The notes under the pieces are model-generated. The model worked only from the letters and a program-made list of their open reading frames with translations. It did not search any database and had not been told where the DNA came from. This document shows, one piece after another, positions 1 to 39,944 of a stretch of DNA of 39,944 nt. The position numbers and the translations under genes were made by a program. Within the stretch, counting starts at the first letter, position 1. Every line of letters begins with the position of its first letter. This DNA is from Burkholderiaceae bacterium (lineage in GTDB: Bacteria > Pseudomonadota > Gammaproteobacteria > Burkholderiales > Burkholderiaceae_D), in the NCBI GenBank assembly GCA_023653025.1, contig JAMNXS010000021.1, positions 1 through 39,944 on the forward strand, given 5' to 3'.

Positions 1-50
1 GATTCAACAGCCTCGGCTTGGCAATGTCAGCGCTAGCCTCGACGGTTACC

Positions 51-614
51 TCATGGTTTTCTTGTCAGGGCATCAGGCAACCGGATCATGAGCTGTTTGA
101 AGGGCTCTTCGCTTCCGAGCGCCCTTGAAACGACCAGGGCCCCCTGAATGGCGATGACAGTGTCCCTCGCCCGTTCCTTCGCGACCTCTGCCGACATTCC
201 AGCCTCCCGGATGACTCCGGCAAGCATGTCGATCCAAGCAATCACTCCAAGCTTGATTTGCTGTCGAATTTCCTCTCCCGGATCACCAAGGCTGAGGGCG
301 CCTATCAAGCAGGACTCGTGGCCGCTTCCGTAAAACTCGTCCAGAGCCTCGCACATTCCTGTTAACCGGCTTTTCGGGTCGCCCGCCCCTCGGAGTGGGC
401 TCAAGACATGGTTTTGCATGATCCCTGCCGCATGCTCAAAGACAGCGCTTGCCATCTCGTCTTTACCGCCGGGGAATAGATGATAGAGGCTGTTCCGTTT
501 AAGCCCCGTCGCGCCCTCAAGCACCGTGATGGTTGCTCCCTCTTTGCCGTGTCTGCGGAATGCCGTAGTCAAGCGGTTGAGAACCTCTTCTTTGGGTAGC
601 AGCGGATGCGCCAT
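51..614 (-). CDS. TetR/AcrR family transcriptional regulator
   Basis: Predicted DNA-binding repressor of 187 residues, the normal size for the family. An N-terminal helix-turn-helix covers about residues 8-55, with the typical run TITVLEGATGLKRNSLYHLF followed by G-KDEM. The rest is helical and would be the ligand-binding and dimerisation domain; the CLIGALSLG stretch near residue 100 resembles the LmrA/YxaF-like branch. It starts at ATG 614 and is divergent from the small secreted protein at 803. The gap between them holds a perfect 16-bp palindrome (697-712) that is a good candidate for its own operator, so it probably controls itself and the divergent gene. The ligand cannot be told from the sequence. 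Confidence 0.88.
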   Translation of the reverse strand: MAHPLLPKEEVLNRLTTAFRRHGKEGATITVLEGATGLKRNSLYHLFPGGKDEMASAVFEHAAGIMQNHVLSPLRGAGDPKSRLTGMCEALDEFYGSGHESCLIGALSLGDPGEEIRQQIKLGVIAWIDMLAGVIREAGMSAEVAKERARDTVIAIQGALVVSRALGSEEPFKQLMIRLPDALTRKP

Positions 615-696
615 GGTCAGTCAGTCGAATGCTCTTCAAGCAGCAGTCTGTCGAAATTCAGAAGTTGACTTCCGGAATCGAGGAGTTTAACCTTTG

Positions 697-712
697 TTGA
701 ACGATCGTTCAA
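697..712. promoter_or_regulatory. Perfect 16-bp palindrome, candidate TetR operator
   Basis: TTGAACGATCGTTCAA is exactly self-complementary and lies 82 bases upstream of the regulator start and about 90 bases upstream of the divergent gene start. Length, symmetry and position fit an operator for the adjacent TetR-family protein. No consensus -10 box could be placed next to it with confidence. That the neighbouring regulator binds it is inferred. Confidence 0.6.
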
Positions 713-802
713 GTGAGCGCACGACAACGTAATGCCGCTTAGTCCCGCGTGGGCGAACGTCTAACAAACCGACAAATACAACCCCCAACCATGGAGATCT
801 TC

Positions 803-1183
803 ATGCTTTTCTGGAACAGCCTTCGACGATCGGCAGCACGGCCGCGGCTTGCTGCCGCAATGTTGGCTCTTGTATCTGCAGCCATGCTGGCCGGGCTGTC
901 AGGACAAGCCGAAGCGCAATCCCTGATGGGGCAGCGTCATCAGTTCATGGGCAATCCTCAATGCTCGGACTGGACAACGATGAATACTGCGTCGCGCTTC
1001 GAGTGGACCACCGTGTTTCTCTCCACCTTGAGCATGGGCCACGAGACCAGCCGCCGAAAGGGACAGCAAAAATACAAGAACCATGAGGGAGTCGAGGAGG
1101 TCATCACCGCCATCAATGCACACTGCGCGGCCAATCCGGCGGCTCAGGCGTCGGAAGCGGCAGCGCCCTTTTTGAATCCGTAG
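803..1183 (+). CDS. Small secreted HdeA/HdeB-like protein
   Basis: A 126-residue protein from ATG 803, chosen because GGAG sits six bases upstream; an upstream in-frame ATG at 791 would add four residues. The N-terminus is a classical signal peptide (RRSAARPR, then a hydrophobic Ala/Leu run) with a likely cleavage after AEA. The mature part has two cysteines, one in QCSDW and one in AHCAANP, plus a central aromatic segment (FEWTTVFLS) and an Ala-rich end. This spacing matches the small periplasmic HdeA/HdeB-like fold, where the cysteines form a disulfide; true HdeA/HdeB are acid-stress chaperones, but similarity here is only at the pattern level. It is probably controlled by the divergent TetR regulator. 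A truncated copy follows 13 bases after its stop. Confidence 0.75.
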   Translation: MLFWNSLRRSAARPRLAAAMLALVSAAMLAGLSGQAEAQSLMGQRHQFMGNPQCSDWTTMNTASRFEWTTVFLSTLSMGHETSRRKGQQKYKNHEGVEEVITAINAHCAANPAAQASEAAAPFLNP

Positions 1184-1196
1184 GTCGTTACGAAGC

Positions 1197-1400
1197 ATGA
1201 GTCCGGCCACGCAGTTCGCTTGGACGAACCCATTCCTCACGGCCATGAGCTATGGGAACGAAGCCTTCCGACGCAAGGGCCAGCAGCATTACAAGAATAA
1301 CGAAGGAATCAAACCGGTTACCAAAGCGATTACTGCGCACTGTGCGGCCAATCCGAACGATCTGGCGACTGATGCGGCAGGTCCTTTCCCAAGCCTGTAG
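1197..1400 (+). pseudogene. 5'-truncated tandem copy of the HdeA-like gene
   Basis: A 67-codon frame that aligns without gaps to the C-terminal 64 residues of the gene just upstream. By hand I count 35 identities in 64, including FRRKGQQ/SRRKGQQ, YKN-EG and AHCAANP. It has no signal peptide, no first cysteine and no visible ribosome site, and begins only 13 bases after the upstream stop. The simplest reading is a tandem duplication followed by loss of the 5' half of the second copy. The divergence between copies suggests that the duplication is not recent. It could still be translated by re-initiation, but would stay in the cytoplasm and could not form the disulfide. Confidence 0.72.
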
Positions 1401-1855
1401 AACGCGCTTCTGTGCCCAACTCAACCTGCCGCGCCGCTTCACGCATCCATGCCATAACCGCATAGACGACCAGCGGGTGCTGAAGGGCGCTCACCGAGCG
1501 GGACATCAAGAGTGGGCTCGTGGCGAAGATCGCCGCACGGCGCCGGCTTGAATACGCTGCGCAGGGTAATCGACCATACGATCGCCGGCCTGCGTCAGTT
1601 CCGCCGCTTGCGCGTCGGCCACGAAAAACAGGGAGATATCCTCGAAGCACCTTTGGCGATGGGTCTCAACGTTGTAGCGCTTCCCGGCCGAAGGTGGAAG
1701 GCACGTTACCGTGCTACATTCGCCGCTGCAAACAAACGACGCAGGAATTTTTCCAATCACTATGCACGAGGTTGCGTGGCGCCTCACGGGAGCCCGAACC
1801 TGTCGGCGGGACCCAGCCTCAGCTGACCAAACATCACTCACGGATGAGGCCTGGA
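1401..1855. other. Gene-poor stretch holding transposase debris
   Basis: No intact gene was found here. The recognisable content is the decayed IS5-type transposase tail at about 1512-1690. The remainder (1401-1511 and 1700-1855) gives only short, unconvincing frames on both strands and no clear promoter or terminator. I could not find paired terminal inverted repeats. Confidence 0.6.
1512..1690 (+). mobile_element. Remnant of an IS5-family transposase (C-terminal piece)
   Basis: The frame opening at 1512 reads SPHGAGL, then RRVIDHTIAGLRQFRRLRV and GHEKQGDILEA. This follows the conserved end of IS5-group DDE transposases, which have a HGSGLG-type stretch, then RWVVERT-x-W-L-x-QFRRLR, then E-R-x-DIHEA. 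In the neighbouring frame just upstream, GLVAKIA fits the residues expected before this block, pointing to a frameshift near 1535. The catalytic glutamate of the W-V-x-E-R-T motif is replaced (VIDHT), and the rest of the element is missing. It is dead and marks an old insertion beside the duplicated gene. Confidence 0.68.
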
Positions 1856-3871
1856 ATGCTTTACGCTGCAACGATTTTCTCCAGCGCTTTTCTCCTTTTC
1901 CTCGTACAACCCCTCGTCTCGAAGCACATCCTGCCCTGGTTCGGCGGATCGGCGGCCGTCTGGGCGACTTGCCTGGTGTTTTTCCAGAGCGTGCTGCTGC
2001 TCGGCTATGCGTACTCGGACCGTCTCAGCCGCCTGCGCAGTCCGTCAGCCCAGGTCGGCCTGCATGCGGCACTGCTGCTGGCTAGCCTGCTTGCGCTGCC
2101 CGTGCTCGCCGGGCCCGGCTGGAAGCCCGACGGCAGCGAGGACCCGGGCCTCTATATCTTGCTCCTGCTGACGGCCACCGTCGGCCTTCCCTATCTAGCG
2201 CTGTCTGCAACCGGGCCGCTGATCCAGTCATGGGCCGCGCGCGCCGGCGAAGGGCCGCGAGTCTACCGCCTGTTTTCGCTGTCGAATTTCGCTTCCCTGC
2301 TGGCCTTGCTCGCCTATCCGTTCCTGATCGAGCCGTGGCTGCCGCTGCCTGTACAGTCGTCTGCGTGGTCACTGATCTACGCAGGATTCGGCGCGCTGTG
2401 CATCGCCTCCGGCGTCGCGCTGCTGCGGCGGCTGCGCGGGCAAGCGGCAAACGATGACGCAGTCGAAGAAGACAGTGCGGCAGCGCCGCCCGGGCTTGGC
2501 CGCGTCGCGTTGTGGGTCAGCCTGTCGGCGATGGGCTCGTGGCTGCTGCTCGCGATCACGAACCACATCACGCAGAACGTAGCCGCCATCCCCTTCCTCT
2601 GGATCCTGCCGCTGACCCTGTACCTGTTCACCTTCGTCCTGTGTTTCGAGAGCGACCGCTGGTATCGGCGCAGCGTGCTGCTGATACCCGCCTTCGTCAT
2701 CCTCGCCGTCTGCAGCTTCGGCCTGCAGGAGTCAAGACTCGGATTCGACATCAAGGTCGCAATACCGCTGTACTGCGCGTGCCTGTTCATTGCGTGCCTG
2801 TTCCTGCACGGCGAGATGGCGCGGCTGCGCCCGGCACCGCGCCATCTGACGCGGTTCTACCTTGCCCTCTCCTTCGGCGGCGCCGCCGGCGGCGTGATGG
2901 TGGGACTGCTCGCGCCGAAAGTGCTGCCGGGGTACCACGAACTCGGCATCGGTTTCGTGCTGGTCGCACTGCTGATGGCCGTCGTGCTGCGCGAGCGCCG
3001 CATCCTGCTGGCCTGCGGACTGCTGCTGGCGCTGGTCTGCGCGATCAACCTGTGGTCGCAGATCAGGATGGATCGCCACTCGGCCAGGCTGATGGAGCGC
3101 AATTTCTACGGCCGGCTGCTGGTGCGGGATGTCCCGACCGGCAAGGAGGGCGTCACGGCGCGCCGCCTGCTGCATGGGGCGATCCTGCATGGCGAGCAGT
3201 ATCTGTCGGCCGGCAACCGCAACAAGCCCACCACGTATTACGGCACCAGCTCGGGTGTCGGTCGCCTGCTCGCGCTGCCGGATGGGCCGGGCGGCCGGCA
3301 TGTCGGCGTGATCGGCCTCGGTACCGGCACGCTGGCCGCCTATGGCGAAACGGGCGACCGCTTCCGGTTTTACGACATCGACCCGGCGGTGGTTGCGGTA
3401 GCACAGCGGGAGTTCAGCTACCTGAGCGACAGCAAGGCGGCCATCGACATCGTCGTCGGCGATGCGCGCCTGAGCCTCGACCGCGAGCCGCCGAACCGCT
3501 TCGATGTGCTGGTCGTCGATGCCTTCTCGGGCGACTCGATTCCGGTGCACCTGATGACCCGCGAGGCGCTGGCCATCTACCGCCGGCACATGAAGGACGA
3601 CGGCGTGATCGCTTTCCACGTCTCCAACCGCTTCCTGTCGCTGGCGCCGGTGGTCGAGGCACTGGCGCGGGACGCGGGCCTGCATGCCACCCTGGTCGCA
3701 GACCGGAAGCCGGCTGCTCCGCTGACCCGCTCCGACTGGGTGCTGGTCGCCGCGCAGCAGCGCGCCTTGCTGCGGCCGGCCGTCGCAGCGGGCGCATCGC
3801 AGCCGCCCGTCATCGCCGGCTTGCGCCCCTGGACCGATGACGCCAGCAATCTTTTTCGCGTGCTGAAGTAG
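1856..3871 (+). CDS. Fused membrane protein / spermidine synthase-like protein
   Basis: A 671-residue two-part protein. The start at ATG 1856 is preferred because GAGG lies six bases upstream and a hydrophobic helix begins at once; much longer in-frame openings run back through the transposase debris. The first ~430 residues are multi-pass membrane (around ten helices) and open with the family-typical FLVQPLVSKHILPWFGG. The C-terminal ~220 residues form a Rossmann domain with VIGLGTGTLAAYG (about 482-492), acidic FYDIDP (about 506) and VVDAFSGDSIPVHL (about 551), as in spermidine synthases and SAM methyltransferases. Such fusions are widespread, but their substrate is not established; aminopropyl transfer should not be assumed. 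It seems to be monocistronic. Confidence 0.87.
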   Translation: MLYAATIFSSAFLLFLVQPLVSKHILPWFGGSAAVWATCLVFFQSVLLLGYAYSDRLSRLRSPSAQVGLHAALLLASLLALPVLAGPGWKPDGSEDPGLYILLLLTATVGLPYLALSATGPLIQSWAARAGEGPRVYRLFSLSNFASLLALLAYPFLIEPWLPLPVQSSAWSLIYAGFGALCIASGVALLRRLRGQAANDDAVEEDSAAAPPGLGRVALWVSLSAMGSWLLLAITNHITQNVAAIPFLWILPLTLYLFTFVLCFESDRWYRRSVLLIPAFVILAVCSFGLQESRLGFDIKVAIPLYCACLFIACLFLHGEMARLRPAPRHLTRFYLALSFGGAAGGVMVGLLAPKVLPGYHELGIGFVLVALLMAVVLRERRILLACGLLLALVCAINLWSQIRMDRHSARLMERNFYGRLLVRDVPTGKEGVTARRLLHGAILHGEQYLSAGNRNKPTTYYGTSSGVGRLLALPDGPGGRHVGVIGLGTGTLAAYGETGDRFRFYDIDPAVVAVAQREFSYLSDSKAAIDIVVGDARLSLDREPPNRFDVLVVDAFSGDSIPVHLMTREALAIYRRHMKDDGVIAFHVSNRFLSLAPVVEALARDAGLHATLVADRKPAAPLTRSDWVLVAAQQRALLRPAVAAGASQPPVIAGLRPWTDDASNLFRVLK

Positions 3872-3940
3872 GCGGGGCGGCCGGCGTCGTTCGGGTCAGA
3901 GCTGCCGGCCACGCCGAGGGGAGCGAACGGAGCTGGGGTC

Positions 3941-4432
3941 TCAGTTCAGCTTGCGCGGCTTGCCGAAATTGCCTTCTTTCGGGAACAGGAAGGTGGTCTT
4001 GCTCGGGCCCATGCCGACGATCTGTACGATCGCACCCTCGTCGCCGGCCGAGCCGTCGAAGTGGACGGCGCCCGCCGGATGGAACATATAGCTGCCCTGC
4101 TTGAGCGGCGTGGTTGCCTTCGGATCCCAACTATCGTCGGTGCCCGCGTTCCAGGTACCCTGCACCACGACGATATGGCGATCCTCGCCATGAAAGTGCG
4201 GCGCGCTCATCACGCCCGGCGGGAAATACGCGCGGATCACGTACATGCCCGGCTGCGCCGGATCGCCGTAGACGACTGCCAGCTTCGCTCCGCCGCCGGC
4301 GTCCTTCCACGCTATTTTCTCGGGGGGAATCACGAGAAAATCCTTGTCGCCGGGCGCGGAAAAACTCGGCGACATGGCCAGCAGCGATGCCAGGCCCAGC
4401 GCAGCCATCGATGAGCGGAATGGTTTGAACAT
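3941..4432 (-). CDS. Secreted cupin-domain protein
   Basis: A 163-residue protein starting at ATG 4432 with GGAGAG upstream. Residues 1-26 look like a signal peptide (MFKPFRSSMAALGLASLLAM, then SFSA), so the product is probably periplasmic. Residues 40-150 form one cupin barrel: PHFHGEDRHIVVVQG gives His79 and His81 and the turn glycine of motif 1, and FHPAGAVHFDG with His118 and His124 gives motif 2, which is consistent with a bound metal ion. The enzyme activity and substrate cannot be assigned. It is divergent from the fumarylacetoacetase-family gene at 4596 across a 163-base gap. Longer in-frame openings to 4831 overlap that gene and are rejected. Confidence 0.85.
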   Translation of the reverse strand: MFKPFRSSMAALGLASLLAMSPSFSAPGDKDFLVIPPEKIAWKDAGGGAKLAVVYGDPAQPGMYVIRAYFPPGVMSAPHFHGEDRHIVVVQGTWNAGTDDSWDPKATTPLKQGSYMFHPAGAVHFDGSAGDEGAIVQIVGMGPSKTTFLFPKEGNFGKPRKLN

Positions 4433-4595
4433 GCGGGACTCTCCGGATAACCAGTGGCCGCGAGGGCCGGAGCAGGGGGAACACAGATCGTTGTTGAACA
4501 TAACACAGACCGGCATCCGCGAGAACGCCGATGCCTTTTCCTCTGGCGAAGCAGTGCATAATCCAGCAGATAACAACCAACAAGAGGGAAGATGA

Positions 4596-5447
4596 ATGAA
4601 ACTGGTGAGATACGGCCGACCGGGGCGCGAAAAGCCGGGAATGATCGACGCTGGCGGCAAGCTGCGCGACCTGTCGGCCATCATCGACGATGTCGGTCCG
4701 GCGCAGCTGTCGGACAAGATGCTGGCGCGGCTGTCGCGCCTGCGGCCCGCGAGCCTGCCGTCGGTGCGCGGCAAGCCCCGCCTCGGTGTACCGGTCAACG
4801 GTATCGGCAAGCTGATTGCCATCGGTCTCAACTACTCGGACCACGCGGCCGAGTCCGGCATGCCGATTCCGAAGGAGCCGATCGTGTTCATGAAGGCGAT
4901 CACCAGCCTGAACGGACCGAACGACGACGTGATGCTGCCCAAGGACGCCGCCAAGGCCGACTGGGAAGTCGAGCTCGGCGTGGTCATCGGCAGCAAGGCG
5001 CAGTACGTTAGCGAGCGCCAGGCGCTGGCTTATGTGGCCGGGTACTGCATCGTCAACGACGTCTCGGAGCGAGCGTTCCAGCTCGAGCGCGGCGGCACCT
5101 GGGACAAGGGCAAGGGCTGCGACACCTTCGCGCCGGTCGGTCCGTGGCTGGTGACGCGCGACGAGATCCCCAATCCGCAGCGACTAGGCATGTGGCTGGA
5201 CGTCAACGGGCAGCGCTGCCAGACCGGGAACACGAAGACGATGATTTTTTCGGTCGCGAAAATCGTCAGCTATGTCAGCCGCTTCATGACCCTGATGCCG
5301 GGCGACGTGATCGCCACCGGCACGCCGCCGGGCGTCGGCATGGGGATGAAACCGCAGCGCTTCCTGGCACCGGGCGACGCCATGCATCTCGGCATCGACG
5401 GCCTTGGCGAGCAGCGCCAGGCCGTGGTTCGCTACCGGCGCGGCTGA
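4596..5447 (+). CDS. Fumarylacetoacetate hydrolase family protein
   Basis: A 283-residue enzyme of the FAH family, which cleaves or isomerises beta-diketo acids from aromatic and sugar-acid breakdown. The catalytic domain starts near residue 72 (IAIGLNYSDHAAE). Metal-binding acids are Glu124 and Glu126 (WEVELGVVIG) and Asp155 (CIVNDVSER), and the closing GDVIATGTPPGVG (236-248) is typical of the FAHD/fumarylpyruvate hydrolase branch. Start ATG 4596 has AGAGGGA upstream; an ATG in another frame overlaps it at 4592. It is convergent with maleylacetoacetate isomerase, 25 bases away, so the pair may serve the same homogentisate- or gentisate-type ring-cleavage route. The exact substrate is unresolved. 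Confidence 0.9.
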   Translation: MKLVRYGRPGREKPGMIDAGGKLRDLSAIIDDVGPAQLSDKMLARLSRLRPASLPSVRGKPRLGVPVNGIGKLIAIGLNYSDHAAESGMPIPKEPIVFMKAITSLNGPNDDVMLPKDAAKADWEVELGVVIGSKAQYVSERQALAYVAGYCIVNDVSERAFQLERGGTWDKGKGCDTFAPVGPWLVTRDEIPNPQRLGMWLDVNGQRCQTGNTKTMIFSVAKIVSYVSRFMTLMPGDVIATGTPPGVGMGMKPQRFLAPGDAMHLGIDGLGEQRQAVVRYRRG

Positions 5448-5472
5448 ACCCGTACCGGGGCCGGCGCGGGTA

Positions 5473-6120
5473 TCATTCCGCGTCCGGCTGCCGCGCCGGC
5501 GATGCCGCCGCAAACGCCTCCAGCGCGAGGCAAGCCTCATTGATACGCACCAGCGTGGGCACGTGCGAGAGGTCGCACTGCATGCGCTGCGCATTCGCCA
5601 TTTGCGGTACGAGGAAGCAGTCGGCCAGCCCCGGCGTGTCGCCCAGACAGTAGCGGCCGCGGCGCGGGTCGCTGGCCAGCGTCTGCTCGACCGCAGCCAG
5701 TCCCTGCTCCACCCAGTGCCGGTACCAGCGGTTCTTGTCCTCCTCGGACAGCTTCATCTCGCCGACCAGATAACGCAGCACGCGCAGGTTGTTGATCGGA
5801 TGAATGTCGCAGGCGATAGCCAGCGCAATGCTGCGCACCCATGCACGGTCGTGCGCGGCGGCAGGCAGCAGCGCCGGCTGCGGATGCGTTTCCTCCAGAT
5901 ACTCGATAATGGCCAGCGACTGCGTCAGCACGGTGCCCTCGTCGAGTTGCAGCGAAGGCACGAGAGCATCCGGATTCAGCCGGCGATACTCGGGCGAGAG
6001 CTGCTCGCCGCCTCCCCTCAGCAAGTGCACGGGCACCACGTCGCAGGCAAGGCCCTTGAGGTTCAGTGCGATGCGTACACGGTACGAGGCAGAGCTGCGG
6101 AAGTAGCTGTACAGTTTCAT
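5473..6120 (-). CDS. maiA: Maleylacetoacetate isomerase (zeta-class GST)
   Basis: A 215-residue glutathione transferase of the zeta class, which uses glutathione to turn maleylacetoacetate (or maleylpyruvate) into the fumaryl isomer. The signature SSASYRVRIALN occupies residues 9-20; its serines and arginine form the active site. The thioredoxin-like domain runs to about residue 80 (VPSLQLDEG, then LTQSLAIIEYLEE), followed by the helical domain with CDIHPINNLRVL. The SSASYR form favours the maleylacetoacetate enzyme over the gentisate-pathway maleylpyruvate isomerase, which usually has a variant here. Full length. No homogentisate or gentisate dioxygenase is in the window. Confidence 0.92.
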   Translation of the reverse strand: MKLYSYFRSSASYRVRIALNLKGLACDVVPVHLLRGGGEQLSPEYRRLNPDALVPSLQLDEGTVLTQSLAIIEYLEETHPQPALLPAAAHDRAWVRSIALAIACDIHPINNLRVLRYLVGEMKLSEEDKNRWYRHWVEQGLAAVEQTLASDPRRGRYCLGDTPGLADCFLVPQMANAQRMQCDLSHVPTLVRINEACLALEAFAAASPARQPDAE

Positions 6121-6217
6121 CGGGAGTTAGCGCGGTCGTTCGGACTGCCGCGCATTATGCCACCCGGGCACTGTGCGGCAGCGCGACTGTCCAATCCGGG
6201 TTCTCGAGGAGGAAAGC

Positions 6218-6499
6218 ATGCTGTTTCGACTGACCCGACGATTGCGTGCGGCAGGACGGTATCTGCTGGTGGGCTGGCACGCGTGGCGTCATCCGGCGCT
6301 GCGCTGGCCCGGAAAGCTGGTGCTGGTGCTGATGGCGCTCTACCTGCTGACCCCAATCGACATTGTTCCGGACGGCATCCCGCTGCTCGGCTGGCTGGAC
6401 GATTTTGCGCTGGTGGCGATTGTGCTGCCGCTGTTCCTGAAGCTGTTGCCGGCCGACATAGTCAGGGACGCCCGCCGGAAAGCCGGTGCGGAGCACTGA
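6218..6499 (+). CDS. YkvA/DUF1232 family small membrane protein
   Basis: A 93-residue protein with the family core ALYLLTPIDIVPDGIPLLGWLDDFALVAIVL at about residues 44-75, including the invariant P-I-D-x-x-P and G-x-x-D-D. One or two hydrophobic segments suggest an inner-membrane location. The start at ATG 6218 is supported by GGAGGAAAGC directly upstream; a longer in-frame opening at 6173 has no such site. The function of this family is not known. It stands alone between maiA and the liv operon, both on the other strand. Confidence 0.87.
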   Translation: MLFRLTRRLRAAGRYLLVGWHAWRHPALRWPGKLVLVLMALYLLTPIDIVPDGIPLLGWLDDFALVAIVLPLFLKLLPADIVRDARRKAGAEH

Positions 6500-6517
6500 C
6501 GCCCGACGCGGCGGGCA

Positions 6518-7246
6518 TCAGGCACCCAGATAGGCCTCGACCACCCGCGGATCCTGCAGCAGACTGGCGGCCGCATCGTGCAGAACGATGCGGCCGCTGT
6601 CCATCACATAGCCGCGATCGGCCAGCGACAGAGCCTGGCGCACGTTCTGCTCGACCAGCAGGATCGTCACGCCCTGCTGCGACACCGATCGCACGACCTC
6701 GAAGATGCGCTCGACCATGATCGGCGCCAGTCCCATCGAGGGTTCGTCCAGCAGCAGCAGCCTCGGCCGGCTCATCAGCGCGCGCGCCATCGCCAGCATC
6801 TGCTGTTCGCCGCCCGACAGCGTGCCCGCCAGTTGCGACTCGCGTTCCTTCAGACGCGGAAACACGTCGAACCAGCGCGCAATATCGTCGTCCACGCCGC
6901 TGGACTCGGCGCGGGCATACGCGCCCATCAGCAGGTTCTCGCGGATCGTCATCCGCGCAAAGATGCCGCGCCCTTCGGGCACCATCGCCAGCCCGAGCCC
7001 GGGCAGGCGGTGCGCGGGCAGCGCATCGACCGGCTGGCCGCCGAAACGGATGCTGCCGCCGCGCCGCGCCGCCGGCAGCGTCCCGGTGATGGCCTTGAGC
7101 GTCGTCGTCTTGCCGGCGCCGTTGGCGCCGATCAGCGTGACGAGTTCACCTTCGGCCACATCGAACGACAGGTCTCGTACCGCCTCGATGCCGCCGAAAG
7201 CGACTGACAGGCCGCATACGGACAGCAAGGCTTCAGGCGCACTCAT
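6518..7246 (-). CDS. livF: Branched-chain amino-acid-type ABC transporter, ATP-binding subunit LivF
   Basis: A 242-residue ATPase that would pair with LivG to drive import through LivHM. Walker A is GANGAGKT (40-47), the signature is LSGGEQQ (143-149) and Walker B is LLLLDEP (163-169), followed by SMGLAP, which is typical of LivF. The start at ATG 7246 overlaps the livG stop by four bases (ATGA), so the long N-terminal extension of the open frame is spurious. It is the last gene of the livH-M-G-F run. The substrate may be leucine-type amino acids, but transporters of this family also carry amides, urea or aromatic acids. Confidence 0.92.
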   Translation of the reverse strand: MSAPEALLSVCGLSVAFGGIEAVRDLSFDVAEGELVTLIGANGAGKTTTLKAITGTLPAARRGGSIRFGGQPVDALPAHRLPGLGLAMVPEGRGIFARMTIRENLLMGAYARAESSGVDDDIARWFDVFPRLKERESQLAGTLSGGEQQMLAMARALMSRPRLLLLDEPSMGLAPIMVERIFEVVRSVSQQGVTILLVEQNVRQALSLADRGYVMDSGRIVLHDAAASLLQDPRVVEAYLGA

Positions 7247-8013
7247 GCCGGCTCCTTGCCGAGGTAGGCGGCGATTACGGCCGGGTCCTTCTGTACCTCG
7301 GCGGCTGTGCCGTCGGCGATGACCTTGCCGTAGTCGAGCACCGTCACGCGGTCGCACAAGCCCATCACGAGCTTCACGTCATGCTCGATCAGCAGTATCG
7401 TGGTGCCGCCCGAGCGGATTCGTTGCAGCAGTGCGCGCAGGTCGTCTTTTTCGGTCGCGTTCATTCCGGCGGCCGGCTCATCGAGTGCCAGCAGCAGCGG
7501 ATCGGTGGCCAGCGCGCGCGCGATCTCGACCCGGCGCTGGTCGCCATAGGACAAATGCCGGGCAGTTCGGTGCGCCAGATGGGGAATGCCGACGAACTCG
7601 AGCAGTTCCATCGCGCGCGCCGCGATGGCCTTTTCTTCTTCGCGTGCGGCGCGATGGCGCAGTATCGCGCCGAGCACGCCCTGGCGGGTGCGCACATGCC
7701 GGCCGATCATCACGTTCTCGAGTGCGCTCATCTCGCCGAACAATCGGATGTTCTGGAAGGTGCGCGCAATGCCGGCCCGTGCCACGGCATGCGGCGCGCT
7801 CGGCGAGTAGGGACTGCCATCCAGCGCGAAGCGGCCGCTGTCGGCCTGATAGAGGCCGGTGATGACATTGAAGCAGGTGGTCTTGCCCGCGCCGTTGGGA
7901 CCGATCAGCCCATGCACATGACCGCGCGCGATCTCGAGATCGACAACGGCCAGCGCCTGCAGGCCGCCGAAGCGCTTGCTGGCGCGCTGCACCGACAGCA
8001 GAGGACCGCTCAT
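7243..8013 (-). CDS. livG: Branched-chain amino-acid-type ABC transporter, ATP-binding subunit LivG
   Basis: A 256-residue ATPase of the LivG branch. Walker A is GPNGAGKT (38-45); the signature region LSYGDQRRVEIARAL and Walker B LLALDEPAAGM are intact, and the ending VIAAYLGKEPA is typical. The start at ATG 8013 (MSGPLLSVQRASKRFGG) overlaps the livM stop by four bases; the upstream part of the open frame lies inside livM and is not coding. It is translationally coupled on both sides, as expected for transporter subunits needed in fixed ratio. Confidence 0.92.
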   Translation of the reverse strand: MSGPLLSVQRASKRFGGLQALAVVDLEIARGHVHGLIGPNGAGKTTCFNVITGLYQADSGRFALDGSPYSPSAPHAVARAGIARTFQNIRLFGEMSALENVMIGRHVRTRQGVLGAILRHRAAREEEKAIAARAMELLEFVGIPHLAHRTARHLSYGDQRRVEIARALATDPLLLALDEPAAGMNATEKDDLRALLQRIRSGGTTILLIEHDVKLVMGLCDRVTVLDYGKVIADGTAAEVQKDPAVIAAYLGKEPA

Positions 8014-9191
8014 GCCGCACCTCCGGCAGGCTGGACGTTTAGGCGGTCTTCCTTGCGCGGCGACGGCCACAGGCCCGCCGGGCGCGCGAGCATGATCAGC
8101 ACCAGCGCCAGCCCGTACAGCATCTGCCTCAGGACTTCGGCCTCGATGACGACCTGCCCGAACAGTGCGACCTGCAGCGGCTCGACCGTGTGGCGCAGCA
8201 CTTCTGGCAGCGCCGCCAGCAGCACGGCTCCCAGCACGACGCCAGGAATGTGCCCAATGCCGCCCAGCACGACCATGGCAAGGATGGCGATCGATTCGGT
8301 CAGCGTGAACGACTCCGGCGAGATGAAGCCCTGGAACGACGCAAACATCGCGCCGGCCACGCCGCCGAAGGTGGAACCCATCGCGAAAGCCAGCAATTTC
8401 ATGTTGCGCACGTTGATGCCCATGGCCTTGGCCGCGACCTCATCTTCGCGAATCGCGATCCATGCGCGACCGAGGCGCGAATGCTGCAGGCGGGTCGACA
8501 TGAAAATCGTCGCCACGCACAGCAGCAGAAAAAGGTAGTAGTAGGCCGTCACCGACGGCAGCGCCAGCTCGCCCAGCCGGACGATACCGCCCGACCCGGG
8601 CTCGCCGGCCAGCGACAGGTCACCGATGCGGATCGGATCGATCAGGTTGATGCCCTGCGGGCCATTGGTGATGTTCACCGGGCCATTGAGGTTATTCATG
8701 AAGATGCGGATGATTTCGCCGAAGCCGAGCGTGACGATGGCAAGATAATCGCCGCGCAGCTTCAGCGTCGGCGCACCGAGCAGCGCACCGGCGGCGCCGG
8801 CTGCCACGGCCGCGATCGGCACGATCAGCCACACCGGCAAATGCAGGCCGTCAGCCGCCAGTGCCGGCCCCGCCACATGCAGCAGCCACTCCCCGGCGGC
8901 CGGATACTCGAGCTGCAGCGACTCGATGATCGCGACGAACTGAGGCGAGGCCAGCAGCGCTGCAAGGTAGGCGCCGATGGCGAAAAAGGCGATGTAGCCG
9001 AGATCGAGCAGACCCGCGAAGCCGACCACCACGTTGAGTCCGAGCGCCAGCATGATGTACAGCAGCGCGATATCGGCGATCCGGACCCAGGCATTACCGA
9101 ACTGTCCGGCGATCAGCGGGAAGGCCAGCGCCAGCACGGCCGCAACCATCAGCCATCCGCGGCACCGCATTGGAGTCGGGAGCGAAAACAT
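8010..9191 (-). CDS. livM: Branched-chain amino-acid-type ABC transporter, permease LivM
   Basis: A 393-residue multi-pass inner-membrane permease. The N-terminal half has LGLNVVVGFAGLLDLGYIAFFAIGAY, the LivM hallmark; the cytoplasmic coupling region reads RLGRAWIAIREDEVAAKAMGINV, followed by KLLAFAMGSTFGGVAGAMFA. A loop of about 100 residues between early helices makes it longer than the ~320-residue paralogue at 38021. It lies ten bases after livH and overlaps livG by four bases. Confidence 0.92.
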   Translation of the reverse strand: MFSLPTPMRCRGWLMVAAVLALAFPLIAGQFGNAWVRIADIALLYIMLALGLNVVVGFAGLLDLGYIAFFAIGAYLAALLASPQFVAIIESLQLEYPAAGEWLLHVAGPALAADGLHLPVWLIVPIAAVAAGAAGALLGAPTLKLRGDYLAIVTLGFGEIIRIFMNNLNGPVNITNGPQGINLIDPIRIGDLSLAGEPGSGGIVRLGELALPSVTAYYYLFLLLCVATIFMSTRLQHSRLGRAWIAIREDEVAAKAMGINVRNMKLLAFAMGSTFGGVAGAMFASFQGFISPESFTLTESIAILAMVVLGGIGHIPGVVLGAVLLAALPEVLRHTVEPLQVALFGQVVIEAEVLRQMLYGLALVLIMLARPAGLWPSPRKEDRLNVQPAGGAA

Positions 9192-9201
9192 CGGGCCGGA
9201 T

Positions 9202-10131
9202 TCAGGAACGGTCGGCCACGCGCTCGCCCATCAGGCCCGACGGGCGTAGCGTCAGCACGAGTATGAGGACGACGAACGCGAAGATGTCCTGGTAGTGGCT
9301 GCCGAGCACGCCGCCGGTCAGGTCGCCGATGTAGCCGGCGCCGAGACTCTCTATCATGCCCAGCAGGATCCCGCCAAGCATGGCGCCATAGATGTTGCCG
9401 ATGCCGCCGAGGACGGCCGCGGAGAAAGCTTTCAGCCCGGGGACGAAACCCATCGCGAACTGGGCCGACGCATAATTGGCCGCCCACATCACGCCCGCGA
9501 CGGCAGCCAGCGCCGCGCCGACGGCGAAGGTGAACAGGATGATGCGGTTCGAGTCAACGCCCATCAACGCCGCCACCCGCGGGTTCTCGGCCACCGCGCG
9601 CATCGCGCGGCCCATGCGGGTGCGCTCGACCAGCAGCGACAGCCCGACCATGCCGGCGGCGGCCAATACCAGCAGCAGTGCTTGCGTGGGCGTGATCAGC
9701 GCGCCGCCGATGTGCCACGGATCGGTCGGCAGCACCTGTGGAAAGGGTAAGGGGTTGCGACCCCAGATCATCATCGCGATCGTCTGCAGCAGGATGGAGA
9801 TGCCGATGGCCGTGATCAGCGGCGCGAGGCGTGGCGCATCGCGCAGTCGGCGGTAGGCGACGCGCTCGATCAGCACGCTGACGATCACGCAGACCGGCAC
9901 CGCGCCGAGCATCGCGATCGCCAGTTGCAGCAGGCCCGGCATGTCCGGGGCCAGCGTCTGCAGCAGCCGCAGCAGCGTCCAGCCCGTCATGGCGCCGATC
10001 ATCAGCACCTCGCCATGCGCGAAATTGATCAGGTTGAGCACGCCATAGACCATCGTGTAGCCCAGCGCGATCAACGCATACATGCTGCCAAGGACGAGGC
10101 CGTTGATCAGTTGCTGAACGAGGATATCCAT
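9202..10131 (-). CDS. livH: Branched-chain amino-acid-type ABC transporter, permease LivH
   Basis: A 309-residue permease with about eight membrane helices. It opens with QLINGLVLGSMYALIALGYTMVYGVLNLINFAHGE, the conserved LivH start, and carries the coupling segment RTRMGRAMRAVAENPRVAALMGVD. It forms the translocation path with LivM. It lies only 15 bases after the ispH stop, so it is probably transcribed with fkpB-ispH. No livK-type binding protein accompanies the set. Confidence 0.93.
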   Translation of the reverse strand: MDILVQQLINGLVLGSMYALIALGYTMVYGVLNLINFAHGEVLMIGAMTGWTLLRLLQTLAPDMPGLLQLAIAMLGAVPVCVIVSVLIERVAYRRLRDAPRLAPLITAIGISILLQTIAMMIWGRNPLPFPQVLPTDPWHIGGALITPTQALLLVLAAAGMVGLSLLVERTRMGRAMRAVAENPRVAALMGVDSNRIILFTFAVGAALAAVAGVMWAANYASAQFAMGFVPGLKAFSAAVLGGIGNIYGAMLGGILLGMIESLGAGYIGDLTGGVLGSHYQDIFAFVVLILVLTLRPSGLMGERVADRS

Positions 10132-10146
10132 GGCCGGACTCCGCGC

Positions 10147-11091
10147 TCAGGCGCCGGCCGGCCGCGCGGCCAGACCCTTGGGCAGCGGGAAGGTCACGTT
10201 TTCCGCGACGCCGTCGAGCTCGCGCACCGAGGCTACGCCCAGCGAGCGCAGGCGGTCGATCACTTGCTGCACCAGCACCTCGGGGGCGGACGCGCCGGCC
10301 GTCACGCCGATGCGCGCCTTGCCCTCGAGCCAGGCCGGATCGATCTGCCCGGCGTTGTCGACCATGTAGGATTCGGCGCCGTGCTTCTGCGCGACCTCGC
10401 GCAGGCGGTTGGAGTTGGAGCTGCTCGGGCTGCCGACCACGATGACCAGATCGACCTGCGGCGCCATGAACTTCACGGCCTGCTGGCGGTTGGTGGTCGC
10501 GTAGCAGATGTCGCCTTTCTTCGGCTCGGCGATGGCCGGAAACCGGCGCTTGAGCGCGGCGATGATCTCGGCCGTGTCATCAACCGACAGCGTGGTCTGC
10601 GAGACGAAGGCAAGGCGATCCGGCGCCGCGACCGCCAGCCGCTCGACATCGTCGACGGTCTCGACGAGATACATGCCGCCGTCGCTCTGGCCGAGCGTGC
10701 CCTCGACCTCGGGGTGGCCTTTGTGGCCGATCATGATTATCTCGCGACCCTCGTCGCGCATCTTGGCGACCTCCACATGCACCTTCGTCACCAGCGGGCA
10801 GGTGGCGTCGAACACATGAAAGCCGCGCTGCTCGGCGTCGGCCTTCACCGCCCGCGAAACGCCATGCGCGGAGAACACGAGATGGCTTCCGGGCGGCACC
10901 TCGGCCAGGTCTTCGATGAACACCGCGCCCTTCTTGCGCAGGTCGTCGACGACATACTTGTTATGGACGATCTCGTGACGCACATAGATCGGTGCGCCGA
11001 ACTGCGCCAGCGCGCGCTCGACGATCTCGATCGCGCGATCGACGCCTGCGCAGAAGCCGCGCGGCTGGGCAAGCAGGATTTCCTTGGTCAT
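10147..11091 (-). CDS. ispH: 4-hydroxy-3-methylbut-2-enyl diphosphate reductase
   Basis: The last enzyme of the MEP isoprenoid pathway, an iron-sulfur protein reducing HMBPP to IPP and DMAPP. The three cluster cysteines are Cys14 (PRGFCAG), Cys98 (DATCPLV) and Cys196 ([10 protein letters not shown]), with the substrate-site GHPEVEG at 125-131. ATG 11091 with GGAG five bases upstream gives 314 residues, close to the E. coli length of 316; a longer TTG opening at 11124 would overlap fkpB by 14 bases and lacks support. The fkpB-ispH order is conserved across proteobacteria. Confidence 0.96.
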
Positions 11092-11110
11092 GTCGGCTCC
11101 GGTTTCCGGG

Positions 11111-11566
11111 TCAAAGAACGCCAATGATCTTCACCTCGAACTTCACCGGCTGGCCGGCGAGCGGGTGATTGAAATCGAACAGCGCATCGGCCTCGCCCAT
11201 CTCGACCAGCACGCCGGCGAAGCGGCCGCCGCCGGGGGCGGCGAAATTCACTAGGTCGCCGACCGCATAGGCCTCATCGTCGTCGGAATGCTCGCGCAGC
11301 GTGGCCAGCGACACCCGTTGCAGCAGGTCGGGATTGCGCGGACCGAAAGCCTGCTCCGGGGCCAGGTCGAATACCTGATGCGCGCCCTCGGCAAGGCCCA
11401 GCAGGCGGCTCTCGAGAAACGGGGCCAACTGGCCCGAGCCCAGTTGCAGCGTGGCCGGGCTGTCATTGAACGTCGTCACGATTTCGCGTCCGTCCGCGGA
11501 CGACAGGCGGTAGTGCAGGGTCAGGAATGCCCCTGGGGCGACGAGGGATTGTGGCGGATTCGACAT
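11111..11566 (-). CDS. fkpB: FKBP-type peptidyl-prolyl isomerase, SlpA/FkpB type
   Basis: A 151-residue cytoplasmic prolyl isomerase and chaperone. It has the small FKBP core with an insert-in-flap domain: [38 protein letters not shown], then [17 protein letters not shown] and a C-terminal [15 protein letters not shown]. This order is characteristic of the SlyD/SlpA branch; there is no histidine-rich tail, so it is SlpA-like rather than SlyD. The start at ATG 11566 is preferred; the open frame extends to 11647 without homologous sequence. It is the first gene of the run into ispH and the liv genes. Confidence 0.9.
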
Positions 11567-11713
11567 GGATTCGGTGGCTTCGGGTCGGCGGCGTATTGTA
11601 AGCCAGCCGGCAACGTCAGTCGCGTGCGGGCCTGCCGCAGTCCGCATTTATCCTCGGCACTTGACCTCGGCACTTGTCCATGCCGCTTCCCGCCAACGAA
11701 CCTGGAGCCTGCG

Positions 11714-12388
11714 ATGCGAATCACCGACCTGCCACCCGAACTGCGCCCGCGCGAACGCCTGCTCGACAAGGGAGCGACCGTCCTCGGCGATGCCGAGTTG
11801 CTGGCGATCCTGCTGCGGGTCGGCAGCAGCGGCCAGAGCGCCGTCGACCTGGGCCAATCGCTGATCCGTCGCTTCGGCACGCTCGGGCGACTGCTCGCGG
11901 CCGCTCCGACCGAACTGTCCGACATCCGCGGCCTCGGTGACGCCAAGCGTGCGGCTCTGCTGGCGGTCAACGAACTGCACCGCCGCTCGCTCGAAAGCCT
12001 GCTGAGGGAAAACACGGTGTTCGACTCGCCGCTGGCCGTCTGCCGCTATCTGCGCCAGCGCTTCAGCGGCCTGGCCGTCGAGCGCTTCGTCGGGCTGTTC
12101 GTGGACATACAGAACCGCCTGATCTGCTGCGAAGATATCGCGACCGGCACCATCGATCGGGTTCAGGTTTATCCGCGCGAGGTAGCCCGGCGGGCGCTGG
12201 CCCACAACGCAGCCGGCGTGATTTTTGCGCACAACCACCCCGGCGGCAGCGCGCAGCCCAGTGCATTGGACAAGGCGCTGACCGCCAGGCTCAAGCAGGT
12301 CATGGGCTGCATCGAAGTCGACATGCTCGATCATCTGATCGTCAGCGACACGGAAGTCTGGTCGTTCAAGCAGCACGGCTTGTGCTGA
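11714..12388 (+). CDS. radC: RadC family JAB1/MPN-domain protein
   Basis: A 224-residue protein with the RadC layout: conserved N-terminus LPPELRPRERLLDKGATVLGDAELLAILLRVG, a helix-hairpin-helix DIRGLGDAKRAAL (70-82) and a JAMM metal site His173-x-His175-Pro, Ser183, Asp186 in HNHPGGSAQPSALD. The usual HNHPSG reads HNHPGG, a mild change. Despite the name, a DNA-repair role is not established. ATG 11714 has GGAG six bases upstream; the much longer open frame overlaps fkpB on the other strand. It is divergent from fkpB and precedes rpmB-rpmG, a common betaproteobacterial order. Confidence 0.93.
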   Translation: MRITDLPPELRPRERLLDKGATVLGDAELLAILLRVGSSGQSAVDLGQSLIRRFGTLGRLLAAAPTELSDIRGLGDAKRAALLAVNELHRRSLESLLRENTVFDSPLAVCRYLRQRFSGLAVERFVGLFVDIQNRLICCEDIATGTIDRVQVYPREVARRALAHNAAGVIFAHNHPGGSAQPSALDKALTARLKQVMGCIEVDMLDHLIVSDTEVWSFKQHGLC

Positions 12389-12467
12389 GGATCGAAACCG
12401 GTGCGGCTGCAGGAGAAATTGTTAAATCAACGTCCCACTTCAAGACACAATTGTTTTTCGCAAGTCG

Positions 12468-12496
12468 TTGAATCTGCGTGGATTTTTCTGTATACT
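12468..12496 (+). promoter_or_regulatory. Sigma-70 promoter for rpmB-rpmG
   Basis: TTGAAT (12468-12473) and TATACT (12491-12496) are separated by exactly 17 bases; each box differs by at most two positions from consensus. Transcription would begin near 12503, about 34 bases before the rpmB start. It lies in an AT-richer gap after radC, as expected for a ribosomal-protein promoter. Confidence 0.75.
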
Positions 12497-12536
12497 CGTT
12501 GCTTTTCCACATTCGGGAATTTTCAAGGAGTCTGCT

Positions 12537-12773
12537 GTGGCACGTGAATGCGAAGTAACCGGGAAGAAGCCGATGAGCGGCAACAATGTTTCCCACGCAA
12601 ACAACAAAACCAAGCGTCGCTTCCTGCCCAACCTGCAGAACCGCCGCTTCTGGGTTGAGTCGGAAAACCGCTGGGTGCGCCTGCGCGTATCGAACGCCGG
12701 CATCCGCATCATCGACAAGCTCGGCATCGATGCCGTCCTCGCCGACATGCGCGCGCGTGGCGCCAAGGCTTAA
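12537..12773 (+). CDS. rpmB: 50S ribosomal protein L28
   Basis: A 78-residue ribosomal protein. It begins at GTG 12537 ([13 protein letters not shown]), with AAGGAG upstream, and contains the diagnostic [20 protein letters not shown]. The 23 in-frame codons upstream are not part of L28. The length matches the family. It is followed by rpmG after 28 bases; both are driven by the promoter at 12468 and ended by the hairpin at 12991. Confidence 0.97.
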
Positions 12774-12801
12774 CCGAATTCAGAAATAGGAAACCAATAT
12801 C

Positions 12802-12972
12802 ATGGCAACCAGCAAAGGCCGGGAAAAGATCAAACTGGAGTCGACCGCAGGTACCGGTCACTTCTACACCACCACCAAGAACAAGCGCACGATGCCCGAG
12901 AAGATGACGATCATGAAATTCGATCCGAAAGCTCGCAAGCACGTCGAGTACAAGGAAACCAAGATCAAGTAA
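12802..12972 (+). CDS. rpmG: 50S ribosomal protein L33
   Basis: A 56-residue protein that reads [20 protein letters not shown], then FYTTTKNKR and [18 protein letters not shown], which is L33 from end to end. The zinc-ribbon cysteines of some L33 proteins are absent, so this is the zinc-independent form. It is co-transcribed with rpmB, and a strong terminator follows 18 bases after the stop. Confidence 0.97.
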
Positions 12973-12990
12973 CCGGCTTCCGACTCGATA

Positions 12991-13022
12991 AAAAAACCCG
13001 CTTCATCCGAAGCGGGTTTTTT
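12991..13022. terminator. Intrinsic terminator after rpmG
   Basis: An 8-bp stem (CCCGCTTC / GAAGCGGG) with loop ATCC is flanked by six A on the left and six T on the right. It would end rpmB-rpmG transcripts and, because of its symmetry, also transcripts arriving from the convergent desaturase gene. Confidence 0.92.
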
Positions 13023-13061
13023 GTTGCCCTGCGTTCCGTATCAAGAAACGTAGGGCACGCT

Positions 13062-14270
13062 CTACGCGTAGCTGCGCAGGCGGAAAGAAAACTCCTGCAG
13101 CGAGCGGATGCCCGATGCTTCCGCACGCGCGCACCAATCGCGCAGTTGCAGCAGCAGCTGGTCGCTGCTCGAGTGCGAGCGCTCCCACAGCGCGGCAAGC
13201 TCGACGCGCATCTCGTGCATGGTCTTGAGCGCACTGCTATGCTTGAACAGCTCCGACAGCTGCTGTTTCTGGCTGGACTCGAGGCTGGCCGGCTCGCGCT
13301 GCAGCAGTTTCTTCGACGATTTCAGGAAGCCCGACTCGAGCGCGGATTTCGCGCGGATCTGCTCGACTTCGTCGCGCCAGGTCGCACGCAGCGAGCGCGC
13401 GTACTTGGCCATCACGTCATACCGGTTGGCAACGACCGACTGCAGCGTGTCGATGTCGGCGACCAGCTTCTTGCGGTCGAACTTCGGCTCCGGCGCGACC
13501 TTCTTCACCTTGGCCAAGCCCAGGAAAGACAGGATCGAGATGTACATCCAGCCGATGTCGAACTCGTACCACTTCGCCGACAGCTTGGCCGACGTGCCGA
13601 AGGTATGGTGGTTGTTGTGCAGTTCTTCGCCGCCGATGAGAATGCCGAGCGGGAAAACATTGGTCGATGCGTCCTTGCAGTCGTAGTTGCGGTAGCCCCA
13701 GTAGTGGCCGATGCCGTTGATGATGCCGGCGGCCGTCACCGGAATCCAGACCATCTGCACTGCCCACACGGTCAGGCCAAGCACGCCGAACAGCAGCACG
13801 TCGATGATCAGCATCAGCGAAACGCCGAGCGCCGAGTGGCGCGAGTACAGGTTGCGCTCGATCCAGTCGTCCGGCGTGCCGTGGCCGTATTTCTCGATCG
13901 TGTCGCGGTTGCGCGCTTCCACGCGGTAGAGTTCGGCACCCTCGAACACCACTTTCTCGATGCCGCGCGTGACCGGGCTGTGCGGATCGTCCGGGGTTTC
14001 GCATTTCGCGTGGTGCTTGCGGTGGATCGCCGCCCATTCCTTGGTGACCATGCCGGTCGTCATCCACAGCCAGAACCGGAAGAAGTGGCTGGGAATCGCA
14101 TGCAGGTCCAGCGCGCGATGTGCCTGGCAGCGATGCAGGAAGATCGTGACGGCGGCAATCGTCACATGGGTCACCGCGAGGGTGAACAACAGGATCTGCC
14201 AGCCGCTGGCATTCACGAGGCCGTTCATCAGGAAGTCGAGCACGACGTCCAGACCGGAATTTTGAGTCAT
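13062..14270 (-). CDS. Membrane fatty acid desaturase with C-terminal extension
   Basis: A 402-residue acyl-lipid or acyl-CoA delta-9-type desaturase introducing a double bond into membrane fatty acids, using a di-iron site. The three histidine boxes are His46-x4-His51 (HRCQAH), His83-x2-His86-His87 (HRKHH) and His218-x2-His221-His222 (HNNHH), with membrane helices around 22-46, 62-75 and 150-190. Residues ~270-402 are an added charged helical region absent from minimal desaturases; its last ~80 residues resemble the C-terminal helical domain of ISL3-type transposases. ATG 14270 has GGAG upstream; the longer opening to 14333 is rejected. It ends facing rpmG across a shared terminator. Confidence 0.9.
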   Translation of the reverse strand: MTQNSGLDVVLDFLMNGLVNASGWQILLFTLAVTHVTIAAVTIFLHRCQAHRALDLHAIPSHFFRFWLWMTTGMVTKEWAAIHRKHHAKCETPDDPHSPVTRGIEKVVFEGAELYRVEARNRDTIEKYGHGTPDDWIERNLYSRHSALGVSLMLIIDVLLFGVLGLTVWAVQMVWIPVTAAGIINGIGHYWGYRNYDCKDASTNVFPLGILIGGEELHNNHHTFGTSAKLSAKWYEFDIGWMYISILSFLGLAKVKKVAPEPKFDRKKLVADIDTLQSVVANRYDVMAKYARSLRATWRDEVEQIRAKSALESGFLKSSKKLLQREPASLESSQKQQLSELFKHSSALKTMHEMRVELAALWERSHSSSDQLLLQLRDWCARAEASGIRSLQEFSFRLRSYA

Positions 14271-14373
14271 CTTTTCTCCAAAACACAAATCGGGAGCGAC
14301 GGAAACGCCCTCATCAGCTTGTCCGGATCCCAACCTCCGATTGTACGTCGATTTGCTGCCCGGCGGCCCGTTC

Positions 14374-15690
14374 TCAAGCAGAATTCCCGGATAATTCTTT
14401 CGTAATCAACGACTTGTGAGTTTGATCCGGCACCGACGGTTCGCGCGGCAAGGTCGAGGCCAGGCGAAGGCCGTGCCGCCGCAGCAGTGACAGCAGCGCG
14501 AGGTTGACGGCCGAAACGACCGGCGCCCTGCCGTTTTCAGGATCGGCAATCCAGAAACCGACGTCGATTTCAAGCCCGTCGGGTGCCATCCGGTTGAGCA
14601 TGGCCGTCGGCGCCGGCTGCGCCAGCACGCGCGGAACCTCGGCTACGACGGGCCGGATCGCCGCAAACAGCGCGTCGAGGTCGACCCCGTGCTCGACCAT
14701 GAATACGCAGGAAATCCGCGCATTGCGGTCGGTCAGGCAGAGATTCTGGACTGGCAGGGATACCAGCATCTCGTTCGGAATGATGGATTCGGATCCGTCG
14801 CCGCCCTTGAGCACGGTGTAGCGGGTATTGATCTTCACGATCTGGCCGCTGTACTTGTCGACGCTGACCACGTCGCCGATGGCCAGGCTGCGCTCGAGCA
14901 GCACGACGAATCCGGAGACATAGCTGCTGACGAGCTTCTGCAGGCCGAGGCCGAGGCCAACGCCCAGCGCGCCCCCGAAAACCGACAGCACGGTGAGGTC
15001 GATGCCGACCAGCGACAGGCTGATCAGCACGGCGATCAGGATCAGCACCGCCCTGCCCACGCGCGCCAGCACCGCGCGCAGCGACGAATGCATGCCGTCC
15101 AGTTTCATCAGTCGCTGCTCGAGCAGGCTCGCCGCCCACAGCGCGACCACCAGCGTCGCCCCCACCGACAGCAGTGCCTGCAGGATCACCATCAGCGACT
15201 CGCGGTGGCGACCGATCGGCAGCGTGGTCTGCTCGAGATACAGGATGAAGTCCGGCCACAAGCCGGTGATGTAGATCGCCAGCCCGCTCCAGACAATGAT
15301 TGCGAAGGTCTGCTCGAAGGCCATCAGGATGCCACCGACCCGGCCGTCGCGGGCAAAGGCCTTGCGCAGCAGGTAGAACACGACGCGGATCAGCAGATAG
15401 GACAGCGTCAGCGGAATCGCGACCCGCAGCAGGGCCACGTTCTGCCAGCGCGCCAGCACCTGGTTGGCGATGGCGAGCAGGCATAGCGTCAGCAGCGGGG
15501 TCAGCACACGCTGGAAACTGTCGAGCGCGACATGCCATGCGCGCTGCTGGGCGTTGAAGCGTTTCATCAGCGCACGCGACAGCAGCCAGCCGGCCGTACC
15601 GCAGACGACCAGCGCCAGCAATTGCCACAGGACGCCGGGGTCGCCGAGGTCGGCCAGCAGGGCCGGCCAGAGGTCGTGTGCCGCCGTCAT
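14374..15690 (-). CDS. MscS-family mechanosensitive ion channel
   Basis: A 438-residue inner-membrane channel expected to open under membrane tension. About six hydrophobic helices precede the pore region, which is glycine- and alanine-rich (VFGGALGVGLGLGLQKLVSSYVSGF). Next come the beta domain (SLAIGDVVSVDKYSGQIVKINTRYTVLKGGDGSESIIPNEML) and a short alpha/beta C-terminus, in the family order. It is larger than E. coli MscS (286) because of additional N-terminal helices. ATG 15690 overlaps the preceding stop by four bases, so it is translationally coupled to the phospholipase-D-type gene. Confidence 0.92.
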   Translation of the reverse strand: MTAAHDLWPALLADLGDPGVLWQLLALVVCGTAGWLLSRALMKRFNAQQRAWHVALDSFQRVLTPLLTLCLLAIANQVLARWQNVALLRVAIPLTLSYLLIRVVFYLLRKAFARDGRVGGILMAFEQTFAIIVWSGLAIYITGLWPDFILYLEQTTLPIGRHRESLMVILQALLSVGATLVVALWAASLLEQRLMKLDGMHSSLRAVLARVGRAVLILIAVLISLSLVGIDLTVLSVFGGALGVGLGLGLQKLVSSYVSGFVVLLERSLAIGDVVSVDKYSGQIVKINTRYTVLKGGDGSESIIPNEMLVSLPVQNLCLTDRNARISCVFMVEHGVDLDALFAAIRPVVAEVPRVLAQPAPTAMLNRMAPDGLEIDVGFWIADPENGRAPVVSAVNLALLSLLRRHGLRLASTLPREPSVPDQTHKSLITKELSGNSA

Positions 15691-16256
15691 GGCCGGACGA
15701 GCGGCGTGGCGAGGCCCTGGTGCCGCCACCAGTTACCGGCGTAGCGTGCCGCCAGCGCAGGGTTGCCGCGCATGATCAGCAGGTTTTCGGCGTTCATCGT
15801 CTGCGCGCTCCGTGTGTAGTTGTAGCTGCCGGCGATCACCACCGGCTGCTTGTGCGCCGCGTCGATCACCATCACCTTGTTGTGGGCGTGCCGGAAGCGG
15901 GTCTCGAGCCCGACCGGAATGCCGGCCTCGGACAGCGAGGCCAGCAGCGATCCCGGCTGTTGCGCATGCTGCCGGGCGTCAGCCAGCACCCGGACATCGA
16001 CGCCACGCCGACGGGCAGCGATGAGGCTAGCGGCGATTGTGCGGCTGGTCAACAGGAAGGCCTGAACCAGCACCTGCGTGCGCGCCGCTTCGACGGCGGC
16101 GATCAGCGCGGATTCCGCATCGTCCCACGGCGGGAACAGCACATGGACCGTGCCGACGGCGGGCAGCGAAGGCGCCGCGTCGCGCGCGCCGGCGGGCAGG
16201 ATGGCGGCAGCGCACAGCAGCCCGGCCGCCAGCCACCGCGCCCGGCCGCGCCGCAT
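15687..16256 (-). CDS. Secreted phospholipase D-superfamily protein (single HKD)
   Basis: A 189-residue protein with a signal peptide (RRGRARWLAAGLLCAAAIL, cleavage near AGA) and one phospholipase-D active-site motif, His125-x-Lys127-x4-Asp132 (HNKVMVIDAAHKQPVVIAGSYNYT). Proteins of this size with one HKD motif normally act as dimers; the closest described type is the Nuc-like nuclease, but phospholipase activity is equally possible. It is encoded between rsmB and mscS with 1- and 4-base overlaps, so it is fully within that operon. The substrate is unknown. Confidence 0.88.
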   Translation of the reverse strand: MRRGRARWLAAGLLCAAAILPAGARDAAPSLPAVGTVHVLFPPWDDAESALIAAVEAARTQVLVQAFLLTSRTIAASLIAARRRGVDVRVLADARQHAQQPGSLLASLSEAGIPVGLETRFRHAHNKVMVIDAAHKQPVVIAGSYNYTRSAQTMNAENLLIMRGNPALAARYAGNWWRHQGLATPLVRP

Positions 16257-17512
16257 CAGCCCTTGCGCTCCATCACGGCGGCAAAGAAGCCGTCGGACTG
16301 GTGCAGGTGCGGCAGCAGTTGCAGATAGTCGCCGGTGTCGAGCGCGATCTTCTGCTCGGCCAGCGCGTCGCGCGCCGGCACCAGCGCGAAGTCGGGATGA
16401 GCGGCGAGGAAGTGCCCGACGATGCCCTCGTTTTCGCTGCCCAGCAGACTGCAGGTGGCGTAGACGAGCCGGCCGCCCGGCTTCACCAGCCGCGCTGCGC
16501 CGGCCAGGATCGACTGCTGCTTGGCGTTCAGTTCGTCGATGGCGTCCGGCTGCAGCCGCCATTTCATGTCCGGGTTGCGGCGCAGCGTGCCGACGCCGCT
16601 GCACGGCGCATCGACCAGCACGCGATCGATCTTACCCGCAAGACGCTTCACTTTCGCGTCATTCTCGTGCGCGATGACGACCGGATGCACATTCGACAGG
16701 CCGCTGCGCGCCAGCCGGGGCTTGAGCCGGGCCAGGCGCTTGTCCGACACGTCGAACGCATACAGGCGGCCGGTATTACGCATCGCTGCGCCGATGGCGA
16801 GCGTCTTGCCTCCCGCGCCGGCGCAGAAATCGACCACCATCTCGCCGCGGCGCGCACCGAGCAGGTGCGCCAGCAATTGGCTGCCCTCGTCCTGCACCTC
16901 GATCAGGCCGTCCTTGAACAGCGGCAGGTTCTGCAAGGCCGGCTTTTTCGCCAGCCGCAGGCCGAGCGGCGCAAACGGCGTGCGCTCGAAGGAAATGCCG
17001 GCGTGCGCCAGCGCGGCCTCGGCGGCCTCGCGCGACGACTTCAGCGCATTGACGCGCAGATCGAGCGGTGCCGGGCAGTTCAGCGCATCGATCAGTTGCA
17101 GCGCGACCGGCTCGCCGTACTGCGCCACGAGGCGCTCGAGCATCCAGTCAGGAAAGCTCGTGCGCACGGCCAGCGGCAGGCTGGCGCGGTCGATCGCGGC
17201 GACTCGACCCAGCCAATCTTGCTCCGGGTCGGACAGCCCGGCGATGGCATCGGCACCGACCGTCCCGGCCAGCGCGAGCAAGGCGAGGCGGCGCATCTGC
17301 GGACCGGCACCCGACTCGGCAAAATGCGTGAGCATCGTACGCTGGCGCAGCAGGCCATAGACCGCCTCGGCGATCACGCCGCGTTCGCGGCTGCCCAGGC
17401 GCGGATGCTCGCGGAAATAGCGCGACAGGGAGCCGTCGGCGGGGCCGGTCAGGCGCAAAACCTCGCGCAGCGCCTCTTCGGTGCTGCCGACGATGGACGG
17501 GGGCAATCTCAT
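16256..17512 (-). CDS. rsmB: RsmB-type rRNA (cytosine-5) methyltransferase
   Basis: A 418-residue member of the RsmB/NOP family that methylates cytosine 967 of 16S rRNA in E. coli. SAM binding is in VVDFCAGAGGKT (226-237); the two catalytic cysteines are Cys304 in DAPCSG and Cys354 in YATCSLL. The N-terminal ~150 residues correspond to the NusB-like RNA-binding domain but are divergent, and the length is a little under E. coli RsmB (429). Assignment among RsmB/RsmF-like paralogues is likely but not certain. It lies 48 bases after purN. Confidence 0.87.
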   Translation of the reverse strand: MRLPPSIVGSTEEALREVLRLTGPADGSLSRYFREHPRLGSRERGVIAEAVYGLLRQRTMLTHFAESGAGPQMRRLALLALAGTVGADAIAGLSDPEQDWLGRVAAIDRASLPLAVRTSFPDWMLERLVAQYGEPVALQLIDALNCPAPLDLRVNALKSSREAAEAALAHAGISFERTPFAPLGLRLAKKPALQNLPLFKDGLIEVQDEGSQLLAHLLGARRGEMVVDFCAGAGGKTLAIGAAMRNTGRLYAFDVSDKRLARLKPRLARSGLSNVHPVVIAHENDAKVKRLAGKIDRVLVDAPCSGVGTLRRNPDMKWRLQPDAIDELNAKQQSILAGAARLVKPGGRLVYATCSLLGSENEGIVGHFLAAHPDFALVPARDALAEQKIALDTGDYLQLLPHLHQSDGFFAAVMERKG

Positions 17513-17532
17513 GGAATTCCTGACAATAATCG

Positions 17533-17553
17533 GCGGGCCGAACAGCGGCCCGC
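17533..17553 (-). other. GC hairpin between purN and rsmB
   Basis: GCGGGCC and GGCCCGC form a 7-bp stem with a 7-base loop in the 48-base gap. There is no following T-run on either side, so it is not a standard terminator. It may stabilise or attenuate the transcript, or be incidental in this GC-rich DNA. Confidence 0.35.
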
Positions 17554-17560
17554 GGGTGAA

Positions 17561-18175
17561 TCAGCGGCTGCCGGCAGAGCGTCGCACGCGGTCGCCGTCG
17601 AGCCACATCCGCCCTTCGACAAAATCGCGCACGGCACGCGGGTAGATGACATGTTCGTGGGCCAGCACGCGCGCGGCCAGCGCCGACTCGGTATCGCCGT
17701 CCAGCACCGGCACGACGGCCTGCTCGACGATCGGGCCGTGATCGAGTTCCGGCGTGACGAAATGCACGGTCGCGCCATGAAACTTCACGCCGGCGTCCAG
17801 CGCCTGGCGGTGCGTGGCGAGGCCGGGAAAACTCGGCAGCAGCGACGGATGGATGTTCAGCAGGCGGCCGTGGTAGTGCTGCACGAAGCCCGGGGTCAGG
17901 ATGCGCATGAACCCGGCCAGCACGACCAGATCGGGCGCGTAGCGGTCGATGGCCTCGGCCAGCGCCCCGTCGAAGCTGTCGCGGTCGGGATAGTGCCGAT
18001 GCTCGACCGCGAGCGCGGGAATGCCGGCCTCCGCGGCCGTCGATAGGCCGGCCGCGGAGGCCTTGTTGCTGATGACTGCCGCGATCTGCGCCGGCCACTG
18101 TTCTGCTGCGGCGGTACGGAGAATCGCTTCCATATTGCTGCCGCGCCCCGAAATCAGGATCACGAGTCGTTTCAT
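17561..18175 (-). CDS. purN: Phosphoribosylglycinamide formyltransferase
   Basis: A 204-residue enzyme of purine synthesis, transferring a formyl group from 10-formyl-tetrahydrofolate to GAR. Residues 2-15 (KRLVILISGRGSNM) bind the phosphoribosyl group; the catalytic triad is Asn107, His109 (LNIHPSLLPSFPG) and Asp145 (TPELDHGPIV). The start at ATG 18175 gives the E. coli-like N-terminus; an in-frame ATG three codons upstream (18184) is possible, and neither has a strong ribosome site. It follows the barstar gene by 68 bases. Confidence 0.95.
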   Translation of the reverse strand: MKRLVILISGRGSNMEAILRTAAAEQWPAQIAAVISNKASAAGLSTAAEAGIPALAVEHRHYPDRDSFDGALAEAIDRYAPDLVVLAGFMRILTPGFVQHYHGRLLNIHPSLLPSFPGLATHRQALDAGVKFHGATVHFVTPELDHGPIVEQAVVPVLDGDTESALAARVLAHEHVIYPRAVRDFVEGRMWLDGDRVRRSAGSR

Positions 18176-18243
18176 GGCGCGCATTGTAACAGCGGCGGCC
18201 CGCCCGACTGTCGCGCGATAGCCCAGGCAGCGGCGAGCCGGCC

Positions 18244-18696
18244 TTACTGGAAAGAGAAGAAGACGCGGAAGGAAATTTTCTTGTCGGCCCAGAAATCGGC
18301 GGCATCGCGGAACACGTCGAGCAGGTTTTCGCGCGCCTCGCGATCGAATTTCTGCGTGTTCGGCAACTGCTCGAGCACGATCAGGAAGCCCTGCTGCGGG
18401 CCGGCCTTGTGCATCACGTCGGTCAGGCAGTCGCGCAGCGTGTCGAAGTTCTTCCCGTGCAGACGTGGCACGTGGAAGGACTCGGCGATCGCCGCCAGCA
18501 CCTGCTGGCGAGTTTCGGCCTGCGAGCAATTCGCATAAAGGAAGTGGTGCGAGAGCCGCAGGGCCTCGGATTGCAGTTCAGTCACCCGGAAGGCCCGGAT
18601 CGACTGCACCACGTTCCGCGGAACCGAGCGTAGCAACCCGCCACTTGCTCCCGGCTCCTGGATCTCTTCGTCGCGCTGCAGGGGCGCGCTGAGCAT
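18244..18696 (-). CDS. Barstar-family ribonuclease inhibitor-like protein
   Basis: A 150-residue protein whose C-terminal ~95 residues follow the barstar fold: FHVPRLHGKNFDTLRDCLTDV (75-94) is the diagnostic block, and in barstar this helix plugs the active site of barnase; ENLLDVFRDAADF (123-135) and the strand ISFRVFFSF follow. The N-terminal ~45 residues are unassigned. The start at ATG 18696 is my choice; the frame stays open to 18918 and the ribosome site is weak, so the start is uncertain. No ribonuclease gene is adjacent, so it may regulate a distant enzyme. Confidence 0.8.
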   Translation of the reverse strand: MLSAPLQRDEEIQEPGASGGLLRSVPRNVVQSIRAFRVTELQSEALRLSHHFLYANCSQAETRQQVLAAIAESFHVPRLHGKNFDTLRDCLTDVMHKAGPQQGFLIVLEQLPNTQKFDREARENLLDVFRDAADFWADKKISFRVFFSFQ

Positions 18697-19013
18697 GTAG
18701 ATATTCACGATCGCGTTGAGACAACAAAAAACGCACGCAAAATCGCAGGTCTTGTTGTTCTTCAAAGTTTGCGCGCGTGGCCGGTTCAGGAAGTCGTCGC
18801 AAGTCGACTCACGACCAAATCCCATGATGTCCGGCAATTGGAGATGATACCTGTGGTTTGGTTCCGGCAAAACCCCTGCGTGGCGCGACTTCAGCCGATT
18901 TGCTGAAACAGCGGCCAACAGCAGCGTTCTTGCGCGAAAAATGATGTTCCGCCTCGCGACCGCATCGGGGCAGAAAGCAGGAATTTACATTATTGACAAC
19001 GTGACATGTGGGC
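18697..19013. other. Gap between patatin and barstar genes
   Basis: A non-coding stretch of 317 bases, more AT-rich than its surroundings at 18715-18770. It presumably contains the barstar promoter, but I cannot place convincing -35 and -10 boxes, and no terminator hairpin with a T-run is visible after the patatin stop. The open minus-strand frame through this gap carries no family-like sequence. Confidence 0.5.
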
Positions 19014-20237
19014 TCAGTCGGCCGAGGCGGCCTGTTCGCTGAGGTGCGCTGCCCTCCGCGCCGGTTCGGCCCGGCCGAAAAAACGCAGCACTTCGTCGCG
19101 CCGGTTCAGCGTATCGATCTGCCCCAATTCGATCAGTGAGCGCGTGTACGAGGCCTCGAACAGCAAATAGGAAGCCAGTGCGGCACCGCGGCGCTCGGTC
19201 GCGCCGATGGCCGACAGCATCGTCCTGACCGGCAGCGGCAGGCTACCGATATGGCGGCTGGCGATTGAGTCCAGCGGCCGGGACGGCGTGATGGCGAGCA
19301 GTTCGACCGGGCGCAGGCTCGTCTGCTGCAACTGTTCGGGCGTCAGCATCGACAGCGTGCGGTTGATGCGCGACATGCGTTCGATATCGACTGACAGGCC
19401 GTCGAGGAAAATGCTCGACATCGCGTGGCCGGCGATCTGCGCGAGGCTGGGATAGCCGGAAAACTCGTCGAAGCGACGCTCGTTGCCGCCGATATTGCCG
19501 GCACCGATGACCAGCACCTTGCTGGCACCGAGGTGAATTGCCGGCGAAATCGGCGCCACCTCGCGCATCGACCCATCGCCGAAATATTCGCAGCGATCGG
19601 CGCAGTACAGCGGCACGGCCGGAAATATTAGCGGAATCGCCGACGAAGCCAGAAGATGATCGACGCCGATCTGCTGCGGAACAGCCAGCCGCTGGGCGCG
19701 GCTCCACGGCGGCACCGCCTCCTGCGACTGGTAGAAAGTGACATGCCGCCCCGCCGTATACGACGACGCGGACACGGCCAGCGCGTGCAGGCAGCCGGCA
19801 TCGAGCGCTGCATCCAGCCGCGGCAAATCCAGCATCGTATGGAGCAGGCTCACCAGCGGCGCATTGTCGAGCAGCGAGTTCGGCGGCTGCGCATGCCATT
19901 TGCGCAGCAGCCATCCGAACGACAGCAGCGACAGCCAGCGCGCGCCCGACCGGATCACCCCGATCGAATCGGCGCGGTAAATCTGCTCGACCTCCAGTTC
20001 CCGCCAGATGCCGAGCAGGTGGCTGACGCTGGCTTCGAAATCATCGGCGCGGCAGGCATAGGCGGTCGCATTGATCGCACCGGCCGACGTGCCGCAGACG
20101 ATATCGAAGGGATTGCGCGCCGACGGCCAGCCGGTCTCGCTCAGCAGTGAGAAAATTGCTTGCAGCACGCCCACCTGGTAGGCGGCGCGAGCGCCGCCAC
20201 CAGTCAGGAAGAGCGCGGTCTTCGGCGGCATGGACAT
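19014..20237 (-). CDS. Patatin-like phospholipase family protein
   Basis: A 407-residue serine lipase-type protein using a Ser-Asp dyad. The oxyanion loop GGGARAAYQVGVL starts at residue 13, the nucleophile is Ser51 in GTSAG and the aspartate is Asp221 in FGDGSMREVAP. The central extra segment and the C-terminal TLNRRDEVLRFF match the larger bacterial patatins rather than the short RssA type. There is no signal peptide, so it is cytoplasmic or peripherally membrane-bound. It is divergent from nothing obvious and separated from the dehydrogenase upstream by 70 bases. The lipid substrate is unknown. Confidence 0.91.
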   Translation of the reverse strand: MSMPPKTALFLTGGGARAAYQVGVLQAIFSLLSETGWPSARNPFDIVCGTSAGAINATAYACRADDFEASVSHLLGIWRELEVEQIYRADSIGVIRSGARWLSLLSFGWLLRKWHAQPPNSLLDNAPLVSLLHTMLDLPRLDAALDAGCLHALAVSASSYTAGRHVTFYQSQEAVPPWSRAQRLAVPQQIGVDHLLASSAIPLIFPAVPLYCADRCEYFGDGSMREVAPISPAIHLGASKVLVIGAGNIGGNERRFDEFSGYPSLAQIAGHAMSSIFLDGLSVDIERMSRINRTLSMLTPEQLQQTSLRPVELLAITPSRPLDSIASRHIGSLPLPVRTMLSAIGATERRGAALASYLLFEASYTRSLIELGQIDTLNRRDEVLRFFGRAEPARRAAHLSEQAASAD

Positions 20238-20307
20238 GGCCGCAGATTACCAGCAGGAAAGCCGCTTGGGGCGATCCGCGCGAGACTATTGCGCCTTTGG
20301 ACCAGGC

Positions 20308-21066
20308 TTATTTGGGCTGCATCCGGATCGCGCCGTCGAGACGGATCGTTTCGCCGTTCATCATGCAGTTCTCGATGATGGTCTTCGCCAGGTGGGCGTA
20401 CTCGGCCGGTTTGCCCAGCCGCGGCGGGAACGGCACCATCGCACCCAGCGCATCCTGCACCTCCTGCGGCATGCCGAGCAGCATCGGCGTCTCGAAGATC
20501 CCGGGTGCGATTGTCATTACGCGAATGCCGTTACGCGACAGGTCGCGCGCCATCGGAAGCGTAAGGCCGACCACGCCGGCCTTGGACGCGCCGTAGGCCG
20601 CCTGCCCGATCTGGCCGTCATAGGCCGCGACCGACGCGGTGTGTATGATCACGCCGCGCTCGCCGTGGGCATTCGGCTGCTGGCGGCCCATCGCCTCGGC
20701 GGCGAGGCGCGACATGTTGAACGTGCCGACCAGATTGATGTTGACCACTCGCTGGAACACCTCCAGCGGATGGGCGCCGTCCTTGCCGACGGTCTTGACG
20801 GCCGGCGCCACGCCGGCACAGTTGACGAGGCCGGACAGCTTGCCCAGGGCCTCGGCCGCCGCCACCACGGCCTTGCCGTCGGCCTCGGAAGTCACGTCGC
20901 ACTTCAGGAACTTGCCGCCGAGTTCGGCCGCCAGCTGCTCGCCCGCCTCCACCTGCACGTCGGCCAGCACGACCTGACCGCCACCCTCTACGATCATGCG
21001 CGCCGTCGCCGCGCCCAGGCCCGAGGCGCCGCCGGTGATGATGAAGACGTTGTTCCTGATTTCCAT
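20308..21066 (-). CDS. Short-chain dehydrogenase, 3-hydroxyacyl-CoA dehydrogenase type
   Basis: A 252-residue Rossmann dehydrogenase. NAD binding is in TGGASGLG (11-18) and NCAG (82-85); the catalytic residues are Ser145, Tyr158 and Lys162 (YGASK). The stretches QRVVNINLVGTFNMSRLAAEAM, APGIFETPML and VPFPPRLGKPAEYAHLA are characteristic of the HSD10-like 3-hydroxyacyl-CoA dehydrogenases of fatty-acid and isoleucine breakdown, so an NAD-dependent role in beta-oxidation is likely. ATG 21066 has GGGAGAG upstream. It follows hppA across that gene's terminator and so probably has its own promoter. Confidence 0.9.
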   Translation of the reverse strand: MEIRNNVFIITGGASGLGAATARMIVEGGGQVVLADVQVEAGEQLAAELGGKFLKCDVTSEADGKAVVAAAEALGKLSGLVNCAGVAPAVKTVGKDGAHPLEVFQRVVNINLVGTFNMSRLAAEAMGRQQPNAHGERGVIIHTASVAAYDGQIGQAAYGASKAGVVGLTLPMARDLSRNGIRVMTIAPGIFETPMLLGMPQEVQDALGAMVPFPPRLGKPAEYAHLAKTIIENCMMNGETIRLDGAIRMQPK

Positions 21067-21134
21067 GCTCTCTCCCGTCTGAAATGGATTGGTCAAAGGT
21101 AAGCCCAAGGTGGCCGTATGATAACCGCGCCAAC

Positions 21135-21159
21135 AAAAAAGGCAGCCGAAGCTGCCTTT
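21135..21159 (-). terminator. Intrinsic terminator after hppA
   Basis: GGCAGC-CGAA-GCTGCC forms a stem-loop; read on the minus strand it ends in TTTTTT and lies about 20 bases after the hppA stop. The stem is extended by A-T pairs on both sides. Confidence 0.85.
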
Positions 21160-21178
21160 AAATCCGCGGAAGCGGGGC

Positions 21179-23242
21179 TTATCCGATCAGGCCCTTCGCG
21201 GTCAGCAGCGGGACGATCAGCAGCGCGACGAGGTTGATGATCTTGATCAGCGGGTTGACCGCCGGGCCGGCCGTGTCCTTGTACGGGTCGCCGACAGTGT
21301 CGCCGGTCACCGCAGCCTTGTGGGCATCGCTGCCCTTGCCGCCGTGGTAGCCGTCCTCGATGTACTTCTTCGCATTGTCCCAGGCGCCGCCGCCGGTACA
21401 CATCGAGATCGCGACGAACAGGCCGGTAACGATGGTGCCCATCAGCAGGCCGCCCAGCGCGGTCGGGCCGAGTACGAGTCCGACCACGATGGGCACGATC
21501 ACCGGCAGCAGCGACGGAATCATCATCTCCTTGATGGCCGCCGCGGTCAGCATATCGACGGCCCGGCCGTACTCTGGCTTGGCGGTGCCCTGCATGATGC
21601 CGCTGATCTCGCGGAACTGGCGGCGCACTTCCTCGACCACCGCGCCGGCGGCACGGCCGACCGCTTCCATTGCCATCGCGCCGAACAGGTAGGGGATCAG
21701 GCCGCCGATGAACAGGCCGACGATCACCATCGGGTCCGACAGGTCGAAGCGGATCGAAATGCCGCGATCGGCGAGCGAGTGCGTGTAGTCGGCAAACAGC
21801 ACCAGCGCCGCAAGGCCGGCCGAGCCGATCGCATAGCCCTTGGTCACGGCCTTCGTGGTGTTGCCGACCGCATCGAGCGGATCGGTGATGTCGCGCACGC
21901 TGTCGGGCAGGTCGGCCATCTCCGCGATACCGCCGGCGTTGTCTGTGATCGGACCGTAGGCGTCTAGCGCGACGATGATGCCCGCCATCGACAGCATCGC
22001 GGTGGCCGCCACGGCGATGCCGTACAGGCCGGCCAGCGCGTACGAGACCAGAATGCCGGCGCAGACGAACAGCACCGGCCAGGCGGTCGACTTCATCGAG
22101 ATGCCGATGCCGGCGATGATGTTGGTCGCGTGTCCGGTGGTCGATGCCTGCGCGATGTGCTTGACCGGATGGTAGTCGGTGCCGGTGTAGTACTCGGTGA
22201 CCCACACCATCGCGCCGGTCAGCACGAGGCCGACCAGGCAGGCGCCGAACAACGCGCCGGCCGACACGACCCGGTCGCCGGTCATCGTCACCGGCTCGGG
22301 GAACATCCATGCGGTCACGAACCAGAAGGCAATCAGCGACAGCACGCCGGACACAACGAGCCCGCGATACAGCGCCGGCATCACGTTCTTCATGTCGGGC
22401 CGGGCCTTGACGAACATCACGCCGATGATGGACGCAATGATCGACACGCCGCCAAGCACCAGCGGGTACATGACTGCCGCCCCCTGCGCGGAGGCGACCA
22501 TCAGCGCGCCCAGCGCCATGGTCGCGATCAGCGTGACCGCATAGGTCTCGAACAGGTCGGCCGCCATGCCGGCGCAGTCACCGACGTTGTCGCCGACGTT
22601 GTCCGCGATCACGGCCGGGTTGCGCGGATCATCCTCCGGAATGCCGGCCTCGACCTTACCGACCAGGTCGGCGCCGACGTCGGCTCCCTTGGTGAAGATG
22701 CCGCCGCCGAGACGGGCGAAGATCGAGATCAGCGAGGAGCCGAACGCGAAGCCGAGCAGCGGCTTGAGCGTGGCCGAATCCGGCTGCGCGAGGCCGCCGA
22801 TGAACCAGAAGAACAGCGACACGCCGAGCAGGCCGAGGCCGACGACGAGCATCCCGGTGATGGCGCCGCCGCGGAAGGCGACATCGAGCGCCGGCCCGAT
22901 GCCCAGCGTTGCTGCCTGCGCGGTACGCACATTGGCGCGCACCGACACGTTCATGCCGATGAAGCCGCAGGCGCCCGACAGCACCGCGCCGAGCACGAAG
23001 CCGATCGCGGTCGTCAGGTCGAGAAAGATGCCGATCAGGATCGCCAGCACGACGCCGACCACCGCAATGGTTCGGTACTGGCGGGCCAGATAGGCAGCCG
23101 CGCCCGCCTGGATGGCCGCTGCGATTTCCTGCATGCGCGCATTTCCGGGGTCCTTGCCCAAAACCCAGCTGCGCGAGACGAGTCCGTAGAGCACGGCGAT
23201 GACGCCGCACACCACGGCGAACCACAAGCCTGTTGATGCCAT
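21179..23242 (-). CDS. hppA: Proton-translocating membrane pyrophosphatase
   Basis: A 687-residue integral membrane pyrophosphatase with about 16 helices that couples PPi hydrolysis to proton export. The catalytic acidic motifs DVGADLVGK (188-196), [19 protein letters not shown] and the late [14 protein letters not shown] are all present. Lys464 in GNTTKA is the residue that distinguishes potassium-independent enzymes (potassium-dependent ones have Ala), so this should be a K+-independent H+ pump. The start MASTGLW has GGAGGAGACAA upstream; an in-frame GTG seven codons earlier overlaps that site and is less likely. It lies alone between two terminators. Confidence 0.95.
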
Positions 23243-23424
23243 TTGTCTCCTCCAAAAGTTCACGACAGTTTTTTTGAAACGCGGCCGCCCCGCCTTGTCC
23301 CGGCAGGTACGACCGTTTACAACAAACTTTTCGCTTTGCCCGCTTTCGTTCTGTGTCGTTGGTACGGGCTTTACTTGAGGTCTCGCACTGGGCTGCAGAT
23401 CTGCCGCAGCTCGGCTGCAGCATG

Positions 23425-23450
23425 AAAAAAGCGGACCCGAAGTCCGCTTT
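23425..23450 (-). terminator. Intrinsic terminator after adk
   Basis: GCGGAC-CCGAA-GTCCGC is followed, on the minus strand, by six T. It is 11 bases after the adk stop and closes the exbB-to-adk gene run. Confidence 0.87.
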
Positions 23451-23460
23451 GTCTGCTACG

Positions 23461-24126
<666 letters not shown>

Positions 24127-24254
24127 TTACTGTTTTTTATACCTGTGAACCTGCCGTCTCCAGCAGCGCGGCGGTATTTTCTGATAACTAGCTTGCCCGA
24201 AACTTACCACAGATTGCGCGCCCTTCTGCAACCGCCAAAAATTCTTGCGATTGC

Positions 24255-25007
24255 TCAAACGGCAAATGACCGACGCACCCGTTCGAGGTCGTCCGGCGTG
24301 TCCACGCCGGCCGCCGGCGCCTGCCGGACAATGTGTACGGCGATGCGAAAGCCGTTCCACAGCACCCGCAACTGCTCGAGCGCCTCGATGGCTTCGATCG
24401 GCGACGGCGTCAGCGACGGATAGCGCTGCAGGAAATCCTGGCGGTAGGCATACAGGCCGACATGACGCAGCGGCGCATAGTCCTCCGGCATGCGGCTGCG
24501 GTCCTGCGCGAAGGCGTCGCGATGCCAGGGCAACGGCGCGCGCGAAAACATCAGCGCGTCGCCGCGCGCATCGAGCACCACCTTGACCACGTTCGGATTG
24601 AAGACCTCGGCGATGTCGTCGATCGGATGGGCGGCGGTGGCCATCGGCGTGTCGGCCGCAACGCGTGCGGCACAGGCGTCGATCAGGGCGGGGTCGATCA
24701 ATGGCTCGTCGCCCTGCACATTGACGATCACCGCGTCGGCAGCCAGGCCGGCGGCCGCTGCGACTTCGGCGATGCGGTCGGTTCCGGACGGGTGGTCGCC
24801 ACGCGTCATGCGCGCATCGATACCATGCGCGCGGCAGGCTGCGAGCACGTCGGCATGGTCGGTGGCGACCATGACCTGCGATGCCCGCGACAGCGCGGCA
24901 CGCTCGGCAACCCGCACCACCATCGGCTTGCCGCCGATGTCGGCCAGCGGCTTGCCCGGCAGCCGCGTCGAAGCCATGCGCGCCGGGATGATGACGGTAA
25001 AGGACAT
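24255..25007 (-). CDS. kdsB: 3-deoxy-manno-octulosonate cytidylyltransferase
   Basis: A 250-residue enzyme activating Kdo as CMP-Kdo for lipopolysaccharide inner-core assembly. [27 protein letters not shown] (3-29) is the nucleotide-binding start, and [11 protein letters not shown] and [10 protein letters not shown] are family blocks. The start at ATG 25007 shares one base with the Trm112 stop, so the longer open frame to 25172 is spurious. It is part of the lpxK-Trm112-kdsB envelope set. Confidence 0.96.
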
Positions 25008-25210
25008 CAGGCCGCGGGGGAAGGCGGCGGCTCGCTGACGGCCGGCGCATTCAGGTCGCGCGCTTCCTCGGCCCACAGGATAGGTGTGCCGTCGCGCACC
25101 GGATAGGCAAGGCGGTCGGGAGAGCAGACCAGCTCCTGCGCGTCCTTGTCGTATTTCAGCGGCCCCTTGCACAGAGGGCAGACCAGGATGTCAAGCAGTC
25201 GGGTGTCCAC
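25007..25210 (-). CDS. Trm112/YcaR family protein
   Basis: A 67-residue protein with [16 protein letters not shown] at the start (Cys11, Cys14, also Cys29) and [20 protein letters not shown], the UPF0434/Trm112 signature. In eukaryotes Trm112 activates methyltransferases; the bacterial role is unknown. Only part of the zinc-binding cysteine set is present. It starts inside the last 20 bases of lpxK and ends on the kdsB start, a conserved position in this cluster. Confidence 0.93.
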
Positions 25211-26240
25211 GCAATTTCTCCACGATGTTGTCGGCCAGCGCGCCGTCCACGACGGCGGTGACCGGGACGGTCCACAGCCGGGGGTTGCCTGCGGGCGTCG
25301 CGATGCGTGCGCATTTTACTGCATCCTTGTCCGTGATCAGGATGATGTCCGCCTCGAGCGCGGCGAACGGATCGACCGAAAAATCATGGTGGTCCGGCAG
25401 CGCCAGCGTGGCAGACAGGCGCACGCCGCGCGCGGCCAGCATGTCGAAGAAACGTTGCGGATGACCGATGCCGGCGGCAGCCGCAATCCGCGCGCCCGGC
25501 GGCAGCGCCGACAGCGGCATGCGCTGCGTCCGGTCGCATACCTGTTCGGCATGGTCGCCGACGAGCCGCATCGCGTAGCTGCCCGGCGGCGCGCCGCGCG
25601 GGTCGTTCACGACGCGGAAGTCACAGCGCCGCGATGCCGGCTCGCGCAGGGGCCCCGCCGGCAACAGCCAGCCGTTGCCATGGCCGCGAGCGTCGGACAG
25701 CGCGATTTCCACCTGCCGCGCCAGCGCGTAATGCTGGAGGCCATCGTCGGCGAGGATGACATCGACCTCCGGGTGCGCTGCGAGCAGACGGCGAGCAGCC
25801 GCCGCGCGCTGCCGGCCGACGACCACCGGCGCGCCCGTCTTCTGCGCCACCAGCAGCGGCTCGTCGCCGACTTCGAGTGGAGAACTGGCCGCGCCGACCT
25901 CGGTCGCGTGTCCGACGCTGGCGCGATATCCGCGCGCGACCACGCCAGGCGTGAACCCGCGCGCGCGCAACTGCCCGACCAGCCAGATGACCAGCGGGGT
26001 CTTGCCGGTGCCGCCGACGAACAGGTTGCCGACCACGACAACCGGCACCGGCATCTGCACCTGCCGCAGCACGCCCGCAGCGAACAGCGCACGGCGCGCT
26101 GCCACCAGCGCACGGTAGACCAGCGACAACGGTAGCAGCAGCCATGCCAGCGCCCCGCGGCGCTGCCATGCGCGCAGCAGCACGCTCTCGGCAAATGATC
26201 GCAGCCGGGGGCGGCTCATCGCGAAGCGGGCGCGATTCAT
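25191..26240 (-). CDS. lpxK: Tetraacyldisaccharide 4'-kinase
   Basis: A 349-residue inner-membrane-associated kinase that phosphorylates the lipid A precursor at the 4' position. An amphipathic N-terminal segment with a hydrophobic helix (ALAWLLLPLSLVYRAL) precedes Walker A in GNLFVGGTGKTP (71-82). VILADDGLQHYALARQVEI and FRVVNDPRG are family motifs, and DKDAVKC near the end is also conserved. The start at ATG 26240 overlaps the exbD stop (ATGA); ATG 26219 (MSRPRLRSF) is a reasonable alternative. Confidence 0.94.
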   Translation of the reverse strand: MNRARFAMSRPRLRSFAESVLLRAWQRRGALAWLLLPLSLVYRALVAARRALFAAGVLRQVQMPVPVVVVGNLFVGGTGKTPLVIWLVGQLRARGFTPGVVARGYRASVGHATEVGAASSPLEVGDEPLLVAQKTGAPVVVGRQRAAAARRLLAAHPEVDVILADDGLQHYALARQVEIALSDARGHGNGWLLPAGPLREPASRRCDFRVVNDPRGAPPGSYAMRLVGDHAEQVCDRTQRMPLSALPPGARIAAAAGIGHPQRFFDMLAARGVRLSATLALPDHHDFSVDPFAALEADIILITDKDAVKCARIATPAGNPRLWTVPVTAVVDGALADNIVEKLRGHPTA

Positions 26241-26659
26241 CGGGAAGCGGGCGCGGCTTGGGTCGCGAACACCAGCTTCGGCAGACCGGCGAGGCGCGCG
26301 GCCTCCATCACATTCACGACCGACTGGTGCGAGGCCATGGCGTCGGCACGGATCTCGACGACGCAATCCGGGTTGGTGCCGGCCGCATCTTTCAGGGCCA
26401 GCGCCAGCGCAGCCGGGTCGCGCGCCTCGATGCGGCGGTTGTCGACCGCGAAGCGGCCGTCGGCGTCGACCGCGACGGCCACCGACGCGGGCAGCGCCGA
26501 CTGCCGCTCGCCGGCGGTGGGCAGGCTCACCTGCAGCGCGCTGAAGCGGCTGAAGGTGGTGCTGACCATCAGGAAAATCAGGATCACGAGCAGCACGTCG
26601 ATGAACGCGATCAGGTTCACCTCGGGCCGGTCGCGGTGGCGCTCGCTGCGAAAGCGCAT
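26237..26659 (-). CDS. exbD: ExbD/TolR family biopolymer transport protein
   Basis: A 140-residue protein with one membrane helix near the start (EVNLIAFIDVLLVILIFLMV); the aspartate in this helix (FID) is the proton-carrying residue of the family. The periplasmic C-terminal part (VEIRADAMASHQSVVNVMEAARLAGL) is typical. The start at ATG 26659 is one base from the exbB stop. It forms the motor complex with ExbB; position next to lpxK rather than tonB or tol genes is usual in betaproteobacteria and leaves its partner unclear. Confidence 0.93.
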   Translation of the reverse strand: MRFRSERHRDRPEVNLIAFIDVLLVILIFLMVSTTFSRFSALQVSLPTAGERQSALPASVAVAVDADGRFAVDNRRIEARDPAALALALKDAAGTNPDCVVEIRADAMASHQSVVNVMEAARLAGLPKLVFATQAAPASR

Positions 26660-26660
26660 C

Positions 26661-27260
26661 TCAGCGGCCCGCCATGCGGTCGACGAACTGCAGCGCCTGC
26701 TGCTCCATATCGAGCACGAGACTGTCGACCTGCGCATGGAAATGGCGGTGGAACAGCAACGCCGGCATCGCGACGGCCAGGCCAAAAGCGGTGTTGTACA
26801 AGGCCACCGAGATGCCGTGCGCCACCTTCAGCGGGTCGGCGCCCGTGATCTCCTGCGCGCCAAACAGCTCGATCATGCCGACCACAGTGCCGAACAGGCC
26901 GAGCAGCGGCGCCAGCGTGGCCACCGTACCCAGCGCGGTCAGGTAACGCTCGAGCGCGTGCGCTGCCGCGCGTCCGGCTTCCTCGATGGCATCGCGCATG
27001 GCCTCGCGCGGCGTGCCCAGGTTGCGCATGCCGGCCGCCAGCACGCGGCCCAGCGGCGAGTTCTGCTCGAGTTGTGCGATGACTTCGTCGCTGACCGGGC
27101 CCTGGCGCGCCACGTCGAGCGCTTCGGCGAGCAGGGTCGGCGGCGCGATGCGGGCAGGCCGCAAGTACAATAGCCGCTCGACGATGATCGTGACGGCGAC
27201 GACAGAGGCGGCCAGCAGGAACCAGATCGGCCAGCCTGCCGCTTGAATCAATGCAAACAC
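26661..27260 (-). CDS. exbB: MotA/TolQ/ExbB family proton channel protein
   Basis: A 199-residue inner-membrane protein with three helices: residues 8-27, then LGTVATLAPLLGLFGTVVGMIELF (about 110-133) and ISVALYNTAFGLAVAMPALLF. The second and third helices carry the family signature that surrounds the ExbD helix. It is the first gene of exbB-exbD-lpxK-Trm112-kdsB and lies divergent from xseA across 376 bases, where its promoter should be. Confidence 0.93.
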   Translation of the reverse strand: MFALIQAAGWPIWFLLAASVVAVTIIVERLLYLRPARIAPPTLLAEALDVARQGPVSDEVIAQLEQNSPLGRVLAAGMRNLGTPREAMRDAIEEAGRAAAHALERYLTALGTVATLAPLLGLFGTVVGMIELFGAQEITGADPLKVAHGISVALYNTAFGLAVAMPALLFHRHFHAQVDSLVLDMEQQALQFVDRMAGR

Positions 27261-27636
27261 GCGCTTGCTCCGGGGTCATGAAATGGCAGCCTGCGACTGT
27301 ATCCGCTTCATCTTCTGCGAGCAAGGCAAGGCAGGGTCGGGGCGGCAATGATGCACGATTGACCAAACGCAGAGCCGTTGACCGGACAGTCACCCCGGTT
27401 TGTCCACCTTCGCTGTGGATAACTTTGTGGGAAAGCCGCCACGCGCGTCGAAAAGTCCTTGATTTCTAAGCATTTTCCGCAATTGCCTCAGAATCGGGCA
27501 GGAAAGATTTCCGCTTTAAAATCAATCACTTAAGAACTATTTTTTTGCCGTACGCGCCGATGTCGATCGCATTATTCCCTCATGGTAACTTTGTGGAAAG
27601 CCTGACAGATTCGCCGCAGAAAGCTTGGGAACGCAG
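27261..27636. promoter_or_regulatory. Divergent exbB/xseA control region with repeated motif
   Basis: No gene was found in these 376 bases. The stretch from 27460 to 27600 is strongly AT-rich. A direct repeat of about 17 bases, TAACTTTGTGG(G)AAAGCC, occurs at 27420-27437 and 27586-27602. The first copy overlaps TGTGGATAA at 27414-27422, an exact match to a DnaA box on the opposite strand. No fully convincing -35/-10 pair was placed for either gene. Confidence 0.5.
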
Positions 27637-28986
27637 ATGATCCTCGACAAACCCAGTGCGGAAATACTAACGGTATCGCAACTCAATCAGGCGGTCGCCC
27701 GGCTGCTCGAGCGCAGCTTTCCGCTGACCTGGATTGCCGGCGAAATCTCGAATTTCACGCGCGCCGCCTCCGGCCACTGGTACTTCACGCTCAAGGACGC
27801 CAATGCGCAGGTGCGGGGGGTGATGTTTCGCAGCCGCGCCCAGTCCGTCGATTTTGCCCCGCGCGAGGGAGACAAGGTCGAGGTGCGGGCCACGGTGGGG
27901 CTGTACGCGGCGCGCGGCGACTTCCAGCTGAATGTCGAGGCGATGCGCAAGGCCGGCATCGGCAACCTGTTCGAGGCATTCCTGCGATTGAAGGCTCGGC
28001 TGGAGGCTGAGGGGCTGTTCGATCCGGCCCGCAAGCGCACCCTGCCCGTGTTCCCGCGCACGGTGGGACTCGTGACCAGCCCGCAGGCGGCCGCGCTGCG
28101 CGACCTGATCACCGCCTTCCGGCGCCGCGCGCCGCATGTGCAGCTGATTCTCTACCCGGCTGCCGTGCAGGGCGAGGGATCAGCCGAGCGGATTGCTGAC
28201 GCGATCGGCACCGCATCACGCCGGGCCGAATGCGACGTTCTGATCGTCGGCCGCGGCGGCGGCAGCATGGAAGATCTGTGGTCGTTCAACGATGAAAAAG
28301 TCGCGCGCGCCATTGCCTGCTGCCGCATGCCGGTCATTTCCGGCGTCGGGCACGAGACCGATTTCACGATCGCCGACTTCGTCGCCGACCTGCGCGCGCC
28401 GACGCCGACAGCGGCCGCGGAACTGGCGGCGACGCCGACGGCCGACTGGCTGGCGCGGGTCGCGCAGCATGGGCAGGATCTGGGCGACGCGCTCGGCCGG
28501 CAACTCGACGACCTCGCGCAGTCCCTCGACTGGCTGGCCTCCCGGCTGCACAGCCCGGCCGCTGCCTTGAGGCAGCAGCGCATGCGGCTGGACGGGCTGC
28601 AGCGGCGCTTGCAGCATGCGACCGCCGTGCCGCTGGCGACCGCGCGTCATGCGCTCGAGCGTCAGCGCGAGCGCCTGCGGCACGCGCTGCCCGATCCGCG
28701 CGTGAGCCGGGCGCGGATCGATGCCTGCGCGGCGAGGCTCGGCACCGCCTTCGACAACCGCCGCACCGAGCTCGGACATCGGCAGGCCGCGCTGCGCGCC
28801 CAGTTGGAATTGCTGGCGCCGCAGCGCACGCTCGAGCGCGGCTATGCGATTTTGCAGGACGGCGACGGCAACGTGATACGCGACACCGAGCGGCTGCATC
28901 CGCCGCAGCAGTTGACCGTGACCGTGGCCGGCGGCCGGGCGCGGATCCGCGTCGATGCGGTCGAGTCCCTGCCGGGCCTCGACTGA
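27637..28986 (+). CDS. xseA: Exodeoxyribonuclease VII large subunit
   Basis: A 449-residue nuclease subunit that degrades single-stranded DNA with XseB. The N-terminal OB-fold domain ([30 protein letters not shown]) binds DNA. The catalytic core includes [33 protein letters not shown] and [30 protein letters not shown], and a coiled-coil region and C-terminal segment [16 protein letters not shown] complete it. ATG 27637 is chosen over TTG 27625 four codons upstream. xseB is not adjacent. sodB follows after 117 bases. Confidence 0.95.
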
Positions 28987-29103
28987 GCGCCTTTGCCACC
29001 GACGGGCGGAGCAAGGAAGCGATAACACCCTTACAATGCCGGCTGGGCAAAGACACCCGCAGTCCATCTCAACAGACCCCAGCAAAACGGAAAGGAAGAA
29101 CGC

Positions 29104-29682
29104 ATGGAACATACGCTGCCCCCGCTGCCCTACCCGATGGACGGCCTCGCGCCGCACATCTCCAAAGAGACGCTCGAATATCACTACGGCAAGCACCATC
29201 AGGCTTACGTCACCAACCTGAACAACCTGATCAAGGGCACGCCGCACGAGAGCCAGTCGCTCGAGGAGATCGTCAAGAGTTCGAGCGGCGGCGTGTTCAA
29301 CAACGCGGCGCAGGTCTGGAACCACACGTTCTACTGGAACGGCATGAAGCCCAACGGCGGCGGTGCGCCGGCCGGCGCGCTGGCTGACGCGATCAATACG
29401 AAATGGGGCTCGTTCGACAAGTTCAAGGAAGAGTTCACCAAATCCTGCGTCGGCAACTTCGGCTCCGGCTGGACATGGCTGGTCAGGAAAGGCGACGGCA
29501 GCGTCGACATCGTCAACACCTCGAACGCCGGCACGCCGCTGACCGGCAGCGACACCCCGCTGCTGACCTGCGACGTCTGGGAGCACGCGTATTACGTCGA
29601 CACCCGCAACGCGCGCCCGAAGTATGTCGAGAACTGGTGGAATCTCGTGAACTGGGATTTCGTGGCAAAGAATTTCGGCTAA
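29104..29682 (+). CDS. sodB: Iron superoxide dismutase
   Basis: A 192-residue cytoplasmic dismutase. Metal ligands are His27, His74, Asp157 and His161 ([19 protein letters not shown]). Gln70 in [10 protein letters not shown] and the AGTPLT stretch mark the iron form rather than the manganese form. GGAAAGGAAG lies just before the start. It is followed by a terminator. The next genes handle sulfide; a shared role in redox stress is possible but not shown. Confidence 0.96.
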
Positions 29683-29702
29683 GCCGGTTCGCCCGAAAGA
29701 CC

Positions 29703-29735
29703 AACCCCGGCAGGGTGACCTGGCCGGGGTTTTTG
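29703..29735 (+). terminator. Intrinsic terminator after sodB
   Basis: AACCCCGG and CCGGGGTT pair around an inner CAGG/CCTG stem, followed by a T-rich tail. It lies 20 bases after the sodB stop and shortly before the end of the convergent metallo-beta-lactamase gene. Confidence 0.87.
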
Positions 29736-29758
29736 TTTGTTGCAACCCGCCGCTCCCA

Positions 29759-30643
29759 TCACAAGGCGTTGACTGGAATCTTCAGGTACGCCACCCCGTT
29801 CTCGTCCTTCGGCGGCATCTCGCCGGCGCGGATGTTGACCTGCACCGACGGCAGGATCAGCACCGGCATCTCCAGCGTCGCGTCGCGCGCGGTGCGCATC
29901 GCGACGAACGCGTCCTCGCTCACCCCGTCGTGCACGTGAATGTTCTTCGCGCGCTGCTCGGCGACCGTGGTCTCGAAAACGACCGGCCGGTCGTTCGGCG
30001 GGTAATCGTGGCACATGAACAGACGGGTCTGCGGCGGCAGGGCGAGGATCTTCTTTACCGAGCGGTACAGGGTCCGGGCATCGCCGCCGGGGAAATCGCA
30101 ACGGGCCGTGCCGACGTCCGGCATGAACAGCGTGTCGCCGACGAACACCGCATCGCCGATCTGGTAGGCCACGCAGGCCGGCGTGTGCCCGGGCACGTAG
30201 ATCACGCGCCCGGTGAGGTCGCCGATGTGGAAGGTCTCGTCCTCCTGCATCAGGTGATCGAACTGCCGCCCATCCGTCGAAAATGCCCGCTCGAGGTTGA
30301 AGATGCCCTTGAATACCTGCTGCACGGCCGTGATGTGGTCGCCGATGGCGGTCTTGCCGCCCAGCGCCCGCTTCAGGTAGGGGGCGGCGGTGATGTGGTC
30401 CGCATGCGCATGCGTCTCGAGGATCCACTCGACCGACAGCCGCTTCTCCTTGACGAAGGCAATCACCTTGTCGGCCGAGTCGGTTCGGGTCCGTCCGGAC
30501 TTCGGATCGTAGTCGAGCACCGAGTCGATGATCGCTGCCGGCGATCCTTCCTTCTCGTACACGATGTAGGTCACGGTCCACGTGGCCGGATCGAAAATTC
30601 CATGCACCCGGGGCCGGGGGGCTGCAGCAGCAGTAGCAGTCAT
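29759..30643 (-). CDS. Persulfide dioxygenase-like MBL-fold protein (Blh/ETHE1 type)
   Basis: A 294-residue metallo-beta-lactamase-fold protein. It opens with GIFDPATWTVTYIVYEKEG and carries HAHADH (His78, His80, Asp82, His83), GHTPACVAYQIGDAVFVGDTLFMPDVGTARCDFPGG and a late CHDYPP; this set is typical of ETHE1/Blh-type non-heme iron persulfide dioxygenases, which oxidise glutathione persulfide to sulfite. ATG 30643 has AAGGAG upstream. The frame stays open for 728 more codons antisense to the SQR gene, which is an artefact. It is divergent from the SQR operon and its promoter lies in the inverted repeat at 30671-30723, about 30 bases before the start codon. Confidence 0.9.
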   Translation of the reverse strand: MTATAAAAPRPRVHGIFDPATWTVTYIVYEKEGSPAAIIDSVLDYDPKSGRTRTDSADKVIAFVKEKRLSVEWILETHAHADHITAAPYLKRALGGKTAIGDHITAVQQVFKGIFNLERAFSTDGRQFDHLMQEDETFHIGDLTGRVIYVPGHTPACVAYQIGDAVFVGDTLFMPDVGTARCDFPGGDARTLYRSVKKILALPPQTRLFMCHDYPPNDRPVVFETTVAEQRAKNIHVHDGVSEDAFVAMRTARDATLEMPVLILPSVQVNIRAGEMPPKDENGVAYLKIPVNAL

Positions 30644-30670
30644 TGCGTATCTCCTTGCTGGGTCAATTAA

Positions 30671-30723
30671 CGTTGATACATTATATTGACTTATAATTTG
30701 TAAGTCAATATAATGTATCAACG
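30671..30723. promoter_or_regulatory. Perfect 23-bp inverted repeat with two opposed sigma-70 promoters
   Basis: The arms at 30671-30693 and 30701-30723 are exact reverse complements around a 7-base spacer. On the plus strand TTGACT (30686-30691) and TATAAT (30709-30714) are 17 bases apart. By symmetry the minus strand has TTGACT (30708-30703) and TATAAT (30685-30680), also 17 bases apart. Thus one element provides near-perfect promoters in both directions, toward the SQR operon and toward the persulfide dioxygenase gene. A repressor bound to it would block both. An ArsR-type sulfide sensor of the BigR/SqrR kind, whose known sites are AT-rich and overlap promoter -10 regions, is the natural candidate, but none is encoded in this window. 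Confidence 0.88.
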
Positions 30724-30829
30724 CGCTCGACCCGGCGCATCCGACCCGACGGCATAGCCAGAGATCCGCCAGCCGGGATCTGCCAACCGACATCAGCGAT
30801 TCCGGATTTACCTCACAGGAGGACAGTTC

Positions 30830-32434
30830 ATGGCCGTCAGCCCTACCCGCCACACCGACCACTTCGCCAGCGCGCCGCAGATCAGTCCGGCCGATGTCGC
30901 GCACATCGCCGCCCTCGGTTACCGCACCCTGATCAACAACCGCCCTGATGGCGAGGGCGGTATCGAGCAGCCGACCAGCGCCGAGATCGAAGCCGCAGCG
31001 GCAGCCGCGGGCTTGCGCTATGCGTATCTGCCGGTGGTCAGTGGCCAGATCACCGAACCGCAGGCGCGACGCTTCGCCGAACTGCTGGCGACGTCGCCGA
31101 AACCGGTGCTGGCTTTCTGCCGCAGCGGCGCGCGCTCGCAGAACCTGTTCCGCATGGCCAGCGGGCGTGGCAGCGCGCCGGCCGCTGCGCCCGCCTCCGC
31201 CGGCGCCTGCCAGTGGGGCGACAGTCATGACATCGTGATCGTCGGCGGCGGCAGCGCCGGCATCGGGCTGGCGGCAAGCCTGAAGAAGCGCCAGCCCAAC
31301 CTGCAGATCGCGATCATCGAACCCGCCGACAAGCACTACTACCAGCCCGCTTGGACGCTGGTCGGCGCCGGCGAATTCGAGGCGGCCGACAGCGTGCGCG
31401 AGATGGCCGCCGTGATGCCGGCAGGCGTCACCTGGATCAAGGCGGCCGCGACCGGCTTCGATCCGGAAAAGCGGCAAGTGCTGATCGACCGCGGCAATCC
31501 GGTCAGCTATCAGTACCTCGTGGTCGCGCCGGGCCTGAAGCTGGACTGGGAGGCCATTCCCGGGCTCGTCGAAACGCTCGGCAAGAACGGTGTCACCTCG
31601 AACTACCGCTACGACCTCGCGCCCTATACGTGGTCGCTGGTGCGCTCGATGAAGCCGGGCAAGGCGATCTTTACGCAGCCGCCGATGCCGATCAAATGCG
31701 CGGGCGCGCCGCAGAAGGCGATGTACCTGTCCTGCTCCGAGTGGGAGAAGCTGGGCGTGCTGAAAAACATCGACGTCCGCTTCCACAATGCCGGCGCGGT
31801 GCTGTTCGGCGTCCCCGACTTCGTGCCGCCGCTGATGGCCTACGTGAAGCGCTACGGTGCGGGCCTGCATTTCAACTCGCGCCTGGTAGCCATCGACGGG
31901 CCGGCGAAGCGGGCCTGGTTCGAAGAAAAAGATGCCGACGGCCAGGTGCGGCAGGTCGAGCAGGCCTTCGACATGATCCACGTCGTGCCGCCGCAGACCG
32001 CACCCGATGTCGTGCGCGAGAGCGTTCTGGCCAACGCCGACGGCTGGGTCGACGTCAACCAGCTTACGCTGCAGCACGTCCGCTACCCGAATGTGTTCAG
32101 CCTCGGCGACGCCTGTTCGTCGCCGAACGCGAAGACTGCGGCGGCCGCGCGCAAGCAGATCGTGGTGGTGGCCGAGAACCTGCTCGCGCTGCGCGCCGGA
32201 CGCGAACTCCCGACCCGCTATGACGGCTACGGCTCCTGCCCGCTCACGGTGGAAAAAGGCAAAATCGTGCTGGCCGAGTTCGGGTTCGGCGGCAAGCTTC
32301 TGCCCACCTTCCCGCTCGATCCCACCGTGGCGCGCCGATCGGCGTGGCTTCTGAAAAAGGACCTGCTGCCTGCGATCTACTGGAACGCGATGCTCAAGGG
32401 CCGCGAGTGGCTCGCCCGCCCGCTGGGGAGCTGA
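30830..32434 (+). CDS. DUF442 phosphatase-like domain fused to sulfide:quinone oxidoreductase
   Basis: A 534-residue fusion. Residues 1-110 are a DUF442/TIGR01244 domain (related to dual-specificity phosphatases and used like a rhodanese) with active-site CRSGARS, Cys97 and Arg102. Residues 133-534 are a flavoprotein with FAD motif VIVGGGSAG (136-144). Cys290 in KCAGAP and Cys470 in DGYGSCPL match the two redox cysteines of human SQOR (KCAGAPQK and YDGYTSCPL), and GDACSSPNAKTAAAARKQ is also conserved. It should oxidise sulfide to a persulfide and reduce quinone at the inner membrane. GGAGGA precedes ATG 30830. The DUF442 domain may accept the sulfane sulfur; that is inference. Confidence 0.9.
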   Translation: MAVSPTRHTDHFASAPQISPADVAHIAALGYRTLINNRPDGEGGIEQPTSAEIEAAAAAAGLRYAYLPVVSGQITEPQARRFAELLATSPKPVLAFCRSGARSQNLFRMASGRGSAPAAAPASAGACQWGDSHDIVIVGGGSAGIGLAASLKKRQPNLQIAIIEPADKHYYQPAWTLVGAGEFEAADSVREMAAVMPAGVTWIKAAATGFDPEKRQVLIDRGNPVSYQYLVVAPGLKLDWEAIPGLVETLGKNGVTSNYRYDLAPYTWSLVRSMKPGKAIFTQPPMPIKCAGAPQKAMYLSCSEWEKLGVLKNIDVRFHNAGAVLFGVPDFVPPLMAYVKRYGAGLHFNSRLVAIDGPAKRAWFEEKDADGQVRQVEQAFDMIHVVPPQTAPDVVRESVLANADGWVDVNQLTLQHVRYPNVFSLGDACSSPNAKTAAAARKQIVVVAENLLALRAGRELPTRYDGYGSCPLTVEKGKIVLAEFGFGGKLLPTFPLDPTVARRSAWLLKKDLLPAIYWNAMLKGREWLARPLGS

Positions 32435-32437
32435 GGC

Positions 32438-34195
32438 ATGCACAAGCTTGTGTTGCTGCCCGACTGGCTCCGGCGCTACCAACGCCGGTGGATCAGCGGC
32501 GACCTCACGGCCGGCCTGATCGTCACCGTGATGCTGATCCCGCAAAGCCTCGCCTATGCGATGCTCGCCGGCCTGCCGCCGCAGGTCGGCCTGTATGCGA
32601 GTGTGCTGCCGCTGGTCGCGTATGCCATGTTCGGCACCAGCATGACGCTGGCCGTCGGTCCGGTCGCGGTGGCCTCGCTGATGACGGCCAGCGCACTGGC
32701 GCCGCTGGCAACCGCTGGCACGGCCGAGTACATCGCACTGGCGGTGCTGCTGGCGCTGCTGTCGGGCCTGATGTTGTTCGCCGCCGGCTTGCTGCGCATG
32801 GGCTTCCTCGCCTATTTTCTCAGCCATCCCGTCATCAGCGGGTTCATCTCCGGTTCAGCGGTACTGATCGCCATCGGCCAGCTGAAATCGCTGCTGGGCG
32901 TGCCGCTGCCGTCGGGCAGCATCGTCGATACCCTCGCCGCGCTGCTCGCATCCATCGACCGGATCAATCCCGTGACTGCCATGATCGGCGGCGCCGCGAT
33001 CGCCTTCCTGCTGTTCGCGCGGCGACGCCTCGCGCCGCTGCTCGAGACGCTCGGGTTGCCGTCGAAGCAGGCGCAGATGATGTCCCGGCTGGCGCCGATG
33101 GCGGCGGTCATCGCGGCCACCGTCGCCGTCGCACAGACCGGCGTGGACCGCACGGCCGGCGTATCGGTCGTCGGCGCCGTGCCCTCGGGCCTGCCGGCGC
33201 TCGGGCTGCCGTCGCTGGGGTGGTCGCAGTTGAACGGACTGTGGCTGCCGGCGCTGCTGATCTCGCTGGTCGGCTTCGTCGAAAGTGTATCGGTGGCGCA
33301 ATCGCTGGCCCTCAAGCGCGGGGAGCGGATCCGTCCGGATCGCGAACTGCTGGGCATCGGCGCGGCCAACATCGCCAGCGCCGTCTCCGGCGGCTACCCA
33401 GTCACCGGCGGCTTCGCGCGTTCGGTCGTCAATTTTTCCGCCGGCGCGCACACGCCAGCTGCGGGCGTCGTGTCGGCCATGCTGATGACGATCGTGATCG
33501 CCGGCATGACAGGCTGGTTCGAATCGCTGCCGCATACGGTGCTGGCCGCGACCATCATCGTTGCGGTGACGGCGCTGATCGATATCGATACCCTCAGGCA
33601 GGCATGGCGCTACGACAAGGCCGATGCGCTGTCGCTGCTGCTGACCTTCGGCGGCGTGCTGCTGCTGGGCGTGGAGGAAGGCATCCTGCTCGGCGTGGCG
33701 CTGTCGCTGGCGGTGCTGGTCTGGCGCAGCAGCCATCCGCACATGGCCGTCGTCGGGCGCGTGCCGGGCACCGAGCACTTCCGCAACATCGACCGCCAGC
33801 AGGTCGAGACTCTACCCGGCCTGATCGCGCTGCGGATCGACGAGAGCCTGTATTTCGCGAACGCGCACATGCTGGAGGAAAAGGTCGAGAGCCTGCTCGC
33901 CAGCCACCCGGAGACTCGCGGTATACTGTTGATCATGTCGGCAGTCAACCAGCTCGATGCCACCGCACTGGGCGCCCTGACCGATCTCGAGAAGGACCTT
34001 GCGTCACGCAACATCTGCCTGCAATTTTCCGAAGTCAAGGGACCCGTACTTGACCGTCTGCGCCCCACACCCCTGGGTCAGCGCATGAAAGACCGGATCT
34101 TCCTCAGCACGCACCAGGCCTTTCTCGCATTCGCCGGCACCGACTCACCACCCAACGAACCCACCCGAGATACCCGATGGATTTCGACGCCCTGA
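32438..34195 (+). CDS. SulP family anion transporter with STAS domain
   Basis: A 585-residue inner-membrane transporter. The N-terminal ~430 residues form the SulP core with SGDLTAGLIVTVMLIPQSLAYAMLAGLPPQVGLYAS (20-55) and AASAVSGGYPVTGGFARSVVNFSAGA in the centre. A C-terminal STAS domain follows at about 450-560 (LIALRIDESLYFANAHMLEEKVESLL). The family moves sulfate, bicarbonate and related anions. It starts three bases after the SQR stop and overlaps cydA by 19 bases, so it is part of the same operon; in this setting the cargo may be sulfite or sulfate, but direction and substrate are inferred. Confidence 0.92.
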   Translation: MHKLVLLPDWLRRYQRRWISGDLTAGLIVTVMLIPQSLAYAMLAGLPPQVGLYASVLPLVAYAMFGTSMTLAVGPVAVASLMTASALAPLATAGTAEYIALAVLLALLSGLMLFAAGLLRMGFLAYFLSHPVISGFISGSAVLIAIGQLKSLLGVPLPSGSIVDTLAALLASIDRINPVTAMIGGAAIAFLLFARRRLAPLLETLGLPSKQAQMMSRLAPMAAVIAATVAVAQTGVDRTAGVSVVGAVPSGLPALGLPSLGWSQLNGLWLPALLISLVGFVESVSVAQSLALKRGERIRPDRELLGIGAANIASAVSGGYPVTGGFARSVVNFSAGAHTPAAGVVSAMLMTIVIAGMTGWFESLPHTVLAATIIVAVTALIDIDTLRQAWRYDKADALSLLLTFGGVLLLGVEEGILLGVALSLAVLVWRSSHPHMAVVGRVPGTEHFRNIDRQQVETLPGLIALRIDESLYFANAHMLEEKVESLLASHPETRGILLIMSAVNQLDATALGALTDLEKDLASRNICLQFSEVKGPVLDRLRPTPLGQRMKDRIFLSTHQAFLAFAGTDSPPNEPTRDTRWISTP

Positions 34196-35586
34196 CCCTG
34201 GCGCGACTGCAATTTGCCTTCACTGTCAGTTTCCACATCATCTTTCCCGCCTTCTCGATCGGTCTGGCCAGCTATCTCGCCGTGCTCAACGGCCTGTCGC
34301 TCGTCACCGGCCGCGCGGTCTACCTGAACCTGTTCAACTACTGGAAGAAGATCTTCGCGGTCGCCTTCGGCATGGGCGTCGTGTCGGGTATCGTGATGAG
34401 CTACCAGTTCGGCACCAACTGGTCGGTGTTTTCGGACAAGGTCGGTCCCGTGCTCGGCCCGCTGATGGGCTACGAGGTCCTGTCGGCCTTCTTCCTCGAG
34501 GCCGGCTTCCTCGGCGTGATGCTGTTCGGCCGCGAGCGCGTCGGCGCCCGGCTACATTTCTTCGCCACCGCGATGGTGGCGCTCGGCACCTTCATGTCGG
34601 CATTCTGGATCCTATCGGTCAACAGCTGGATGCAGACGCCGGCCGGCTACGGCTTCAACGACGCTGGGCAGTTCATCGTGAAGGACTGGATGGCGGTCAT
34701 CTTCAACCCGTCGTTCCCGTATCGCCTCGTCCACATGCTGCTCGCCGCCTACCTGACTACCGCCTTCGTGGTCGGCGCGGTCGGCGCGCTGCACCTGCTC
34801 CGGGCGCGCAAGCTCGCCGCCGGCAATGAAGGCGCCAGAACCATGTTCTCGATGGCGATGTGGATGATCGTCTGCACCGCGCCGCTGCAGATCGCGGCCG
34901 GCGATTTCCACGGCCTGAACACGCTCGAGCACCAGCCGGCGAAGATCGCGGCGATGGAGGGCCATTTCGACTCGCATGCAGGCGCGCCGCTGATCCTGTT
35001 CGGCATTCCGAACGCCGCCGAGGAGCGCGTCGATGCGAAGGTCGCGATCCCGAAACTCGGCAGCCTGATACTCACGCATGATCCCGACGGCGTGGTGCGC
35101 GGCCTGAAAGAGTGGAAGCCCGAGGAGCGACCGCCGGTCGGCATCCTGTTCTGGAGTTTCCGGGTGATGGTCGGCATCGGCATGGCCATGCTCGGCGTCG
35201 GACTCTGGAGCCTGTGGGTGCGCGCCCGCGGCCGGCTGCACGATGCGCACTGGCTGCATCGCGCGGCGGTAGCAATGGGGCCGAGCGGCTTTGTCGCCGT
35301 GATCGCCGGCTGGATCACGACCGAGGTCGGGCGCCAGCCTTACACCGTGTACGGCCTGCTGACCACGGCCGAGTCGGTGTCGGCGATCGATGCACCGGCC
35401 GTCGGCAGCTCGCTGCTGGCCTTCATCGTGGTCTACTTCGCCCTGTTCGGCGCCGGCACCTTCTACATCCTGCGGCTGATGGGCAAGCCGCCGGAAGCGG
35501 CCGAACCCGGCCTGCCCCGTGAACCGATACGCGCGGCCGGCATCCTGCCGTCGCCGGCTATCGCTGCCGGCCATCGGAGGATCTGA
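34177..35586 (+). CDS. cioA: Cytochrome bd-type quinol oxidase subunit I (CIO type)
   Basis: A 469-residue heme-bearing subunit of a bd oxidase that reduces oxygen with quinol electrons. Heme ligands visible are His20 (TVSFHIIFPAF), His186 (YRLVHMLLA) and Met331 (FWSFRVMVG); Glu100 and Glu108 (GYEVLSAFFLEAGFLGVMLFG) belong to the proton path. The quinol loop is short, which marks the cyanide-insensitive (CIO) branch rather than E. coli CydA (522 residues). GWITTEVGRQPYTVYGLLTTAE is conserved. Its start lies inside the last 19 bases of sulP, and it shares one base with cydB. cydDC assembly genes are not in the window. Confidence 0.94.
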   Translation: MDFDALTLARLQFAFTVSFHIIFPAFSIGLASYLAVLNGLSLVTGRAVYLNLFNYWKKIFAVAFGMGVVSGIVMSYQFGTNWSVFSDKVGPVLGPLMGYEVLSAFFLEAGFLGVMLFGRERVGARLHFFATAMVALGTFMSAFWILSVNSWMQTPAGYGFNDAGQFIVKDWMAVIFNPSFPYRLVHMLLAAYLTTAFVVGAVGALHLLRARKLAAGNEGARTMFSMAMWMIVCTAPLQIAAGDFHGLNTLEHQPAKIAAMEGHFDSHAGAPLILFGIPNAAEERVDAKVAIPKLGSLILTHDPDGVVRGLKEWKPEERPPVGILFWSFRVMVGIGMAMLGVGLWSLWVRARGRLHDAHWLHRAAVAMGPSGFVAVIAGWITTEVGRQPYTVYGLLTTAESVSAIDAPAVGSSLLAFIVVYFALFGAGTFYILRLMGKPPEAAEPGLPREPIRAAGILPSPAIAAGHRRI

Positions 35587-36596
35587 TGCTCGCCAATATC
35601 GACCTGCCGCTGGTCTGGGCCGGCCTGATCGCCTTTGCGGTGCTGGCCTATGTGATTCTCGACGGCTTCGACCTCGGCGTCGGCATCCTCTTCCTGTTCG
35701 TCAACGGAGAGGCCGCGCGCGACGAGATGATGAACTCCGTCGCCCCGGTCTGGGACGGCAACGAAACCTGGCTGGTGCTGGGCGGCGGCGGCCTGTTCGC
35801 CGTCTTCCCGCTGGCCTATGCGGTCATCATGCCGGCGCTGTACGCACCGATCATAGCAATGCTGCTGGCACTGGTATTCCGCGGCGTGGCGTTCGAGTTC
35901 CGCTGGAAGACGCAGCGCGGCAAGTTCGTCTGGGACTGGGCCTTCATGCTCGGCTCGACCGCAGCCGCCTTCTTCCAGGGCATCGCGCTCGGCGCCTTCG
36001 TGCAAGGCATCCCGGTGGCCGGCCGTGCCTATGCCGGCGGCTGGTGGGACTGGCTCACGCCGTTCAGCCTCACTACCGGCGTGGCGCTGGTGATCGGCTA
36101 CGCGCTGCTGGGCGCGACCTGGCTGATCTGCAAGACCGAGGGCGACGTGCAGGACAAGGCCGTGCGCTTTGCATGGATCAGCGGCGCATTGACGCTGCTG
36201 CTGATCGCCATCGTCAGCCTGTGGACGCCTTTCCTCGATGAGCATTTCCGCGCGCGCTGGTTCGCGTGGCCGCAAGGGCTTTACGTGATGCCGGTGCCGA
36301 CGCTGGTGGCGGCCTGCGCGGTCGCGCTCTTCGTCGGCTTGCGCGACCGGCACGAGCTGATGCCCTTCATCGCGTCGCTCGGCCTGTTCGTGCTGTCCTT
36401 CATCGGCCTGTGCATCAGCTTCTATCCGCACATCGTGCCGTCGTCGGTCACGCTGTGGGATGCGGCCGCACCGCCGGAAAGCCAGGCCTTCCTGCTGGTC
36501 GGCGCGGCCGTCCTGCTGCCGATCATCCTGGCCTACACCGCGTACTCATACTGGGTGTTCCGCGGCAAGGTGAACGCTGTCGGCGGCTATCACTGA
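35586..36596 (+). CDS. cioB: Cytochrome bd-type quinol oxidase subunit II (CIO type)
   Basis: A 336-residue multi-pass partner of subunit I. It opens with LPLVWAGLIAFAVLAYVILDGFDLGVGIL and has VAPVWDGNETWLVLGGGGLFAVFPLAYA and VFRGVAFEFRWK, which are constant in CydB/CioB. The length is slightly below E. coli CydB (379), as is usual for CIO enzymes. Starts on the last base of cioA and ends on the first base of the DUF2474 gene. Confidence 0.95.
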   Translation: MLANIDLPLVWAGLIAFAVLAYVILDGFDLGVGILFLFVNGEAARDEMMNSVAPVWDGNETWLVLGGGGLFAVFPLAYAVIMPALYAPIIAMLLALVFRGVAFEFRWKTQRGKFVWDWAFMLGSTAAAFFQGIALGAFVQGIPVAGRAYAGGWWDWLTPFSLTTGVALVIGYALLGATWLICKTEGDVQDKAVRFAWISGALTLLLIAIVSLWTPFLDEHFRARWFAWPQGLYVMPVPTLVAACAVALFVGLRDRHELMPFIASLGLFVLSFIGLCISFYPHIVPSSVTLWDAAAPPESQAFLLVGAAVLLPIILAYTAYSYWVFRGKVNAVGGYH

Positions 36597-36700
36597 TGCG
36601 CGAGCGGCTCCAAAAGCTGGGGTGGTTCGTGCTGATCTGGGCGCTGTCGGTGGCGGCGCTCGGGGCGGTGGCGTGGGTGATACGGTGGGCTGTGCGGTGA
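36596..36700 (+). CDS. DUF2474-type small membrane subunit (CydX-like)
   Basis: A 34-residue protein: a short basic start (MRERLQKLGW), then one hydrophobic helix (FVLIWALSVAALGAVAWVIRW). The first base of its ATG is the last base of the cioB stop, so it is translationally coupled. Position, length and single helix match DUF2474 proteins found after CIO-type bd oxidases, which are thought to play the part of CydX in stabilising the complex. Its function here is inferred from that parallel. Confidence 0.82.
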   Translation: MRERLQKLGWFVLIWALSVAALGAVAWVIRWAVR

Positions 36701-36707
36701 TTCGGCG

Positions 36708-36799
36708 ATGGCGGATTTCGCTGCGCTCTATCCGCCCTGCGGCCTCGCAAGCTGCATGACCATAACGTAGGGCGGATAGAGCGCAGCGAAATCCGCCAT
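36708..36799. repeat. 31-bp perfect inverted repeat, possible bidirectional terminator
   Basis: Arms at 36708-36738 and 36769-36799 are exact reverse complements with a 30-base spacer. The core GGGCGGATAGAGCGCAGCG followed by AAATCCGCC resembles a dispersed repeat found between genes in many beta- and gammaproteobacteria. It sits between the convergent bd oxidase and glutaryl-CoA dehydrogenase genes and could end or protect both transcripts; there is no T-run. Confidence 0.85.
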
Positions 36800-36821
36800 G
36801 CCGACGCCCTGCCTGACCGCC

Positions 36822-38000
36822 TCAAAAAAACGCCTGCAACCCCGTCTGCGCCCGGCCAAGGATCAGCGCATGCACGTCGGCCGTCCCCTCGTAGGTATTG
36901 ACCACCTCGAGATTGACCACATGGCGGATCACGCCGTACTCGTCGCTGATGCCGTTCCCGCCCAGCATGTCGCGCGCGGTGCGGGCGATATCGAGCGCCT
37001 TGCCGGCCGAATTGCGCTTCATGATCGACGTAATTTCGACCGCCGCCGTGCCCTCGTCCTTCATCCGGCCGAGCCGCAGGCAGCCTTGCAGCGCGAGCGC
37101 GATCTCGGTCTGCATGTCGGCCAGCTTTTTCTGGATCAGCTGGTTGGCGGCCAGCGGCCGGCCAAATTGCTTGCGGTCCAGCGTGTACTGGCGTGCCGCA
37201 TGCCAGCAGAACTCGGCCGCACCCATCGCGCCCCAGGCGATGCCGTAGCGCGCGGAGTTCAGGCAGGTGAACGGCCCCTTGAGGCCCTTGACATTGGGCA
37301 GCCGGTTCTCGGCGGGCACGAACACGCGGTCCATCACGACCTCGCCGGTGACCGACACCCGCATGCCGACCTTGCCCTGGATCTTGGGCGCCGACAGTCC
37401 CTTCATCCCCTTTTCGAGGATGAAGCCGCGGATGTCGCCCTCGTCGTCCTTCGCCCAGATCACGAATACGTCGGCCAGCGGGCTGTTGGTGATCCACATC
37501 TTCGAACCCGTCAGTTCGTAGCCGCCGTCCACGCTGCGCGCTCGCGTCTCCATGCTGCCGGGGTCCGATCCGTGGTTCGGCTCGGTCAGGCCGAAGCAGC
37601 CGATCCACTCGCCACAAGCCAGCTTCGGCAGATACTTGCGCCGCTGCTCCTCGCTGCCGAACTCGAAGATTGGCACCATCACCAGCGAGCTCTGCACGCT
37701 CATCACCGAGCGGAAGCCGGAGTCGACGCGCTCGATCTCGCGCGCGATCAGGCCGTAGCTGACGTAGTTCAGCCCGGCGCCGCCGTACTCGGTCGGAATG
37801 GTCGGGCCGAACAAGCCGAGTTCGCCCATCTCGCGGAAAATGCCCTCGTCGAACTTTTCGTGGCGGAAGGACTCAAGCACGCGTGGTTGCAGCCGCTGTT
37901 GCGAATAGGCGGCTGCAGCGTCGCGCACCATGCGCTCGTCGGCAGTCAGTTGCTGGTCCAGCAGCAGCGGGTCCGGCCAGTGAAATTGCGGATGGCTCAT
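36822..38000 (-). CDS. gcdH: Glutaryl-CoA dehydrogenase
   Basis: A 392-residue acyl-CoA dehydrogenase family flavoprotein that oxidises and decarboxylates glutaryl-CoA to crotonyl-CoA in lysine, tryptophan and aromatic/pimelate breakdown. [12 protein letters not shown] (97-108) with Arg97 and Ser98 is the glutaryl-specific pocket, [12 protein letters not shown] and [16 protein letters not shown] contact FAD and substrate, and the catalytic base is Glu371 in [23 protein letters not shown] 38000 is used; the upstream in-frame opening lies inside livM. It follows a liv permease pair by 20 bases, suggesting co-transcription. Confidence 0.94.
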
Positions 38001-38020
38001 TTTACAGTTCCTGTTCAGAC

Positions 38021-38977
38021 TCAGCGCAGGCGGGCTGCCAGTTCGCCGATGATGCCGCGCCGGAAGGCGAGCACGCAGACTACGAAAATCAGGCCGGTGA
38101 CCATCGTCACCGACTCGCCGATGGCATTGAACCATTCGACCGAGGTCGCCTCGGCCAGCCAGGCGCCGAAATCGCCGAGCTTGTTCTCCAGCGCGATGAT
38201 GATGATGGCGCCCAGCACCGGGCCGAACAGCGTGCCCATGCCGCCGACCAGCGTCATCAGCACCACCAGCCCCGACATCGACCAGTGTACGTCGGTCAGC
38301 GTGCCGAAGCCGAGCACAACCGCCTTGGTCGCGCCGGCCAGTCCCGCCAGCGCCGCCGACAGCACGAAGGCCAACAGCTTGTAACGGTCGACATCGTAGC
38401 CCAGCGACGTGGCGCGCGGCTCGTTTTCGCGCACGGCCTTCAGCACCTGGCCGAACGGCGAGTGGACAATGCGCACGATCAGCGCGAAGGCCGCCACGAC
38501 GATGGCGAGCACGACGAAATACATCGTCAAGTCGTTGCCGAGATCGACCGTGCCCAGCAGTTTGCCGCGCGGGACCGACTGCAGGCCATCCTCGCCGCCG
38601 GTGAACGGCGCCTGCAGGAAGACGAAATACAGCATCTGCGCCAGTGCCAGCGTGATCATCGTGAAGTAGATGCCCTGGCGCCGGATGGCCAGCCCGCCTA
38701 TGACAACGCCGGCGACCGCGGCGAAGGCGACACCGATCAAGAGACCGATCTCGAACGGCACGCCCCACTCCTTGAGCACATGGCCGGTGATGTAGGACGC
38801 GCCGCCGAAGAAGGCCGCATGGCCGAAAGACAGCAGGCCGGTAAAGCCGATCAGCAGGTTGAATGCGCAGGCGAACAGCGCAAAACACAGGATCTTCATC
38901 AGCAGCACCGGGTACAGGAAGAAGGGCGCGACCAGCGCGCCGAGCAGCACCGCGGCATAAGCCGTTTTCTTCAACAT
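38021..38977 (-). CDS. livM: Branched-chain amino-acid-type ABC transporter, permease LivM (second set)
   Basis: A 318-residue permease with the LivM start ([30 protein letters not shown]) and coupling region [24 protein letters not shown]. It is clearly different from the 393-residue LivM at 8010, so the window contains two separate transporters. It lies ten bases after livH and 20 bases before gcdH. The cargo is unknown; linkage to gcdH suggests a carboxylic or aromatic acid as much as an amino acid. Confidence 0.92.
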
Positions 38978-38987
38978 GGCTTTTTCC

Positions 38988-39872
38988 TTATTTCTCGCGG
39001 CCGAACAGGCCTGCCGGACGAACCAGCAGCACGATCGCCATGATGATGAACACCACCGTCGACGACAACTCCGGGTAGAACACCTTGGTCATGCCCTCGA
39101 TCACGCCGAGCGCGAGGCCGGTCACGATCGAGCCGAGGATGGATCCCATGCCGCCGATGACGACCACCGCGAAGATGGTGACGATCAGGTTCGAGCCCAT
39201 CAGCGGCGATACTTGCAGCACCGGCGCGGCCAGCACGCCGGCAAAACCGGCCAGCGCGACGCCGAAGCCATAGGTCAGCGTCACCATCAGCGGCACGTTG
39301 ACGCCGAAGGCCTCGACCATTTTCGGGTTCTCGGTGCCGGCGCGAAGATAAGCGCCGAGCCTTGTCTTCTCGATCACGAACCAGGTGCCGAGACAGACGG
39401 CCAGCGAGGCCACCACTACCCAGGCGCGGTAGTTCGGCAGCATCATGAAGCCGAGATCGGTCGCGCCGGCCAGCTCGTCGGGCACCGAGAACGGCTGGCC
39501 GGAGACGCCATAGAACGAGCGGAACACACCTTCGAGCATCAGCGTGATGCCGAAGGTCAGCAGCAGCCCGTACAGGTGGTCGAGCCGGTACAGCCAGCGC
39601 AGCATCGTCTTCTCGATGACGATGCCGAACGCGGCCACCAGCAGCGGCGCGATGACCAGCATCGCCCAGTAGCTGATGCCGAAGTACTGCAGCCCCATCC
39701 ATGCGAGGAACGCACCCATCATGTAGAGCGCGCCGTGGGCGAAGTTGATCACGTTCAGCAGGCCGAAGATCACGGCCAGGCCAAGCGACAGCATCGCGTA
39801 GAACGATCCGTTGACCAGCCCCAGCAGAAGCTGGCCGAGCAGCGCCGCCAGCGGAATGCCAAAAATTTCCAT
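38988..39872 (-). CDS. livH: Branched-chain amino-acid-type ABC transporter, permease LivH (second set)
   Basis: A 294-residue permease opening with QLLLGLVNGSFYAMLSLGLAVIFGLLNVINFAHGALYMMG, the LivH hallmark, and with coupling segment KTRLGAYLRAGTENPKMVEAFGVN. It begins four bases after the stop of the gene cut by the window edge, so it is an internal operon gene. No ATPase or binding protein of this set is within view. Confidence 0.92.
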   Translation of the reverse strand: MEIFGIPLAALLGQLLLGLVNGSFYAMLSLGLAVIFGLLNVINFAHGALYMMGAFLAWMGLQYFGISYWAMLVIAPLLVAAFGIVIEKTMLRWLYRLDHLYGLLLTFGITLMLEGVFRSFYGVSGQPFSVPDELAGATDLGFMMLPNYRAWVVVASLAVCLGTWFVIEKTRLGAYLRAGTENPKMVEAFGVNVPLMVTLTYGFGVALAGFAGVLAAPVLQVSPLMGSNLIVTIFAVVVIGGMGSILGSIVTGLALGVIEGMTKVFYPELSSTVVFIIMAIVLLVRPAGLFGREK

Positions 39873-39876
39873 GGTC

Positions 39877-39944
39877 TCAGACCCCCAGCAATTCGTTCAG
39901 CACAGGCATCTTGGCCTCCAGCTCGGGAGCCGCGATCTGCTCGA
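39877..39944 (-). CDS. C-terminal end of an unidentified gene (cut by window edge)
   Basis: The last 21 codons are visible, ending ELEAKMPVLNELLGV and TGA at 39879-39877, four bases before livH. The tight spacing makes it part of the livH-livM-gcdH operon. In such operons the neighbour is often a LivF/LivG ATPase, a binding protein or a CoA-linked enzyme, but this short tail is not enough to choose. Confidence 0.6.
   Translation of the reverse strand, partial: EQIAAPELEAKMPVLNELLGV

Follow-up and report, generated by a model that had tools for sequence, protein, structure and literature searches.

The 39,944-base stretch of DNA analysed here (the window) carries a gene for a persulfide dioxygenase (PDO) and, divergent from it, a gene for a DUF442 sulfur transferase fused to a sulfide:quinone reductase (SQR)-like domain. 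The gap between the two gene starts, at 30643 on the minus strand and 30830 on the plus strand, is 186 bases, as an earlier sequence-only reading had stated, and contains a long palindrome. The genes and the features assigned to the gap are as follows.

29759..30643, minus strand: persulfide dioxygenase (PDO; ETHE1-type sulfur dioxygenase), 294 aa; PF00753, dioxygenase half of the Blh model
30671..30723, no strand: whole palindrome; 23-bp perfect arms, 7-nt spacer
30678..30701, plus strand: predicted BigR-type site 1, left arm and centre; 18.3 bits, top of the window
30680..30708, minus strand: predicted PDO promoter; −35 TTGACT 30708-30703, −10 TATAAT 30685-30680
30680..30714, no strand: conserved 35-bp core, ATTATATTGAC-N13-GTCAATATAAT; pattern in 14 of 21 genus genomes, variants in 3 more
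30686..30714, plus strand: predicted promoter of the DUF442-SQR operon; −35 TTGACT 30686-30691, −10 TATAAT 30709-30714
30693..30716, minus strand: predicted BigR-type site 2, mirror of site 1, which it overlaps at the centre; 6.9 bits, second in the window
30830..32434, plus strand: DUF442 sulfur transferase fused to SQR-like domain, 534 aa; PF04273, PF07992
32438..34195, plus strand: SulP family anion permease, from profile matches; same operon by position
34177..35586, plus strand: cytochrome bd-type oxidase subunit I; PF01654, NCBIfam models below cut-offs
35586..36596, plus strand: cytochrome bd-type oxidase subunit II; TIGR00203

PDO matched the Blh model over its dioxygenase half only (391 bits, below the model's full-length cut-off). 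The DUF442-SQR protein scored above the cut-off of TIGR01244 and, with 176 bits, below that of the type III SQR model.

Direct reading and a repeat search both confirmed the perfect inverted repeat of the sequence-only reading, with 23-bp arms and a 7-base spacer. The left arm, CGTTGATACATTATATTGACTTA, spans 30671-30693 and the right arm, 30701-30723, is its exact reverse complement; the spacer is TAATTTG. The repeat search extended the palindrome to 26-nt arms that are 96% complementary and separated by 1 nt. When perfect dyads were listed over the whole window (arms of at least 11, spacers of up to 40), the best 15 fell at just two places, 30671-30723 and a longer repeat at 36708-36799. The GC content of the element is 24.5%, versus 65.5% for the window. 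Folded as a single DNA strand, the palindrome had a z-score of −10.7, and none of 200 shuffles was equally stable. The sequence-only reading had also proposed looking for further copies of the arm in the genome. A search with a 16-base arm segment, allowing up to three mismatches, yielded three places: the two arms and one place on contig C46 with three mismatches, where no dyad was found. The reversed-pattern control yielded one match.

A promoter scan bore out the presence of TTGACT-17-TATAAT on both strands (plus, 30686-30714; minus, 30708-30680), each an 11/12 match to consensus and each split as had been claimed, with the −35 in one arm and the −10 in the other. In the 1.5 kb scanned, three promoter-like sites were found, versus a mean of 0.2 in shuffles; the third is weaker and also lies within 30671-30723. 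The expected transcription starts, as predicted from the hexamers, are near 30721 (plus) and near 30673 (minus). The two −10 elements are separate (30680-30685 and 30709-30714), unlike the single −10 that serves both directions in the bidirectional promoters of E. coli. Judging from this geometry, the footprints of two polymerases would overlap almost wholly.

Related loci were gathered through an SQR search over 56 relatives. The core pattern ATTATATTKAC-N13-GTMAATATAAT occurred at one place each in 14 of the 21 genus genomes. The core of genome G009 differs by two changes, and G005 and G015 carry the version CTATTGAC-N13-GTCAATAG, bringing the genomes with some version to 17 of 21. A genome pattern scan found no exact core match in G001, G004, G008 and G012, and no near version was found in the DUF442 loci of G001, G008 and G012, the last of which has the right half only. 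The core adjoins PDO in 17 of the 17 genus genomes having a version. On its opposite side lie DUF442 or DUF442-SQR in 13, a BigR-type gene in three (G005, G015, G020) and SulP in one (G013). All 21 genomes carry a BigR-type gene, including the four in which no whole element was seen. The comparison with relatives suggests that the element is functional.

Beyond the genus, a PDO gene and a BigR-type gene flank the element in all 16 Achromobacter loci compared (up to three mismatches), both Nitrotoga loci (four and five mismatches) and six more genomes of the order. Its neighbours in G177 are PDO on one side and apparently YeeE-like genes on the other. A dyad with up to three mismatches was present in 19 of the 80 loci kept, out of 489, for dyad comparison (three from the genus and 16 from Achromobacter), and was not found in the available DNA of the Nitrosomonas, Methylophilus, Marinobacterium, Zavarzinia and Sphingomonas loci. 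Searches for bigR gave matches in 81 of 250 genomes, and 28 bigR loci of the order (L119-L146) were examined. A divergent PDO was present in 19 of these; six of the 19 have the dyad and 13 of the 19 PDO-bigR gaps use a different layout. Outside the genus, the dyad layout is a minority of PDO-bigR gaps. The inner core TATTGAC-N13-GTCAATA matched in 13 of 399 order genomes, and the reversed pattern in two. Eight of the 13 matches adjoin PDO and all eight have the outer A/T of the −10 on both sides, versus none of the other five. The 3-kb loci of those five contained no PDO, DUF442, SQR or BigR-type match.

We compared the promoter geometry of 37 elements, including those of 11 of the 16 Achromobacter loci. 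All 37 have T-A-n-n-n-T at the −10 on both strands with 17-bp spacing, the three middle bases being variable; this conservation is partly built into the search patterns as regards the inner TA, the outer T lying outside the inner-core pattern. The T, A and T are the bases of the −10 that sigma needs most. The PDO-ward −35 matches TTGACA at five or six of six positions in all 37 elements. The other −35 matches it at four to six positions in the genus and seven other order genomes, and at two to five in Nitrotoga and Achromobacter. In some genomes, both −10s deviate alike (TAGAAT/TAGAAT, TAGATT/TAGATT, TAAATT/TAAATT and TAAACT/TAAACT); in G240, G034, G036 and G177 the pair is not alike.

Covariation between the arms was counted in 29 of the 37 elements, G003 and seven Achromobacter rows being excluded as identical or near-identical. 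Arm cells were complementary in 91.5% of cases versus 87.3% in shuffles, nine cells were changed on both sides versus 2.7, and the covariation score was 0.117 versus 0.050 (0/500 shuffles in each case). The numbers of covarying pairs (322/500) and of pair types (70/500) were not above shuffles. In a control in which partners were slid by −1, ten both-sided cells were counted, but pairing was only 31.7%. With one element per clade, P was 0.008-0.009 for 11 clades, and 0.02 and 0.06 for 10. Overall, symmetric covariation across the elements is modest. Template switching at imperfect palindromes, described in passages of PMC7202029, could yield paired changes without selection and we therefore weighed the covariation lightly. 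Beyond the arms, 116 of 252 flank cells, from 28 of the 37 elements, were symmetric, versus 90.5 when right flanks were reassigned (P 0.0002, with relatedness uncontrolled). Perfect outer symmetry extends over 9 bp here, 0-7 bp in 16 other genus elements and 8 bp in G270. In many relatives, AATTAA/TTAATT-like boxes flank one or both arms at a distance of about 10-15 bp, near the expected starts (here, 30665-30679 and 30715-30729).

The element also resembles sequences upstream of bigR. In 14 of 20 bigR promoters from the genus, a motif, ATAGTTTATT(G/T)-nnn-(T/C)ATA-nnn-TGT, can be aligned to the element over its left arm and centre. Among the other six, that of G000 has a near form, those of four genomes have a variant and one was unmatched. 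No PDO match was found in the 20 bigR loci (about 3 kb each, some cut by contig ends). The left arm is thus kept in bigR promoters without PDO nearby, which argues that it is more than a promoter.

A 24-column matrix was built from these 14 promoters, all from other genomes of the genus; G000 was held out, and the variant group (G001, G005, G008, G020) and G013 were excluded. Over the window, the top-scoring place was 30678-30701 on the plus strand, at 18.3 bits, and the second was its mirror, 30693-30716 on the minus strand, at 6.9 bits; the best place outside the element scored −0.5. None of 1000 column-shuffled matrices did as well within the element, and a score of 18.3 bits has a probability of 7.5e-6 per base in random sequence of the element's composition. 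A matrix of 18 bigR promoters gave 22.5 bits at the same place. Applied to seven elements of other families, the 14-promoter matrix gave a mean of 15.8 versus −4.6 when shuffled (0/1000; the best, G080, reached 26.8). On 15 other genus elements it gave 11.3 versus −2.8 (1/1000; 0 to 30 of 1000 for elements taken singly), and on the two Nitrotoga elements 1/1000 shuffles was as good. The match to five Achromobacter elements was weak, the mean being equalled by 25/1000 shuffles and single elements by 16 to 318. The orientation of the best site relative to PDO varies between close relatives, being plus in G000, G011 and G009, and minus in G016, G019, G002 and G013. Such variation is expected if the element works equally either way. 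Inversion of the spacer is a possible source of these differences, the centre being too symmetric to tell.

Exact matches to the motif ATTGA-NNN-ATA-NNN-TGT occur at two places in the genome, one upstream of bigR (C22:51345) and one in the element; the motif was chosen from those two sites themselves. With one mismatch allowed, nine places matched, including the two exact ones, versus two for the reversed control. The seven inexact matches were dropped: six loci were scored for them (L200, which overlaps L199, was scored within it only), and five of these reached at most 0.6 bits, the one on C23 reaching 2.9. At L199 (G000:C5, about 27240-27290), an AT-rich repeat, TGTGTCAATTGATAATTACAATGTATAAGTAAAT...ATTGACA, precedes a gene apparently encoding a PucC-type transporter. 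The repeat is reminiscent of a photosynthesis-repressor box, and the organism may therefore be phototrophic. As would an operator, the element at 30671-30723 overlaps promoters and resembles the site in the regulator's own promoter.

The regulator gene, C22:51400-51729, encodes 110 aa and is unlinked to the element. Its product, the sole BigR-type protein found in the genome, matched PF01022 with 50.3 bits; the two other PF01022 matches of the genome are on C25, above the cut-off, and C94, below it. Among solved structures, the best match was BigR (3pqj, E 1.1e-26), followed by the ArsR-family entries 13ct/6o8k-6o8o, which we take to be SqrR. Residues C36 and C102 align with the BigR cysteines in 3pqj, giving the protein both sensor cysteines; by numbering, they correspond to the pair Cys42 and Cys108 given for BigR in passages of PMC5823870. 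The C22 protein did not reach the NCBIfam BigR equivalog cut-off (116.9 versus 155 bits) and we therefore refer to it as BigR-type, not BigR. Downstream of its gene are two YeeE/YedE-like genes and then a DUF2892-like gene. The genes flanking the element, encoding PDO, a sulfur transferase and SQR, are of the kind expected among the targets of a BigR/SqrR-type regulator.

It is likely, in our assessment, that the palindrome is an operator of the BigR/SqrR type (ArsR family) lying over two outward-facing, near-consensus sigma70 promoters in the same ~50 bp, which would be mutually exclusive and both freed by persulfide. The observations behind this proposal are the palindrome, the promoter geometries and their conservation, the gene context, the bigR-promoter motif and the two cysteines; from these we infer repressor binding, the sulfide response, the start sites and mutual exclusion. 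In the absence of sulfide, the C22 protein would sit on the arms and centre, covering one promoter's −35 along with the −10 of its partner and silencing both. Because a protein at either predicted site would cover one −35 and the opposite −10, either site should suffice, by geometry, to block both promoters. Sulfide or persulfide would then oxidise the two conserved cysteines and the protein would leave the DNA. The freed element would admit a single polymerase at any moment, oriented either way, to transcribe PDO or the DUF442-SQR-SulP-bd operon. The near-consensus hexamers make competition between polymerases likely here. The sequence-only reading had envisaged twin promoters under one ArsR-type operator: the promoter geometry, the PDO/BigR-type context and the bigR-promoter motif favour this arrangement, but the matrix describes two overlapping mirror sites, not one. 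A further step, which we offer tentatively as possible rather than probable, is that operator and promoter pair are one sequence and that an element admitting one polymerase at a time holds the ratio of SQR, which makes persulfide, to PDO, which consumes it, constant. The TTGAC and TATA segments read by sigma would then also belong to the repressor sites, so that the two promoters could not drift apart.

The element might instead consist only of two overlapping sigma70 promoters, near-symmetric by chance and without an operator, its symmetry arising from abutting consensus −10 and −35 hexamers. The fixed 13-bp gap would then be a requirement of the 17-bp spacer on both strands, the T, A and T of the −10 are indeed kept on both strands, and bidirectional promoters are common in bacteria, according to passages of PMC12825309. 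Yet the flanks outside the hexamers are symmetric too (116/252 versus 90.5), the −10s of some genomes, though not of the four named above, depart from consensus in pairs, bigR promoters retain the arm although no PDO was found near them, and a BigR-type gene is a recurrent neighbour of the element; we regard a purely promoter-based origin as improbable. The perfect arms could also be largely mutational, template switching having copied one arm onto the other, in which case symmetry and paired changes would be no evidence of dimer binding. The process is in print (passages of PMC7202029), and the length of the outer symmetry differs among close relatives, as given above. Template switching leaves the conservation of the core across families and the match to bigR promoters unexplained, however, and is in any case compatible with operator function; we consider it unlikely as the main origin of the arms.

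If the palindrome is an operator, it might serve another repressor of the genome. Within PF01022, the regulator family covered by the search, the matches on C25 (over the cut-off) and C94 (under it) are candidates for this role, and the likeness to bigR promoters extends over just half of the element. That the regulator is not the C22 protein nevertheless seems quite doubtful: just one BigR-type protein was found in the genome; the motif common to the bigR promoter and the element, admittedly derived from these two sites, matches exactly nowhere else; and three genus genomes have an additional BigR-type gene immediately next to the element. Perfect inverted repeats can also mark mobile-element ends, terminators or structural RNAs, but none of these was indicated by any analysis and we regard such an identity as extremely remote. 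A mobile-element end was rejected because the element is not repeated in the genome and is kept beside the same gene in relatives, a terminator because no terminator-like site was called at the element, and a structural RNA because there was no Rfam match in 29500-31500.

Palindromic operators over overlapping divergent promoters occur in bioO of E. coli (BirA) and in tetA/tetR of Tn10, with other repressor families, signals and genes. The BigR-type operator proposed here is also akin to the bigR operon of Xylella fastidiosa and Agrobacterium (BigR, Blh = DUF442-ETHE1). According to passages of PMC5823870, that operon likewise has a two-cysteine ArsR-type repressor and sulfur transferase/dioxygenase targets; the repressor recognises the −10 region, and H2S/polysulfide inactivates it. 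BigR is encoded inside that operon; the C22 regulator gene, in contrast, is unlinked to its proposed targets, PDO and DUF442-SQR, which are in divergent orientation with a single palindrome over both promoters. SqrR of Rhodobacter capsulatus and YgaV of E. coli belong to the same ArsR subfamily and respond to sulfide/persulfide (passages of PMC9774250). The site deduced for SqrR in that source, ATTC-N8-GAAT, is absent from 30671-30723, direct reading of which found neither ATTC nor GAAT. Candidate BigR operators are mentioned for Acinetobacter in a passage of PMC7315123. A search of the open-licence literature, mostly at title level, met no description of such a BigR-type operator for Burkholderiales.

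In the bidirectional promoters of E. coli, as described in passages of PMC12825309, polymerase orientations exclude each other, competition becomes visible once activity is raised, and a repressor can act on both directions, as AcrR does at acrA/acrR. Exclusion at the element studied here is predicted from its geometry. The E. coli promoters share a −10 and their starts are mostly 18, but also 10 or 23, bp apart (same passages); here, in contrast, the −10s are separate, the predicted starts are about 48 bp apart and each −35 abuts the opposite −10. The present layout, with these features, a proposed superimposed operator, and a distribution over several families with changing partners, differs from the class portrayed in those passages. 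The parts are of kinds already known: a persulfide-sensing ArsR repressor, PDO/SQR targets and overlapping divergent promoters.

If the proposal is true, sharing one site between two mutually exclusive promoters, with a persulfide sensor in control of both, would fix the SQR/PDO balance compactly. SQR makes persulfide and PDO removes it, and their balance therefore decides the safety of sulfide oxidation. In addition, the element would suggest which sequence the BigR-type regulators of some Burkholderiales may bind, and would serve as a natural test case of polymerase competition at near-consensus divergent promoters.

The sequence-only reading had further proposed co-regulation of PDO with the whole SQR-SulP-bd operon. 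The comparative evidence favours twin promoters under one operator; the bd-oxidase part is not general in the genus: the genes at 34177-36596 are present in the window and in G013, and absent from the stretches of five of six relatives. In G013 (C2, L211), the order is PDO-element-SulP-CydA-CydB, without DUF442-SQR there. A SodB-like gene adjoins PDO in both G013 and the window. Downstream in the window, a 34-aa ORF at 36596-36700 on the plus strand overlaps the stop codon of the gene for bd subunit II; its product looks like a membrane protein (MRERLQKLGWFVLIWALSV...) and may be an accessory peptide of the bd oxidase. The perfect inverted repeat at 36708-36799, with 31-nt arms and a 30-nt spacer, lies between the bd-oxidase genes and a convergent acyl-CoA dehydrogenase gene; a terminator and a dispersed extragenic repeat are both possible identities for it.
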